Shown in pieces: positions 1 through 64,000 of a DNA stretch of 64,000 nt; position 1 is the stretch's first letter, and each line of letters starts with the position of its first letter. The translations under genes and the position numbers were made by a program. A model generated the notes under the pieces. That model was given only the letters and a program-made list of their open reading frames with translations. It made no database searches and had not been told where the DNA came from. Origin of the DNA: an uncultured Pelagibacteraceae bacterium (GTDB lineage: Bacteria > Pseudomonadota > Alphaproteobacteria > Pelagibacterales > Pelagibacteraceae); contig CACEQR010000008.1 of assembly GCA_902561765.1 (NCBI GenBank), positions 1 through 64,000 of the forward strand, read 5' to 3'.

Positions 1-321
1 ATAGCTAAAGAACTATACAGATCAAGTGAAGTTGTTGCAGATTCTAAAATAAGGGATCAGTTAAAAAATTTTGAAGAATCAGGTTATCAATCCTTACCAA
101 TTTGCATTGCTAAGACTCAATATAGTTTTTCCACAGACCCGAATTTAAAGGGCGCACCTTCTGGACATGTTCTACCAATTAGAGAGGTAAGATTATCATC
201 GGGAGCAGAATTTATAGTAGTTGTTTGCGGTGCAATAATGACAATGCCTGGTTTACCAAAGGTGCCAGCTGCAGATAAAATAAGAATAAATGATAAAGGT
301 GAAACAGAAGGTTTATTTTAG
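1..321 (+). CDS. fhs: formate--tetrahydrofolate ligase, C-terminal fragment (truncated by window edge)
   Basis: Frame 1 open from base 1 to TAG at 319-321; translation ...[57 protein letters not shown] matches the Fhs C-terminus from family knowledge. Confidence 0.9.
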
Positions 322-1098
322 AAGATAATTTAACCAGTTTCCGAGCTCTCGCATTCTAAGATCTTTATTTGTTTTTTTATTCTCCTCTGCAATCATCGCT
401 ACATGGCTATTTATTTCCTGTTCATCAGCAAAAGCTTTATTATTTAAAAGACGATCTTTTCTAAAATGAATAAGACTTATCATTTTATCATAAGTAATTT
501 CAGGATGATATTGAATTCCCCAAATATCGCTAACACCAGATTTGAAATTCACTCCCATAACTTTATTTATAGAATTAGAGGCTAACAAGATTGAATTATT
601 AGGCAATTTTACAACTTCATCAAAATTAAATGCTGGTGTATTAAAAGTTTTACTTTTATTTTTATAAATTGGATGTTGTATTCCATTGCTGTTTATTTGA
701 ATATTATGTGCTATTCCTCTATGAGATCCATTCATACATCTTTTTACTTGTCCTCCAGCAACGGTAGCAGCTACCTGGAGACCCCAACAAATAGCCAATA
801 TTTTTTTAATTTTATTTTGACATGATTTCATAAATTCAATTTGTCTTCGTATTTCAATTGTATCATTATAAATATTTAAACTACTCCCTCCCCAGATTAG
901 TCCATCAAATTTTTCTAAATCTTTTGCTACTTCTGAAATATTTTTATCAGACGAGGGATTAACTACGTCAATTTTTAAACTATTTGTAAAATAACTAATA
1001 CTATCTTTTAGACTTTCGGTATGAGTTTTAATTCCACCTTCAGTAAAACTTTGATTCTCTTCTTTTAGATTGCCCTCAACTATTAATATTCTTTTCAT
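313..1098 (-). CDS. class I glutamine amidotransferase-like protein (GMP synthase GATase-like)
   Basis: Intact 261-aa [18 protein letters not shown] nucleophile elbow and [10 protein letters not shown] motif. Confidence 0.85.
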
Positions 1099-2258
1099 CT
1101 AAACAATTCTCCAGAGATACTATGTTTGTACATAATTTTCATATCAGAAATAGTCAATTTTTTGGGATTAGATGTTGTTGATGGATCATTTAAGGCCATC
1201 TCAGAAAGCTCGTCTAAATCGATTTTATTAGGATCAATCACATCAGATAATTTATGGGGTATTTTGAGTTCTTTTCTTAAATCCAATATCCATTTTAAAT
1301 AAGAGTCAAAACTTTTTGATAAATTAAGATAATCACAAATAGAAATAATTTTTTCTTCTATAGTATCTCTATTGAAAGTTAATACATATGGCATGAATAT
1401 TGCGTTAGATAATCCATGATGAATATTAAACTTAGCATTTAAAGGATGACTTAGAGAGTGTATGGCACCAAGGCCTTTCTGAAAAGCAGTTGAGCCCATA
1501 CTAGCAGCAGCTAATAAATCTGATCTTGCATCTAAATCATTGCCATTGTGTACTGCATTTAATAAAGATTTTTTTATCAGTCTCATTCCTTCAATTGCAA
1601 TTCCATCTGCCATAGGATGAAAACCTGGTGCACAATAAGCCTCTAAATTATGAGCAAGCGCATCCATTCCTGTTGCCCCTGTTAAACGTGGAGAAAGATC
1701 TTTTGTTAAGATTGGATCTAAAATAACTATTGCTGGTAAAAATTTTGGATGAAAAATTATTTTTTTAATTCCAGTTTCTTTATTTATTATTGCAGAGGCT
1801 CTTCCTGTTTCTGAACCAGTTCCTGCCGTAGTAGGAATGGCAATTATTGGTGGAATATTTTCATTATTTGCTCTTTTCCAATAATCTCCAATATCTTCAA
1901 AATCCCATATAGGTCTATTTTGTGCAGACATAAATGCAATTGCTTTTCCAACATCAAGTCCACTACCACCTCCAAAAGCAATTACTCCATCACAATTATT
2001 TTTCTTAAATTCTTTAACACCTTCCTCAACATTTTCACCAAATGGATTTCCTGAAAAATTAGAAAACACCACTAAATTATTAATTTCTTTTTTAATTATA
2101 GAAATTACTTCTTTTGCCATTTGCAAGTTAATCAAATCTTTATCTGTTACGAATAAGGGATTTCGAATGTTTAAATTTGAACAAGCTAAATAAAGATCAT
2201 TAATTCTATCTTTGCCAACCCAGATAGTTGTAGGATAATTCCAATTATAGTTACTCAT
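1095..2258 (-). CDS. iron-containing alcohol dehydrogenase
   Basis: 387 aa; GGGSGLDVGKAIAF, PTTAGTGSE and GLGAIHSLSHPLNAKFNIHHGLSNAI motifs; 4-nt overlap with the downstream gene. Confidence 0.9.
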   Translation of the reverse strand: MSNYNWNYPTTIWVGKDRINDLYLACSNLNIRNPLFVTDKDLINLQMAKEVISIIKKEINNLVVFSNFSGNPFGENVEEGVKEFKKNNCDGVIAFGGGSGLDVGKAIAFMSAQNRPIWDFEDIGDYWKRANNENIPPIIAIPTTAGTGSETGRASAIINKETGIKKIIFHPKFLPAIVILDPILTKDLSPRLTGATGMDALAHNLEAYCAPGFHPMADGIAIEGMRLIKKSLLNAVHNGNDLDARSDLLAAASMGSTAFQKGLGAIHSLSHPLNAKFNIHHGLSNAIFMPYVLTFNRDTIEEKIISICDYLNLSKSFDSYLKWILDLRKELKIPHKLSDVIDPNKIDLDELSEMALNDPSTTSNPKKLTISDMKIMYKHSISGELFR

Positions 2259-3519
2259 TATTATTTTCTAACATTAAATCTAAAAATAAAGATGCAGTCC
2301 AAGAAAAATTAGTTGCACCAAATCCTTCTCCAGTTTTGCAACTAAAATACTCATTAAAACCTTTCTGTTTAACAAGATTAATAGTTTTTTTTTTGATTTG
2401 ATTTGCAAATTTAATATCTTTATTTTTTAATCCTTGATAGATAATCCAATTACAGTTTATCCATACTGGACCTCTCCAATATCTTTTTTCTTCAAACTTT
2501 TGATGGCTTGATTTTATACTTGAAAAAAAATATTTTTCTTTATTGCTATGTTTCTTTAAGTTTTTGATAATTTTATTATTTAATTTTTTATCTTTCAAAT
2601 CGGCAAATAAAATAAAATAATGAGTAATAGATGGTATGGATATTTTTTTTTTATTTTTCAAATCAAGATTTAAAAAATTATTATTTTTTTGATTATAAAG
2701 TTTAACAATTTTTTTTTCAGATCTTAAAATATAAGAATCTATCTCATTACTTTTTAAATCAAATATTTTTAATAGTTTAGAAAGATCTTTATTTGCCCTC
2801 AAAAATATCGAATTAAATCCAACATCGACAACATTAAATAATGAAACTTTAAAAAGTTTGTTTGGATTATAATTATTTTTTCTCAAGTGATTTTTAATTG
2901 TTACATATCGATCATAATCAATATCTAGAGGGCGATATTCAGGATTAACGACCTTATTATCCCCTCTTTTGTATTTTAAATTTTTTGGGATTTTTACTTT
3001 ACTCATTGAATAATCCCATAAAGGTGAATTGTCATATCCACTTTCCCATGGATGTAAAATTGATATTAATCCTGAATTATTTGGATCTCTAAATTTAATA
3101 AACCATTTATGATATTTTAAAACTGCTTTAATAATTTTTTTAAATTCAGCTTTTTCTTTACTCTTAATTTTATTTTTATCTAAAATTAATTTTATTATTA
3201 TTGCAAGAATAGGTGGTTGTGTAATTCCAGATGAATGAATTTTATTTCCACAAGCCCAAACAGAATGGTTTGGATAATAATTAGTATTTAAATCATGGAA
3301 TAAAATATGAGGTATCATTCCATCTTTCCATTGACCATTTATGAGTGTTTTTATTTCATCTAGAGCATATTTAAGTTTAAAATGTGAATAACCTAAAGCT
3401 ATAAATCCAGAATCCCAATTCCATTGGGCCGGATATAATTTGTTATTGGTTGGTAAAGTATATCCCTTTTTTTTATTGCCTAGTAAGACCTTTTTGGCAG
3501 AATTAATAAAATTTCTCAT
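2251..3519 (-). CDS. GH63/trehalase-like glycoside hydrolase (glucosylglycerate/mannosylglycerate hydrolase-like)
   Basis: 422 aa; YPAQWNWDSGFIALGYSHF and RYWRGPVWINCNWIIYQGL motifs typical of (alpha/alpha)6 GH63-like enzymes. Confidence 0.7.
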   Translation of the reverse strand: MRNFINSAKKVLLGNKKKGYTLPTNNKLYPAQWNWDSGFIALGYSHFKLKYALDEIKTLINGQWKDGMIPHILFHDLNTNYYPNHSVWACGNKIHSSGITQPPILAIIIKLILDKNKIKSKEKAEFKKIIKAVLKYHKWFIKFRDPNNSGLISILHPWESGYDNSPLWDYSMSKVKIPKNLKYKRGDNKVVNPEYRPLDIDYDRYVTIKNHLRKNNYNPNKLFKVSLFNVVDVGFNSIFLRANKDLSKLLKIFDLKSNEIDSYILRSEKKIVKLYNQKNNNFLNLDLKNKKKISIPSITHYFILFADLKDKKLNNKIIKNLKKHSNKEKYFFSSIKSSHQKFEEKRYWRGPVWINCNWIIYQGLKNKDIKFANQIKKKTINLVKQKGFNEYFSCKTGEGFGATNFSWTASLFLDLMLENNNE

Positions 3520-4712
3520 TAACCCTTCACACTTCCTGCTGTTAGTCCACTTACCAAATATTTTTCAAAATAAACAAAAATAAATAAAACTGGAATAGTA
3601 ACAACAACAGATCCTGCCATTAAATATTGTCTAGGTGTCTCTGCATCACCGCTCAAATATTGTATTGCTCTTGATAAAGTAAATGTATTTGGATTATCTA
3701 GAAACATTAAAGAAAATAAGAATTCATTCCATGCTATCATAAAAACATAAAGGGCAACTGAGGAAATAGCAGGTATGCTTAATGGTAAGATAATTTTTAT
3801 TATTATACCAAACCAATTTAACTTATCCATAATAGCAGCTTCTTCTAATTCTTTAGGTATGCTCTTGAAATATCCTTGAAGCATATATATTGCAACTGGT
3901 AAAGTAGTTGCTGTATACACTATTAAAAGACCACCAACATTATTCCTTAAACCCAGCTGACTAAATACAGTATATAAAGGTATCACCAAAACTATAGCTG
4001 GAAACATATAAATAATTAATATTGAAGTAGATAAAAAGTTTTTTCCAAAAAAGTTTAATCTTGCAACTGCATATGCTGCAGGAATAGCAAAAATTAATGT
4101 AATTATAACTGTTCCAACTGAAACAAATGAACTGATAAGGATATATCTTCCAAATTTATAAGTATCAAAAATAACAAAGTAAGATTTAAACAATTCTTTT
4201 ATATCCTGAGCAAAATTAATACTAAAATCTAAAGGATTTATAAGCAGCGCGGCCTGTGTTTTAAAACTTGTAACTAACATCATGTAAAACGGAAATAAAA
4301 TTACAAAAGAAAATAAAACAATTCCAAAAAGAGTTAAAAATTCAAATACTACTTTTTGAGATGAGTAATCAAGCTCTAAATTTTTTTGATTATATTTATC
4401 AATTTTTAAAGAGTAAAAGATTAAAATTCCAAAGATACCAACATTATACCAAACAGGCATCATTTGGAGAATATATCCGTCGACAAAAGTAAACAGTATA
4501 GCAAATATTAATGACTTTATAATTTTATGAAACTTATCTCCAATAATCAAATTTATTAAGGATATTCCAATTCCTAACGTTAAGATAATTGCGAAATTAA
4601 AATTTTTTAGTTCTATTCCTTGTAATGTAGATAAAACTTTCCAAATGGAAACTAGGAAAAATAAAAAAATAGATGAGATTAAACAATACAATATAAGACT
4701 TTTAATTTTCAT
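3519..4712 (-). CDS. carbohydrate ABC transporter permease (MalG-like), with hydrophobic N-terminal extension
   Basis: 397 aa, multiple TM segments; EEAAIMDKLNWFGIIIKIILPLSIPAISSVALYVFMIAWNEFLFSLMF inner-membrane permease signature. Confidence 0.88.
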   Translation of the reverse strand: MKIKSLILYCLISSIFLFFLVSIWKVLSTLQGIELKNFNFAIILTLGIGISLINLIIGDKFHKIIKSLIFAILFTFVDGYILQMMPVWYNVGIFGILIFYSLKIDKYNQKNLELDYSSQKVVFEFLTLFGIVLFSFVILFPFYMMLVTSFKTQAALLINPLDFSINFAQDIKELFKSYFVIFDTYKFGRYILISSFVSVGTVIITLIFAIPAAYAVARLNFFGKNFLSTSILIIYMFPAIVLVIPLYTVFSQLGLRNNVGGLLIVYTATTLPVAIYMLQGYFKSIPKELEEAAIMDKLNWFGIIIKIILPLSIPAISSVALYVFMIAWNEFLFSLMFLDNPNTFTLSRAIQYLSGDAETPRQYLMAGSVVVTIPVLFIFVYFEKYLVSGLTAGSVKG

Positions 4713-5961
4713 CAGCTCTCCTTCCTAATAGTTTAAAATAAATAAACATAAATATTAAAAGAAGCAAAACTATAACAATTGAAACAGCGGATCCCATTCC
4801 AATATCAGATATTGTGAAACCTTGCTCATAGACATTGATTGGCAGTGTTCTAGTACCGGATGCTCCTCCAGTAAGTAAGAAAATATCTTCAAATTTATTA
4901 AAATTCCAAATAAATCTAATCATGAACAAAATTGATATTACAGCTGTAATCTGCGGTAGTGTTATGCTTATAAATTTTTGAAGTGGTCCAGCTCCATCAA
5001 CATCTGCTGCCTCATATAGTTCTTTTGGTACAGCCTGTAGTCGAGCAAGTATAAATAAAAACGCTAATGGAAAATATCGCCAAATTTCAAAAATTATAAC
5101 GGTTGTTAATGCTAATCTTAATTTCAAATCAAAACCAAAAAAATTAATAGTTAAATATTTTTGACCTAATAAATTTAAAGGCTCTTGAATAACTTGAAAA
5201 TTTAATAAAAGGTTATTTAATGTTCCGCTGTAAGGATCCAATAGTAGTTCCCAAGTATATGCTAATGCTACAACAGGTCCCACGTAAGGAAATAGTAAAA
5301 TACTTCTCATAAAAGTTCTTCCAAAAAATTTTTGATTTACGAGTTGGGCTGCTAAAATTCCAAATACTATTGATCCTATTGTCCCAAAAAAGGTATAATA
5401 AAAAGTTGTTGTTAAAAGATCAAAAAATTCATTTTGAAAAAAAACCTTTTTAAAATTTTTTAATGTAAAGTCAGTATTTAAAAGAATATTATCTGATTTA
5501 CCTGACAACTTAGGCTTAATAGATTTTATTTCTTTTTTATTGATTTTTTCACCATTCTTATTTTTTAGGACTATTTGAAAATTCTCTCTGTATTTAGCTT
5601 TCCAATTTCCAAAATCACAATAAATTATATTTGACTTTAGCTGACATCTTTCATCTAAATTTAGAGGTTCAGAATTTTTTGGGATTTTATCTTGAAATTT
5701 AACATCTCTTATATCCAATATTAATGAACTATTTCTTAACTTATAAATTATCTTTATTTCGTCTGAGCTATCTTTTATTGATTTAACTATTTTTTTTGCT
5801 CTTGGCTCTGGAATTCTTATGTCTTTTAAACCTACTTCTTTAAAACTAATCCAAACATTAGCAAATATAGGAAATAATATAATTGAAAAAACAAGGAAAA
5901 CTGCAGGTAATAATAAAATGTAAGCAGTTCTTTTTTCTATTTTTGAAAGAGTATCACTCAT
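4702..5961 (-). CDS. carbohydrate ABC transporter permease (MalF-like) with large loop after TM1
   Basis: 419 aa; YEAADVDGAGPLQKFISITLPQI EAA-loop; about 130-aa hydrophilic insertion after the first TM. Confidence 0.87.
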   Translation of the reverse strand: MSDTLSKIEKRTAYILLLPAVFLVFSIILFPIFANVWISFKEVGLKDIRIPEPRAKKIVKSIKDSSDEIKIIYKLRNSSLILDIRDVKFQDKIPKNSEPLNLDERCQLKSNIIYCDFGNWKAKYRENFQIVLKNKNGEKINKKEIKSIKPKLSGKSDNILLNTDFTLKNFKKVFFQNEFFDLLTTTFYYTFFGTIGSIVFGILAAQLVNQKFFGRTFMRSILLFPYVGPVVALAYTWELLLDPYSGTLNNLLLNFQVIQEPLNLLGQKYLTINFFGFDLKLRLALTTVIIFEIWRYFPLAFLFILARLQAVPKELYEAADVDGAGPLQKFISITLPQITAVISILFMIRFIWNFNKFEDIFLLTGGASGTRTLPINVYEQGFTISDIGMGSAVSIVIVLLLLIFMFIYFKLLGRRADEN

Positions 5962-5997
5962 AATAAAAGCGGATAATACACATTATCCGCTTTTATT
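5962..5997 (-). terminator. Perfect 16-bp hairpin (loop acac) between solute-binding-protein gene and permease gene
   Basis: aataaaagcggataat-acac-attatccgcttttatt; arms are exact reverse complements. Confidence 0.75.
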
Positions 5998-6015
5998 TAA
6001 ATTTAAATTACTAGA

Positions 6016-7344
6016 TTAAAATTGAGAGAGTTTTTGATTGATCATATCTACTGCTTGATCAATATCAATCTGTCCATCAACATAAAGTCTAGTTATTCTA
6101 TTAATAAACTTGTTATTAATAATTTTAGATGCTCTAGAAAGTTCACCTTCTTTTACACCCCATCTTTTAGCCTGATCTAATCCAGCAACGATATTATTTA
6201 TAACATCCTCTGAATATAGGTCTGATAATGGTGCTTTTCTATCAACTCCAACAGGTAGTTTACTCCATGCTTTTGTAAATGCCTCTGGATCACTTGCGTT
6301 TCCTCTTCTCACAGGAAATTTACCTTCTGGTGCGATTGAAAGTGTCTTTGTATAACCTTCATCCATTGAATATTTGATAAATGCACTTGCTTCTTCTGTA
6401 TCAGCATCAGCTGTTATTCCAAAGTATCTTACATCAGCCCATGCGGCCCCTTTTTTATTATTAGGACCACTTAAGTTTGTAATAAAACCAGTCTTTGAAG
6501 CTAACTCCCCAGATGTTGGATCACTGTTTATCGTTGGAGGAGCTGAATCTCTTAAACCAGCTAATTCATCCATAATAAATGGAGACCAAATTATCATTGG
6601 AGTTTTTCCAGCAAAGTATAATTCTCTAGATTGCTTCCAATATAATTCTCCTGGAGGACTTGCATTTGCAATAACTTTATAAAATTCTAATGCTGCCTTT
6701 AATTTTTTACCTTGTTTTCTTACCGCTCCTTTTTTAACAACGTTAACTCCATTTGCTAAAAGAACATGTTCTAAAACTTGGCTCATAAAGTTTTCATCAG
6801 TTTTTGTAGCTGCTACAAAACCAAACATTCCGTCACCAGATAGTGCTTCTACTGCTTTAGTTATATTTTCATAACTTGTTGGTGGCGCAAGACCTGCTTT
6901 TTCAAATAAGTCTTTTCTGTAGACTACCATTTGAGTCCAGCCATCAACTGGTACTGCTGCTATTTTTGACCCACTCTTAGCCATATTTAATGCACCTGGT
7001 GCAAAAGTTTTTTTACCAAGATCTTTAACAACTGCATTATTAGCATCTACATCTAATATTCCTGCCTCAGCCCAAGGTAAGACGTATTGTAAAGTATGAT
7101 AAATTACATCTGGAAGATCACCAGCCGCAGCAGCAGCTGTTGCTCTTGTTCCTAAATCTTTTTCTTCTACAGGAATAACTTCAACTTTGATGCCAGTTTT
7201 AGCTTCAAAATTCTTGGCCATAGCTTCTTGCTTAGCCATTCTAGCTGGTTGAACTTCTGTAGTCCAAAAAGTAATGTCTGCAAAACTAATATTTGTTACA
7301 AAAAATATTAGTGCGCATACAGTAATTGTTATTTTTTTAATCAT
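6016..7344 (-). CDS. ABC transporter extracellular solute-binding protein family 1 (sugar type)
   Basis: 442 aa with signal peptide; ITFWTTEVQPARMAKQEAMAKNFEAKTGIKVEVIPVEEKDL... typical SBP family 1. Confidence 0.88.
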   Translation of the reverse strand: MIKKITITVCALIFFVTNISFADITFWTTEVQPARMAKQEAMAKNFEAKTGIKVEVIPVEEKDLGTRATAAAAAGDLPDVIYHTLQYVLPWAEAGILDVDANNAVVKDLGKKTFAPGALNMAKSGSKIAAVPVDGWTQMVVYRKDLFEKAGLAPPTSYENITKAVEALSGDGMFGFVAATKTDENFMSQVLEHVLLANGVNVVKKGAVRKQGKKLKAALEFYKVIANASPPGELYWKQSRELYFAGKTPMIIWSPFIMDELAGLRDSAPPTINSDPTSGELASKTGFITNLSGPNNKKGAAWADVRYFGITADADTEEASAFIKYSMDEGYTKTLSIAPEGKFPVRRGNASDPEAFTKAWSKLPVGVDRKAPLSDLYSEDVINNIVAGLDQAKRWGVKEGELSRASKIINNKFINRITRLYVDGQIDIDQAVDMINQKLSQF

Positions 7345-7413
7345 TGATTTCCCCTCTTTTTTCGTTGATTAATTAAGTAAATGTATCAGCGAGAGAAATG
7401 AATGACAATAGAT

Positions 7414-7443
7414 ATTAAAAACCACTTAAACTCAAAAAGTCAA
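7414..7443 (-). promoter_or_regulatory. Putative sigma70-type promoter for SBP gene (TTGACT - 18 nt - TTTAAT)
   Basis: Minus-strand TTGACT (7443-7438) and TTTAAT (7419-7414) upstream of the ATG at 7344. Confidence 0.45.
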
Positions 7444-7457
7444 CAAATATAATATTT

Positions 7458-8414
7458 TTAAATCAAAAATTTTTTATTTTTTAGAATTGATCTAATTATT
7501 TTAAACATTAGGGGAATTTTTTTTGAATTAAACTTTTTTAAAATAAAAGGTGCAATTTCTCTTACAAGTTGTTCTCCTTCTACAGTATCATTTGCCATAA
7601 ACTTTTTTTTAGCCCTTTGAAAAGTAAAACCTTGTCCTAAATAGTTTCCCATTTTACTATTTCTTCCTCCTGCAGCACTTACATACAAGTCTCCAACACC
7701 AGCTAGACTTAAAACCGTATCTTCTTTTCCCTTTAAATGTTTAGTTATGTATTTCATTTCTGATAATGATTTTTGAAACAAACTTGAAGATTTATTCAAA
7801 CTTAAACCCGAGCCAATTATCAGGGAATAAATATTTTTTATTGCCGAACATATTTCAACACCCACTACATCTTTAGAATATTCAATCAAATAGTATTTTG
7901 TTGAAATCATTTTACCTAACAATTTTGCAATTTGAATATTTTTGTTTGCAATGATTACACTTGTTTGACATTTTCTGGCTAATTCTTTAGCTAAACATGG
8001 TCCTTTCAAAACTGATATATTTAATTTAGGAGTATTTTTTCCAAGCGTTTGAGAAATAGAAACAATTTTTTTATTTTTCCTTTCATATTTAAGACCTTTT
8101 GTAAGAACTAAAACTGGAGATTTTACTTTATACTTTTTTAATTCTTTACTAATGAAATCTATTCCTGTTAAGCTTAAAGCTATAACAATAAGATCATATT
8201 TTTCCAAAAAAATTTCTTTAGAATACTTTTTAAATATAAGTTTTTTCGAAAGATTAATTTTTAACCCTGAATGAAATTTATTTTTTGATGATAAATTTTT
8301 AATAAATCTTTGGCTATATGGTTCTGTAATAAATACTTTATGATTATTGTCTATACATGGAACAGAGAACGCTGACCCCATGGCCCCGCCTCCAATAATT
8401 AGAATTTTTTTCAT
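7458..8414 (-). CDS. gpsA: glycerol-3-phosphate dehydrogenase [NAD(P)+]
   Basis: 318 aa; GGGAMGSAFS Rossmann motif, VLTKGL, GPCLAKELA, EICSAIKNIYSL, GVGDLYVSAAGGRNSKMG. Confidence 0.9.
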   Translation of the reverse strand: MKKILIIGGGAMGSAFSVPCIDNNHKVFITEPYSQRFIKNLSSKNKFHSGLKINLSKKLIFKKYSKEIFLEKYDLIVIALSLTGIDFISKELKKYKVKSPVLVLTKGLKYERKNKKIVSISQTLGKNTPKLNISVLKGPCLAKELARKCQTSVIIANKNIQIAKLLGKMISTKYYLIEYSKDVVGVEICSAIKNIYSLIIGSGLSLNKSSSLFQKSLSEMKYITKHLKGKEDTVLSLAGVGDLYVSAAGGRNSKMGNYLGQGFTFQRAKKKFMANDTVEGEQLVREIAPFILKKFNSKKIPLMFKIIRSILKNKKFLI

Positions 8415-8525
8415 AAATAAATTAACTAATTGTAACTATTTATTAATAACAAGTAATTTTAAAGAAAAAATAGTTTTATTTTTTTGATTTTATTAATAAA
8501 ATAAACATAAAATTAAACAGTTTAT

Positions 8526-9854
8526 ATGAACAAAATAGCGATAATTGGTGCAGGCCCTTGTGGTTTATCAATGTTGAGAGCCTTTGAACACGCAGAACAA
8601 AAGGGAGAAAAAGTTCCAGAAATCGTATGTTTTGAAAAACAAGATGATTGGGGAGGACTATGGAACTACAGTTGGAGAACAGGTTCAGATCAATATGGTG
8701 ATCCAGTCCCCAATAGTATGTATAGATATTTATGGTCAAACGGACCAAAAGAATGTTTAGAATTTGCAGATTATTCTTTTGATGAGCATTTTGGAAAGCC
8801 TATTCCGTCTTTTCCACCTAGAGAAGTATTACACAACTACATAATTGGAAGAGTAAATAAAGGAAGTATTAAAAGCAAAATAAAATTTAGCACAAGTGTA
8901 AAAAGTGTAAATTATAATTCAGATAAATTTGAAATTAGCTATCAAGATAAAACTAACAATAAAATTTTGCATGATAAATTTGATTATGTAATTGTTTCAA
9001 CTGGACACTTTTCAGTACCATTTATTCCTGAATACAAGGGGATGAGTTCTTTCCCAGGAAGAATAATGCATTCTCATGATTTTAGAGATGCTGAAGAATT
9101 TAGAGATAAAAATGTTATAGTACTCGGAAGCAGTTATTCGGCTGAGGATGTTGCGCTACAATGTAATAAATATGGAGCCAAAACTGTAACTATAGGTTAT
9201 AGACACAACCCAATGGGTTTTAAATGGCCTTCAGGTATGAAAGAAGTTTATTATCTAGATAGATTAGAAGGCAACAACGCAATTTTTAAAGATGGGACAA
9301 AACAAGAGGCTGATGTAATTATATTATGTACCGGATACCTACATCATTTTCCATTTTTGAACGAGAAACTAAAGCTTAAAACTCATAATAGATTATATCC
9401 ACCTAAATTGTATAAAGGAGTTGTATGGCAAGATAACCACAAGTTAATGTACCTAGGTATGCAGGATCAATTTCATACTTTTAATATGTTTGATTGCCAA
9501 GCATGGTTTGCAAGAGATGTAATAATGAATAAAATTAAAATTCCAAATGATAGTGAAATAGAAAAAGATATTTCCAAATGGGTCTCTATGGAAGAAAAAT
9601 TGGAAAATCCAGATCAAATGATAGATTTTCAAACGGAATATACAAAAGAACTTCACGAAATGTCAGATTATCCAAAAATTGATTTTGAATTAATAAGAAA
9701 ACATTTCAAGGAATGGGAACATCATAAAATGGATGATATATCAACTTATAGAAATAAATCTTTTTCATCACCTGTAACTGGGTCCATTGCCCCTATTCAC
9801 CATACCCCTTGGGCATCTGCGATGGACGACTCTATGGATACGTTTTTAAAATAA
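8526..9854 (+). CDS. tmm: flavin-containing monooxygenase, trimethylamine monooxygenase-like
   Basis: 442 aa; GAGPCGLSMLRA FAD motif, FMO fingerprint region (FPGRIMHSHDFRD), NADPH motif GSSYSAEDVALQ, C-terminal SPVTGSIAPIHHTPWASAMDDSMDTFL; adjacent to TMAO transporter and demethylase genes. Confidence 0.85.
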   Translation: MNKIAIIGAGPCGLSMLRAFEHAEQKGEKVPEIVCFEKQDDWGGLWNYSWRTGSDQYGDPVPNSMYRYLWSNGPKECLEFADYSFDEHFGKPIPSFPPREVLHNYIIGRVNKGSIKSKIKFSTSVKSVNYNSDKFEISYQDKTNNKILHDKFDYVIVSTGHFSVPFIPEYKGMSSFPGRIMHSHDFRDAEEFRDKNVIVLGSSYSAEDVALQCNKYGAKTVTIGYRHNPMGFKWPSGMKEVYYLDRLEGNNAIFKDGTKQEADVIILCTGYLHHFPFLNEKLKLKTHNRLYPPKLYKGVVWQDNHKLMYLGMQDQFHTFNMFDCQAWFARDVIMNKIKIPNDSEIEKDISKWVSMEEKLENPDQMIDFQTEYTKELHEMSDYPKIDFELIRKHFKEWEHHKMDDISTYRNKSFSSPVTGSIAPIHHTPWASAMDDSMDTFLK

Positions 9855-9862
9855 TAAAATAT

Positions 9863-11341
9863 TTACAATAAAGTTTTCTCAACTGACAATTTCCACTCAC
9901 TTAATAGCTTTTTTCTAATTGTTGAGCTTAATTTAGGTTTAAATGTTTTATCTTTTTTCCATTTTCTCTTAATTTGATTTAATGATTTAAATAACCCTAT
10001 TTGATATCCAGCAAATAATGCAACTCCAAGAGCTGTTGTTTCCAATACTTTGGGTCTTTCTGTTTTAATGTCAATAATGTTTGCTAAAAATTGAGAAAAC
10101 CAGTTATTTTGTACCATTCCACCATCAATTTTTACTATTTTAGGTTTCAATCCATCTTTTCTCATTGCGCTAAACAGATCATGGCTTTGATATGCCACAG
10201 ACTCAACAACTGCTCTTACTAAAGTTTTCCAATCACTATCTCTAGTTAATCCCGTGATAATTCCTCTAGCGTCAGAACTCCAGTATGGAGCTCCTAACCC
10301 ACTAAAAGCTGGCACAACATACACACCTTCATTATTATTTTTTGATTTAGCAATTTGTTCAGTGTCAAAAGCATTATTAATCATTTTTAACTTATCTCTT
10401 AACCATTGAATCCCAGCACCTGCAATAAAAATAGAACCTTCAAGTGCAAAAGTATTTTTACCATTTAACCTGTAGCAAATTGTAGTTAATAATTTATTTT
10501 TTGAAAAGATTTTTTGCGCTCCTGTATTCATTATTACAAAAGCACCTGTGCCATAAGTACTTTTAATTGAGCCTTTTTCAAAACATGATTGTCCTACAGC
10601 TGCAGCTTGTTGATCACCTAAAACTGCAGATATAGGAATTTCATATCCAACTATTTTTTTATTTGTTATTCCAAAATTATCTGCTGAATTTTTTACATCC
10701 GGTAAAATATTTTTTGGAATATTAAGTTTTTTTAAAATTTCTTTGTCCCAGTTGTTATTATTTATATTAAATAACATTGTCCTACTTGCATTTGTTGAAT
10801 CTGTTAAATGATGCTTACCATTAGTTAGTTTCCAAATTAAATATGTATCTACCGTTCCAAAAAGTAAATTATTAGATTTTAAAAGTCTCTTTGAAATTTT
10901 TACATTTTCCAATATCCATTTTATTTTAGTAGCCGAAAAATATGGATCAATAAATAATCCAGTTTTTTTTCTAAAAATATTTTCATATTTTTTTTTCTTT
11001 AGTTTTTCACAATATTCTTGTGTTCTTCTATCTTGCCAGACAATTGCGTTATAAATTGCTTTACCAGTTTTTTTATTCCAAAGGATGGTTGTTTCTCGTT
11101 GATTTGTAATTCCTATGCTTAGTATTTTACCTTTTAAGATGGATGCTTTTCTAATTACTTGTTTTAAAGCTTTAATAGTTGTAGTCCAAATTTCATTTGG
11201 GTTATGCTCAACCCATCCATTTTTTGGAAAATATTGAGTAAACTCAAATTGAGATGTAAATTTTATATTACCTTGTAAATCAAATAATATTGCTCTTGAA
11301 GATGTCGTGCCTTGGTCGATAGCGACAAGAAACTTTTTCAC
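9863..11341 (-). CDS. glpK: glycerol kinase
   Basis: 492 aa; AIDQGTTSSRAILFD, NQRETTILWNKKTGKAIYNAIVWQDRRT, YGTGAFVIMNTG motifs. Confidence 0.93.
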   Translation of the reverse strand: MKKFLVAIDQGTTSSRAILFDLQGNIKFTSQFEFTQYFPKNGWVEHNPNEIWTTTIKALKQVIRKASILKGKILSIGITNQRETTILWNKKTGKAIYNAIVWQDRRTQEYCEKLKKKKYENIFRKKTGLFIDPYFSATKIKWILENVKISKRLLKSNNLLFGTVDTYLIWKLTNGKHHLTDSTNASRTMLFNINNNNWDKEILKKLNIPKNILPDVKNSADNFGITNKKIVGYEIPISAVLGDQQAAAVGQSCFEKGSIKSTYGTGAFVIMNTGAQKIFSKNKLLTTICYRLNGKNTFALEGSIFIAGAGIQWLRDKLKMINNAFDTEQIAKSKNNNEGVYVVPAFSGLGAPYWSSDARGIITGLTRDSDWKTLVRAVVESVAYQSHDLFSAMRKDGLKPKIVKIDGGMVQNNWFSQFLANIIDIKTERPKVLETTALGVALFAGYQIGLFKSLNQIKRKWKKDKTFKPKLSSTIRKKLLSEWKLSVEKTLL

Positions 11342-11345
11342 AAGT

Positions 11346-13499
11346 TTAATCTATACCTAAGTGTTTTTTTCTTTTATCAACCCAGGTTCTTATCAAATTG
11401 TCAAAAATTAAACCTATGAAAGCTACACATATTCCCAATGTTAATCCAATACCCGCACCTTTTTTGTCAGACAAAGCTTTTAAGATATACTGTCCTAAAT
11501 CTTCAGTACCTATAAATGCTCCTATAATCACCATAAATAGTGCAAAAACTATAGTTTGATTAAGCCCCAACATCATATGTGGAAATGCCAAAGGAAATTC
11601 GATTTTAAATAATCTTTGAAATTTAGTTACCCCCGACATTGTTGCAGCATCATGTAAACCAGATGGGACACTTCTAAGTCCTTCTATTGTATATCTGGTT
11701 GCAGGTATAGTTGCATAAACTATTACCGCTATAAGAACAGAAGTATCAGTTATACCAAACAGCATCATTACAGGAATTAAATATACAAATGATGGAAAGG
11801 TTTGAAAAATATCACATACGTTTAACATAAATTTCGTAGAATGTTTATTTTGAAAACACAAAGTACCAACTGTAAATCCAATAATACATGATACAATCAC
11901 GCCAAATGTTGCCATATAAGTTGTTACAAGAGCTCTATCCCACCAAGGGCTTAATGCTATAAATAAAGTTAAACCACAAACTACTAAAGCTGATCTTGTG
12001 CCACCAATCAAATATCCTGCTCCAACTACTAATACTATTGTAGCTATCGCCGGCATTCTTAAATATAAGGCTCTCATTGGCTGAAGCACCTCAACAATCA
12101 ACCACGTATTAAATGCTTTTATATAAACAAAAAATGTGTCGAATATCCAGTCAACTCCTTTATTCCAGAAATTAGCAGTTGATATTCCTTTATTATGTGG
12201 AACTTCAAATAAATAATTATATCCATCTTTAAAATAAAAAGATCCAAAATATGCTAACGCAATTCCTATAATCATTATTAGTCCAAAAAATAATGAGTTT
12301 TTGTTTCTTTGGAAAAAATTTAGATTTCCAAAATAATCAACTTGTTTATTTGCCCAAGCTAAAGACATCTTATCTAAAAGAATTGCGATCAAACTTATGC
12401 AAAGTCCTGCTTCTAAAGCTAATCCGATATTTAGCTGGTTTAATGCTAACAATAAATTAAATCCTAAACCTTTTGCTCCAATAAATGCGGAGATAACTGC
12501 CATAGAAAAGCAAACCATTATAACTTGGTTTACGCCGATCAAAATATCTCTTCTTGCTGTTGGAATTAAAACTTTGAACATTAGTTGCCAATTATTACAT
12601 CCACTCATTCTACCAGCTTCAATAACTTCTGGAGGCACAGCTCTCAATCCTAATAAGGTCAATAGTATCATGGGAGGCACTGCTACAATCATTGTTATAA
12701 TTACTGCTGCATGATCCCCAACTCCAAAAAGTACAAGGGCAGGAACTAAAACAGCGTACTGAGGCATTGTCTGCATAACTAAAAGTATTGGATATAGAGC
12801 TTTTTCTACTCTTTTGCTCTTAAAGGCTGCAATACCAAGACTTAATCCAAATATAAATGATAGTGGTGCTGCAACTAAAATAAAAGATAATGTCTGCATT
12901 GATGGTTTCCACTGACCGAAAATAGAAATATAAGTCATTGCTAAACCAGCAAAAATGGCTAATCCTCTACCACCTAACTTATAAGCAAGTATTGCAGAAC
13001 CTGCAGCAACAATAGTCCATGGTAAGCCAGGTAATTCTGCCCAAGGATTAGTATCAATCCAATCCCAGCTTGTAAATGCAACGATAGTTTCAAGTCCGCC
13101 AAGTAAAATTTCTCTAATTAATTCAATTAGAAAAGTCATAAATGCTGTTAAATTTCTGGTAATTTGTAAAACTAAAGGTCTAGTTTTAAATTCTTGAGTG
13201 TCTTCGTTCCAAAACTCCATTGGCATCCAATCATTCATTAAGAAAAATAAAGAGTCATTTATCCAAATTGGTAACCAGCCAAGTAAAGGAGGCAGTCTCC
13301 AAAAGACATCAAAAGCGTAATACCTAACTTCTTTTCCTAAGAAAACAAATGTGCTTTGGTTTGGGTCTTTTACAAATTCAGCCTGGCCTCTAATAAATTT
13401 ATAAGTTTCAGGTACATCTATCGCAAAACATAAAGCGAAGAATACTATTAATAAAAATAACCATTGAAATAATTTTGGATATTTTTTTAGAATTTCCAT
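11346..13499 (-). CDS. betaine/TMAO-type ABC transporter permease, two fused permease domains (TmoW-like)
   Basis: 717 aa; two copies of the EAGRMSGCNNWQLMFKVLIPTARR / DAATMSGVTKFQRLFKIEFPLAFP EAA-loop motif. Confidence 0.85.
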   Translation of the reverse strand: MEILKKYPKLFQWLFLLIVFFALCFAIDVPETYKFIRGQAEFVKDPNQSTFVFLGKEVRYYAFDVFWRLPPLLGWLPIWINDSLFFLMNDWMPMEFWNEDTQEFKTRPLVLQITRNLTAFMTFLIELIREILLGGLETIVAFTSWDWIDTNPWAELPGLPWTIVAAGSAILAYKLGGRGLAIFAGLAMTYISIFGQWKPSMQTLSFILVAAPLSFIFGLSLGIAAFKSKRVEKALYPILLVMQTMPQYAVLVPALVLFGVGDHAAVIITMIVAVPPMILLTLLGLRAVPPEVIEAGRMSGCNNWQLMFKVLIPTARRDILIGVNQVIMVCFSMAVISAFIGAKGLGFNLLLALNQLNIGLALEAGLCISLIAILLDKMSLAWANKQVDYFGNLNFFQRNKNSLFFGLIMIIGIALAYFGSFYFKDGYNYLFEVPHNKGISTANFWNKGVDWIFDTFFVYIKAFNTWLIVEVLQPMRALYLRMPAIATIVLVVGAGYLIGGTRSALVVCGLTLFIALSPWWDRALVTTYMATFGVIVSCIIGFTVGTLCFQNKHSTKFMLNVCDIFQTFPSFVYLIPVMMLFGITDTSVLIAVIVYATIPATRYTIEGLRSVPSGLHDAATMSGVTKFQRLFKIEFPLAFPHMMLGLNQTIVFALFMVIIGAFIGTEDLGQYILKALSDKKGAGIGLTLGICVAFIGLIFDNLIRTWVDKRKKHLGID

Positions 13500-13502
13500 A
13501 GT

Positions 13503-14534
13503 TTAATTATTATTTTTTCTTCCTCCAAAAACTGTATTAATAATTTTTGTTGGATTAATAGATCCTACAATATTATTGTTGTTATCTATTACAGCTACAG
13601 TCTTTTCTTGTGTTAATATTTTTTCTGCCACATTTTCAATTATCTCGTCTTTTAAAACTTTTAAATTACCCATATGTTCTGTAGTTGAAGAGTCCATTAC
13701 ATCTTCAATTAATAAAACTTTTTCTCTAGGAACTTCTTCAGTAAATTTTCTTACATATTCTGTTGCAGGATTTAAAACTATATTTGCAGGAGTATCTAAT
13801 TGTTCAATAATCCCATCTTTCATAATTGCAATACGATCAGCAAGTTTAAGAGCTTCATCAAAATCATGGGTTATAAACATAATTGTTTTTTGTAGTTTTT
13901 CTTGAAGTCTTAAGAATTCATCTTGCATCTCTTTTCGAATTAATGGATCCAGCGCTGAAAAAGGTTCATCTAAAAACCAAATATCTGGCTCGACTGCTAA
14001 TGATCTCGCAATACCTACTCTTTGTTGTTGTCCTCCAGACAATTCTCTCGGAAAGTAGTTTTCTCTTCCATCAAGACCAACTAGTTTGACCATATCCATT
14101 GCTTTATTGATACTCTCCTCCGTATTAATACCCTTAATTTGCAATGGAAAAGCAATATTTTCGACAACTGTTTTATGGGGAAGAAGCGCAAAACTTTGAA
14201 AAACCATTCCCATCTTATTTCTTCTAAGATCGATCAATTCTTTATTATTTAAATTTAATAGATCTTGACCTTCAATAAAGATTTTTCCACCTGTTGCATC
14301 AGTTAATCTCGATATACATCTTAACAATGTAGACTTACCTGAACCTGAAAGTCCCATTACAACCAACATTTCCCCTTTGGATACCTCAAATGAAGCATTA
14401 TTAACCCCAACTATACATCCATTTTCCTGAAAAGTTTTTGCATCTACATTGCCGTTTGCTTCTTTAAGCATAGTTTCAGCATTTTCGCCAAATATCTTAT
14501 AAACAGACTCACATTTAATTACTGGTTCAGACAT
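13503..14534 (-). CDS. betaine/TMAO-type ABC transporter ATP-binding protein (TmoV-like)
   Basis: 343 aa; Walker A GLSGSGKST, signature LSGGQQQRVGIARSLA, Walker B DIWFLDEPFSALD; CBS-like C-terminus. Confidence 0.88.
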   Translation of the reverse strand: MSEPVIKCESVYKIFGENAETMLKEANGNVDAKTFQENGCIVGVNNASFEVSKGEMLVVMGLSGSGKSTLLRCISRLTDATGGKIFIEGQDLLNLNNKELIDLRRNKMGMVFQSFALLPHKTVVENIAFPLQIKGINTEESINKAMDMVKLVGLDGRENYFPRELSGGQQQRVGIARSLAVEPDIWFLDEPFSALDPLIRKEMQDEFLRLQEKLQKTIMFITHDFDEALKLADRIAIMKDGIIEQLDTPANIVLNPATEYVRKFTEEVPREKVLLIEDVMDSSTTEHMGNLKVLKDEIIENVAEKILTQEKTVAVIDNNNNIVGSINPTKIINTVFGGRKNNN

Positions 14535-14600
14535 AAATTATAATAAGGTTATACGAAATTAAGATAAAATAAAATCTCTTAAATTTGTTAAATTTCCTCC

Positions 14601-15146
14601 CTAAAAATTTTTTATAAAATAAACTCTTGTATCAATTCCAGTACTTAAAAAACTTAAAGCCTCTCCACTGACAGAAATAGTTTCATCTACGCCAACATTA
14701 TTTCCACTAACTACAAAGCCTGCAAAACACTTATTTTTTTCTTTATCCCATTTAACAAACGTTTCATCTATCTTGTTGCCATTAATGGTATAAATTTCGT
14801 GTGCTCTAAAGTTTAAGAAATTTGCTCCCATAATTGCACGTTGAGGTATAAGTTTTGTTGCTTTACAAACCGCCTCATATAATTCATCTGATAATTTAAA
14901 ATGATCTGTTCCATCAAAAGAAACTAAAATTCCTGATGGAAGACTTGAGATTAATTTATTTAGTTTTCTCTCTTGAGCAATTCTTTCTTCTTCTATTTTC
15001 ATTTTAGCAACCAACTCATCACCTTCACCAAACATTTTATTTAAGATAAAAAAAGTTAAAAATATAATAATTATAATTCCTATTAGCCCACCAAACTGTT
15101 TGATAGGTTCTGGTAATTCCTTAAAATTACTCTTGTAGTTTTCCAT
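14601..15146 (-). CDS. uncharacterised single-TM protein with extracytoplasmic domain
   Basis: ORF 14601-15203; internal ATG at 15146 preferred (reduces overlap with neighbour); TM FGGLIGIIIIIFLTFFILNKMFG. Confidence 0.6.
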   Translation of the reverse strand: MENYKSNFKELPEPIKQFGGLIGIIIIIFLTFFILNKMFGEGDELVAKMKIEEERIAQERKLNKLISSLPSGILVSFDGTDHFKLSDELYEAVCKATKLIPQRAIMGANFLNFRAHEIYTINGNKIDETFVKWDKEKNKCFAGFVVSGNNVGVDETISVSGEALSFLSTGIDTRVYFIKNF

Positions 15147-15507
15147 TTTTCCAAATGCCCGTTTTTTGTTTTCCATCAGACCAAGTAAAAGTTCCTTTAC
15201 CATTCATAAATCCCTTAGCCCATTCCCCTTCGTAAGTTGAGCCATCAGGAAAAAATAAAGTTCCAACACCGCTCCATTCACTATTTTTAAACTCGCCTTT
15301 GTAAATATATCCGTTAGGCCAGGTTTCTACTCCTTGACCATGTTTTTTGGTTGCAACCCACTCACCTTCATAGGTTGTTTTGTCTGTGTAAATCCATTTA
15401 CCATAACCATTTTCACAATTTCCTTCTTTACAACCTGTGCTTCTTGCTTGAGCAATTGATGAAGCCAAAAGGTAAAAAAGTATGCAAAATATGAGTCTTT
15501 TCATCAT
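15127..15507 (-). CDS. secreted MORN-repeat protein
   Basis: 126 aa; signal peptide then repeats YGKWIYTDKTTYEGEW / GQGVETWPNGYIYKGEF / GVGTLFFPDGSTYEGEW / GKGTFTWSDGKQKTGIW. Confidence 0.8.
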   Translation of the reverse strand: MMKRLIFCILFYLLASSIAQARSTGCKEGNCENGYGKWIYTDKTTYEGEWVATKKHGQGVETWPNGYIYKGEFKNSEWSGVGTLFFPDGSTYEGEWAKGFMNGKGTFTWSDGKQKTGIWKNGKLQE

Positions 15508-15538
15508 TTCATTCTACACAATATTTAACAAAAAAAAA

Positions 15539-16003
15539 TTAGGCATTTTTTGTTTTATTTTTACAATAATAAATAGTTATATATTTTTCTGAGTTTTCAG
15601 TATTTATATTTTTAGTTATTTCGTGAATTAATTCTCCGGTTTTTCTAGTAATTATTGCAGATTCTGAATAACTTTTTTCTTTATTAAAGGCTTTAAATAA
15701 AACCACATCTTTATTTACTATTTTCACATCAAAATTTGAGTTTTGTGAGAAAAAATCTGACAATCCATTAACCATCAAAGTACTTGGTTGATTAGTATAT
15801 AATTTTAAAGAGTTTAAATTCTGTTCATCAACTTCTTCCGCTAAAAATGTTTTGTAATTATATTCGGAGTTTTTGATTATTTTTTTTTCTAACTTGCAAT
15901 TAAATTCCAAATTAAGATCTTCATTTATATTAATATTTTTTGCAAAAACATTATTAAGAGCAGTAAAGCTAAAAAATATAAAATAAAATAATTTGATCAT
16001 CAC
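15539..16003 (-). CDS. uncharacterised exported protein
   Basis: 154 aa with hydrophobic signal-like N-terminus; no family recognised. Confidence 0.55.
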   Translation of the reverse strand: MMIKLFYFIFFSFTALNNVFAKNININEDLNLEFNCKLEKKIIKNSEYNYKTFLAEEVDEQNLNSLKLYTNQPSTLMVNGLSDFFSQNSNFDVKIVNKDVVLFKAFNKEKSYSESAIITRKTGELIHEITKNINTENSEKYITIYYCKNKTKNA

Positions 16004-16020
16004 ATACTAGTTTTCGTTAA

Positions 16021-16054
16021 AAAAAATCTCCCCCAACATAGTTGGGAGAGATTT
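16021..16054 (-). terminator. Intrinsic terminator downstream of TmoX-like gene
   Basis: On the minus strand AAAUCUCUCCCAAC-UAU-GUUGGGGGAGAUUU (14 bp with one G-U) followed by a U-tract. Confidence 0.85.
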
Positions 16055-16074
16055 AATATTTTAGTTTTTAAAAC

Positions 16075-17022
16075 TTATTTTGTGAAAGCTTGCCAAACAC
16101 TCTTGTTGTCAGCTAACCATTTTTTAGCTGCATCTTCATGAGTCATTTTGTCAACGTCAACTAAAGCTGCCATTGCACCAATTTGACTTGTAGAGAAAGA
16201 AAGTTTTTGAAACGCCTTAGCTGCTGCAGGATGAGTTTTTGGAAAATCTTCATGCGCTGCTTTTTTCAAATAACCATCTGGAGAACCACATTTTCCATCT
16301 CCACCATCTTCTGGTCTACAACCAGCTGTGTATGGAGGGAAGTCGATGAAAGTAAAACCAGCACCATCTGTAAAGTTTGGTGTCCAGTTAAATATGATAG
16401 TTCCTCTTCCTTCTTTTTTAGCTGCTGCTAATTCTGCCCATAATGCATCTGCACTACCAGCGAATTTAACCCACCATAGATCTCCTAAGCCAAGAGCATC
16501 AACTCTTTGAGGTATCAAATCTCCATGCCATGTTTGTGGTCCTTCCAACATTCTTCCTTTTCCATCTGGTGAATCAGGTGTTGTAAAGTTTTTTGCACAA
16601 TCTGGATTTTTTAAAGCAGTCCAATCAGGTAGACCTGGGCATAATCCTTTTTCTACAACCCAGTTTGGATAACCCATATCTTCAAGAGTTCTTGCCTCGT
16701 GATCACCCATATCTAATAAACCACCTTTATCCAAAGCAGTTGTGAATGATTTACCAAAAGCAGATTCCCACACTTCGTGAGATATTGTTACGTCTCCAAT
16801 TCTGATTGACTCGTATACCGCCTGTGAGTCAGCATTTACATATTTTACGTTGTTACCCATACTTTCAAAAATTCCGCCAATAACATATGCCATTACAATT
16901 TGGCTTGACCAGTTATGAGTTGGGATAACAATTGGTTTTTTACTATCTGCTGCGTTAGAAATTCCTGCAAAACTTACAAGAGAAATTACTAAAGCTGATA
17001 GTAAAGAGATTAATTTTCTCAT
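16075..17022 (-). CDS. tmoX: betaine/TMAO-type ABC substrate-binding protein (TmoX-like)
   Basis: 315 aa with signal peptide; HNWSSQIVMAYVIGGIFESMGNNVKYVNADSQAVYESIRIGDVTISHEVWE and CGSPDGYLKKAA resemble TmoX. Confidence 0.75.
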   Translation of the reverse strand: MRKLISLLSALVISLVSFAGISNAADSKKPIVIPTHNWSSQIVMAYVIGGIFESMGNNVKYVNADSQAVYESIRIGDVTISHEVWESAFGKSFTTALDKGGLLDMGDHEARTLEDMGYPNWVVEKGLCPGLPDWTALKNPDCAKNFTTPDSPDGKGRMLEGPQTWHGDLIPQRVDALGLGDLWWVKFAGSADALWAELAAAKKEGRGTIIFNWTPNFTDGAGFTFIDFPPYTAGCRPEDGGDGKCGSPDGYLKKAAHEDFPKTHPAAAKAFQKLSFSTSQIGAMAALVDVDKMTHEDAAKKWLADNKSVWQAFTK

Positions 17023-17054
17023 GATTTTCCCCTTTCCTTAATATTAAGTTCTAA

Positions 17055-17083
17055 ATTATGTTCTCTATTAAGGTGACAGTCAA
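17055..17083 (-). promoter_or_regulatory. Putative sigma70-type promoter for TmoX-like gene (TTGACT - 17 nt - CATAAT)
   Basis: Minus strand: TTGACT GTCACCTTAATAGAGAA CATAAT, upstream of the ATG at 17022. Confidence 0.6.
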
Positions 17084-17171
17084 CAAGCAAAATAGATATA
17101 AATGTATATATAAAATTTATATATAAATTTGTTGATACTTTAATATAGTTTAGGCATACTTATAATTATAT

Positions 17172-19511
17172 ATGCAAACTAGTTTAGCAATCAAAGAACC
17201 TGGTTTAAATGTTCTACCACCTGGAGTTGAAAGATATATTGTCAACGCTGGTGGAATTACTGGAATACAAATTTTTCCTGATGACGAAATTCAAATAATT
17301 AATAATGAGGGAAATCAAATTTGCGAAATAAATTCTTTTGATAAAAACGGTAAATCAGAACTAAACCTTTTAAATTTAAAAGAAGATAAAAATTCTTCTG
17401 AAATTAAAAAAATTCTTTTTAAAAAAGAAGAAAGCTCCATGCAGGCTTTACTTCAATTAAGCAAAAGAAATTTGAAAATTGAAAAAGCTAAGTCAGCAAT
17501 TTTATTTGACAAAAATACCAAAGCTGGTGAAAAAATAATTTTAAAATCTAAAGATAAATGTTATTGCATATTTGCTGCACCTGCAGATGACATGCTTGTT
17601 CATGATCAAAATCCACCATCAGATTTAACTATAATAATTAAAAGAGCTAAAATTATAAACAATGATAAAGAATTTTCATTAATACCAGACCCAATTTATG
17701 ATCCTGATCATGAAGTAAATATTGATAGGAAAACTGCAAATGGCTATCAAGTCAAGGCTGGTGATTACATTCAAATTATAACCCCAACTGGAAGACAGTG
17801 CTCAGACTTTGTAGCATATGATACAGCCAAATTAGAAAAAGGTTTGGAGAGAGGTCTTGATTGGCAAACAACTAGAACTTTTATGGGTCACACTTTTCCT
17901 GGTCCAGGCTTATATTCAAAATTTTATGACACTGATCATGAACCTTTAATTGAAGTGATAAGAGATACTGTTGGTATACATGACACATTCAACTTAGCGT
18001 GTACTTCAAAGTACTACGAAGACTCAGGATATTTTGGGCATGCAAATTGTTCTGACAATTTAAATGATTCTATGGAAAAATATGGAGTAGAGAAAAAAAA
18101 AGGTTGGCAAGCAATAAATCTTTTTTTTAACACATCTGCTGGAGGTCTAAATTCAGTAACCTCAGACGAGTCTTATGCAAGACCAGGTGATTATGTAATT
18201 TTTAAAGCGTTAAAAGATTTAACCTGTGGAACAACTGCTTGTCCTAGTGATATTGATAGCTGTAATGGATGGAACCCTACTGATATTTTTGTTAGAACTT
18301 ATGAAAAAAGTAAAGAATTTACAAAATCTTATGGATTTAGAATGAAAACAGACTCAGAGAACAAACTTACAAGGAACACAGGATTTTATGAAAGGACTTC
18401 AAAACTAACTAGAAACTTTGTTGATGCTAGAGGTTTTTGGTTGCCAAATGATTATACGAAACACGGAGTTATAAACGAGTATAATGCTTGTAGAGAAAAA
18501 GCTGTTTTAATTGATTTATCATCTTTAAGAAAATTTGAAATTTTAGGTCCTGATGCTGAAGAATTAATGAATTATACTTTAACTCGAAATGTTAAAAAAC
18601 TTTCAGTAGGCCAAATTGTATATTCAGCAATGTGCTATGAAAATGGCACCATGTTTGATGATGGTACTTTATTAAAACTTAGTGATCACGGTTTTAGATG
18701 GGTTTGTGGTGACGAATATGGTGGAGAGTGGTTAAAAGAACAAGCAAAGAAGAAAAATTATAAAGTTCATATAAAAAATTCGACAGACCAAATAAATAAT
18801 CTTTCTTTACAAGGTCCAAAAAGCAGAAAAATTTTAGAAAAAATAATTTTTACACCTCCCACACAGCCTTCTATATCTGAATTAGAATGGTTTAGATTTA
18901 CAATTTGCAGATTAGAAGAATTAAATGGAATACCATTAATTGTTTCACGGACTGGTTATACTGGTGAACTTGGTTTTGAAATTTGGTGTCACCCAAGCAA
19001 TGCACCAACTGTTTGGGATAAAGTAATGGAGGCAGGTAAAGACGAAGGTTTGATACCTGCTGGTTTTGCTGCTTTGGATCTTTTAAGAATTGAAGCTGGA
19101 TTAATACTATTTGGTAATGAATTTGATGGACAACAAGATCCCTTTGAAGCAGGGATTGGTTTTTCTGTACCTTTAAAATCTAAAACTGAAGATTTTATAG
19201 GTAGAGAAAATCTTATTAAGAGAAAAGAAAACCCTCAAAAAAAATTAGTTGGTTTAGAATTGATTGGTAAAGAACAAGCAAACCACGGAGATTGTGTACA
19301 TATTGGAAGATCTCAAGTTGGAGTAATTACAAGTGGGTGTATTTCACCAACATTAAATAAAAATATTGCTTTATGCAGAATAGATGTAGGTCATTCAGAA
19401 ATAGGAAATGATGTTGAAATTGGAAAAATAGATGGTCATCAAAAAAGGATTCCAGCTAAAATTGTAGGATTTCCTCATTACGATCCTAAGAAAACAAAAG
19501 TAAGATCATAA
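17172..19511 (+). CDS. tdm: TMAO demethylase-like protein: N-terminal DUF1989 region fused to GcvT-like THF-binding domain
   Basis: 779 aa; urea-carboxylase-associated/DUF1989 motifs (TPTGRQCSDFVAYD, CSDNLNDSMEKYGV, TACPSDIDSCNGWNPTDIFV), then a GcvT domain (RTGYTGELGFEIWC, LDLLRIEAGLILFGNEFD). Confidence 0.83.
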   Translation: MQTSLAIKEPGLNVLPPGVERYIVNAGGITGIQIFPDDEIQIINNEGNQICEINSFDKNGKSELNLLNLKEDKNSSEIKKILFKKEESSMQALLQLSKRNLKIEKAKSAILFDKNTKAGEKIILKSKDKCYCIFAAPADDMLVHDQNPPSDLTIIIKRAKIINNDKEFSLIPDPIYDPDHEVNIDRKTANGYQVKAGDYIQIITPTGRQCSDFVAYDTAKLEKGLERGLDWQTTRTFMGHTFPGPGLYSKFYDTDHEPLIEVIRDTVGIHDTFNLACTSKYYEDSGYFGHANCSDNLNDSMEKYGVEKKKGWQAINLFFNTSAGGLNSVTSDESYARPGDYVIFKALKDLTCGTTACPSDIDSCNGWNPTDIFVRTYEKSKEFTKSYGFRMKTDSENKLTRNTGFYERTSKLTRNFVDARGFWLPNDYTKHGVINEYNACREKAVLIDLSSLRKFEILGPDAEELMNYTLTRNVKKLSVGQIVYSAMCYENGTMFDDGTLLKLSDHGFRWVCGDEYGGEWLKEQAKKKNYKVHIKNSTDQINNLSLQGPKSRKILEKIIFTPPTQPSISELEWFRFTICRLEELNGIPLIVSRTGYTGELGFEIWCHPSNAPTVWDKVMEAGKDEGLIPAGFAALDLLRIEAGLILFGNEFDGQQDPFEAGIGFSVPLKSKTEDFIGRENLIKRKENPQKKLVGLELIGKEQANHGDCVHIGRSQVGVITSGCISPTLNKNIALCRIDVGHSEIGNDVEIGKIDGHQKRIPAKIVGFPHYDPKKTKVRS

Positions 19512-19861
19512 TGCCCAAATCAACTAAAGATCTATTAGAATTTTGGGAAGATCAAATGAAACTTTCTCATACTTCCAGTAACTACTTTTTTAGAAAATCA
19601 CCCTCCCACTACCATATGATGCTGCTTGTAATGTCTGCGTATAAATATAAACAAAATTTATCTGTAGAAGAATTAAAAACAAAATTATTTAAAACTTCAC
19701 GACCAAAATCTGCTTTAATTATTAATGAGGCATGTGAAAAAGGATTTTTTTATTTAGAGAAAACTTCAGAGGATCAAAGGAAAAAACATATTAAACCAAG
19801 CGCCTCATTTATTGAGGAATTTAACGATTATTTGTCCACTCTTAAAAATTTAAGTTTTTAA
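19511..19861 (+). CDS. small uncharacterised protein (winged-helix/MarR-like by eye)
   Basis: 116 aa; ATG overlaps the tdm stop (TAATG); helical sequence HYHMMLLVMSAYKYKQNLSVEELKTKLFKTSRPKSALIINEACEKGFFYLEKTSEDQRKKHIKPS. Confidence 0.6.
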   Translation: MPKSTKDLLEFWEDQMKLSHTSSNYFFRKSPSHYHMMLLVMSAYKYKQNLSVEELKTKLFKTSRPKSALIINEACEKGFFYLEKTSEDQRKKHIKPSASFIEEFNDYLSTLKNLSF

Positions 19862-19958
19862 TAATTTGTAAATTTAAGGTTGTATAATTTTTTATTTCTA
19901 AATTTTATATATAAAAAAAATTATATATTTAACCTCTACCAAAAAATAATGTTTTGGA

Positions 19959-21284
19959 ATGTCATTACCGACAAAAGCAAAAGTAGTAATAGTTGGTGGA
20001 GGAATTCACGGACTAAGTACTGCTTGGAAATTATCTGAAACGTATAAAAATCCAGGTGATATTGTAGTCTTAGAAAAAAAAGATACTGCAGCGGGTGCAA
20101 GTGGTATTGCTTGTGGAGTTGTAAGAAATAATTATTTTCAACCTGCCATGAGAGAATTAATGGCTCATTCAGTCTCAGTTTGGGAGAGTGATCCTAAAGC
20201 TTTTAAATATAATGCAGTAGGTTATTTACAGATTTCTCCAGAAGTAATGCACGCAGATGTCGCTACAATTTATGAACAGCAAAAAGCAATTGGTTATGAC
20301 TCAGAATTTATAGAAGGCGAAAAAGATTGCATGAACTATATGAAGGGTATGTTTGATGATTGGCAGGCAAAAGGTATAACTTCTGTTCTTCATGAAAAAA
20401 AAGGTGGATATGCATTTAATAAAGACTCAATTAAAGCACTTGAAAATAAATCTACCTCAAATGGTGTTGAAGTCATCAAAGGTATTAAGGTAACAGGTTT
20501 TAAAAGAGGAAGTAACAGTAAAGCTGTAACTGGGGTTGAAACAGACAAAGGAACTATTGAATGCGAACAAGTAGTTGTAGGTGCAGGTCCTTGGGCAAGA
20601 GATTTTTGGAATATGCTAGAACTACCAAAAACTGCTCACATTAAAGGTAAAGATGGCAAGATGCATGAAACTGACATGTGGAAATATTGGATGCTTCAAG
20701 AAGGCGTAATTGGTGTCGAAGCTGATTTTTTAAAAATGAATAACGGTGAACAGCCACCAGTAATTCATGTTGATTCAACAGCTCCTTTATATTCAGACAA
20801 AACTAAAAAATTAATTACAGATAAAATTTGGGGAATATATTACAAACCTGATATTGACGGTCTTGGTGTACAGGGTGGAACATCACCTTACATTGTAGAT
20901 AAACATTTTGACGAAGTGAATGTTGATCCTTACGGAATAGAGTCACCTGAATATCAAACAACTGAAGCTTTTAATGATATGTGGTGTTCAGCTTTAGCTC
21001 ACTGTCAAAAAAGGTTTGAGGGAAAATCAGATTTATATAGAAAAGGACCTTCGGGTGGTCTTGGATGTATGACACCAGACTCATTCCCAATATTTGATAG
21101 ATTTTTAGAAAACGTTTACATGATTGCAGACTCTAACCATGGTTACAAAATGATTGGAGTTGGAGAACTAGTTGCAAAAGAAATTCTTGGAACAGAAAGT
21201 GATTTATTAAAACCTTTTAGATTCAACCGTTACGAGAAAGGGGAATTACACCCAACATCTAATAGTCCGTTTCCTTGGAGCTAA
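19959..21284 (+). CDS. FAD-dependent oxidoreductase, sarcosine oxidase beta-subunit (SoxB)/N-methylglutamate dehydrogenase-like
   Basis: 441 aa; VVIVGGGIHGLSTAWKL, GASGIACGVVRNNY, C-terminal DSNHGYKMIGVGELVAKEI. Confidence 0.82.
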   Translation: MSLPTKAKVVIVGGGIHGLSTAWKLSETYKNPGDIVVLEKKDTAAGASGIACGVVRNNYFQPAMRELMAHSVSVWESDPKAFKYNAVGYLQISPEVMHADVATIYEQQKAIGYDSEFIEGEKDCMNYMKGMFDDWQAKGITSVLHEKKGGYAFNKDSIKALENKSTSNGVEVIKGIKVTGFKRGSNSKAVTGVETDKGTIECEQVVVGAGPWARDFWNMLELPKTAHIKGKDGKMHETDMWKYWMLQEGVIGVEADFLKMNNGEQPPVIHVDSTAPLYSDKTKKLITDKIWGIYYKPDIDGLGVQGGTSPYIVDKHFDEVNVDPYGIESPEYQTTEAFNDMWCSALAHCQKRFEGKSDLYRKGPSGGLGCMTPDSFPIFDRFLENVYMIADSNHGYKMIGVGELVAKEILGTESDLLKPFRFNRYEKGELHPTSNSPFPWS

Positions 21285-21351
21285 TTTATCTAAGTAGACA
21301 GATGTTTTATTTTCAGTTAACTTTTTGGTCTAAAAATTCTTAAGGGGGAAT

Positions 21352-22821
21352 ATGACTGATCTAGAAAAGCATGTTAATCAACCAGGCAGAGCCAAACTGG
21401 TTAAACAAGTAAGAGCGAAAATAAACGAACTTAAAATTGATTATATTTTTTTTCAATTCATATCAGTAACAGGAAGAGTTGTCGGTAAAGGAATTCCTGC
21501 AGATCATTGGGAAAGAACTTGTGAAAAAGGATTTCAATTAGTTTATGGAGCAACTGCAAATTTATTTTTAGATCGTCACAATAACTATATTGGATATGGT
21601 CCTGAAGCAAAAGAACTTGTTGGTATTCCAGATCCAGAGACTTTTTGTCAATTACCTTGGGATAAAAAAGTGGCTCGTGTATTTGTTACTTGTTTTAGAA
21701 ACAGAGAAGAAAGAGAAAATCCAGGTGGACATCTTACATCTGATTGCAGAGGAAATTTAAGAATTATAGCTAAAGAATTTAAGAAAAAACATGGTTACCA
21801 ACTTAGAGTAGGAACAGAGCCAGAGATGATGTGGTTAACTAGAAATGAAGATGGAACTCCAACAGGAAAAGGTTTCTCTAAACCCTATTGTTATCACATA
21901 GATCAATTTGAATCTTTAAGGCCTGTATTTATGAGAGTTATGGAGTACGCGAGAGCTATGGGATTTGACATGATACAAGGTGATCATGAGGATGCACCAG
22001 GACAATTAGAATTAAACTGGACTTATGATGATGTTTTAAGAAATGCAGACAGATTATCTACTTATAGACAAATTTGTGCGCAGGTTGCGAGAGAGTTTAA
22101 TTTGATTGCTTGCTTTATGACTAAACCGTTTATGGGAGTTTCTGCAAGTGGTTGTCATACAAATATGTCTTTATGGACTGGTGGAAAAGATAAAGTAAAT
22201 AAACTAGGCCATAAATCTTTACCAGGTATGGATGAAGTGTTTACTTATGTTGAGGGTGGAACAAATACTTTTATGCCTGATACAAAAGATGTTCAACTAC
22301 CAGGTAAAATTGGATTAAAATCAATAGGTGGTGTAATGAAACACCTTCCAGCTTTAACTGCTATTGGATCATCCACTGTAAATTCTTATAGAAGATTATG
22401 GGACCAAGGTTTCTGGGCACCAGTTTATGCTGACTGGGGATATCAAAATAGAACTTGTGGTCTAAGAGTTTCAGCTCCAGGAAGATTTGAGTATAGATCA
22501 GTAGACTCAATGCATAACCCTTACTTAATGGGAGCGGGTCTATTAAAAGCTTTTGATGATGGAATTAAAAATAATATTGACCCTGGAAAACCAGAGTCTA
22601 GAAATATCTATGAAGCTCAGAAAGCTGGAAAAAATGTTAAAAAATTACCTTTGAGTCTTGGTGAAGCATTAGATCGTTTAGCTGAAGATAAGGTTATACA
22701 ATCAGCAATGCCAGATGAGATGTATAAAATATTTCATTGGTATAAAAATGATGAGTGGGAAAGATTTTTGGGTGCAACAACTCAATGGGATCTTGATACG
22801 TATCTGGATTGCTTACCATAA
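21352..22821 (+). CDS. glutamine synthetase family protein (GlnT-type; possible glutamate-amine ligase)
   Basis: 489 aa; GTEPEMMWL, QGDHEDAPGQLELNW, KPFMGVSASGCHTNMSLW and NSYRRLW GS motifs; SD aaggggga upstream. Confidence 0.85.
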   Translation: MTDLEKHVNQPGRAKLVKQVRAKINELKIDYIFFQFISVTGRVVGKGIPADHWERTCEKGFQLVYGATANLFLDRHNNYIGYGPEAKELVGIPDPETFCQLPWDKKVARVFVTCFRNREERENPGGHLTSDCRGNLRIIAKEFKKKHGYQLRVGTEPEMMWLTRNEDGTPTGKGFSKPYCYHIDQFESLRPVFMRVMEYARAMGFDMIQGDHEDAPGQLELNWTYDDVLRNADRLSTYRQICAQVAREFNLIACFMTKPFMGVSASGCHTNMSLWTGGKDKVNKLGHKSLPGMDEVFTYVEGGTNTFMPDTKDVQLPGKIGLKSIGGVMKHLPALTAIGSSTVNSYRRLWDQGFWAPVYADWGYQNRTCGLRVSAPGRFEYRSVDSMHNPYLMGAGLLKAFDDGIKNNIDPGKPESRNIYEAQKAGKNVKKLPLSLGEALDRLAEDKVIQSAMPDEMYKIFHWYKNDEWERFLGATTQWDLDTYLDCLP

Positions 22822-22849
22822 GGAAAAACTATAGGAGAGAGAAAAAACA

Positions 22850-23794
22850 ATGTGCGGAATTGCGGGACTAATTCATAGAGGAAAATCCTCAAACGTTGGT
22901 CAAGAACTTCAAGGAATGCTTCAGGCATTAAAGCATAGAGGTGAAGATTCTACTGGTTATGCTCTTTATGGAGATACAGATGGTCAAAACTTTATTATGC
23001 GATTTAAGGTTGGTGAAAATGTTGGTGAAGGTAGTTCATCAGTAATGGAAGATGTATCAGTTTATGATGAAAGAAAAAAAATTGTTGATAGTTATCTTTC
23101 TCAAATGGGAGCAAAGATTGTTAAAGAGGAAAGAATACTGCCCTATTCACTAAGATATGAAATTGACTATGATAAAGGAGATTTGCTTGAATTTTCACAA
23201 AAAATAGAGAGCATTCCTGGAGTTGAAATCCTATCAATGGGAAAATCCCTAGAAGTTATTAAAGATTTAGGTAACGCAAAAACTGTTTGTGATAGATACA
23301 ATCTAGGAGATCTTGTTGGTACTCACGCAATTGGACATGCTAGAATGGCAACAGAGTCTGGCGTAGACATTAAATCTGCTCACCCATTTTGGGGCTACCC
23401 TTTTAGCGATGTTTCCGTTGTGCATAATGGTCAATTAACTAACTATTGGAATAATAGAAGAATTTTAGAAAACAAAGGAATGAGATTTATGTCGGAGTGT
23501 GACTCTGAATTGATTGCAGTATACTTAGCAGAAAAAATGAGAAATGGAGCTACACTTGAAGAGGGTATGAAAGATAGTTTATCTGGACTTGACGGAGTAT
23601 TCACTTACTTTGTTGCAACAAAAAATTCACTTGGGATGGCTAAAGACACTATGGCAGCAAAACCATTAGTTTTATATGAGTCAGATGATTTAGTTGCAAT
23701 GGGATCAGAAGAAATAGCAATCAGATCTGTACTTCCTCAAGAAATTGATACTTATGATCCATTTGATGGAGAGGTTAAAGTATGGCAAATTTAA
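22850..23794 (+). CDS. mgsA: N-methylglutamate synthase subunit A-like (class II glutamine amidotransferase)
   Basis: 314 aa; MCGIAGLIHRG N-terminal Cys, GHARMATESGVDIKSAHPF, VVHNGQLTNYW. Confidence 0.82.
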   Translation: MCGIAGLIHRGKSSNVGQELQGMLQALKHRGEDSTGYALYGDTDGQNFIMRFKVGENVGEGSSSVMEDVSVYDERKKIVDSYLSQMGAKIVKEERILPYSLRYEIDYDKGDLLEFSQKIESIPGVEILSMGKSLEVIKDLGNAKTVCDRYNLGDLVGTHAIGHARMATESGVDIKSAHPFWGYPFSDVSVVHNGQLTNYWNNRRILENKGMRFMSECDSELIAVYLAEKMRNGATLEEGMKDSLSGLDGVFTYFVATKNSLGMAKDTMAAKPLVLYESDDLVAMGSEEIAIRSVLPQEIDTYDPFDGEVKVWQI

Positions 23795-24636
23795 AAACAA
23801 CTGAGAAAAAAACAAAAGCTCAATCAATGGGACTTCATACTGAAGTTCTTACAGGAAAAACACAACAAAAGTTTTTTAATCCAGATGAAGCAGAAAACTT
23901 TTATTATTGGGGAACTTATGATGTAGATTTTAATAAAAGAACCGAGCTTGATGTAAATGATATGGATTGCAAAGAAGCAAATAAAAAAATTGATGAATTG
24001 ATGAGTCAGGGTTATGGAACAATTGTAATAAAAAATCCTCAAGGAAAACATAGTCTAGGTGTTGGAATTTTGAATAAATTAAACCTAATATTTGAGGGGA
24101 GTTTGGGTTATTTTGGAGTTGGTTCTATAGATGGTCCTACGGTAAGAGTTAATGGAAGAGTTGGATGGTCATGTGCAGAAAATATGATGGCTGGAAAAGT
24201 TGTAATAGAAAAAAATGCAGGATCGTGTTTTGGAGCAGCAGTAAGAGGTGGAGATTTAATTTGCAAAGGAAGTGTTGGTGCAAGAACAGGTATTGACCAA
24301 AAAGGTGGCACAATAATAATTGGTGGTGATGCTGGCGCTTTTACTGGATTTATGATGCAAAGAGGAAGAATAGTAGTTTTAGGCAATGTAGGTATAAACC
24401 TTGGAGACTCTATGTATGATGGAACAATCTATGTTGGGGGAAAAATTGGATCATATGGAAGTGATGCGATTGAGTCACCTATGACAAAAAGTGATATAGA
24501 TTGGTTAAAAAGAAAACTTAAAGTAGCCGAAATTGGTGAAGATTTTAATGTTTCTGAGATGACTAAGGTCGTTGCGGGTAAAAAACTTTGGAACTATGAC
24601 GCTTTAGAACCAACTGAGAAAAAAGGAGCTATATAA
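23782..24636 (+). CDS. mgsB: N-methylglutamate synthase subunit B-like (GltB C-terminal beta-helix domain, GlxC-like)
   Basis: 284 aa; repeated G-rich beta-helix GRVGWSCAENMMAGKVVIEKNAGSCFGAAVRGGDLICKGSVGARTGIDQKGG. Confidence 0.82.
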   Translation: MANLKTTEKKTKAQSMGLHTEVLTGKTQQKFFNPDEAENFYYWGTYDVDFNKRTELDVNDMDCKEANKKIDELMSQGYGTIVIKNPQGKHSLGVGILNKLNLIFEGSLGYFGVGSIDGPTVRVNGRVGWSCAENMMAGKVVIEKNAGSCFGAAVRGGDLICKGSVGARTGIDQKGGTIIIGGDAGAFTGFMMQRGRIVVLGNVGINLGDSMYDGTIYVGGKIGSYGSDAIESPMTKSDIDWLKRKLKVAEIGEDFNVSEMTKVVAGKKLWNYDALEPTEKKGAI

Positions 24637-26030
24637 TGTCAAAAAAGAAAAATGGAAAAACAAACGGTCATTCTAATGGCAATGGTCAAAGTGAATTTTC
24701 AAAAAGAAATAAAAGTTTATTAGGTTATAATTCAATATTTACTCCAGAGGTAATAGACGACATACATATAAAAGCGCAACTAGGTAGATACAGAATGCGT
24801 GGTATGGCGCTAATGAAAAAAATTCCTACATTTGATGATCTAGTATTTTTACCTGGTACACTTACAAGATTTGTAATCGAGGGTTACAGAGAAAAATGTG
24901 AAACTAAAACTGTTATAGGACCAAGATGTGAAAATCCAGTTGAACTTGACATTCCAGTTTACATCACGGGTATGAGTTTTGGAGCTTTATCTTATGAAGC
25001 TAAGACTGCATTAGCTAGAGGTGCTACAATGGCAGGAAGTGCAACATGCTCTGGTGAAGGTGGAATGATCCCAGATGAAAGAAGATATTCTGAAAAATGG
25101 TATTACCAATGTATACAATCAAGATATGGTTTTAATCCACATCATGCGCAACTGGCAGATGGAATAGAAGTATTTATTGGACAAGGTCAAAAAGTTGGAA
25201 TGGGTGGCCACTTAATGGGTCAAAAAGTTACTGACCAAGTAGCAGAAATGAGATCATTACCTGCTGGTATTGACCAAAGATCTCCAGCAAGACACCCTGA
25301 CTGGTTAGGTCCGGATGATTTAGCATTAAAAGTTCAAGAACTAAGAGAACTAACAAAAAATAAAGTTCCAATTCAATTGAAACTTGGCGCTGCAAAGGTT
25401 TATGATGATGTTCGTATGGCAGCAAAATGTGATCCTGATTCAATTTATTTAGATGGTATGGAAGGATCAACAGGTGCAGGCCCTCACATAGCTGCAGCTA
25501 ACACAGGAATTCCAGGGATAGCCGCAATTAGAGAAGCAAGAAGAGCAATCGATGATGTTGGTAAAACTGGAAAAGTAACTCTAATATATGCTGGTGGAGT
25601 AAGAGATGGCGCTGATATGGCTAAGGCATTAGCATTAGGTGCGGATGCAATTGCGATAGGAACAGGAGCAATGATAGCTTTGAATTGTAATAAAGAAATT
25701 CCTGAGTCAAATTTTGAAAAAGAAATGGGTGTTCCAGCAGGTCACTGTTATCACTGTCACACAGGACGTTGTCCAGTTGGTGTTGCAACACAAGATCCTA
25801 AACTTAGAAAAAGATTAAATCCTGATGATGCAGCTCTAAGAGTTTATAATTACCTACATACAATGACTTTAGAGGCTCAATTATTAGCTAGAGCATGTGG
25901 TAAAACTAATATTCATTCATTAGAACCTGAGGATTTAGCAGCTTTAACAATGGAAGCTTCTGCTTTGGCAAAGGTCCCGCTTTCTGGAACAAATCATACA
26001 GTTGGAGTCGACGATTTTCATAAAATATAA
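24636..26030 (+). CDS. mgsC: N-methylglutamate synthase subunit C-like (FMN glutamate synthase domain)
   Basis: 464 aa; LKLGAAKVYDDVRMAAKCDPDSIYLDGMEGSTGAGP and CYHCHTGRCPVGVATQDPKLRKRL Fe-S motif. Confidence 0.87.
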   Translation: MSKKKNGKTNGHSNGNGQSEFSKRNKSLLGYNSIFTPEVIDDIHIKAQLGRYRMRGMALMKKIPTFDDLVFLPGTLTRFVIEGYREKCETKTVIGPRCENPVELDIPVYITGMSFGALSYEAKTALARGATMAGSATCSGEGGMIPDERRYSEKWYYQCIQSRYGFNPHHAQLADGIEVFIGQGQKVGMGGHLMGQKVTDQVAEMRSLPAGIDQRSPARHPDWLGPDDLALKVQELRELTKNKVPIQLKLGAAKVYDDVRMAAKCDPDSIYLDGMEGSTGAGPHIAAANTGIPGIAAIREARRAIDDVGKTGKVTLIYAGGVRDGADMAKALALGADAIAIGTGAMIALNCNKEIPESNFEKEMGVPAGHCYHCHTGRCPVGVATQDPKLRKRLNPDDAALRVYNYLHTMTLEAQLLARACGKTNIHSLEPEDLAALTMEASALAKVPLSGTNHTVGVDDFHKI

Positions 26031-26032
26031 TT

Positions 26033-26440
26033 ATGGCAAAGAAAAAAAATAAAAAATCGAGTAAAAAAATATCTAAAGGTCAATTAGGTAAGAAAAAAGA
26101 GACTGCTAGAGAAAAAATGATAGGTCAAACAATTGGCTATCGTTATGATGTGAATTTACTTCCAGACTACTCGAGAATTACACCATTCTTAAAAAAATAT
26201 ATTGAAGCAATGGGATGGGATGATTTAAATTGGTTAGAAGATGTTCATATGGGTTATGAAGAAGATAGACCTGCTGTGTTTGATAGAAATGCAAATGGCT
26301 GGGTTACAATTCCAAAAAAAATTAAACTTCCAAATAATCAACAAGATAGAGATATGATTGCAAGGGAATTATTAGTAAAATTCCAAATGTCTCCAAATCA
26401 TCCGTTAGTAGATCTTAAAAAAGCTTATAGAAAATTCTAG
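26033..26440 (+). CDS. uncharacterised basic protein, mgsC-linked
   Basis: 135 aa, starts 2 nt after the mgsC stop; Lys-rich N-terminus, compact C-terminal domain. Confidence 0.7.
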   Translation: MAKKKNKKSSKKISKGQLGKKKETAREKMIGQTIGYRYDVNLLPDYSRITPFLKKYIEAMGWDDLNWLEDVHMGYEEDRPAVFDRNANGWVTIPKKIKLPNNQQDRDMIARELLVKFQMSPNHPLVDLKKAYRKF

Positions 26441-26574
26441 AATCACTAAAAATTTATATATACCAGAGGTTGTTCTCTTAAAAATAAATTGCATTTATCC
26501 TATGTAATTTAAGATTGATCATGTTGTGCCATTTATTAGTATTTCTCTAATTTGTTTAAACAATTGGAGGTTAA

Positions 26575-27975
26575 ATGACTGACGAACTAGGTGCATTGAC
26601 AACCATATTCACAGAATTTTACTATTGGATAACAGTAGTACTTATGTTTCTGATCCATGTAGGGTTCTGTATGTATGAAGTTGGAGCTTCCCGGTACAAA
26701 CATCATCAACATACTCTAATGAAAAACACAATGCTGATACCTTTGGTAACAGTTACTTGGTTTTTATTTGGTTGGTGGATTTATTGGGCTTTTCCAACTG
26801 GACCAGGTCTTGCACCATCAATAATGACTGAGAGTACAGCTCTAATTACGGATGACTCAGCTTTTAGTGCTAAATGGTATTTACCAAATAGTGAACTCAT
26901 GGCTATTAATTTAGGTGATCACATAAGCGGAGTATTTTGGGCTGCATTTTTGTTATTCTCTTGGACAGCTGCTTCAATAGTATCAGGTGCTGTAATTGAA
27001 AGAATTACAACTTTTGCATTTGGAATTCTAGCGATTGCAATTGGATCTGTATTTTGGAGTATAGATGCTGCATGGGGATGGCATTTTGACGGGTGGATGT
27101 TAAAGTTACTTGGATATCATGATGCTTATGCATCAGGAGTAATCCACGCAGTAGCAGGTGGATTTGCTTTAGGTGTTTTAGCAGTTTTAGGTCCAAGAAT
27201 TGGAAAATTTTCATCAAGCGGAGAGCCTAGAAATATCGGACCAAGAAATCCTTGGTTAGTAACTGTTGGATTATTCTTAATTTATACAGGTTTCTGGGGT
27301 TTTTACGCAGCATGTAATATTCCAATTTATGACCTAGGACCAGAGTATGGCATGGAAGGTGTAACTTACTTTACGGCAACAAACATATATGTAACTCCTA
27401 CAACACTTAGTGGTATTACAATGAATTTCTTAATGTCACTTTCTGGAGGATTGCTAGCAGGATACGTAATATCTAAAGGTGATCCTTTCTGGACTTACTC
27501 AAGTGGACTTGCTGGAATAATATGTGCTTCTGCAGGAAACGACTTATATCATCCAATTCAATCATTAATTATTGGAATGATAGGAGTAGTTATTGCTTAC
27601 AAATTGCATTACTGGGTTGAACGAAGGTTCAAAATTGATGATGCAGTTGGCGCAGTAGCTGTACATGGTTATGCTGGATTTGCTGGACTTGTAATATGTG
27701 GGTTTGTACTAAATGGATACCCTTCTTCGGGATATAGCGTAGGTGCAATGTGGGATGGAAGCAACTATGCTGCGATAAATCCTTTAGGAATGTTTATTGG
27801 TGCAATAATCATGTTCTTTGTTCTGGGTATGATACCAGGTTACATAATTGCTAAAGTGTTAAATGGAATGGGCAAACTTAGAATCCCTAGGGAGGTTGAG
27901 TTGGCCGGTTTAGACTACCAAATAATGGAGGAGGCAAAAGAAGATGAAAAAGCTGTTGCTTCTTCGAGTAGTTAA
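26575..27975 (+). CDS. amt: ammonium/methylammonium transporter (Amt family)
   Basis: 466 aa, multi-TM; DAYASGVIHAVAGGFALGVLAVLGPRIGK and DDAVGAVAVHGYAGFAGLV twin-His regions; SD ggagg. Confidence 0.9.
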   Translation: MTDELGALTTIFTEFYYWITVVLMFLIHVGFCMYEVGASRYKHHQHTLMKNTMLIPLVTVTWFLFGWWIYWAFPTGPGLAPSIMTESTALITDDSAFSAKWYLPNSELMAINLGDHISGVFWAAFLLFSWTAASIVSGAVIERITTFAFGILAIAIGSVFWSIDAAWGWHFDGWMLKLLGYHDAYASGVIHAVAGGFALGVLAVLGPRIGKFSSSGEPRNIGPRNPWLVTVGLFLIYTGFWGFYAACNIPIYDLGPEYGMEGVTYFTATNIYVTPTTLSGITMNFLMSLSGGLLAGYVISKGDPFWTYSSGLAGIICASAGNDLYHPIQSLIIGMIGVVIAYKLHYWVERRFKIDDAVGAVAVHGYAGFAGLVICGFVLNGYPSSGYSVGAMWDGSNYAAINPLGMFIGAIIMFFVLGMIPGYIIAKVLNGMGKLRIPREVELAGLDYQIMEEAKEDEKAVASSSS

Positions 27976-27986
27976 AGGAGGATAAT

Positions 27987-28214
27987 ATGGCTACAGTATC
28001 AAATTGGATAGATCATCTAAATAAACCTGCTGAAGAAGTTGCAGGCGCAGTTTATCCAGGAGTTGGATCAGAAGGTATATTAGTTCTTATACTTGCTGTT
28101 ATTTGGATTGGTTGGACAGTTGTAAGCGCTAAACAAGAAAGTGATAAACTTTCTGAGCTTGCAAGAAGGAAGCCGAGTTCCAATGCATGGAAAAGCAATA
28201 TGACTGACGGATAA
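27987..28214 (+). CDS. small single-TM protein, Amt-linked
   Basis: 75 aa; TM GILVLILAVIWIGWTVVSA; SD aaaggagg upstream, 11 nt after amt. Confidence 0.75.
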   Translation: MATVSNWIDHLNKPAEEVAGAVYPGVGSEGILVLILAVIWIGWTVVSAKQESDKLSELARRKPSSNAWKSNMTDG

Positions 28215-28225
28215 AAATAAAATCT

Positions 28226-28255
28226 TGAGGGCGCATTTTAATAAATGCGCCCTCG
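28226..28255. terminator. Perfect 12-bp hairpin (loop taat) between small Amt-linked ORFs
   Basis: gagggcgcattt-taat-aaatgcgccctc at 28227-28254; no T-tract on + strand, T-rich on - strand. Confidence 0.65.
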
Positions 28256-28262
28256 AATAATC

Positions 28263-28418
28263 ATGGAAGAGCAAAATAAAAATCACAAAAATAAAACACC
28301 GAGTAAAATGGCAAGATTAGCTTGGCCAAAAGCAAAGTATGGACTTGTTATAGCTATCTTGATAATTATTTTTGGCAATATTGTTTACTACAAAGATTTC
28401 TTTTTATCATTTTTATAA
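28263..28418 (+). CDS. very small single-TM protein (51 aa), not in supplied ORF track
   Basis: ATG 28263 to TAA 28416-28418: MEEQNKNHKNKTPSKMARLAWPKAKYGLVIAILIIIFGNIVYYKDFFLSFL; fits the gap between the hairpin and the next gene. Confidence 0.6.
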   Translation: MEEQNKNHKNKTPSKMARLAWPKAKYGLVIAILIIIFGNIVYYKDFFLSFL

Positions 28419-28439
28419 AAAATATGATATGAACTTTAG

Positions 28440-29765
28440 GTGGCAAAAAACTTATATAAAATTGCAAAAGCAAAAAAAATAAAATATTTTCTAATTAGTT
28501 TTGTTGATTTGTTTGGAGTTTTAAGATCAAAATTAGTACCGACTAGAGCTATAAAAGAGATGCAAACAAATGGTGCTGGGTTTGCAGGTTTTGCTGCTTG
28601 GCTTGACATGTCTCCAGCGGACTCTGATATGTTTGCAATACCAGATCCAAATAGTTTAATTCAACTACCTTGGAATAAAGAAGTAGGTTGGTTAGCGTCT
28701 GATTTATGGATGGATGGCAAACCAGTAGATGCATCTCCAAGAATAATGCTAAAAAAACAAATAAAGTTAATGCAAAATGAAGGTTTCATTATGAAATCTG
28801 GTGTGGAATGTGAGTATTTTTTAATCTCCTCTGACGGTAACACAATTGCAGACACAAAAGATACTCAATCTAAACCATGCTACGATCAATCTTCACTAAT
28901 GAGAAGATATGAATTGATTAAGGAGATATGCGACTGCATGATCGAGATGGGATGGAACCCTTATCAAAATGACCATGAAGATGCTAATGGTCAGTTTGAA
29001 ATGAATTGGGACTACTCAGACTGCCTAACTACAGCAGATAGGCATACTTTTTTTAAATTTATGGTTAAAACCATTTCTGAAAAACATGAACTTAGAGCAA
29101 CGTTCATGCCTAAGCCTTTTGAAAATCTAACAGGTAACGGATGTCATACACATATTTCTCTTTGGGATAAAAGAAAAAATAAATTTTTGGACAAAAATGA
29201 TAAACTCGGACTTAGCGAACTAGCTTACAATTTTTTAGGTGGTATAATTAAAAATGCAGGCGCTTTATCTGCATTTTTTAATCCTACGCTAAATAGTTAT
29301 AGGAGGATAAACGCACCTCCTACTAAATCAGGAGCAACTTGGTCTCCAAGTAGCATCTCTTACACGGGAAATAACCGAACACACATGATAAGAGTTCCTG
29401 ACCCTGGAAGGTTTGAATTGAGACTTATGGATGGATCAGCTAATCCATATTTGATACAAGCTGGAATTCTAGCAGCAGGTATAAACGGTATCAGAAAAAA
29501 AATAAATCCAGGCAAACCATTGTTTTGTAATATGTATATAGATCATGAAAAATATCCAAATCTAAAAAAATTACCAAATACTTTAGAAGACTCACTTGAT
29601 ATGTTAAATTCAAATTCAGTATTAAAAAATGCTTTTGGCAAAGATGTTTTAAATAGTTATATGAAACTTAAAAAGTCTGAAATTGAAAGTTTCAAATCAA
29701 AAGAAAATTTTAATAAACTCAAGCCTATTACAAAGTGGGAAAGATCGAATACCTTAGATTGTTAA
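28440..29765 (+). CDS. gmaS: gamma-glutamylmethylamide synthetase-like (GS family)
   Basis: 441 aa; YFLISFVDLFGVLRSKLVPTRAIKEMQTNGAGFAGFAAWLDMSPADSDMFAIPDP N-terminus typical of GmaS; GVECEYFLIS, NDHEDANGQFEMNW. Confidence 0.8.
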   Translation: MAKNLYKIAKAKKIKYFLISFVDLFGVLRSKLVPTRAIKEMQTNGAGFAGFAAWLDMSPADSDMFAIPDPNSLIQLPWNKEVGWLASDLWMDGKPVDASPRIMLKKQIKLMQNEGFIMKSGVECEYFLISSDGNTIADTKDTQSKPCYDQSSLMRRYELIKEICDCMIEMGWNPYQNDHEDANGQFEMNWDYSDCLTTADRHTFFKFMVKTISEKHELRATFMPKPFENLTGNGCHTHISLWDKRKNKFLDKNDKLGLSELAYNFLGGIIKNAGALSAFFNPTLNSYRRINAPPTKSGATWSPSSISYTGNNRTHMIRVPDPGRFELRLMDGSANPYLIQAGILAAGINGIRKKINPGKPLFCNMYIDHEKYPNLKKLPNTLEDSLDMLNSNSVLKNAFGKDVLNSYMKLKKSEIESFKSKENFNKLKPITKWERSNTLDC

Positions 29766-29768
29766 AAT

Positions 29769-30914
29769 ATGCCTATTGACTATAGTCATATTAAAAAATT
29801 TTCATCTTTTATCAAAAATAATAATTATTCATTTAGTAGAGATAAAATATTAAATGTATTAGATAAAAGTGCAATAGATAAAGCATACAATACAATTTCT
29901 AATTGGGAAACTTATAAACCCACCCCTCTCCTTAATTTAGATAAGCTCTCAAAAAATCTTGGACTTAAAAATATTTTTTACAAGGATGAGTCAAAAAGGT
30001 TTGGTCTCAAATCTTTTAAAGCTCTTGGTGGAGCTTATGCTGTAGAGCAAGTCTCTGCTGGTAAGAAAAACGTAGTCGTAGCAACTGCAACCGCAGGAAA
30101 TCATGGCAAATCTGTTGCATGGGGAGCAAATAGATTAGGAATTTCTTGTAAAATCTTCATTAGTGAATTTGTTAGCGATACACGTGCTGATGAGATGAGA
30201 AAACTTGGCGCTGATGTCGTTCAAGTTAAAGGAAACTATGAAAACTCTCTAAATGAGTGCATTAAACAATCAAAAAAAAATGGCTGGGAAATAGTACAAG
30301 ATGTGGCTTGGGAAAATTATCTTACAGTTCCAAAACTAACAATGGCTGGATATTCTGTGATGATTGAGGAAATATCAAAACAAACTGATCAATATATTAC
30401 ACACATTTTTTTACAGGCAGGTGTTGGAGGTATGGCATCTGGGGTAATAGCAGGTGTTGCTAGATATTTTAAAAGAATTCCAAAAATTATTGTTATTGAG
30501 CCAGAAAATGCAGATTGTGTTTTAAAAAGTGTCGATGCTGGTGAACTCACCAAAGTCGAAATTGAAGAAGAAAGTATCATGGGTGGAATGTCTTGTGGAG
30601 ATGTATCATTGGTCCCATGGCAAATTCTCAAAAATTCAGTAAATAATTGCTTAAGTATTCCTGATGAAGACATTCCATTATCAGTTGCAATGTTAGCAAA
30701 AGGATACTTTGGTGATGATAAAATTATTGCAGGAGAATGCTCAGCACCTGCTGTAATAGGTCTAAATGTAAGTTGTAATAACGAACAAATTAAAAAGGAT
30801 CTTGAATTAGATATGAATTCAAATGTTTTATTAATCGGGTGTGAGGGAGATACGGACACCAAATTATATAAAGAACTTCTATCTAAAGGATCAGAGAAAT
30901 TATCAAATGTCTAG
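29769..30914 (+). CDS. PLP-dependent lyase, diaminopropionate ammonia-lyase/threonine dehydratase-like
   Basis: 381 aa; KDESKRFGLKSFKALGGAYA PLP lysine, ATAGNHGKSVAWGANRLG, QAGVGGMASGV. Confidence 0.83.
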   Translation: MPIDYSHIKKFSSFIKNNNYSFSRDKILNVLDKSAIDKAYNTISNWETYKPTPLLNLDKLSKNLGLKNIFYKDESKRFGLKSFKALGGAYAVEQVSAGKKNVVVATATAGNHGKSVAWGANRLGISCKIFISEFVSDTRADEMRKLGADVVQVKGNYENSLNECIKQSKKNGWEIVQDVAWENYLTVPKLTMAGYSVMIEEISKQTDQYITHIFLQAGVGGMASGVIAGVARYFKRIPKIIVIEPENADCVLKSVDAGELTKVEIEEESIMGGMSCGDVSLVPWQILKNSVNNCLSIPDEDIPLSVAMLAKGYFGDDKIIAGECSAPAVIGLNVSCNNEQIKKDLELDMNSNVLLIGCEGDTDTKLYKELLSKGSEKLSNV

Positions 30915-32331
30915 TAAAGCTCTTGTTTGGATAAGAGATGATTTTCGCATAAACAATAATGATGCATTAATTTATGCAACAAATAATCATGATGTTGCAA
31001 CTGCAGTTTTTATTTTTAATAATGACATTTTTGATAATAAAAGAGAGGCACAAAAATGGTGGCTAAGTAAATCGCTTGAAAGTTTTAGTTCTGATTTAAA
31101 AAAATTAAATATTGGATTAGAAATAATTAAAGATGATGAAGTTAATTTCTTTTCTAAATTAAAAACTAGTAATAAAATTTCTGTTTATTGGAATAAAGTT
31201 TATGAACCTGCTGAATTTGATAAAGATAAAAAAATAGGTAAAGATTTATCTGAAAAAAAAATTAATTTTAAATTTTTTAAAGGGAATGTACTCAATGAAT
31301 ATAATAAAATTACGAAAAACGATGGAACCCCTTTTAAAGTTTTTAGTCCCTTTTGGAGAAACGCAGAGCAATTTTATATGGAAAGATTGCCAGATAAAAT
31401 AAACAAAGTCAAAAAATGTAAAAAAATAGAAATACTCTTTAAAAAACAAATAAAGTCCGAAGATATTTTACCGAAGTCAAAATGGTATATGAAGTTTGAT
31501 AAATATTGGGCACCCTCAGAAAGTAAAGCTCATGAATGCTTAGAGAATTTTGTAAATAAAAACATATTAAATTATGGCACAAATCGTGACTTTCCGTCTG
31601 TTGATGGGACATCAAAACTTTCTCCATATATTAGAAATGGACAAATAAATGTTGGAGATATTTGGGAAAAATGTAAAAAATTAAAATCAAAAAATGTAAG
31701 TGTTAAAAAATATACAAATGAAATTGGTTGGAGAGAGTTTTCTCACAGTTTAATAAATTATTTTCCACAAATGTTAAAAGGAAACTTAAGAAAAGAATTT
31801 GATAATTTCCCATGGGTAAATAATTCAAAATTTTTAAATGCATGGAAAAAAGGAATGACCGGCTATCCAATTGTTGATGCTGGAATGAGAGAATTATATG
31901 AAACAGGTTGGATGCATAACAGAATCAGGATGGTTGTTGGATCATTTTTAGTTAAACATTTAAGAATAAATTGGAAAGAAGGAGAAAAATATTTCAGGAA
32001 TTGTCTTCTTGATTTTAACGAAGCGAACAATGTTGCCCAATGGCAATGGGTAGCTGGGTGCGGCGCTGATGCAGCACCATATTTTAGAATTTTTAATCCT
32101 ATTTTACAGGGAGAAAAATTTGATAAGCAGGGAGAATATGTGAAAAGGTGGGTTCCAGAATTAGAAAAAGTGCCATCAAAATTTATTCACAAACCTTGGG
32201 AAATGGAAATAAAATATCAAGAAGCTATAAACACTGTCATAGGTTCCGATTATCCTATGCCAATTGTAATCCATGAAAAAGCTAGGAATGATGCATTAAA
32301 CGCTTTCCAGTCTATTAAGAAAAAAAATTAA
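30907..32331 (+). CDS. phrB: deoxyribodipyrimidine photo-lyase
   Basis: ORF 30841-32331; start refined to ATG 30907 (MSSKALVWIRDDFRINNNDAL); C-terminal MRELYETGWMHNRIRMVVGSFLVKHLRINWKEGEKYF and NNVAQWQWVAGCGADAAPYFRIFNP. Confidence 0.92.
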   Translation: MSSKALVWIRDDFRINNNDALIYATNNHDVATAVFIFNNDIFDNKREAQKWWLSKSLESFSSDLKKLNIGLEIIKDDEVNFFSKLKTSNKISVYWNKVYEPAEFDKDKKIGKDLSEKKINFKFFKGNVLNEYNKITKNDGTPFKVFSPFWRNAEQFYMERLPDKINKVKKCKKIEILFKKQIKSEDILPKSKWYMKFDKYWAPSESKAHECLENFVNKNILNYGTNRDFPSVDGTSKLSPYIRNGQINVGDIWEKCKKLKSKNVSVKKYTNEIGWREFSHSLINYFPQMLKGNLRKEFDNFPWVNNSKFLNAWKKGMTGYPIVDAGMRELYETGWMHNRIRMVVGSFLVKHLRINWKEGEKYFRNCLLDFNEANNVAQWQWVAGCGADAAPYFRIFNPILQGEKFDKQGEYVKRWVPELEKVPSKFIHKPWEMEIKYQEAINTVIGSDYPMPIVIHEKARNDALNAFQSIKKKN

Positions 32332-32747
32332 TCCCCTATAAAGTGATGTATCACGGTTCGTGTGGTTGCCTCTAATCTATGCTCAAATAGATAAATACCC
32401 TGCCAAGTTCCTAAAAGAATTTCGTTTTCCTTTATACTGAAAGAAATTTGATTATTAGTTAATGCAGACTTTATATGAGCAGGCATATCATCCTTACCTT
32501 CGGTAGTATGAATATATAAGGAATTATTCATAGGTACTAATTTATCAAAATAATTTATCAAATCGGTTTGTACATCAGGGTCTGCATTTTCTTGAACGAT
32601 TATAGAGGCACTTGTATGTTGAATTGATAAATTTAAAATTCCATTTTTAAAATTATTTTTTTTTACCCAATCAATTGTTTTGTCTGTAAATTCATAAAGT
32701 TTTTGTCCTCTTGTATTTATTTGTAATTTATAAAACTCTTGTATCAT
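32328..32747 (-). CDS. YjbQ/UPF0047 family protein
   Basis: 139 aa; NLSIQHTSASIIVQENADPDVQTDL, LGTWQGIYLFEHR. Confidence 0.88.
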   Translation of the reverse strand: MIQEFYKLQINTRGQKLYEFTDKTIDWVKKNNFKNGILNLSIQHTSASIIVQENADPDVQTDLINYFDKLVPMNNSLYIHTTEGKDDMPAHIKSALTNNQISFSIKENEILLGTWQGIYLFEHRLEATTRTVIHHFIGD

Positions 32748-32750
32748 ATA

Positions 32751-33803
32751 TTAATTTAATTTTTGTGATGTCATTTCATATAAACGACTTAAAGTTCTTT
32801 TAAATGGCTCTGTCAAACTTTTTGATGAACATAATGAATTCAAATCTACCTCTGATTTGATCATTAATGGTATTTTTTTTTCATAAATAATATCTATAAA
32901 AGTTATAAATCTTTGCTGTTGATTTGAATTATCTTCGTCAAAATTGGGAAGATTTTCTATAAAAATTAAATCACTTTCCTTTGCAATCCTAATATAATCC
33001 TCTGACCCTAAATTATTATTAAATAACTCATCAAAATTGAATTTTGTAACTCTGTCATAAAAATTCTCAATTATTAGTTTACGACCTTTAATATCCAATA
33101 TTTTAGTAGTTTTTTCTTTATTTTTTGTCATTTTTCTAAAAAACTTATTGAACTTAAAATTCGATGACTCATCTATAGGAGATAAAAATCTATCCAAAGG
33201 TATATTTTTATTAGTTCTATAATCCTCGGGAATTTCTAGCTCTATTTCTGAGCAGTTATGTTCTAAAATTTTTATAAATGGCATAAATTGATCTCTTTGC
33301 AGACCATTTTTATATAAATCTTTGATTTTTATATTTGAAGAAAAAATTACTTTAATATTTTTCTCAAATATTTTTTTAAATAACTTACCCAATATCATTG
33401 CATCTACAATATTAGTTACTTGAAATTCATCAAAATACAGTATCTGTGTTTTATCAGATAATTTTTCAACAAATTTTTCTAAACCTTGATATTTAGCCTT
33501 TTTTTTATTTTCAAAAATAAACTCATGAAATTTGATCATAAATTCATTAAAATGTAATCTATATTTTTTTTCTTTAAGTGATGTAAAAAAAAAATTTAAA
33601 ATCATTGTTTTTCCTACACCAACATCTCCTACCAAATAAAATCCAGATTTTTTATTTTTATTTTTAAATATTTTTTTTAATAAAGATTGGTTAAAATTAA
33701 GATTATAATATTCACTTAATTTCTCGACTATTGAAATTTGATTTTCGTTAACTTCATACTCTTTATTTTTACATAGATTTAAAAAAGATTTCTTAAGATT
33801 CAT
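32751..33803 (-). CDS. zapE: AFG1/ZapE-family ATPase
   Basis: 350 aa; GFYLVGDVGVGKTMILNFFF Walker A, QILYFDEFQVTNIVDAMILGKLFKKIF Walker B. Confidence 0.88.
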   Translation of the reverse strand: MNLKKSFLNLCKNKEYEVNENQISIVEKLSEYYNLNFNQSLLKKIFKNKNKKSGFYLVGDVGVGKTMILNFFFTSLKEKKYRLHFNEFMIKFHEFIFENKKKAKYQGLEKFVEKLSDKTQILYFDEFQVTNIVDAMILGKLFKKIFEKNIKVIFSSNIKIKDLYKNGLQRDQFMPFIKILEHNCSEIELEIPEDYRTNKNIPLDRFLSPIDESSNFKFNKFFRKMTKNKEKTTKILDIKGRKLIIENFYDRVTKFNFDELFNNNLGSEDYIRIAKESDLIFIENLPNFDEDNSNQQQRFITFIDIIYEKKIPLMIKSEVDLNSLCSSKSLTEPFKRTLSRLYEMTSQKLN

Positions 33804-34228
33804 TTTCTTTTTTTAAAATCTAAACCATATTCAGATCTAGGTCCTTTTCTCAACCCATAAGGACCCGCTAAAAAAATAGTTAATGGCTTGGTGCCTGGTT
33901 TTAAATCAACTCTGTGAAAATTATTTGCCGATCTAAAGCCTATATAGCCTGGAGCTCGCCAAACTTTACCCGTTTTTAAAGTCTCCCAATAACCCCCTCT
34001 TAAAATAATTGTTATATATGGAAATAAATGATTATGAACACCATCTCCATGATCATCATCAAGCATTTCATGGATTAAAATATTAAATGGAAACCATTTA
34101 GGTCGGTGTCTGAATAATACATAATATCTATTCATCCATGGTTTTGCTTTACTATATTCAGGATGAGACGGTCCCCTGTCATAAACAATTTTTTTTCTTC
34201 CGAGTTTCTCAAGAATTTTTAAAATCAT
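33800..34228 (-). CDS. uncharacterised cupin-like protein
   Basis: 142 aa; HEMLDDDHGDGVHNHLFPYITIILRGGYWE His-rich beta-barrel-like motif. Confidence 0.6.
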   Translation of the reverse strand: MILKILEKLGRKKIVYDRGPSHPEYSKAKPWMNRYYVLFRHRPKWFPFNILIHEMLDDDHGDGVHNHLFPYITIILRGGYWETLKTGKVWRAPGYIGFRSANNFHRVDLKPGTKPLTIFLAGPYGLRKGPRSEYGLDFKKRK

Positions 34229-35499
34229 TAATTGATTTTGACCAATGCATTATCTTTTATTAAATACATACTGTTTTTAAAAATGAATGGTCTTGAAATT
34301 TTTGACGCATGTATCTTTGTAATTTCTTCTTGTTTTCCTGTTGATGAGTCTACAGTAAGCAATCTTCCATTATTTAAAGAAACAAATAACTTATATTTAC
34401 CATGTATAAAGCCAGTTGGTTTTAGATCTTTTCTATTTTTAAAACCTTTAAATATATCTGTAATTCTTAATATATTTCCTGTTTGATCATCAATTAAAAA
34501 TAAATATCCCTCATTTGAAACTGTAAAGATTAAACCTTCAATAATAGTAGGTCTTAAACTTGAGTTAATTGACTGTACCCATTTAATAATACCTGTTCTG
34601 GCTTCTAAGGCAAAAAATTCATTTTTGTTATTCGAAAAATAAATTGTATCGTTTTCAAATACAATATCTGAATTTTCTAAAGTAAAAGTATCTTGGTAAA
34701 TAAGGTTATTTTGAGTGGGTGTTTGCCATATCAAGCTACCGTTATTAACATCAAGTGCAGTTATATCGCCCAAATTATTAACAAAAAAAACAATTTCATC
34801 TTTAAGAATTATTGAGAGTTTTTTTTGAGACTTTATGAAAGAATTTTGAGTGCTAAATCTCCAAATTTCTTTTCCATCATTGGATGATATTGCTCTAATA
34901 ATATTATCAAAATCTAATGTTAAAAAACTTTTATTGTAAACTTTGATATCTGAATTAAATGAGGATGAGCTATACTTAGACCACAAAATTTTTCCTGTTA
35001 CTAAATCGATAGCATACATTTTAGACAAATTATCATTAACAATTAATTTATTTTCTGCTTGTGCAAAATATAAAATTGGATTATTTTTTTTCTCTTTTCT
35101 ATTGTAATTATTTATTTTCCATTGCTCTTTAAGATTTTCGTTTAATTTAAATATTGTTCCTTTGCCATTAAAAAAAATAATATCGTTGTTATTTGTAAAA
35201 AATATTTCTGGTTGATTCGATTTAAACTTTTCAATTTTAGAAAACTTGTAGGTCTTTTTTTTTTCAAAGTTAGTCTCAAAATTTATATTACTATTACTAT
35301 TGGTTAAATTGTTTAAAAAAGGGTTAGATTTAAATGTTTCAAATTTTTTAGTCTTTAAATCTGAATTTAATTCTCTCTGGATTGGATCAATTTTTTTAAA
35401 AATATCTATAGATTTATTGTTTTCGTTAACCTCTTTGTTTGAAAGACTACAATTTGTTAAAAATATTAAAATTATTATATATAAAATATTTTTATTCAC
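34228..35499 (-). CDS. outer-membrane PQQ beta-propeller lipoprotein (BamB-like)
   Basis: 423 aa; lipoprotein-like LTNCS and repeated W-strands (YAIDLVTGKILWSKY, TALDVNNGSLIWQ, FALEARTGIIKWVQ). Confidence 0.75.
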   Translation of the reverse strand: MNKNILYIIILIFLTNCSLSNKEVNENNKSIDIFKKIDPIQRELNSDLKTKKFETFKSNPFLNNLTNSNSNINFETNFEKKKTYKFSKIEKFKSNQPEIFFTNNNDIIFFNGKGTIFKLNENLKEQWKINNYNRKEKKNNPILYFAQAENKLIVNDNLSKMYAIDLVTGKILWSKYSSSSFNSDIKVYNKSFLTLDFDNIIRAISSNDGKEIWRFSTQNSFIKSQKKLSIILKDEIVFFVNNLGDITALDVNNGSLIWQTPTQNNLIYQDTFTLENSDIVFENDTIYFSNNKNEFFALEARTGIIKWVQSINSSLRPTIIEGLIFTVSNEGYLFLIDDQTGNILRITDIFKGFKNRKDLKPTGFIHGKYKLFVSLNNGRLLTVDSSTGKQEEITKIHASKISRPFIFKNSMYLIKDNALVKIN

Positions 35500-36136
35500 T
35501 GAATTCTGAACGCAATCTTCTTTGCACTTCTAACTTTATTTTTGGACTTATATTATCCAAACTAGTAATTTGATTGAAAAAATCCTTTGATTTTTGTTTC
35601 TGATTTTTTGCCAAATAAAATTCAGCCATTAAATATAACGCTTGTGGTTTCCAAATACTCTCTGATCTAATAACTGGATTTAAAATATTTAATAATTCAT
35701 TTTCTTTCACGAAATCTGAATTAAAAAGAGCTTTTTTATAAATTGTTAGATTTTTAATTTCTTTTTCAAGTTTTATATCATTTATTAAAAGATCGAAAAA
35801 GTTATTGATTTTTTCATTTGAATTAATCAAATCATTATCCAAAAGAAAGTAAAATGCTAACGGTGAATACGTCTTATCTTTTTCTTCTATTATAGCAATC
35901 AGTTCATTTTCTACGTTAGCTTTTTGATTAGACTCAAATTTTGTAACAATAAGATTAAATTTATTTGCAAGTTGTGCTTTTTTTCTGTCTTTAAATTCCA
36001 AATAACCAAAAAAACTTATTAGAAGCAAAATAATTACCAAAGTAGTTGTGATAATTGTTTTTCTTTTGGATATAAAAAAGTTTTTAATCTTTTCTATTCT
36101 AGTATTAGTATTAATTATCTGTATTTCTTCATCCAT
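35492..36136 (-). CDS. TPR-like membrane protein (YfgM-like)
   Basis: 214 aa; N-terminal TM then helical repeats; upstream of the BamB-like gene with overlap. Confidence 0.6.
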   Translation of the reverse strand: MDEEIQIINTNTRIEKIKNFFISKRKTIITTTLVIILLLISFFGYLEFKDRKKAQLANKFNLIVTKFESNQKANVENELIAIIEEKDKTYSPLAFYFLLDNDLINSNEKINNFFDLLINDIKLEKEIKNLTIYKKALFNSDFVKENELLNILNPVIRSESIWKPQALYLMAEFYLAKNQKQKSKDFFNQITSLDNISPKIKLEVQRRLRSEFSE

Positions 36137-38804
36137 TAATCATATTCCTTAAAACATACTGTAAAATACCACCGTTTTTGTAGTATTCTAGCTCATTTTT
36201 AGTATCTATTCTGCACAACATTTTTATTTTTTTAATATCTCCTGCTGTGTATTTTATTTCAACATTCAATTGATCTCCTGGATTTATTCCTTTTTCTAGA
36301 CCTAGAATTGAAATTAATTCAGATCCTTTTAAACTTAAATTCTGCCTATTCATACTTTCTATAAATTGTAATGGCAAAATACCCATTCCTATAAGGTTTG
36401 ATCTATGAATTCTCTCAAAGCTTTCTGCTATAACAGCCTTAATACCTAGTAGTTTTGTTCCTTTTGCAGCCCAATCTCTTGAAGAGCCTGTTCCATATTC
36501 TTTTCCTCCAATCACAACTAAATCAACTCCTCTTTTTTTATATTCAACAACAGCATCGTAAATAGGCATGACTTTCTCTTCAGGGTATAATTTTGTAAAC
36601 CCTCCCTCTGTCCCAGGAGCCATTTCATTTTTAATTCTAATATTAGCAAACGTACCTCTCATCATTACTTCATGATTTCCTCTTCTTGAGCCATAAGAAT
36701 TATAATCTTTTGGCAAAATTTGATGTTTCATAAAATAATTTCCTGTTGGACTTTCTTTCTGAATACTCCCAGCCGGAGAAATATGATCTGTAGTGACCAT
36801 ATCGCCTAAAATTAATAAAGGTCTTGCATCTTTTATTTCTTTAAATCCTTCTGGTTTATCTGATAGATTTTCAAAAAAAGGAGGCTTTTTTACATAAGTA
36901 GAGTTTTCTTCCCAGTTGTAAATGCTTCCTTTATCAACTTTAATTTTTTGCCATTGCTCTGGTCCCTTAGAAACATTTGAATATCTGTTTATAAACATTT
37001 CCGGGTTTAATGATTCCCTTAAAGTATCCTCTATTTCTTGATTTGTAGGCCAAATATCTTTTAAGTAAATATTTTTTCCATTACTATCTTTTCCTAAAGG
37101 ATCTTTATATAGATCTATTCTCATTGATCCAGCAATAGCATAAGCCACTACTAAAGGAGGGGACGCTAGGTAATTAGCTTTAACTAATGGTGAAATTCTA
37201 CCCTCAAAATTTCTATTTCCAGACAAAACTGAAACAGCATATATATTGTTTTCTTTAACAGCATAAGAGATGTTGTCTGGTAGAGGTCCAGAGTTACCAA
37301 TACAAGTTGTACATCCATAACCAACTAAATTAAAACCTAATCGATCTAAGTATTTACTTAAACCAGCTTTGTCTAAATAGTCTGTTACTACTTGAGACCC
37401 AGGTGCTAAAGATGTTTTAACCCAAGGTTTAACATTTAATCCTTTTTCTATAGCATTTTTAGCTAATAATCCTGCGCCAATCAAAACATTTGGATTTGAA
37501 GTATTTGTACATGATGTGATAGCTGCTATTAATATATCTCCATCTTTAATCTCAAAATCTTCACCTTGAATTTTTACGATGGTTGGGTTTGTTTTCTTAC
37601 AAACATCTTCATAAACTTTAATAAAATTTTTGGAAGCATCTGATAAAAGGACTTTATCTTGAGGTCTTTTAGGTCCAGATATTGTTGGAACCACAGTTGA
37701 CATATCTAAAGTCAAGGTGTCTGTGAATATAATATCATTACTAGCCCACAAATTTTGTTCCTTTGCATATTTTTCGACGATATTAATGTTCTCTTTTGAT
37801 CTACCTGAAAACTCTAAGTATTTTAAAGTTTCTTCATCTATTGGAAAGAAACCACATGTAGCTCCATATTCAGGAGCCATGTTTGCAATAGTCGCTCTAT
37901 CAGCAAGTGTCAAATTTTTAAGACCTTCTCCATAAAATTCTACAAATTTACCAACAACTCCCTTGTCTCTTAGCATTTTAACCACTGTTAAAACGAGATC
38001 TGTAGCAGTTGTGCCTTCAGGTAATTTATTTTTCATTTCAAATCCGATTACCTCAGGTATTAACATTGATATTGGTTGCCCTAACATGCCAGCCTCTGCC
38101 TCAATACCTCCTACACCCCAGCCAAGAACTGATAAACCATTTACCATTGTTGTATGACTATCGGTTCCAACTAGAGTATCTGGAAATAAATATTCTTTGT
38201 CTTCAAATTTTTCATTCCATACTACTTTCGATAAGTATTCTAAATTTACTTGATGGCAAATTCCAGTCCCAGGAGGAACAATTCTAAAGTTATCAAATGC
38301 TTGTTGTCCCCATTTTAAAAAAGAATATCTTTCAAAGTTTCTATCAAATTCAATATCAACATTTTCTTTTAAAGAATTTTTGGTTGCAAACTTGTCAACT
38401 TGAACTGAATGATCGATGACTAGATCTACAGATGAAAGAGGATTTATTTTGTTTGGGTCTTTATTTTTTTCTCTAACTGTATCTCTCATTGCTGCAAGAT
38501 CAGCTACAGCAGGTATACCTGTATAGTCCTGCAGAAGAACTCTTGCGGGTCTATATGCAATTTCAGTTTTAGATTTTTTTGAATTTAACCAATCTTTAAT
38601 TGATAATATTTGCTCTTTATTAACTGTAGACCCATCTTCATATCTTAGTAAATTTTCAAGTAAAACTTTTACTGATTTTGGTAGTCTATTAATTCCATCT
38701 AAACCGTTTTTTTCAGCTTCATTTAATGAATAAAAAAAATAATTTTTTCCATTAACTGATAGTTCTTTTAAACAATTAAATGAATTTTTATTTCCAGGTT
38801 TCAT
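36129..38804 (-). CDS. acnA: aconitate hydratase A
   Basis: 891 aa; GTDSHTTMVNGLSVLGWGVGGIEAEA, SCTNTSNPNV, GYGCTTCIGNSGPL, GSSRDWAAKGTKLLGIKAVIAESFERIHRSNLIGMG. Confidence 0.97.
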   Translation of the reverse strand: MKPGNKNSFNCLKELSVNGKNYFFYSLNEAEKNGLDGINRLPKSVKVLLENLLRYEDGSTVNKEQILSIKDWLNSKKSKTEIAYRPARVLLQDYTGIPAVADLAAMRDTVREKNKDPNKINPLSSVDLVIDHSVQVDKFATKNSLKENVDIEFDRNFERYSFLKWGQQAFDNFRIVPPGTGICHQVNLEYLSKVVWNEKFEDKEYLFPDTLVGTDSHTTMVNGLSVLGWGVGGIEAEAGMLGQPISMLIPEVIGFEMKNKLPEGTTATDLVLTVVKMLRDKGVVGKFVEFYGEGLKNLTLADRATIANMAPEYGATCGFFPIDEETLKYLEFSGRSKENINIVEKYAKEQNLWASNDIIFTDTLTLDMSTVVPTISGPKRPQDKVLLSDASKNFIKVYEDVCKKTNPTIVKIQGEDFEIKDGDILIAAITSCTNTSNPNVLIGAGLLAKNAIEKGLNVKPWVKTSLAPGSQVVTDYLDKAGLSKYLDRLGFNLVGYGCTTCIGNSGPLPDNISYAVKENNIYAVSVLSGNRNFEGRISPLVKANYLASPPLVVAYAIAGSMRIDLYKDPLGKDSNGKNIYLKDIWPTNQEIEDTLRESLNPEMFINRYSNVSKGPEQWQKIKVDKGSIYNWEENSTYVKKPPFFENLSDKPEGFKEIKDARPLLILGDMVTTDHISPAGSIQKESPTGNYFMKHQILPKDYNSYGSRRGNHEVMMRGTFANIRIKNEMAPGTEGGFTKLYPEEKVMPIYDAVVEYKKRGVDLVVIGGKEYGTGSSRDWAAKGTKLLGIKAVIAESFERIHRSNLIGMGILPLQFIESMNRQNLSLKGSELISILGLEKGINPGDQLNVEIKYTAGDIKKIKMLCRIDTKNELEYYKNGGILQYVLRNMING

Positions 38805-38808
38805 AATT

Positions 38809-39399
38809 TTAGTAATAAAATGTTGCTATACAGCTTAATAAAAGTGTCGACATAACATAATTAAACCATTTTATAAATTTCTCATTTGTCGCGAATTTCC
38901 TCATATATTTTCCGATTAATGTCCAAAAAATTATACTTATTACCGCAAATAAAAAGGCAATTGCCAATAGCCAAATTGAGTAAATTATAAATTTGTTACC
39001 AGACTCTATATAAGTAGAGACAGCAATAATTGCAACAATTACTCCTTTGGGATTTAAAAATTGATATAAAAAAGTCTCAATAAAATTGACTGGTTTTAAA
39101 CTTCCATTTTCACTAGAAGATTTAGAAAATGAGATTTTATAAGATAAATAAATTAAAAAAATTGTTCCTGTGAATATTAGAATTTTTTGAATTATTGGAT
39201 AAAGATTAAAAATATTTATTAATCCAAAATTTACTACTGCAAGCATAAATGTAAAACCAAATATTACACCTAGCATTAATGGAATTGTTTTTTTAAAACC
39301 ATGATTAAATCCTGAGTGTGAGGCAACAATATTATTTGGACCAGGAGAGCAGCTTGTAACAAACATAAACAAGCAAAGAGACAGTAACTCTGGATGCAT
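38809..39399 (-). CDS. LysE-family translocator
   Basis: 196 aa multi-TM; SPGPNNIVASHSGFNHGFKKTIPLMLGVIFG. Confidence 0.85.
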   Translation of the reverse strand: MHPELLSLCLFMFVTSCSPGPNNIVASHSGFNHGFKKTIPLMLGVIFGFTFMLAVVNFGLINIFNLYPIIQKILIFTGTIFLIYLSYKISFSKSSSENGSLKPVNFIETFLYQFLNPKGVIVAIIAVSTYIESGNKFIIYSIWLLAIAFLFAVISIIFWTLIGKYMRKFATNEKFIKWFNYVMSTLLLSCIATFYY

Positions 39400-39401
39400 T
39401 A

Positions 39402-39743
39402 CTAGGCTACAGGCAATCCATTATCAACTTTTTGAGAAGGATGAATAAGTACAACTTTTCCTTCCTTATCAATAGATCCAAGTATTAGAATTTGAGAAAC
39501 AACACCAGCTATATTTTTTTCTGGAAAGTTGCATACTCCAATAACTTGTTTTCCAACTAAATTCTCCTCATTATAATAGTGAGTGATTTGTGCTGATGAT
39601 TGCTTAACTCCAATTTCATTGCCAAAATCTACTTCGACAACAAGTGATGGCTTTCTAGCTTTTTCATTTTTTTTAACCGATATTACTGTTCCCACTCTAA
39701 TATCTACTTTGTCGTATATCTCGTAGGTTATTTGTTCTTTCAT
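39402..39743 (-). CDS. csaA: tRNA-binding protein CsaA
   Basis: 113 aa; KVDIRVGTVISVKK..KARKPSLVVEVDFG..GVKQSSAQIT, VCNFPEKNIAGVVSQ. Confidence 0.9.
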   Translation of the reverse strand: MKEQITYEIYDKVDIRVGTVISVKKNEKARKPSLVVEVDFGNEIGVKQSSAQITHYYNEENLVGKQVIGVCNFPEKNIAGVVSQILILGSIDKEGKVVLIHPSQKVDNGLPVA

Positions 39744-39768
39744 AAATTTAATATATAATTAAAAAATA

Positions 39769-40956
39769 ATGAGTACAGGAAATAATTTAGAAAATATTTA
39801 TGTCAATTCAATTGAAATACTGAAAGATTTAATTGCATTTAAGACAGTCTCTGGAGAAGATAATAACCAACTGATTGACTATTGTGATAAGATTTTGAGT
39901 TCATTAGGTGCTATATCATTCAGAACTTATGATGAAGAGAAAAAAAGAGTTAATCTTTTTTCAACATTAAAAGCAAAAAAAAATAACAATAAAAAACCAA
40001 TTATTTTATCAGGACATACAGATGTTGTTCCAGTTTCTAAGGGTTGGAGCACAGACCCTTTTGATGCAACAATCAAAGAGGATAAATTATTTGGAAGAGG
40101 ATCATGTGATATGAAAGGTTTTATTGCATGTGTATTAGCTTATGCACCAATTTTTTCAAAATCAAATCTTGATAGAGATATTCATTTTTCATTTACCTTT
40201 GATGAAGAAACAGCATGTAAAGGAGCTCCAATTTTAATTGAAGAGTTAAAAAAAAGAAAAATTAAAGATTGTATTTGTATTGTAGGTGAACCTACAAATA
40301 TGAAAATTATAGATGCACATAAAGGTTGCTATGAGTATACCACTTATTTTGAGGGCCTTGCTGGACATAGTTCAGAACCAGATAAAGGTGTTAGCGCTGT
40401 TGAATTTGCTGCAAGATATGTAAATAAACTTCTAGAATTAAAAACAAAACTTAAAGAAAGACAACTAAAAGATTCTATATTCGATCCTCCATATTCTACT
40501 TTACAAGTTGGTGGAATTTTTGGTGGAATTGCACATAATGTTATTGCTGATAAATGTCATGTAAACTGGGAAACAAGACCTGTTATCAAAGAGGATGGAA
40601 TTTTTTTAAACAAAGAAATAGATAAATTTACCAATGAAACTCTATTACCCGAAATGAAAAAAATTTACCCTAAATCCTCAATAAAAAAACATATTATTGG
40701 TGAAATAACTGGTTTTGATAGAATTTCAAATTCTGAAGCATGTGAGTTTGTTTCAAGTATAACTGGAGATAATTCAAGAGAGGTGGTTTCGTTTGGTACT
40801 GAAGCAGGATTATTTCAAGAAATAGGAATAAGTACAGTTGTATGTGGACCAGGATCAATAAAACAAGCTCATAAGATTGATGAATTTATTAAACTTTCTG
40901 AAATAAAAAAATGTATTAGTTTTTTAGATGGCGTAAAAAATAAATCTTTGAGTTAA
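39769..40956 (+). CDS. argE: acetylornithine deacetylase-like M20 peptidase
   Basis: 395 aa; LSGHTDVVPVSKGWSTDPFDATIKEDKLFGRGSCDMKGFIA, GEPTNMKIIDAHKG. Confidence 0.85.
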   Translation: MSTGNNLENIYVNSIEILKDLIAFKTVSGEDNNQLIDYCDKILSSLGAISFRTYDEEKKRVNLFSTLKAKKNNNKKPIILSGHTDVVPVSKGWSTDPFDATIKEDKLFGRGSCDMKGFIACVLAYAPIFSKSNLDRDIHFSFTFDEETACKGAPILIEELKKRKIKDCICIVGEPTNMKIIDAHKGCYEYTTYFEGLAGHSSEPDKGVSAVEFAARYVNKLLELKTKLKERQLKDSIFDPPYSTLQVGGIFGGIAHNVIADKCHVNWETRPVIKEDGIFLNKEIDKFTNETLLPEMKKIYPKSSIKKHIIGEITGFDRISNSEACEFVSSITGDNSREVVSFGTEAGLFQEIGISTVVCGPGSIKQAHKIDEFIKLSEIKKCISFLDGVKNKSLS

Positions 40957-42386
40957 TTCCAGCCACCTACAGATTTAACTTCAAGAAATTCAAGCAATCC
41001 CTCTTTTCCTGCCTCTCTACCTATCCCAGAATGTTTAAATCCTCCAAATGGGGCATCTACTGCAATACCAGCTCCATTAACATCTACCATTCCAGATCTA
41101 AGTTTTCGTGCAACTCTTTGAACTTTTTCTGTGTCTTGAGTTTGAATATAATTTGTTAACCCATAATCAGTATCATTTGCAATCTGAATAGCCTCCTCCT
41201 CAGTTTCAAATGGAATTACAGATAAAACTGGTCCAAAAATCTCTGTTTTTGCAATCTCCATACTATTATTAACATCCGCAAATACCGTTGGTTTTACATA
41301 ATAACCATCTTTTAATCCCTCAGGTTTCCCTGGTCCACCTGCTACTAATTTTGCACCTTCGTCTATTCCCTTTTGAATTAAGCCTTGAATTTTATTAAAT
41401 TGTACATCTGAAATTACAGGACCTATATGCTCACCCTCTTTACTTGGATCATCTACTTTAAATTCACTTGCATACTTTTTAAGTCTTTCAATAGCTTCAT
41501 CATAAATTGGTCTTTCAACCAACATTCTTGTAGGAGCATTACAAGATTGCCCTGAATTTCTAAAACATCTAAAAGCACCTCTTTCAATTGCTTCAGCATC
41601 AGCATCTTTAAATATAATATTTGCTCCTTTTCCACCAAGTTCTAAACTGACTCTTTTAAAATCTTTAGCTGCATTTTGAGAAATTAAAGCTCCTGCTCTT
41701 GTGGAACCAGTGAATGAAATCATATTCACATCAGGATGACTAGTTAATGCATCACCAGTAGTTGCTCCATCTCCATTTACTAAATTAAATACCCCTTTTG
41801 GAAATTTTGCTTCATCAATTAATTCAGCAATAATAATTGCAGATAAAGGTGCTAACTCTGAAGGTTTTAAAATCATTGTACATCCGGAAGCTAAAGCTGG
41901 AATAACTTTTAAAGTAACTTGGTTTATTGGCCAGTTCCATGGTGTAATTAACGCGCAAACACCTTTTGGTTCATATATTAATCTTTGATTTTTAGCATGT
42001 TCTCCAAGTGGTTTTTCAAACTCAAATTCTTTTAAATAACGAATAAATGATTTTGTATGACTAGCACCAGTTCCTGTTTGAAGTTTTGACGCAAAATCTT
42101 TAGGCGCACCCATTTCTTGAACAATTGCGTCTGTAATATCATTCCATCTTTTTTTATAAAGTGCGTAAAAGTTTTCTAATAAACTAAGTCTCTCCTCTTT
42201 CGATGAAAAACCCCAAGTTTTGAATGCCTCTTTCGCAGCTAATACAGCATCGTTAATATCTTCCTTGTCTCCTAATGAGATTACTGCACAATCTTTTTCA
42301 GTTGCAGGATTAATAACTTTAATATCTTTTGGATTTTTTGGTGCAACCCATGAACCATTAATATAAAAATTTTTCTTTTCAATCAT
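40953..42386 (-). CDS. aldehyde dehydrogenase family protein
   Basis: 477 aa; TPWNWPINQVTLKVIPALASGCTMILKPSE, VSLELGGKGANIIF, NSGQSCNAPTRMLV. Confidence 0.95.
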   Translation of the reverse strand: MIEKKNFYINGSWVAPKNPKDIKVINPATEKDCAVISLGDKEDINDAVLAAKEAFKTWGFSSKEERLSLLENFYALYKKRWNDITDAIVQEMGAPKDFASKLQTGTGASHTKSFIRYLKEFEFEKPLGEHAKNQRLIYEPKGVCALITPWNWPINQVTLKVIPALASGCTMILKPSELAPLSAIIIAELIDEAKFPKGVFNLVNGDGATTGDALTSHPDVNMISFTGSTRAGALISQNAAKDFKRVSLELGGKGANIIFKDADAEAIERGAFRCFRNSGQSCNAPTRMLVERPIYDEAIERLKKYASEFKVDDPSKEGEHIGPVISDVQFNKIQGLIQKGIDEGAKLVAGGPGKPEGLKDGYYVKPTVFADVNNSMEIAKTEIFGPVLSVIPFETEEEAIQIANDTDYGLTNYIQTQDTEKVQRVARKLRSGMVDVNGAGIAVDAPFGGFKHSGIGREAGKEGLLEFLEVKSVGGWN

Positions 42387-42406
42387 TCGCGCAAATTATC
42401 CTTTCT

Positions 42407-43363
42407 TTATGATTTTGCAAATAAATTAGTTAATTCGTAAACAATTGTAGCAGCTGCAAGAGAAGTAACTTCAGCATGATCATATGCTGGTGCAACCTCT
42501 ACCACATCTGCGGAGATTAAATTTAGACCTGACAACCCTCTAAGAACATTTACCATTTCTCTTGTGGTCATACCTGCAATTTCAGGTGTTCCTGTTCCTG
42601 GTGCAAATGCAGGGTCTAAAACATCAATATCAATAGATAAGTACAAAGCATTATCCCCAACTCTTTTTTTAATTCTTTCAGCAATTTTATCAGTTCCCTC
42701 GGTTTGAAATTCATCACAATGAATTATTTTAAAACCAAAACTTTCATCATTCTTTATATCATCTCTACTGTACAATGGACCTCTAATACCAACATGCATA
42801 GATGCATCGTCTAAAAATAAATTTTCTTCACGCGCTCTTCTAAAAGGCGTTCCATGTGTGTATGGTGCTCCAAAATAAGTATCCCAAGTGTCTAAATGAG
42901 CATCAAAATGCACCAATGATACAGGTCCATTATTCTTTTTATTTGCTGCCCTAAGTAATGGTACTGCAATGGTATGGTCTCCTCCAAGACTAATAATTCC
43001 TCCTACTTTATTTAGTAAATTTGTTGCACCAACTTCAATTTGTTTTATTGCTTCGTCAATATTAAAAGGATTACAAGCAATATCTCCTGCGTCAGCAACT
43101 TGTTGTACTTTAAATGGTTCAACATCATAACTTGGATGGTAGTTTGTTCTTAGATGTCTTGAAGCTTGCCGAATACTCTGTGGTCCAAATCTTGCTCCAG
43201 GTCTATAACTTGTTCCAGAGTCAAAAGGTACTCCAACAATGGCAACATCACAACTATCTACATCTCTAAGTTCAGGCAACCTAGCAAATGTTGAGGGTCC
43301 AGCATATCTTGGAACTTTTGTTCCACTTACTGGTTGGATTGGTTTTTTATTTTTATATTTCAA
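42407..43363 (-). CDS. agmatinase/arginase (ureohydrolase) family protein
   Basis: 318 aa; GGDHTIAVPLLRA, SLVHFDAHLDTWD, LSIDIDVLDPAFAPGTGTPEIAGMTTREM. Confidence 0.93.
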   Translation of the reverse strand: MKYKNKKPIQPVSGTKVPRYAGPSTFARLPELRDVDSCDVAIVGVPFDSGTSYRPGARFGPQSIRQASRHLRTNYHPSYDVEPFKVQQVADAGDIACNPFNIDEAIKQIEVGATNLLNKVGGIISLGGDHTIAVPLLRAANKKNNGPVSLVHFDAHLDTWDTYFGAPYTHGTPFRRAREENLFLDDASMHVGIRGPLYSRDDIKNDESFGFKIIHCDEFQTEGTDKIAERIKKRVGDNALYLSIDIDVLDPAFAPGTGTPEIAGMTTREMVNVLRGLSGLNLISADVVEVAPAYDHAEVTSLAAATIVYELTNLFAKS

Positions 43364-43581
43364 TTTTTCGAGCTATTTCTATGAATAAATTCAGCTGCTT
43401 TTTTAAAATCATTGATATTTTGTTGATGCATAGAAAGCTCTTTATTCGAATTTGAGGAAACTAAAATTATTATTAAAGCAATTATAATAGCTGCAGCATA
43501 ATAAAATGGCATTTTTTTCTTCCAAGATATTAAAATCTTTGTAGCGTTATCTACTTGTTTTTTTGTTGGTCTATTTGCCAT
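43360..43581 (-). CDS. small single-TM protein
   Basis: 73 aa; FYYAAAIIIALIIILVSSNSN TM; overlaps the agmatinase-like start by 4 nt. Confidence 0.6.
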   Translation of the reverse strand: MANRPTKKQVDNATKILISWKKKMPFYYAAAIIIALIIILVSSNSNKELSMHQQNINDFKKAAEFIHRNSSKN

Positions 43582-43585
43582 AATG

Positions 43586-45808
43586 CTAGTTTACCAAAGG
43601 TTTACCAGTTTTCAATGTATGTTTAATTCTATCTTGAGTTTTTTCTGTCTCAATTAGCCTCATAAAAGCATCTAGTTCTAATTTGTATAGATCATCCTCT
43701 GATAGAGTATTTTCTAAATTAGTGTCACCACCACTTAAAACTTTAGCTAACTCTTTTCCAACTTCCATTCCATGATCAAGAATAATTTTTTCATTATATA
43801 ATTTTTCTAACATTTTTACCATTTTGTCATAAACATTTTTTCCTGAAAGTTTAAAAGTACATTCAGTTGGAGGGGTAAAATCATTGTTATTTTTAATAAT
43901 TTCTTTTGAAACTGATAATAAACTATTTCTACTCATTATTTTTTTATCCTCTGGTCTTAAATATTTTAGTGGTTCAGCCTCAATTGGGGAAGTTGCAGTT
44001 TTAGCATATCCAATAATATCAAATACTTTAAGAGCAGCATAATCAGGATCATTCTTGGCTTCCTCTGTTTGAGACCATCTCCAAAGCATTTCTTTACATC
44101 CACCACCAGCTGGAATTAATCCAACCATTGTTTCTACGAGACCAACAACAATATTTGTATGAGAAGCTACAAAATTACTTTGACATAAAACTTCAAAACC
44201 ACCACCTAATGCTAAGCCAGATGGAGCTGAAACAACAGGAAATTTTGAATACTTTAAATGTTTACAAGTTTCTTGAAAATATTTAACAAACTTTTCAATA
44301 GATTTAAAATCATCCTTGTCTGCAAAATTCATTGTATAAGATAAGTTTACTCCAGCAGAAAACTGCATTGCTTCATTTATAATTATAAGCGGTTTGTCAG
44401 TTGCATTTTTTAGACTATCCATTGAGTCATAATCTAATGCATTAGCTTTTGTGGTAAATTCAACAATATTAAAATCATTGAATCTATAAATTTCAGCTGA
44501 GTTGTTTTTATCTAATTTGAGTGCTTTAGGTTTAATTTTTCCAAGAGTTTCTAAATCAGTATATTGTTGTCTTTCCCCATAAAAGTTTTCATCTTTACTT
44601 TTCGATAAATCTTCAAGAAACTTATTATTTTCGAAAGTGTCTAATCTTTCAAAAAAATTCTTTACTCCAATTTCTTTTAACATTTCGAAAGGTCCTTTAG
44701 ACCAATTAAAACCTAGTCTCATTGCTTCATCAATATCATTAAATTTATCAGTTATCCCTGGAACCAATGAAGATGCATATTTAATAATTTTTGATAATAC
44801 AGACCAGGCATATTCACCATATTTATCTTTTCTATTGATTAAGTTAACAATATCCATCTTTTCTGATCCTAGATTAAACTTATGTGATATTGAATATTCA
44901 CCAGTTTCTAAATTGATACCTTCAAGAACTTTTTTACCATCAGTTTTATGCATTCTATAAAATCCACCTTTGCCTTTTCTACCTGTATAACCAGTTTCGA
45001 TAAGTTTTTTTACAAGTGGTATTTCTTTAGCAACAACTTGAAAATCATCTGACTCAGGAAGTTCTTTTATAAAACTCTTTAAAACATCAGCCATTAAATC
45101 AATACCAATCAAATCATAGAGTCCAAAAACACCAGTTTTTGGTATTCCCATTGGTCGACCAAAAACTGCATCAGCTTCTTCAATTGTTAGTTTCATTTTG
45201 AATGCTTCTGTCATTGCTACTTGCATGGCATAGACACCTATCCTATTTCCTAAGAAGCCTGGCGTATCGTTACAAATTAAAGTTCCTTTTCCTAAATCTT
45301 TTTCACAAAAATTTTTAAGTGAATTTATCTGTTCTAAATCATTATTTTCATTTTTCACAATTTCTAATAAATCCATATATCTAACTGGATTAAAAAAGTG
45401 AGTTATACAAAAGTCTTTTTTTTCTTCATTTGAAAGTTTTTCCGAAAGTACTTTGATTGGAATAGAAGATGTATTTGAGGATACAATTGACCCTTTTTTT
45501 CTTTCTTTAAAAATTTTTTCATAAATATTATGTTTGATATCAATTCTTTCTACAACAGCTTCAACAATCCAGTCAGCCTCACCAACTTCATTAAAGTTAT
45601 CATTTATGTTACCAACATTAATATTATTGATTTTAGATTTATCGACCAATAAAGGAGGTCTTGATTTTAGAATTCTTTCTCTAGCTTTCTCAGATATTTC
45701 TGTTGTTAAATCTAGTAATGTAACTGGAACATTTGCATTACATAGTTGAGCAGCTATTCCGCTCCCCATCGTCCCTGAACCTATTACAACAACTTTATTA
45801 ATTTTCAT
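43586..45808 (-). CDS. 3-hydroxyacyl-CoA dehydrogenase / enoyl-CoA hydratase (FadB/FadJ-like)
   Basis: 740 aa; VVIGSGTMGSGIAAQLCNANVPVTLLDL, FFNPVRYMDLLEIV, crotonase-like C-terminal region LALGGGFEVLCQSNFVASHTNIVVGLVETMVGLIPAGGG. Confidence 0.93.
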   Translation of the reverse strand: MKINKVVVIGSGTMGSGIAAQLCNANVPVTLLDLTTEISEKARERILKSRPPLLVDKSKINNINVGNINDNFNEVGEADWIVEAVVERIDIKHNIYEKIFKERKKGSIVSSNTSSIPIKVLSEKLSNEEKKDFCITHFFNPVRYMDLLEIVKNENNDLEQINSLKNFCEKDLGKGTLICNDTPGFLGNRIGVYAMQVAMTEAFKMKLTIEEADAVFGRPMGIPKTGVFGLYDLIGIDLMADVLKSFIKELPESDDFQVVAKEIPLVKKLIETGYTGRKGKGGFYRMHKTDGKKVLEGINLETGEYSISHKFNLGSEKMDIVNLINRKDKYGEYAWSVLSKIIKYASSLVPGITDKFNDIDEAMRLGFNWSKGPFEMLKEIGVKNFFERLDTFENNKFLEDLSKSKDENFYGERQQYTDLETLGKIKPKALKLDKNNSAEIYRFNDFNIVEFTTKANALDYDSMDSLKNATDKPLIIINEAMQFSAGVNLSYTMNFADKDDFKSIEKFVKYFQETCKHLKYSKFPVVSAPSGLALGGGFEVLCQSNFVASHTNIVVGLVETMVGLIPAGGGCKEMLWRWSQTEEAKNDPDYAALKVFDIIGYAKTATSPIEAEPLKYLRPEDKKIMSRNSLLSVSKEIIKNNNDFTPPTECTFKLSGKNVYDKMVKMLEKLYNEKIILDHGMEVGKELAKVLSGGDTNLENTLSEDDLYKLELDAFMRLIETEKTQDRIKHTLKTGKPLVN

Positions 45809-45880
45809 AATGAGAATAAATGCTTATAGTAAAAAACTTCTTTAAGAGCAACTTAAAGCCGTTAAATAGCTCTCAAAATA

Positions 45881-46444
45881 TTATCTAATAAATTTTGTAA
45901 TTGAAGGAATAATTGCAACAGCTAGTGCAATTTTAAACAATTCACTTGGTAAAAAAGGATATAGACCACCAGCAAGTGCCTTGTCATATCCAATAACTGA
46001 GCCTAAATAGCCCACCCCAACTATAAAAATAATTGAAGTTGCAATCAGTAGTGAAATTAAACTTTTAAAGTATGAGTTGTTAAAATTTCTATCAGCTAAA
46101 TAACCGATAACCCCTGCTGCGATTGTCATTCCATAAAGATATCCTGCAGTAGGTCCAGTTAAATAAAGCAATCCTCCTCCTTTAGCAAAAACTGGCAGTC
46201 CAATGGCTCCCTCGAATAAGTAAAGTAAAAGTGTAAAGAAAGCTAATTTAGAACCATATGTCATTCCAATTATAAATACTGCAAATGTTTGCATAGTCAT
46301 TGGTACTGGCCAGAATGGTACTTGTACTTTTGATGAAAATGCTAAAATTAATGTTCCAATCAACATTAAAGAAATATTTTGAAAAAAGGCATTTATTCTA
46401 TAATCTGAAAGTAAATTTTTTATTAATGTAGAATTATTTTTCAT
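45881..46444 (-). CDS. bioY: biotin transporter BioY
   Basis: 187 aa multi-TM; VQVPFWPVPMTMQTFAVFIIG and GLPVFAKGGGLLYLTGPTAGYLYG. Confidence 0.93.
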   Translation of the reverse strand: MKNNSTLIKNLLSDYRINAFFQNISLMLIGTLILAFSSKVQVPFWPVPMTMQTFAVFIIGMTYGSKLAFFTLLLYLFEGAIGLPVFAKGGGLLYLTGPTAGYLYGMTIAAGVIGYLADRNFNNSYFKSLISLLIATSIIFIVGVGYLGSVIGYDKALAGGLYPFLPSELFKIALAVAIIPSITKFIR

Positions 46445-46497
46445 ACGATATTATTTAAGCACAAATAAATAAATTTTAAAATAATAAATTTAATCTT

Positions 46498-48522
46498 TTA
46501 AAATTGTTCTTTTTGTAATTCTTTAATGGGTATATGACATCTGATAGCGTTACCACTATCTGTTAATTGCCATGGTGGTATTTCTTTCTTACAAATATCT
46601 CCAACAATTCTGGAGCATCTGCCTTGAAAACTGCAGCCTTTTTCAGGAGGTCTTTCTTCAACAATATCCTCAGCAACTAATTTAGGTTTTATATCTGGAT
46701 CTGGCTCTAAGACAGCACCCAACAAAACTTCTGTATAAGGGTGAGATGGAAACTTATAAACATCATTTGAAGGTCCAACTTCACAAAGTCTTCCTTGATA
46801 AAGGACTGCTACTCTATCACTAATTGCTCTTACAACGGCTAAATCATGTGATACAAAGATATATGTAGTTCCAAAATCTTCTTTTAGTTGTTGTAATAAA
46901 TTTAATACAGCTGCTTGCACGGAAACATCTAAAGCAGATGTTACCTCATCACATAAAATAATATCTGGTTTTGCAGCAAAAGCTCTTGCAACCGCTACTC
47001 TTTGTTTTTCACCACCAGACAGTTGTCTTGGATATCTAGAAGTATAAAATTCTCCAAGCCTTACTTTTTGTAATAGGTCTATAATATTTTTTTTTAATTC
47101 TTCACCTTTTAATCCAAAATATAATTTTAATGGTTGAGCAATAATTTCTTCTACTGTGTGGTTTGGATTCAAAGACTCATCTGGATTTTGAAATATTAAT
47201 TGAATAATTCTTAAATCATTGGGATCTCTTTCTTTCAAATCAGAAGATAAATTTCTATTTTCATCAAACCTTATTAGACCATCTTTAGTTCTAAGTAGTC
47301 CAGCAATTGATTTGAGAATTGTTGATTTTCCACTTCCTGACTCTCCTACTAAAGCTATTGTCTCTCCCTTTTTAATATTAATATTAATATCTTTAACTGT
47401 AGGGTTATCATCAGAAATTCTATTGAAAATTTGATCTAAAAGTTTTTGTTTAGCGTAACTTATAGATACTTCTGATAAATTTAATATTTCTTGATCTTGT
47501 GATTTATTCTTAATTTTATTAACAGTTTGACTAGCCTGACTCTCGTTCACAAGTTTTTCATAATTAAAACATCTAACACTAGTATTTAAATCTTTTAAAA
47601 ATTCTAATTTAGGAGAATTATTTTTACAATTTTCATCTGAAAAGTTACATCTATCAAAAAAACTACAACCACTTTGAATTGTACCCGGTTGAGGTTGACT
47701 ACCAGGCATCGACTCTGGAAGACCAGCTAAAGATAATTTTGGTATAGATTTAAGCAATCCGTGGGTATAAGGATGAATTGGTCTTTTAAGGATATCTCTT
47801 GATGGACCTTCTAAAACGATTTCTCCTGAATACATAACAATAATTCTGTCACTCACTTGAGCAATAGCTCCAAGATCATGGCTCACATAAACCATTGATG
47901 TTCCAGTATCTTTTGCAATAAAATTGAGAAGCTCTAATACATGAGCTTGGGTTGTTACATCTAGTCCAGTTGTTGGTTCATCTAAAAGAAGTAAATCCGG
48001 AGTCCCAGCTAAAGCCATAGCTACAGCAACTCTTTGCTGTTGTCCTCCTGAAAGTTCATGAGGATATCTAAGAGCAATTGTTTCAGGTGAAGGAAGTCTA
48101 ACTTTATTCAATAGTTCTGAAATTTTTTTTTCTCTCTCTTTTTCATTTAAATCAGAGTGTAATTGCAAAGCTTCATCAATTTGATAACCTATTTTTAAGT
48201 TTGGAGTCAATGCTTGACCTGCATTTTGTGGAATCATTGCTATCTTTCTACCTCTAATTTTTTCTAAATCTTTACTTTTCATTTTCAGTAGATTTGATGA
48301 ATTAAACTGACATTCTCCTTCAATAGTATAAAGTCCATGTTTGACATAACCCATCATTGCTAATGCTAATGTGCTTTTTCCAGAACCAGATTCCCCTACT
48401 ATTCCAACTGTCTCACCCTTTTTAATATTTGTGCTTATATTTTTTAAAATTAAGATTTCTTCACCCTTTTTACTTCTAAATCCAATAGATAAATTTTTTA
48501 CTTTTTGAATTATATCAGTCAT
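46498..48522 (-). CDS. dipeptide/oligopeptide-type ABC transporter, two fused ATPase domains
   Basis: 674 aa; two Walker A GESGSGKST, two LSGG(Q/E)xQRVAVA signatures, two oligopeptide C-terminal Cys motifs. Confidence 0.93.
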   Translation of the reverse strand: MTDIIQKVKNLSIGFRSKKGEEILILKNISTNIKKGETVGIVGESGSGKSTLALAMMGYVKHGLYTIEGECQFNSSNLLKMKSKDLEKIRGRKIAMIPQNAGQALTPNLKIGYQIDEALQLHSDLNEKEREKKISELLNKVRLPSPETIALRYPHELSGGQQQRVAVAMALAGTPDLLLLDEPTTGLDVTTQAHVLELLNFIAKDTGTSMVYVSHDLGAIAQVSDRIIVMYSGEIVLEGPSRDILKRPIHPYTHGLLKSIPKLSLAGLPESMPGSQPQPGTIQSGCSFFDRCNFSDENCKNNSPKLEFLKDLNTSVRCFNYEKLVNESQASQTVNKIKNKSQDQEILNLSEVSISYAKQKLLDQIFNRISDDNPTVKDININIKKGETIALVGESGSGKSTILKSIAGLLRTKDGLIRFDENRNLSSDLKERDPNDLRIIQLIFQNPDESLNPNHTVEEIIAQPLKLYFGLKGEELKKNIIDLLQKVRLGEFYTSRYPRQLSGGEKQRVAVARAFAAKPDIILCDEVTSALDVSVQAAVLNLLQQLKEDFGTTYIFVSHDLAVVRAISDRVAVLYQGRLCEVGPSNDVYKFPSHPYTEVLLGAVLEPDPDIKPKLVAEDIVEERPPEKGCSFQGRCSRIVGDICKKEIPPWQLTDSGNAIRCHIPIKELQKEQF

Positions 48523-48524
48523 AA

Positions 48525-49418
48525 TTAAACAGGAGCTTTAGTTGATCTATCTATACCTAAAGCTTTGGCAAAAGCGTCTGCTGTTAAATTAATACCAATA
48601 ATTAAACTACTTAATCCAACTATTGGTGCTATTACTGCCCAATAAGCGAAAGACATCAAACCTCTGGCATTTGATATCATTAATCCCCAGTCTGGAGTTG
48701 GTGGGCTAACCCCAAAACCTAAAAAAGATAGAGAACTAAAACCAAGCAACATCCATGACCATCGCATTGCACCTTCAACTAAGATTGCATCTCTTACATT
48801 AGGAATTATTTCATTCCAAATAATTGAAAAATTACTATGTCCCCTTGCTCTCGCAGAGACTATAAAATCTTTTGCAATAACATCATGTGTTGCTGCTCTT
48901 GCGACTCTTACAATTCCTTTGCCGTAAAAAAAACCTAAAGCAGGTATCAATACTTCAGTAGATGTGCCTAACAAGGATACAATCAATAACATTGCTAATA
49001 TCCATGGAATAGATAAGAACGCATCTACAATTCTCATAACTACATCGTCAATTTTTCCTCCTACCAATCCACAAAATATTCCTAAAAGACCACCCCACAG
49101 TAATGCTATTAAAGATCCAAAGAAAGTTATTGTTAGAGCCGTTCTTCCCCCCAAAATTGTTCTAGTAAAAACATCTCTTCCAAGATCGTCCGTTCCAAAC
49201 CAATACTCAGCTGAAGGAGCCTGGAGCATTAATGTTGGATCTATAGCTTTAAAATCATGAGGTGCAATATAAGGGCTTATAAATGCAAGAATTATATGAA
49301 AAACTAAAATACTAAGGCCGATAAGTCCAGATGGTCTTGAAGCCATCGTAATTATAATTTCAGATAATTTTGCAAAAGTACTTTTCTTCTCTTCTTTATA
49401 AATATTATCCAATTTCAT
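48525..49418 (-). CDS. dipeptide/oligopeptide-type ABC permease (DppC-like)
   Basis: 297 aa; YWFGTDDLGRDVFTRTILGGRTAL, FLGFGVSPPTPDWGLMISNAR. Confidence 0.92.
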   Translation of the reverse strand: MKLDNIYKEEKKSTFAKLSEIIITMASRPSGLIGLSILVFHIILAFISPYIAPHDFKAIDPTLMLQAPSAEYWFGTDDLGRDVFTRTILGGRTALTITFFGSLIALLWGGLLGIFCGLVGGKIDDVVMRIVDAFLSIPWILAMLLIVSLLGTSTEVLIPALGFFYGKGIVRVARAATHDVIAKDFIVSARARGHSNFSIIWNEIIPNVRDAILVEGAMRWSWMLLGFSSLSFLGFGVSPPTPDWGLMISNARGLMSFAYWAVIAPIVGLSSLIIGINLTADAFAKALGIDRSTKAPV

Positions 49419-49419
49419 A

Positions 49420-50376
49420 TTATTTTCTAATCTGTAAAGTTTTTAATCTAGGGTTAAGCATCAATGTCAATAGATCTGCTAATAAATTTATACTTACATA
49501 AATAGATGCAAGAATTATCGCTAATGCTTGAACTGTAGGTAAGTCTCTATTTGAAATAGATTCAATAACTAATCTTCCAAGACCTGGATAATTAAACACA
49601 ACTTCAGTTACTACAACCCCACCTAAAAGCCATGCAATAGTCAATGCCACTACATTAATAGCAGGCAATAAAGCATTTGGTAAAACATGTTTGAAAACCA
49701 TTTTCCAATAAGGAACTCCTTTAAGAATTGCCATTTGAACATATTCACTTGCCATTACTTGAATTACACTTGACCTTACCATTCGCGCCATGTGAGCCGT
49801 CATAATCATAGCTATAGCAACCACTGGTAAAATTATATTTGGTAGCAACTCTAGAAAAGATACATCGGTTGGAACTATTACGATACCAGGCAACCACTCT
49901 AACCATATAGCAATTATTAAAATTAACAAAGTAGCACTAATAAATTCTGGAATAGTCATTGCAAATATTGTTACAGTTGATATTGCAACATCAGGTAATT
50001 TATCTCTCCACAGAGCAGTAATAATTCCTAAAATTAAAGCTATTGGTATACCTATAAAAATTGCAGCTGATGCCAATACTAGTGAATTTTTAATTCTAGG
50101 TCCCAAAACTTCTTTGATTGGCATCTCTCCACTTAAAGAATAACCAAAGTCTCCTTGAATAGCATTTAATGCCCACGATACATATCTCTCATATGCTGGA
50201 ACATTTAAACCAAGCCTTCTGTAACAAGCTTCTAATTGCTCACCAAAAGCTTGTCTTTCAAGATAAGTTGTACAAGCATCGCCCGGTAATACTTCTGTGC
50301 CTACAAATGTAATTATAGAAACAATAAATAAAGTAATAAAACCTAATAAAATTCTTTTTATTATTAAAAAAAGCAT
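49420..50376 (-). CDS. dipeptide/oligopeptide-type ABC permease (DppB-like)
   Basis: 318 aa; LPGDACTTYLERQAFGEQLEACYRRLGLNVPAYERYVSW, VVTEVVFNYPGLGRL. Confidence 0.92.
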   Translation of the reverse strand: MLFLIIKRILLGFITLFIVSIITFVGTEVLPGDACTTYLERQAFGEQLEACYRRLGLNVPAYERYVSWALNAIQGDFGYSLSGEMPIKEVLGPRIKNSLVLASAAIFIGIPIALILGIITALWRDKLPDVAISTVTIFAMTIPEFISATLLILIIAIWLEWLPGIVIVPTDVSFLELLPNIILPVVAIAMIMTAHMARMVRSSVIQVMASEYVQMAILKGVPYWKMVFKHVLPNALLPAINVVALTIAWLLGGVVVTEVVFNYPGLGRLVIESISNRDLPTVQALAIILASIYVSINLLADLLTLMLNPRLKTLQIRK

Positions 50377-50419
50377 AAGAATTTTTAAATTTTAAATTAT
50401 TTATTGAGAAATGAAAGAG

Positions 50420-50451
50420 GTTTTACAGGCCTACCTAAAGGCCTGTAAAAC
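50420..50451 (-). terminator. Perfect 13-bp hairpin downstream of family 5 solute-binding-protein gene
   Basis: gttttacaggcct-acctaa-aggcctgtaaaac; exact inverted repeat. Confidence 0.7.
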
Positions 50452-50459
50452 AAAAATTA

Positions 50460-51947
50460 TTACTGAACACTCAGTGTGTGCCATCTAATTGAAAAATACT
50501 CAACTTCGTCAAGATTTTTCACTCTAGAGGACGTAACAACAAGTCTAGACACATGGTAAGGGATCATTGTTCCAGATTCTTCCCATAATGTTTTTTGAGC
50601 GTTAATATATGCTGCTTTTCTTTTGCTAAAATTTAACTCACCTCTTGCGTCAGCTAAATTCTTATCAAAAGAAGCACTTTTATAGTACGACTCGTTCCAT
50701 TTTGCTTCGCTATGATATGCTTCATGCAAAATACTATCTGCTGGTCTTTCGTTCCAACGTGTCATTGCTACAGCTTTTTTCATCCAAGTTTCATTCCAAT
50801 AACTTTTTGAAGGTGTCATTTGAATATCTGCTCTGATATTAGCTTTAGCAAATTGTTGTTGTAAAACCTCAGCAATAGTTGGCCATGTTGGTTCTTTTGT
50901 AGATACATGAATTGTGAAGTCAATACCATCTGGGTAACCTGCCTCTTTTAGTAATTTTTTTGCTGTAGCTGGTTGTGGTGGACAATTCTTTTTCATTCTA
51001 TATTGATCTGATGGTGCAACAGGAGTATCGCAAGATACAGTTGCTGCTCCAGCCATTACTAAATCAACTAGTTCTTGTCTATCAACAGCTATTCTTACAG
51101 CCTTTCTTACTCTAGGGTCATCAAAAGGCGCAACATCAGTTCTCATTACCATACCTCTCCAGTTTCCTGTAGGTATTACTGAAACATTAAACTTTGAATT
51201 ACCGTCAAATATTTTTTTCTGATTGAATGGAATATATCTATTCATATCTATTTGACCAGTTAGTAAAGCTTGAATTCTTGCTTGACCATCTGGGATAGCT
51301 ATTACATGTACCTCAGCAAGTTTCGGCGCTCCTTCCCAATAATCTGGATTTGCTTTAAGTATTGTTGTTCCCTCAGCATCAAATTTATCTACTATGAAAG
51401 GTCCAGTTCCAATACCTGTTTTTCCAATAGTATCGCCTGATCCATTTGGTATCATTCTTAATCTATAATCAGTTAATAAAAGTGGAAAATCTGCGAATGA
51501 TGTGTTCAACTTTATTTTTACTGTATGTGAGTCAACAACTTCAATATCTGTTACTGCACTCATGCTCTTCTTAGCAGGTGAACCAATTTCAGGATCTTTA
51601 ACTCTCATCAATGAGTATTTTACATCCTCTGCATCAAAATCAGATCCATCATGAAATTTAACACCTTTTCTTAAGTTAAATGTCCATTCTGTTGCATCTG
51701 CGTTACCCGACCAGTCTGTAGCTAACTCAGGAGAAGTAACTCCTTTAAGATCTTTTCTAACAAGACGGTTTTGAGTCATTATTACTACTTGAAATAGTCT
51801 TCCTTTAGTAATTGCATCTAAATTTGTATCTTTTCCAAAACCAAGATCATGAGATAACTTAAAAACCCCACTTGAAGCGTTGGCAAATGAAAATGTTACA
51901 AATAGTGATACCAATGAAATTGATATCAATTTTAAAATGTTTTTCAT
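50460..51947 (-). CDS. ABC transporter substrate-binding protein family 5
   Basis: 495 aa with signal peptide; WTFNLRKGVKFHDGSDFDAEDVKYSLMRV typical SBP_bac_5. Confidence 0.93.
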   Translation of the reverse strand: MKNILKLISISLVSLFVTFSFANASSGVFKLSHDLGFGKDTNLDAITKGRLFQVVIMTQNRLVRKDLKGVTSPELATDWSGNADATEWTFNLRKGVKFHDGSDFDAEDVKYSLMRVKDPEIGSPAKKSMSAVTDIEVVDSHTVKIKLNTSFADFPLLLTDYRLRMIPNGSGDTIGKTGIGTGPFIVDKFDAEGTTILKANPDYWEGAPKLAEVHVIAIPDGQARIQALLTGQIDMNRYIPFNQKKIFDGNSKFNVSVIPTGNWRGMVMRTDVAPFDDPRVRKAVRIAVDRQELVDLVMAGAATVSCDTPVAPSDQYRMKKNCPPQPATAKKLLKEAGYPDGIDFTIHVSTKEPTWPTIAEVLQQQFAKANIRADIQMTPSKSYWNETWMKKAVAMTRWNERPADSILHEAYHSEAKWNESYYKSASFDKNLADARGELNFSKRKAAYINAQKTLWEESGTMIPYHVSRLVVTSSRVKNLDEVEYFSIRWHTLSVQ

Positions 51948-52059
51948 AATTTCCTCTCTTTAAAAAAACAAAAGGTAACAATTAGATACTTATATAGCAA
52001 CAGTCAAAATGGACATTTTTTATTTGTTTTATTGGTGTATTCTGATTATCTAAAAAATA

Positions 52060-53283
52060 ATGAATGATTTAATCAATAAATATAGGTTTACTGTAAAGCC
52101 TGTTAGCCTTGAAAATTCAAATTCATTAGAGCTTGCAAGATCAATTCAAGTTCATCCCTTAACTTATCAAGAATTGCCATATGATCCAGAATATTCAAAT
52201 TACTCAGGAAGATTAACCCTTGAAAAATTATCAAATGTTAGTCCAGAAGAAATGTATTGGAAAGCAAGAAGAGAAATAATTTTTAGACATACAGGTGAAC
52301 ATCCATTTGAAATATCAGGACCAGATGCCCTTGAATTTTTGCAAAATATATTTCCAAGAGATGTTTCAAAAATAGCTGTAGGAAGATGCTCCTATCAGTT
52401 TGCTTGTTACCATGATGGAGGAATGATTACTGATGGTGTACTTTTAAGAATTGATAAAGATAAATATTGGTTTGCTCAAGCTGATGGTGACCTATTTTCT
52501 TGGTACAAAGCACATTCTAAAAATTTAGATGTTGAAATCAGTGATCCAGATGTATGGGTAAGTCAAGTTCAAGGCCCATTATCGATGAAACTACTTGAAA
52601 ATTTAAGTAATGGTTTCTCTGAAAATGATTGGAAGTATTTTGATTGGAAAGAATTAAAAATTTTAGATCAAAAAGTAATTGTAAGTAGAAGTGGTTTTAC
52701 TAATGAACTTGGTTGGGAAATTTATTTTCGACCTGAAAATGAAACTGAGAAAATTGGAGATTATATTCTTGAACAAGGAAAAAAATTAGGTATGGTTTTA
52801 GTGGCAACGCCTGGATTTAGATGTAGAAGAATTGAAGCTGGACTTTTATCTGCAGGACAAGATTTTTCAAAAAAAACAAATCCTTTTTCAGTTGGTCTTG
52901 GAAGATTTGTTAATTTTAATAAAGAGGATTTTATTGGTAAAGAAGCTCTTTTATCATCAGACAAAAAATGTAAGACATGGGGAATTAGGGTTATGGCTGG
53001 TACTGCAATTAAAGGAGAGAGTATTAAAATTAATGAAAAAGAGGTTGGTAAAATAACTTCTAGTACATGGTCACCATATCAAGTTTGTGGTGTTGGTATA
53101 GTTCACTTTAATAATGATGAAAATGGACCAGGTGATATAGTAGATGTTAAATGTACTGATGGTAAATTACACAAAGGTCAAATCTGCAAATTACCAATGT
53201 ATGACGAACAGGGAAAAATAGTTAGGGGTTTAGATAGAAATATTCCAAATGGACCTAAACCTTGGCCTGGTATCAAAGCTTAA
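52060..53283 (+). CDS. GcvT-family (aminomethyltransferase-like, THF-dependent) protein, substrate unknown
   Basis: 407 aa; GPDALEFLQNIFPRDVSKIAVGRCSYQFACYHDGGMITDGVLLRI, VSRSGFTNELGWEIYF, FRCRRIEAGLLSAGQDF, DFIGKEALL. Confidence 0.83.
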   Translation: MNDLINKYRFTVKPVSLENSNSLELARSIQVHPLTYQELPYDPEYSNYSGRLTLEKLSNVSPEEMYWKARREIIFRHTGEHPFEISGPDALEFLQNIFPRDVSKIAVGRCSYQFACYHDGGMITDGVLLRIDKDKYWFAQADGDLFSWYKAHSKNLDVEISDPDVWVSQVQGPLSMKLLENLSNGFSENDWKYFDWKELKILDQKVIVSRSGFTNELGWEIYFRPENETEKIGDYILEQGKKLGMVLVATPGFRCRRIEAGLLSAGQDFSKKTNPFSVGLGRFVNFNKEDFIGKEALLSSDKKCKTWGIRVMAGTAIKGESIKINEKEVGKITSSTWSPYQVCGVGIVHFNNDENGPGDIVDVKCTDGKLHKGQICKLPMYDEQGKIVRGLDRNIPNGPKPWPGIKA

Positions 53284-53304
53284 ATTGTAAAACAAATATA
53301 TTTT

Positions 53305-53997
53305 GTGACTGTCGAAAAAAAAATAATTACTATCGGAGGTGGAGGCTTCACTCACAACCAAGATAATGATCAAGATAAATTAATTTTAGACCATATAAAC
53401 AAAAAAAAATGTTCATTAGGATTTTTACCAACTGCTAGCAATGATAATACACATAAAACTGATCTATTTTACAAGAGATTTGAAATATTAGATTTAAATG
53501 TATCTCATTTCGATTTAATCTCTAGTATTAATGGTTTCGAAAATTGGCTTTCAAAACTTGATGCAGTTTATGTTGGTGGAGGAAATACTAAATTCATGCT
53601 CGAATTTTGGAAAGAAAATAATTTGATAGGAATTTTTAAAGAAGTTTATAATTCAGGTATAATTCTATCAGGAGTAAGCGCTGGTGCTGCATGTTGGTTC
53701 GATTATTTTCTAACAGACTCAGATGGACCTGGTTATAAACCATTGAATGGTATTGGTCTTTTGTCGGGAAGTTTTACACCACATTACTCAGACTCAAAAA
53801 GAGCAGAAAAATATAGAGAAAATATAAAAAATAAAACTTTGCCAGATGGTATAGGTGTTGATGATGGTGTTGCAGTACTTTTTATTGACGGAAATCCAAC
53901 TGAGGTTTATTCTTCTAGAAAAGGCCATAATGCTTATTTTGTAGATCAAAATAAACAAATTAACTTAAAAGAATATATTAAAGCTAATTATGAGTGA
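53305..53997 (+). CDS. peptidase E-like (S51) family protein
   Basis: 230 aa; ITIGGGGFTHNQDN, YVGGGNTKFMLEFW, LSGVSAGAACWFDYFLTDSDG Ser nucleophile. Confidence 0.85.
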   Translation: MTVEKKIITIGGGGFTHNQDNDQDKLILDHINKKKCSLGFLPTASNDNTHKTDLFYKRFEILDLNVSHFDLISSINGFENWLSKLDAVYVGGGNTKFMLEFWKENNLIGIFKEVYNSGIILSGVSAGAACWFDYFLTDSDGPGYKPLNGIGLLSGSFTPHYSDSKRAEKYRENIKNKTLPDGIGVDDGVAVLFIDGNPTEVYSSRKGHNAYFVDQNKQINLKEYIKANYE

Positions 53998-55153
53998 TAA
54001 TATTTTACCAAGTCAAAAGATTTTTAGTATTAAGGATGCAAGAGATCTATCACGCAAACGTTTACCTAAATTAGTTTTTGATTTTATAGATGGAGCATCA
54101 GGAGATGAAAAACTTGCTGAAATAAATAGTATTGCTTTAGACCAAATTAGGCTTGAACCCAAAGTTTTAAGAAATGTAGAAAAAAGATCACTTAAGAAAA
54201 AAGTATTAGGTTATGAATTTGACTTTCCTTTTGGATTTGCACCTATGGGCATGACAAATCTATCTTGGCCTAAAGCTGACTCAATGTTAGCAGCAGAAAG
54301 TGCAAGAAATAATATTCCAACTTGTGTTTCCATGGCATCTACTACAACTTTAGAAAAAATGTATGAACTATCAGAGGGTCATTCATGGATGCAATTATAT
54401 ATTTTCCAAGATGAAAATTTTGTTATGGAACTTTTGGATAGAGCTAAGAATACTGGTTACGAAGTTGCTATTTTAACTGTAGATGTGCCAGTGCTATCAA
54501 GAAGAACTAGAGATGATAAAAATGGTTTCGCCTACCCCTTTAAGATAGGCCCAAAACAGTTTTTTGATTTTGCAACTCATCCTACTTGGTCTTTATCAAC
54601 TTTGCTTAGTGGAATTCCTAAACCTATGAACTACGTAACATCAAAAAGTGGAGATGGAATATTTAAAAGAAAAGAAAGCAGGGGTACCACTGATTGGGAT
54701 ACACTTAAAAGAGTAAGGGACAAATGGAAAGGTAAGCTTGTAATTAAAGGAGTAATGTCTCCTGATGATGCAATAAAAATTAAAGAAGCTGGTGCGGATG
54801 CTATTCAAGTTTCAAATCATGGTGGGAGACAATTAGACAGCGCAACTGCAGCAATAAATATGCTTCCACTGATCAGAAAATCCGTTGGAAGTGATTTTCC
54901 TTTAATATTTGATAGTGGAATAAGAAGTGGAAGTGATATTGTAAGAGCTCTTGCGTTCGGTGCAGATTATACAATGATTGGAAGGCCCGTAATGTATGCA
55001 ATGGGAGCTGATGGAAAAAAAGGATTAAGAAGAATAATTGAAATTATTAAAGAAGAAGTTAGCACAACTCTTGGCTTGGTTGGATTAAATGATATTAATG
55101 ATGTAACATCTAAGATAGTAATAGAAAATACTATTAATAAGGTAACTTACTAA
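53990..55153 (+). CDS. FMN-dependent alpha-hydroxy-acid oxidizing protein (LldD/glycolate oxidase-like)
   Basis: 387 aa; FDFIDGASGDEKL, FGFAPMGMTNLSWPKADSMLA, LVIKGVMSPDDAIKIKEAGADAIQVSNHGGRQLDSATAAI. Confidence 0.93.
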   Translation: MSDNILPSQKIFSIKDARDLSRKRLPKLVFDFIDGASGDEKLAEINSIALDQIRLEPKVLRNVEKRSLKKKVLGYEFDFPFGFAPMGMTNLSWPKADSMLAAESARNNIPTCVSMASTTTLEKMYELSEGHSWMQLYIFQDENFVMELLDRAKNTGYEVAILTVDVPVLSRRTRDDKNGFAYPFKIGPKQFFDFATHPTWSLSTLLSGIPKPMNYVTSKSGDGIFKRKESRGTTDWDTLKRVRDKWKGKLVIKGVMSPDDAIKIKEAGADAIQVSNHGGRQLDSATAAINMLPLIRKSVGSDFPLIFDSGIRSGSDIVRALAFGADYTMIGRPVMYAMGADGKKGLRRIIEIIKEEVSTTLGLVGLNDINDVTSKIVIENTINKVTY

Positions 55154-56896
55154 ATGAGTGAAAATAAAATTAGAGGTGGAGCGTTACTTGCTAGAGCTCT
55201 AAAAGATAAAGGGATTAGTAAAGTTTTCACTCTCTCAGGAGGTTTTTGTAATCCAGCAATTGAAGGTTTTGCTGAGTGTCAAATTGAAGTAATAAATACT
55301 CCTCATGAGCAGATTGCGGGTCATTTAGCAGATGGAAATACAAGAATTACTCGAAAGCCGTCAGTTTGTTTAGTTGGACCAGAGGGATTTACTAACGCTG
55401 TCCCGTCAATGATGGAGGCCTGGGGCGAGAGAAGTCCTATTATTTATATTACAGGTTCCAGCAGTCTTAAAAGACAAGGTTCAGGAGGTTTTAAAGAAAT
55501 TGATGATGTTTCAATTGCAGCACCTTTAACTAAATACAGTGCAAGTATAACTGATGGAACTAGAATAAGAGAATTTGTCGATAAAGCATATCATATTGCT
55601 ACAAATGGTTACCCTGGTGCTGTACATCTTAGCTTGCCAGTTGATATAATGTTTTCATCTTTTGCTGAAGAGGTTGGATTAGAAGAAAGACCATTCTCTC
55701 ATAAAGCTAAACCTTTAGCTAAAGCTTGGCCAGAGCCAAATTCACTTTCGGAAGTTTTAGAACTTGCATGTAATTCAAAAAAACCAATTATCATAGGTGG
55801 CCATGGAGTTTGGTGGTCACATTCAGAAAAAAATCTTGAAGAGGCTGGTAATAATTTAAATATACCAATTTTTAATGTTCCATATCATCAAAAATTATTA
55901 GGAGAAGAAGCGAATGCATATATGGGTTTAGCTGATATACATCAATATCCTCCATCAGAATTTGCATTACATAATTCAGATTTAGTTCTTGTGGTTGGAG
56001 CACGTTTAGATAACCAAATGAATTTTGGAAATCCACCTTTTATTCCAAAATCAACAAAGTTAGTTTGTATTAATGGCTCCCATGAAGAAATAGAACTCAA
56101 CAGAGCAGCTGATTTAACTTTGCTAAGTGATCCTGGTGTTTTCCTAGATACATTGTCAAATTTAAAAAAAAATAATAAATGGTCTTTAGATACAACTTGG
56201 TTCGAAGAGAATAAAAAAAAGAAGAAAGAATGGGTAGAAAAATCTTTGAAAGATTTAGAAATTGAGGCTGAGTCATCAAAAAAAAATGGAGGAAAAATTC
56301 ACCCTTTACAACTTTCATTAGATGTTCAAGAAGTAATGGGTGAAAATGATTGGCTTGTGATCGATGGAGGAAATACTCATTTCTGGTCAGAAATTGCAAT
56401 TAATATTGCAGGTGCAAAAGGTAAAAAATTAAAAGGGATCTTGCATCCAGGAACATTTAGTATGTTGGGTGTTGGAGTTTCATTTGCCTTATCTGCTAAA
56501 AATCATAGTCCAGACTCAAATGTCGTTTTGATTAGTGGAGATGGTGCATTTTTATCAGGCGGCATGTCTATTGAAAGTGTGTTTTATCAGAAAAAACCTA
56601 TTACTGTTGTAATTGATAACAATGGTGGATTAGCTTCAATTGGACAACAACAAGAGAGGCTATTTAAAAGTGGAAAAAGCGTTGCAACAGATTTTCGAGA
56701 TATCCCATTTCATAAGATATTTGAGGGTTTTGGAGGACATGGAGAATTAGTTAATAAAAGAGAGGAACTCGCACCAGCGCTAAAAAGAGCAATCGAAAGT
56801 GGTAAACCCGCATGTGTAAATGTTAAAGCAAAACCAGTATTAAGTCCCATAGTCTCTGCAGTTGCAAGTAAAAGAGAAAAGTCATCAATAGAATAA
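55154..56896 (+). CDS. thiamine-pyrophosphate-dependent enzyme (acetolactate synthase-like superfamily)
   Basis: 580 aa; NTPHEQIAGHLADG catalytic Glu, TPP motif GDGAFLSGGMSIESVFYQKKPITVVIDNNGG. Confidence 0.9.
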   Translation: MSENKIRGGALLARALKDKGISKVFTLSGGFCNPAIEGFAECQIEVINTPHEQIAGHLADGNTRITRKPSVCLVGPEGFTNAVPSMMEAWGERSPIIYITGSSSLKRQGSGGFKEIDDVSIAAPLTKYSASITDGTRIREFVDKAYHIATNGYPGAVHLSLPVDIMFSSFAEEVGLEERPFSHKAKPLAKAWPEPNSLSEVLELACNSKKPIIIGGHGVWWSHSEKNLEEAGNNLNIPIFNVPYHQKLLGEEANAYMGLADIHQYPPSEFALHNSDLVLVVGARLDNQMNFGNPPFIPKSTKLVCINGSHEEIELNRAADLTLLSDPGVFLDTLSNLKKNNKWSLDTTWFEENKKKKKEWVEKSLKDLEIEAESSKKNGGKIHPLQLSLDVQEVMGENDWLVIDGGNTHFWSEIAINIAGAKGKKLKGILHPGTFSMLGVGVSFALSAKNHSPDSNVVLISGDGAFLSGGMSIESVFYQKKPITVVIDNNGGLASIGQQQERLFKSGKSVATDFRDIPFHKIFEGFGGHGELVNKREELAPALKRAIESGKPACVNVKAKPVLSPIVSAVASKREKSSIE

Positions 56897-56898
56897 AA

Positions 56899-57234
56899 AT
56901 GGCAATATTTTCATCACACCTATTAGACGCAACCAATGGATCTCATGCTGGGAAAGTTGATGTAATCATTTTTCAAATTAATGAAAATGGAGAAAAAGCA
57001 ATTTTCTGTGAAACTAAATCCGATGAAGGTGGAAGAATACATGAAGAATTTGATTTAAGTGAAAAAGATACTAAGTGTGAATATGAAATGATTTGTAAAA
57101 CAGGGAAATATTTTTCTGAAGAAAGAATAGTTTCAGAAATAAATATTAAATTTAAAATGGAAGATAATAATAAAAAATATCACATACCCATAATAATTTC
57201 CAAAAATAGTTACACTGTTTGGTGGTCAAAATAA
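56899..57234 (+). CDS. transthyretin/5-hydroxyisourate hydrolase-like protein lacking the YRGS C-terminus
   Basis: 111 aa; SSHLLDATNGSHAGKVDVIIFQI, DEGGRIHEEFDL, KKYHIPIIISKNSYTVWWSK. Confidence 0.75.
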   Translation: MAIFSSHLLDATNGSHAGKVDVIIFQINENGEKAIFCETKSDEGGRIHEEFDLSEKDTKCEYEMICKTGKYFSEERIVSEINIKFKMEDNNKKYHIPIIISKNSYTVWWSK

Positions 57235-57235
57235 A

Positions 57236-58402
57236 ATGATCAATGAAAATTTAATTACACAAAAAAATATCAAATTAAATATGTCGAGACGTATAAGACG
57301 TACTCCTTTTACAAACAAAGTTGAAGAATGTGGAGTATCAGATTTTACTGTCGTAAACCATATGTTGTTACCAAAGGGATTTAAGAATACAGTTGAGGAA
57401 GATTACTGGCATTTAAGAGAACAAGTTCAAGTCTGGGATGTTTCGTGCCAGAGACAAGTACAAATTACAGGTCCTGACGCAGCAAAGCTTGTTCAAAAAA
57501 TGACGCCGCGTTCTATTAAACAAATGGAGACTGGAAAATGTTTTTATATACCTATTATAGATGAGACTGCTGGAATGATTAATGATCCAGTTTTGTTGAA
57601 ACTTGATGACGATATGTTTTGGATTTCTATAGCTGACTCAGATATTTTGCTTTGGGCAAAAGGTATTGCATTAGGATCAGGATATAATGTTGAAATAGTG
57701 GAACCAGATGTTTATCCATTAGCTATTCAAGGTCCAAAATCTGAAGATCTTTTAGTTTCGATATTTGGCGATGAAATAAAAAAATTAAAATTTTTTAATT
57801 TTAAAGTTTTTGACTTTTTAGGTACAAAACAAATAATAGCAAGGTCTGGATATAGTAAGCAAGACGGTTTTGAAATTTATTTTAAAGGATTTGAAACACA
57901 TTTTAATGAAATTGATCTTGGTGAAAAACTTTGGGATATTGTATGGAGCCATGGTCAAAAATTTAATATTTCTCCAGGATGCCCGAACTTAATTGATAGA
58001 ATTGAGGCAGGACTTATGTCTTATGGTAATGATTTCACCAGAGAAAATAATCCCCTAGAATGTAATCTTGAAAAATATTGCAGTAAAGAGTATGACCATG
58101 ATTTTATTGGCAAAGAAGCCTTGAGAAAGATTCAATATGATGGAATAGAACAGCAAATCAGAGGTATTATATTTGATGGTGAACCATGCAAGCCGACTGG
58201 AGTTCCCTTGCCAGTTTACTCAAAAGATAATAAAAAAATTGGTCTAATAGCGTCTGGAATTTATTCCCCAAGAATCCAGAAAAATATAGGTTTATCAATG
58301 ATAAAGAGAGATTTTTGGGAGAGAGGGAATGATGTTTTTGTAAATACTTTTTATGGAAAAAATAGAAAAGGCGTTATAACTTCTTTACCATTTCCTGATT
58401 AA
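57236..58402 (+). CDS. DmdA-like GcvT-family protein (DMSP demethylase family or paralog)
   Basis: 388 aa; SRRIRRTPFTNKVEECGVSDFTVVNHMLLPKGF...EEDYWHLREQVQVWDVSCQRQVQITGPDAAKLVQKMTPR resembles the DmdA N-terminus; CPNLIDRIEAGLMSYGNDFTRENNPLECNLEKYC. Confidence 0.75.
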   Translation: MINENLITQKNIKLNMSRRIRRTPFTNKVEECGVSDFTVVNHMLLPKGFKNTVEEDYWHLREQVQVWDVSCQRQVQITGPDAAKLVQKMTPRSIKQMETGKCFYIPIIDETAGMINDPVLLKLDDDMFWISIADSDILLWAKGIALGSGYNVEIVEPDVYPLAIQGPKSEDLLVSIFGDEIKKLKFFNFKVFDFLGTKQIIARSGYSKQDGFEIYFKGFETHFNEIDLGEKLWDIVWSHGQKFNISPGCPNLIDRIEAGLMSYGNDFTRENNPLECNLEKYCSKEYDHDFIGKEALRKIQYDGIEQQIRGIIFDGEPCKPTGVPLPVYSKDNKKIGLIASGIYSPRIQKNIGLSMIKRDFWERGNDVFVNTFYGKNRKGVITSLPFPD

Positions 58403-58417
58403 GCTTATATTGAAAGT

Positions 58418-59542
58418 ATGTTTAAACCAGTAATAGCAGGATTTTCTAGATCACCTTTTACAATGGCTAGAAAAGGAGCTTTAATAGATTCAAAACCAGT
58501 TAATTTGTTAGCAGAAGTAATTAAAGATTTAGTATCTAAATCAAATGTTAAAAAAGATGATATTGAGGATATTGTCGTTGGTTGTGCATTTCAAACTGGA
58601 GAACAAAGTTTTAATATTGGAAAGTTGACTACTTTTCTTAGTGGCATGAATGTTAAAACTTCAGGTATGACGGTTGATAGATGGTGTGGCTCATCAATGG
58701 AAGCAATCCATATTGCAGCTGGTAAGATTTCTTTAGGTGCTGGAAAAGTATTTGTTTGTGGAGGGGTAGAAAGTATGACAAGAGTAAATACTGGTTTCGA
58801 GCCAATCCCATATCCTGAAAGCAAGACTGATAATCCACATGTATATTTTTCAATGGGAACAACTGCAGAAAATGTTGCAAAAAAATATAATATCTCAAGA
58901 AATGAACAACAGGAATTCGCCATATCTAGTCATCAAAAAGCACACGAGGCACAAACAAAAGGGAATTTTAAGAATGAGATAGTAGCAATAGGAGATTGTG
59001 ATACTGATGGAAATATAAGACCAAATAGTACTATGGAAAAATTAGATGGCTTAAAGCTTGCTTTTGATGAAAATGGAACGGTCACAGCAGCAACATCATC
59101 CCCACTAACTGACGGTGCTGCAGCAACATTAATTTGCGAAGAAAATTATGCAAAAGAAAATAACTTAACAATTTTAGGAAGAATAGTGTCAACTGCTGTA
59201 GAAGGTTGTGATCCTGATTACATGGGTTTAGGACCAATCGGAGCTTCAAAAAAAGCATTGGAGAGAGCTAAATTGTCAGCTGATCAAATAGATATTGTAG
59301 AATTAAATGAAGCTTTTGCCTCTCAATCCTTAGCCTGTATTAAAGATTTAGGTATTGATAAAGATAAAGTTAATTTAGATGGTGGAGCGCTTGCCTTAGG
59401 TCATCCGCTAGGAGCGACCGGTGCTAGAATAACTGGCAAAGCTGCAGAATTACTCAAGAGAGAAAACAAAAAATACGCATTATCAACTCAATGTATCGGT
59501 TTAGGAATGGGAATTGCTACAGTGATTGAGTCTGTAAATTAA
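58418..59542 (+). CDS. thiolase (acetyl-CoA acyltransferase family)
   Basis: 374 aa; VDRWCGSSMEAIHIAA, VELNEAFASQSLACI, GGALALGHPLGATGARI, CIGLGMGIA. Confidence 0.95.
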   Translation: MFKPVIAGFSRSPFTMARKGALIDSKPVNLLAEVIKDLVSKSNVKKDDIEDIVVGCAFQTGEQSFNIGKLTTFLSGMNVKTSGMTVDRWCGSSMEAIHIAAGKISLGAGKVFVCGGVESMTRVNTGFEPIPYPESKTDNPHVYFSMGTTAENVAKKYNISRNEQQEFAISSHQKAHEAQTKGNFKNEIVAIGDCDTDGNIRPNSTMEKLDGLKLAFDENGTVTAATSSPLTDGAAATLICEENYAKENNLTILGRIVSTAVEGCDPDYMGLGPIGASKKALERAKLSADQIDIVELNEAFASQSLACIKDLGIDKDKVNLDGGALALGHPLGATGARITGKAAELLKRENKKYALSTQCIGLGMGIATVIESVN

Positions 59543-59543
59543 A

Positions 59544-60398
59544 TTATCTATTTATTCCTCTTAGTCTCTCTGATCTTCTTCTTAAAAGTTCAGCAGTTAA
59601 TAAAATTAATACTGATAATATAATTAAACAGGTTGCTACAGCTAAAATTGTCGGACTTAATTGTTCTCTAAGTCCAGTCCACATTTGAATTGGTATTGTG
59701 GTATTATCTAATCCTGCTAAGAAAAGTACAACAACAACTTCGTCAAAAGAGGTCACAAAAGCAAATAAACCACCAGAAATTACCCCGGGTAAAATTAAAG
59801 GTAAAGTAATTTTCATAAATGTGTTGTATGGACTGCTCCCAAGACTTGATGCAGCACGCGTAATGCTATGATCAAAACCTGAAAGTGTTGCGGTTACAGT
59901 TATTACTACAAAAGGAGTTCCAAGAATAATGTGTGCTAATATAATTCCCAAGTGTGTCGCTGCTAAGCCCACCTTAGCTATAAAAAAGAATATAGCCACT
60001 CCTGAAATAATTAGTGGAACAATCATTGGAGAAATTAAGATCGCCATTATCAAACCTTTGTAAGGCATATGTCTGCTACTCAAACCTAATGCAGCAAGAG
60101 TACCTAAAATAATTGATCCTAAAGTTGCAAAAATTGCAATTATAAAACTATTTCTTGCAGCTAAACCCCACGGATTTTTTGTTCCATAAATCATATCTTT
60201 ATACCATCTAAGTGAGAATGCATCAGGGTCTAGTCTTTTCATTCCATCAGAAAAAACCAAAAACTCTTCTGCATTAAAAGATAATGGAAAAATTACAAAT
60301 AAAGGAGCTATCAAAAAGAAAAAGACACAACCACATACTAACAAATAAAAGTAATGCCAAATTCTATAATGTGGTTCTGTATATTTTGGTAATGCCAT
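59544..60398 (-). CDS. polyamine-type ABC transporter permease (PotC-like)
   Basis: 284 aa; AASSLGSSPYNTFMKITLPLILPGVISGGLFAFVTSFDEVVVVLFL. Confidence 0.88.
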   Translation of the reverse strand: MALPKYTEPHYRIWHYFYLLVCGCVFFFLIAPLFVIFPLSFNAEEFLVFSDGMKRLDPDAFSLRWYKDMIYGTKNPWGLAARNSFIIAIFATLGSIILGTLAALGLSSRHMPYKGLIMAILISPMIVPLIISGVAIFFFIAKVGLAATHLGIILAHIILGTPFVVITVTATLSGFDHSITRAASSLGSSPYNTFMKITLPLILPGVISGGLFAFVTSFDEVVVVLFLAGLDNTTIPIQMWTGLREQLSPTILAVATCLIILSVLILLTAELLRRRSERLRGINR

Positions 60399-60400
60399 AA

Positions 60401-61654
60401 TTAACCTAATTTAATATTATCAACTCCTACAAGTTTGTTATAAATCCAATATATTGCTAATACACCTAATAAAAGCATCAAGCCCATTGCAGATGCAAAA
60501 CTCCAATCCAAAGTACTCTTCATATGATAAGCTATTTGATTACTAATAAGAGTCCCAGATGCTCCACCAACAAGTGCTGGGGTGATATAATAACCAATTG
60601 CTAGAATAAAAACTAATAGACAACCAGCACCAATACCTGGAATTGTTAATGGAAAATAAACTTTAAAGAAAGCTGTCGCTGGCGTTGCACCTAAAGATTT
60701 CCCTGCTCTCATTAAACTTGGGGATATTGTTTTCATAACGCTATACAAAGGTAAAACCATGAAAGGTAAAAGTATTTGCGTCATCGCTACATAAGTTCCA
60801 GTTTTATTATACATCATCTCGGGCCTGTTATCGTCTGCAACAAGACCTGTCCAAACAAAGAAATCATTTACGATACCTTGTTGTTGTAACAAAATCATCC
60901 AACTAGCGGTTCTTACAAGTAAAGACGTCCAAAAAGGTAGCAGGACACAAATCATAAGCAAATTACTATATTTCATTGGTAAAGTTGCCAGTAAATGTGC
61001 AATTGGATATGCCATTAAAAAACAAAATAAAGTAACAAAGAATGCGACCTCTACTGTCCTTATCCATAAGATTCTATGAATTCTTCTATCTTCAGAAACC
61101 TGAACAATTTTGCCATCTTCATTTGAGTACATATCTATACCCTTAAGATATTTTGAGTATGTATAAGATGGAGCTCTTCTCTTAATTGCTCTCCAATATT
61201 CAACATTTCTCCATCTTTTGTGTACTTTCATAATTTGTTCTTTGTAGTTTCCTTCCTCAAATTTCTTTTGTTTTCTTGCTAGTTTTTTTAAAACACTTTT
61301 AAAACCGTTTTTCTCATAGTTTAGCTGTGTCTGTAATTTTCCTGCTGTCTTATTTTTAACAAGAATTTTATAGTCTAAGTAAAAAGCTTCAAAAACTTCT
61401 TCAGAAGGTAATTCTTTTCCATCCCAATTTTCCATTGCTTTATAGGTTTTGGGAAGCATATTAGTGACCATCTTATCATCTATACTTCTTGAGAACATAT
61501 CTCCAATTGGAATCATATATGTAATAATTAAAAATAATAATAATGGTGCAACTAAGAGAAAAGCTTTAATTTTATTTTTCTTTTCTGCCTGTTTAAGACT
61601 TTCCTCTAAAGGAATTCCGTCAGTGGTTAATATTTTTCCTGTTTCTGAGCTCAT
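60401..61654 (-). CDS. polyamine-type ABC transporter permease (PotB-like) with large insertion after TM1
   Basis: 417 aa; RAGKSLGATPATAFFKVYFPLTIPGIGAGCLLVF; about 140-aa hydrophilic insert. Confidence 0.87.
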   Translation of the reverse strand: MSSETGKILTTDGIPLEESLKQAEKKNKIKAFLLVAPLLLFLIITYMIPIGDMFSRSIDDKMVTNMLPKTYKAMENWDGKELPSEEVFEAFYLDYKILVKNKTAGKLQTQLNYEKNGFKSVLKKLARKQKKFEEGNYKEQIMKVHKRWRNVEYWRAIKRRAPSYTYSKYLKGIDMYSNEDGKIVQVSEDRRIHRILWIRTVEVAFFVTLFCFLMAYPIAHLLATLPMKYSNLLMICVLLPFWTSLLVRTASWMILLQQQGIVNDFFVWTGLVADDNRPEMMYNKTGTYVAMTQILLPFMVLPLYSVMKTISPSLMRAGKSLGATPATAFFKVYFPLTIPGIGAGCLLVFILAIGYYITPALVGGASGTLISNQIAYHMKSTLDWSFASAMGLMLLLGVLAIYWIYNKLVGVDNIKLG

Positions 61655-61660
61655 AAAAAA

Positions 61661-61685
61661 AAGGGCGGTTAAAATAACCGCCCTT
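61661..61685 (-). terminator. Perfect 11-bp hairpin with U-tract between PotD-like and PotB-like genes
   Basis: aagggcggtta-aaa-taaccgccctt; minus-strand transcript continues into U-tract then AUG. Confidence 0.85.
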
Positions 61686-61720
61686 AATATAATATAAAAT
61701 TAAAGTGTTTAAAACTTTAA

Positions 61721-62839
61721 TTATTTAATACTAGCTTTCATAGCTTCCCATTTTTCACCGAGCTCTGTACCATTATCAGCCCAGTACTCAGCGTTTACTA
61801 AGAAGTATTTTTTAAGGTTAGCTGGTGCTGTTGGCATATGTGGAACCATGTTAGTTTTTCCATCTTTATACCAGGGCTCTCCTGCTTCCATAACTGCAAT
61901 TGATGATTTTCTCCAAGGAGCATATGCAATATATTTTGCACTTCCTGCTAACATCTCTGTGTTAGTCATCATTGCTAAAGCCTTCATAGCGTCTGCTTGG
62001 TTTGGTCCACCTTTTACTAATGCAAAATACTCATAGTCAAGACCTTGTCCATCCCAAACTTGAACTATTGGAGCACCTTCTCCAATTGCTGCATTGAAAA
62101 ATCTTCCATTCCAACCAGTTGCCATTACAACTTCACCACTCATTAATAATTCTGGTGGTTGAGCTCCTGCTGACCAAAATACACATCCGCCATTTGGATC
62201 CTCACAAAGTGCTTTGATTTTATTCATTGCTCTGTCAACATATGCTGGGTCTTCTAATTTTTCGTAAATAAATTCTCCACCTTTACCCATTTTTACGCCA
62301 TCTGCTGCTAATGCAATTTCTAAGTTAGTTAATGCACTTTTGTAAATAGCTCTTTTTCCAGGAAATCTTTGTGTGTTAAAGAAATCTTTAATAGTTTTTG
62401 GAGTGCTTTTTAATAGATCACTATTATAAGCATAGTTCCAAGAATATAAGATATTTCCTACCGCACATTTACTTGGCATATCAGTAAAGAAGTCTTCACT
62501 AGCTGGTGTACCATCTGGTGCTGGTGGGAAATCTTTATCAAAATCAAATTCAACAAAAATTCCTTCATCACAACCATTAATAGTATCGTAAGCGAATACG
62601 TCTATAATATCCCATGTGATTGCTCCTGCTTCTATTTGCGCTTTAATTTCTGAAAGTCCACCTGAATAGTCAACCCACTCGATCGGTACACCTAATGCTT
62701 TCGATGTTGGATCACCATATCCTAACTTTTGACTTTCTGTGTATGCTCCACCCCATGATGCAACAACTACTGCAAAAGCGGATGTAGATACAGAAACTGC
62801 AAATGTTAAAGCAAGTAATAATTTACTTAATTTTTTCAT
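61721..62839 (-). CDS. polyamine/putrescine-type ABC substrate-binding protein (PotD-like)
   Basis: 372 aa with signal peptide; VVVASWGGAYTESQKLGY, SWNYAYNSDLLKSTPKTIKDFFNTQRFPGKRAIYKS. Confidence 0.87.
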   Translation of the reverse strand: MKKLSKLLLALTFAVSVSTSAFAVVVASWGGAYTESQKLGYGDPTSKALGVPIEWVDYSGGLSEIKAQIEAGAITWDIIDVFAYDTINGCDEGIFVEFDFDKDFPPAPDGTPASEDFFTDMPSKCAVGNILYSWNYAYNSDLLKSTPKTIKDFFNTQRFPGKRAIYKSALTNLEIALAADGVKMGKGGEFIYEKLEDPAYVDRAMNKIKALCEDPNGGCVFWSAGAQPPELLMSGEVVMATGWNGRFFNAAIGEGAPIVQVWDGQGLDYEYFALVKGGPNQADAMKALAMMTNTEMLAGSAKYIAYAPWRKSSIAVMEAGEPWYKDGKTNMVPHMPTAPANLKKYFLVNAEYWADNGTELGEKWEAMKASIK

Positions 62840-62876
62840 TTATCCTCCGTTTAAACGTTTTTTTTATAAAAAAAAG

Positions 62877-62905
62877 AGTACAGCAACATAGAATATAAGA
62901 GTCAA
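62877..62905 (-). promoter_or_regulatory. Putative sigma70-type promoter for PotD-like gene (TTGACT - 17 nt - TGTACT)
   Basis: Minus strand TTGACT CTTATATTCTATGTTGC TGTACT upstream of the ATG at 62839. Confidence 0.5.
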
Positions 62906-62938
62906 CAGGTGATTTTGGCGAAAATGTAATAATTTAGC

Positions 62939-64000
62939 TTATTTTGGGTCTAAAGCTCTAGCGTCATGACTGTTCCAGCCAATATTAATTTCATTACCAA
63001 GTTTTATATCTAGGTTTTGAGAACTGTTTGGAACTTTCAATATAAATTCTGAATTACCAAGTAAATTTAATCTTACTCTAGTATGATCCCCGTGGTAAAT
63101 GACCTCTTCGATTTTTCCTTTTTGATTATTATCCATTTTATCTTTAGGGTTTATCAAAGCTCTTTCTGGTCTAATTGATACTGTAGTTTTTTCTCCAACA
63201 GATTTAACTGAAATTGGATTGGCAATTATTTCACCTTTTTCTAATTTAACTTTACATGTTCCATTTGAAATTTCAGAAACTTCTCCTCCGAAAGTATTAT
63301 TTTCTCCAATAAATTCTGCAACAAAAGAGTTTACAGGTTCTTCATATAACTTATCAGGACTTGATAGTTGTTGAACTTTGCCATCATTGAATACTGCAAT
63401 TCTATTTGACATCGTTAAAGCCTCACCTTGATCATGAGTTACATAAACTACTGTCACACCAATACTTTCATGAATATGTTTAATTTCGTATTGCATGCTT
63501 TCTCTTAAATTTTTATCTAACGCGCCTAAAGGCTCATCCATTAAAACAACAGCAGGATCAAAAACTAACGCTCTTGCAACTGCCACTCTTTGTTGTTGAC
63601 CGCCAGATAGTTGTCCTGGCATTCTATTTGCAAATCCGCCAAGCGAAACCATTGCTAAAGCTTTGTCCACTTTTTTTTCTATATCCTCTTGAGACATTTT
63701 TCTTACCTTTAATGGAAATGCTAAATTTTCAAAAACTGTCATGTGAGGAAATAAAGCATAATTTTGAAAAACCATTCCAATCCCTCTTTTGTGTGGCGGA
63801 ATATTAGAAATTGGATTGTTATCTAAAAATATTTCTCCGTTAGTTGGAGTTTCAAAACCTGCAAGCATCATCAGACACGTAGTTTTTCCTGAACCTGAAG
63901 GTCCAAGCATTGTTACAAACTCCCCTTCTTCAATATCCAAATTCAGATCTTTTACTACTAATACTTTTCCGTCGTAACTTTTGTCTACTTTATCAAATTT
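62939..64000 (-). CDS. polyamine-type ABC transporter ATP-binding protein (PotA-like), N-terminus truncated by window edge
   Basis: Frame stays open to base 64000 (KFDKVDKSYDGKVLVVKDLNLDIEEGEFVTMLGPSGSGKTT); LSGGQQQRVAVARAL, VLMDEPLGALD. Confidence 0.92.
   Translation of the reverse strand, partial: KFDKVDKSYDGKVLVVKDLNLDIEEGEFVTMLGPSGSGKTTCLMMLAGFETPTNGEIFLDNNPISNIPPHKRGIGMVFQNYALFPHMTVFENLAFPLKVRKMSQEDIEKKVDKALAMVSLGGFANRMPGQLSGGQQQRVAVARALVFDPAVVLMDEPLGALDKNLRESMQYEIKHIHESIGVTVVYVTHDQGEALTMSNRIAVFNDGKVQQLSSPDKLYEEPVNSFVAEFIGENNTFGGEVSEISNGTCKVKLEKGEIIANPISVKSVGEKTTVSIRPERALINPKDKMDNNQKGKIEEVIYHGDHTRVRLNLLGNSEFILKVPNSSQNLDIKLGNEINIGWNSHDARALDPK

Follow-up and report, generated by a model that had tools for sequence, protein, structure and literature searches.

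Gene content of the locus

The analyzed window is a 64,000-nt stretch of DNA from an uncultured Pelagibacteraceae bacterium (contig CACEQR010000008.1, positions 1 to 64,000). Seven ORFs, all on the plus strand, are found at 52060–59542, as proposed in the initial annotation, with intergenic distances of 21, –8, 0, 2, 1, and 15 bp. The importer genes (46498–51947) are divergent from these seven enzyme genes (Table 1), and the importer ATPase is orthologous in loci L130 and L176. An Rfam search of the window for riboswitches yielded no match, and promoter and terminator scans gave results below the shuffled expectation.

Table 1. Genes of the importer and enzyme cluster and the adjacent BioY-like gene, with the basis of assignment.
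Product	Position	Strand	Basis
BioY-like membrane protein	45881..46444	-	assigned by eye, without NCBIfam match
Opp/Dpp-type ABC importer, fused double ATPase	46498..48522	-	NCBIfam OppD/OppF-like matches; same place in SAR11 loci
Opp-type permease C	48525..49418	-	profile match and synteny
Opp-type permease B	49420..50376	-	profile match and synteny
Family-5 solute-binding protein (SBP5)	50460..51947	-	co-occurs with enzyme cluster
GcvT1, GcvT-family methyltransferase	52060..53283	+	Pfam/NCBIfam GCV_T 3.7e-42
Peptidase S51 (aspartyl-dipeptidase/cyanophycinase family)	53305..53997	+	Peptidase_S51 3.6e-37
FMN-dependent 2-hydroxyacid oxidase	53990..55153	+	FMN_dh 4e-119
TPP enzyme, own subfamily	55154..56896	+	three TPP-enzyme domains
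HIUase/transthyretin-like hydrolase	56899..57234	+	Transthyretin/HIUase 5.4e-19
DmdA2, DmdA-family clade	57236..58402	+	GCV_T and NCBIfam DmdA equivalog match
Thiolase	58418..59542	+	Pfam/NCBIfam thiolase; in SAR11 insert

One inherited unit in SAR11

In SAR11 the importer and the enzymes constitute a single 13.7-kb insert, and six SAR11 genomes without the insert have an empty site, where FadB directly adjoins PotC. About 80 SAR11 contigs carry the cluster in a syntenic arrangement; it is missing from several complete SAR11 genomes, gain and loss being block-wise. Among 101 SAR11 genomes, SBP5 is present in 15 and the TPP gene also in 15, with both found in 13 (hypergeometric p about 1e-12), and all four discordant genomes are contig-end truncations. 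FadB was rejected as a pathway member, as it flanks the insert and is present in genomes without the cluster. The BioY gene shares the insert in this SAR11 lineage only, being absent between FadB and the ABC ATPase gene in loci L080–L103, and its product probably stands outside the pathway.

SAR11 genomes are generally compact and syntenic, and the flanks of this locus are conserved too, both of which speak for a chance or loosely linked neighborhood of housekeeping genes. Such a neighborhood is contradicted by the block presence and absence with an exact empty site, the co-occurrence of SBP5 and TPP genes, the recurrence of the cluster in other orders, and the functional replacement of its parts, so that we assign it a next to negligible probability. 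Comparative evidence shows that the importer and the enzymes are one inherited unit. The initial suggestion of a single catabolic unit with its own importer thus agrees with synteny, co-occurrence, and the empty site; its seven genes stand, while its boundaries are to be extended to the importer and, in this lineage, to the BioY gene. The genes stay together in SAR11 and recur in other orders, and the check for matches of each gene to an unrelated known function did not dissolve the cluster.

Core and replaceable components in other lineages

Several alphaproteobacterial orders besides that of SAR11, SAR116 among them, carry clearly orthologous clusters, with the TPP enzyme orthologs being 64–81% identical, followed by a gap down to 38% or less; a search of plasmids yielded no ortholog. 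Most loci retain the set FMN oxidase – TPP enzyme – HIUase-like protein – DmdA-like protein. The irreducible part across loci is the TPP and HIUase-like pair, present without the FMN oxidase and DmdA2 in two groups, and the HIUase-like gene adjoins the TPP gene everywhere except two paralogous loci, L177 and L178. This comparison shows the two proteins to be the invariant core; hence the HIUase-like protein, correctly listed in the initial annotation, had been given too little weight there.

The other components are replaced in some lineages. GcvT1 is found in SAR11 and in the order of genome G261, while many SAR116 loci have MTTB in a comparable place, and some loci have neither. Both L130 and L132 encode MTTB matching the Pfam MTTB model; the L130 protein is encoded by a continuous 541-aa ORF and scores 329 bits, below the curated score of 525 bits for the pyrrolysine enzyme (corrinoid trimethylamine methyltransferase). 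PYLIS_3 matches in these two loci merely reflect mttB homology. Peptidase S51 is replaced by an asparaginase in one other order, the FMN oxidase by Ldh_2 or PhyH dioxygenases in some loci, and the importer is of either the Opp or the TRAP type. The members of each of these sets (GcvT1/MTTB, S51/asparaginase, Opp/TRAP, FMN oxidase/Ldh_2 or PhyH) are apparently functionally equivalent. As most non-SAR11 loci lack the thiolase, it does not belong to the core, and acyl-CoA processing by this enzyme, initially suggested as a core step, is not retained.

Several neighboring genes are specific to particular lineages: ECH is close to the cluster in the G261 order only, a homocysteine S-methyltransferase is found in the same order, an IlvE-type aminotransferase in L134, and in L254 (genome G856) the GcvT1 ortholog adjoins dddP.

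Conserved residues of the accompanying enzymes

The S51 protein keeps the GxSAGA nucleophile motif (conserved as GVSAGA), and the FMN oxidase keeps the catalytic Tyr/Asp/His/Arg motifs (QxY, TVDVP, SNHGxRQL). Among single-domain PDB relatives, (S)-mandelate dehydrogenase is the best match to this oxidase. In the TPP enzyme E52, G462-D463-G464, and N489-N490 are invariant, so that both the catalytic Glu and the GDG...NN motif are present. Proposals of amide- or peptide-type hydrolysis, for which S51 or asparaginase recurs, and of alpha-hydroxyacid oxidation followed by TPP-dependent C–C cleavage are supported by these observations.

The HIUase-like protein has the His/Arg/His catalytic residues (H7, R45, H95) conserved across 37 orthologs. 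The C-terminal YRGS tetrapeptide is the signature of the HIUase family; in the orthologs it is replaced by Y-x-x-W-x-S, and the protein scores 68.9 bits, below the NCBIfam HIUase cut-off of 87.45.

The neighbors of the TPP enzyme are benzaldehyde lyase/formolase and 2-hydroxyacyl-CoA lyase/oxalyl-CoA decarboxylase, and its top profile score is with the acyloin-cleaving benzaldehyde lyase/formolase. The latter would suit O-demethylation, where GcvT/DmdA-type enzymes take an O-methyl group off a ring compound (e.g., a mycosporine-like amino acid) and the TPP enzyme cuts the exposed hydroxyketone. GcvT-family O-demethylases, LigM and DesA, do exist, and score weakly here, DmdA2 being much nearer to the S-demethylase DmdA. 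Known MTTB enzymes act on quaternary amines, and a literature search on degradation of mycosporine-like amino acids found nothing, both also counting against this highly improbable scheme.

DmdA2 and canonical DmdA

DmdA2 scores 525 bits, above the NCBIfam DmdA equivalog cut-off of 410, and retains the DmdA-family motifs NDP and SGxSxQ...E.Y. The presence of one or more THF-type demethylases in the cluster is thus upheld by GcvT/DmdA-family matches and motifs. The DmdA-like label is right as to the family, but DmdA2 forms a distinct clade (support 100/98), its position relative to DmdA clades being weakly supported (62/35 for the DmdA group), and it was not recovered as an ortholog of a biochemically proven DmdA. 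The host genome carries its own DmdA ortholog (L104:6864–7973), 46% identical to DmdA2, and true DmdA coexists with DmdA2 in SAR11, the G261 order, G856, and G772. Changes Y32V and E63Q (3TFH numbering), at positions otherwise conserved and corresponding to V40 and Q72 of DmdA2, are fixed in this clade, and no dmdB-, dmdC-, or dmdD-type genes are seen among the core genes of the cluster.

One candidate residue was dropped as proof against DMSP. By our own mapping, W197 of 3TFH presumably corresponds to a Trp at position 171 of the published numbering. This Trp has been described as DMSP-specific (W171 in PMC7487153). All DmdA2 sequences have Tyr here, but so does the acuI-linked DmdA of G772, and therefore the residue does not discriminate.

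DmdA2 appears to be the gene published in SAR116 as clade B dmdA (PMC6309047, PMC6771949). It could then be a second DMSP demethylase, with the cluster handling DMSP itself or a conjugate that contains it, the remaining half of which would be processed by the S51, HIUase-like, FMN, and TPP enzymes. The equivalog score, the clade B assignment in the literature, and the GcvT1 ortholog beside dddP in G856 fit this possibility, and as the identity of DmdA2 to DmdA (44–48%, including SAR11 DmdA) is close to that between the DmdA clades (46%), DMSP may still be its substrate. Canonical DmdA in several DmdA2 genomes, the core without DmdB/C/D, the fixed DmdA2-specific changes, and importers of the Opp or TRAP type in place of a betaine/DMSP transporter make it rather unlikely. 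Judging by sequence, the substrate is most likely a compound other than DMSP, given the separate clade, the coexisting true DmdA, the fixed changes, and the missing DmdB/C/D.

Proposed pathway

We slightly favor an island for the uptake and catabolism of a single small compound, carboxylated and methylated (sulfonium or ammonium type), with an amide-like bond and distinct from DMSP. This compound would first be imported through the Opp-type ABC system (elsewhere, TRAP or other importers), and the S51 hydrolase may cut an aspartyl- or amide-type bond, a role suggested, like that of the HIUase-like protein, by fold and motif only. DmdA2 would transfer the methyl group(s), ultimately to tetrahydrofolate, helped by GcvT1 in SAR11 and by MTTB in many SAR116, with C1 units passing to THF oxidation. 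The FMN enzyme would next convert an alpha-hydroxy acid to a 2-oxo acid, the TPP enzyme then cleave the C1–C2 bond, and the HIUase-like protein finally hydrolyze a ring or activated product; in SAR11 the thiolase may process downstream acyl-CoA. Since some loci lack GcvT1/MTTB, and two groups have the TPP and HIUase-like pair without DmdA2, methyl removal may be dispensable in some versions. Transporter homology was rejected as a guide to the substrate: PDB relatives of the family-5 SBP and of TRAP DctP are too diverse, and so no ligand can be named.

A special case of this island would be catabolism of a 2-hydroxy sulfonium compound, e.g., 4-dimethylsulfonio-2-hydroxybutyrate (DMSHB), demethylated by DmdA2, oxidized by the FMN enzyme to the 2-oxo acid MTOB, and decarboxylated by the TPP enzyme. 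DMSHB is known as an intermediate in algae (PMC5395565), the route accounts for the oxidase–TPP pair and the DmdA-type demethylase, and the homocysteine S-methyltransferase and IlvE-type aminotransferase fit a methionine-related substrate. It leaves S51 and the invariant HIUase-like protein without a role, and the two groups having the TPP and HIUase-like pair without FMN oxidase and DmdA2 also argue against it; we consider it improbable.

Taken more broadly, chances seem evenly balanced that a widespread marine pathway built on the invariant pair degrades a methylated metabolite new as a SAR11/SAR116 substrate, and that clade B dmdA encodes its demethylase, not a DMSP demethylase. If so, part of the dmdA signal (clade B, SAR116) used in estimates of DMSP demethylation has been misassigned. 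Surveys appear to count the DmdA2 gene in SAR116 as a DMSP-demethylation marker, one reporting dmdA only in low-GC SAR116 (PMC8547437) and another, across most of the clade (PMC12262181), a disagreement that the misassignment would explain. The carriers, SAR11, SAR116, and their relatives, are abundant ocean bacteria, and the locus, with two importer types and four core enzymes, provides a testable gene set with which a new labile methylated metabolite could be sought.

Comparison with known systems

This gene combination, initially not recognized as a characterized pathway, is not described in the literature searched, and searches for HIUase together with demethylase likewise found nothing. 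Compared with DmdABCD, DmdA2 belongs to the DmdA family and has the THF-type methyltransferase fold and motifs, but FMN, TPP, HIUase-like, and S51 enzymes stand in place of DmdB, DmdC, and DmdD. The mandelate-type module, (S)-mandelate dehydrogenase with TPP-dependent benzoylformate decarboxylase, likewise pairs an FMN 2-hydroxyacid oxidase with a TPP enzyme, but the cluster TPP protein is nearer to benzaldehyde lyase and HACL/oxalyl-CoA decarboxylase, and the partners differ.

Alpha-oxidation combines PhyH with 2-hydroxyacyl-CoA lyase, and the same TPP subfamily is found beside PhyH dioxygenases in L169 and L170; however, the cluster core has no visible acyl-CoA ligase, most loci lack PhyH, and the partner is HIUase-like. 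With HIUase/PucM the HIUase-like protein shares the transthyretin fold and the His/Arg/His residues, but not YRGS or a score above the NCBIfam cut-off, and the cluster has neither uricase nor OHCU decarboxylase. Finally, the SAR11 aminomethyltransferases SAR11_1265 and SAR11_1303, of unassigned function, are suspected THF demethylases (PMC3160333); GcvT1 and DmdA2 belong to the same superfamily and are apparently its additional members.

Composition and conservation of the cluster

All seven co-directional ORFs proposed in the initial annotation are present at the positions it gave, with spacings of 21, –8, 0, 2, 1, and 15 bp, and their family assignments have been borne out by Pfam and NCBIfam: GcvT1 (GcvT family), peptidase S51, FMN 2-hydroxyacid oxidase, TPP enzyme, HIUase/transthyretin-like (HIU-like) protein, DmdA2 (DmdA family), and thiolase. 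The divergent family 5 ABC importer was likewise recovered, comprising a family-5 solute-binding protein (SBP), two permeases, and a double ATPase. The genome, a SAR11 member of the Pelagibacteraceae, has 12 GCV_T matches.

The importer and catabolism genes form a conserved, co-inherited unit with an invariant TPP/HIU-like pair. A neighborhood survey confirmed that the cluster genes co-occur elsewhere, recurring across SAR11 contigs and other Alphaproteobacteria, with gene order and flanks repeated in approximately 80 SAR11 contigs. The TPP gene and the SBP are each present in 15 out of 101 SAR11 genomes, and both in 13 (chance probability of this overlap, ~1e-12); in all four genomes with only one of the two (G005, G017, G009, G031), a contig ends inside the cluster. 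In six cluster-free SAR11 genomes (G012, G307, G397, G016, G022, G029), only tens of bases separate FadB from the adjoining PotC; importer and enzymes are therefore an insert between these genes, FadB and the Pot transporter being outside it. The FadB-like gene bounding the insertion site encodes one large protein that matches the Staphylococcus-type FadB model, though with a score under the cut-off. One SAR11 genome has, next to the cluster, an insertion between thiolase and PotC that carries a complete TRAP transporter and an IlvE-type aminotransferase.

Coordinates of the cluster and related loci
Sequence	Positions	Feature
Window	43586–45808	FadB-like gene
Window	45881–59542	Insert
Window	46498–51947	Importer
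Window	50460–51947	SBP
Window	52060–59542	Seven-gene cluster (+ strand)
L104	6864–7973	DmdA ortholog of the window genome
L129	6662–7585	Homocysteine S-methyltransferase-family gene
L134	2908–6615	TRAP transporter, aminotransferase
L177	2207–6931	Paralogous cluster
L178	9233–16359	Paralogous cluster
L236	5925–7046	DmdA-like gene
L237	6014–7168	DmdA-like gene
L248	5341–6489	DmdA-like gene
L254	5914–13369	dddP array of G856

Distribution and exchange of parts

Orthologs of the TPP protein are 64–81% identical, the next relatives are at 36–38% or below, and none fall in between. Non-SAR11 carriers are other Alphaproteobacteria, from the orders of G261 (33/100 genomes), G313 (SAR116; approximately 31/121), G466 (5/14), and G772 (1/121). 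Many SAR116 loci and G772 retain the divergent Opp importer seen in SAR11 (SBP 56–58% identical), S51, a LysR regulator, and FMN–TPP–HIU–DmdA2 in constant order; thiolase is missing from most non-SAR11 loci. In the G261 order, a homocysteine S-methyltransferase-family gene, below the BHMT and MmuM cut-offs, lies immediately upstream of GcvT1.

Other parts are exchanged. MTTB (PF06253) adjoins S51 in many SAR116 loci, a place comparable to that of GcvT1 in SAR11, and TRAP DctPQM transporters replace or accompany the Opp system (L132, L134, L168, L175, L188). The TPP–HIU pair occurs without FMN and DmdA2 in two groups of loci. It adjoins two PhyH dioxygenases in L169 and L170, the latter also with a TauD-type dioxygenase, and follows an asparaginase, at the S51 position, in L133 and L173. 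In L174, a dehydrogenase, Ldh_2, is about 6 kb from the TPP–HIU pair, past a Liv-type ABC transporter; Ldh_2 also follows DmdA2 in L131, L132, and L188. The kinds of step suggested by these swaps are amide hydrolysis, oxidation at the alpha carbon, and methyl removal or oxidation, each of which may feed the TPP enzyme and the HIUase-like hydrolase.

A paralogous cluster in SAR116-type genomes (L177, L178), with a TPP enzyme 36–38% identical to that in the window, contains a choline-dehydrogenase-like GMC oxidoreductase, a Dabb-domain protein, a DmdA-like protein with an enoyl-CoA hydratase (L177), and an OpuAC-type betaine ABC transporter (L178), and lacks the HIUase-like gene.

Individual enzymes and candidate substrate

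The nearest single-domain PDB relative of the FMN protein is (S)-mandelate dehydrogenase, and the catalytic motifs are kept, as is the S51 nucleophile motif. The highest-scoring matches of the TPP profile are benzaldehyde lyase/formolase and 2-hydroxyacyl-CoA lyase; E52 and the GDG...NN motif do not vary. The HIU-like protein retains H7, R45, and H95; since its YRGS ending is lost and its score is below the HIUase cut-off, its substrate is probably not 5-hydroxyisourate.

Outside the cluster, a GcvT1 ortholog adjoins alcohol and aldehyde dehydrogenases in G961, and another belongs to a dddP–Rieske–GcvT1 array in G856. This co-directional array (L254) also includes a CaiB-type CoA-transferase and has an Opp-type importer nearby; its dddP scores above the NCBIfam cut-off, and its Rieske protein is glycine-betaine-monooxygenase-like. 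It offers a second putative demethylase context.

We infer a reaction order for the cluster, whose substrate would be a methyl-onium carboxylate other than DMSP. The most concrete candidate is DMSHB, although it would leave no role for the S51 and HIU-like proteins.

Comparison of DmdA2 with DMSP demethylase

The window genome encodes a distinct, clear DmdA ortholog, 46% identical to DmdA2. DmdA2 proteins form one clade (support 100/98) separate from the DmdA group, deeper branching being weak. Y32V and E63Q (numbering of the DmdA structure 3TFH) are fixed in DmdA2, whereas Tyr and Glu are conserved at these positions in DmdA and in almost all remaining relatives. The Trp said to be DMSP-specific in DmdA (PMC7487153) is Tyr in DmdA2, yet this is not decisive, as one acuI-linked DmdA also has Tyr. 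Further DmdA-like families, approximately 36–40% identical to DmdA, are present in SAR116 and SAR11 (L236, L237, L248); the two scored are slightly below the NCBIfam cut-off, and one gene adjoins an enoyl-CoA hydratase.

DmdA2 exceeds the NCBIfam DmdA cut-off wherever tested, and will be labeled as DMSP demethylase in annotations. It is the nearest DmdA relative in the initial set of seven f110/f239 SAR116 genomes, and among SAR116 genomes a canonical-type DmdA accompanies it only in the low-GC G856; of three DmdA relatives in G313, only DmdA2 passes the cut-off (634 vs. 384 and 371 bits). The dmdA subclades B/3 and B/4 have been attributed to SAR116 (PMC6309047, PMC6771949), where dmdA was restricted to the low-GC LGC2 group in one survey (PMC8547437) and almost clade-wide in another (PMC12262181); this disagreement may follow from counting or not counting DmdA2.
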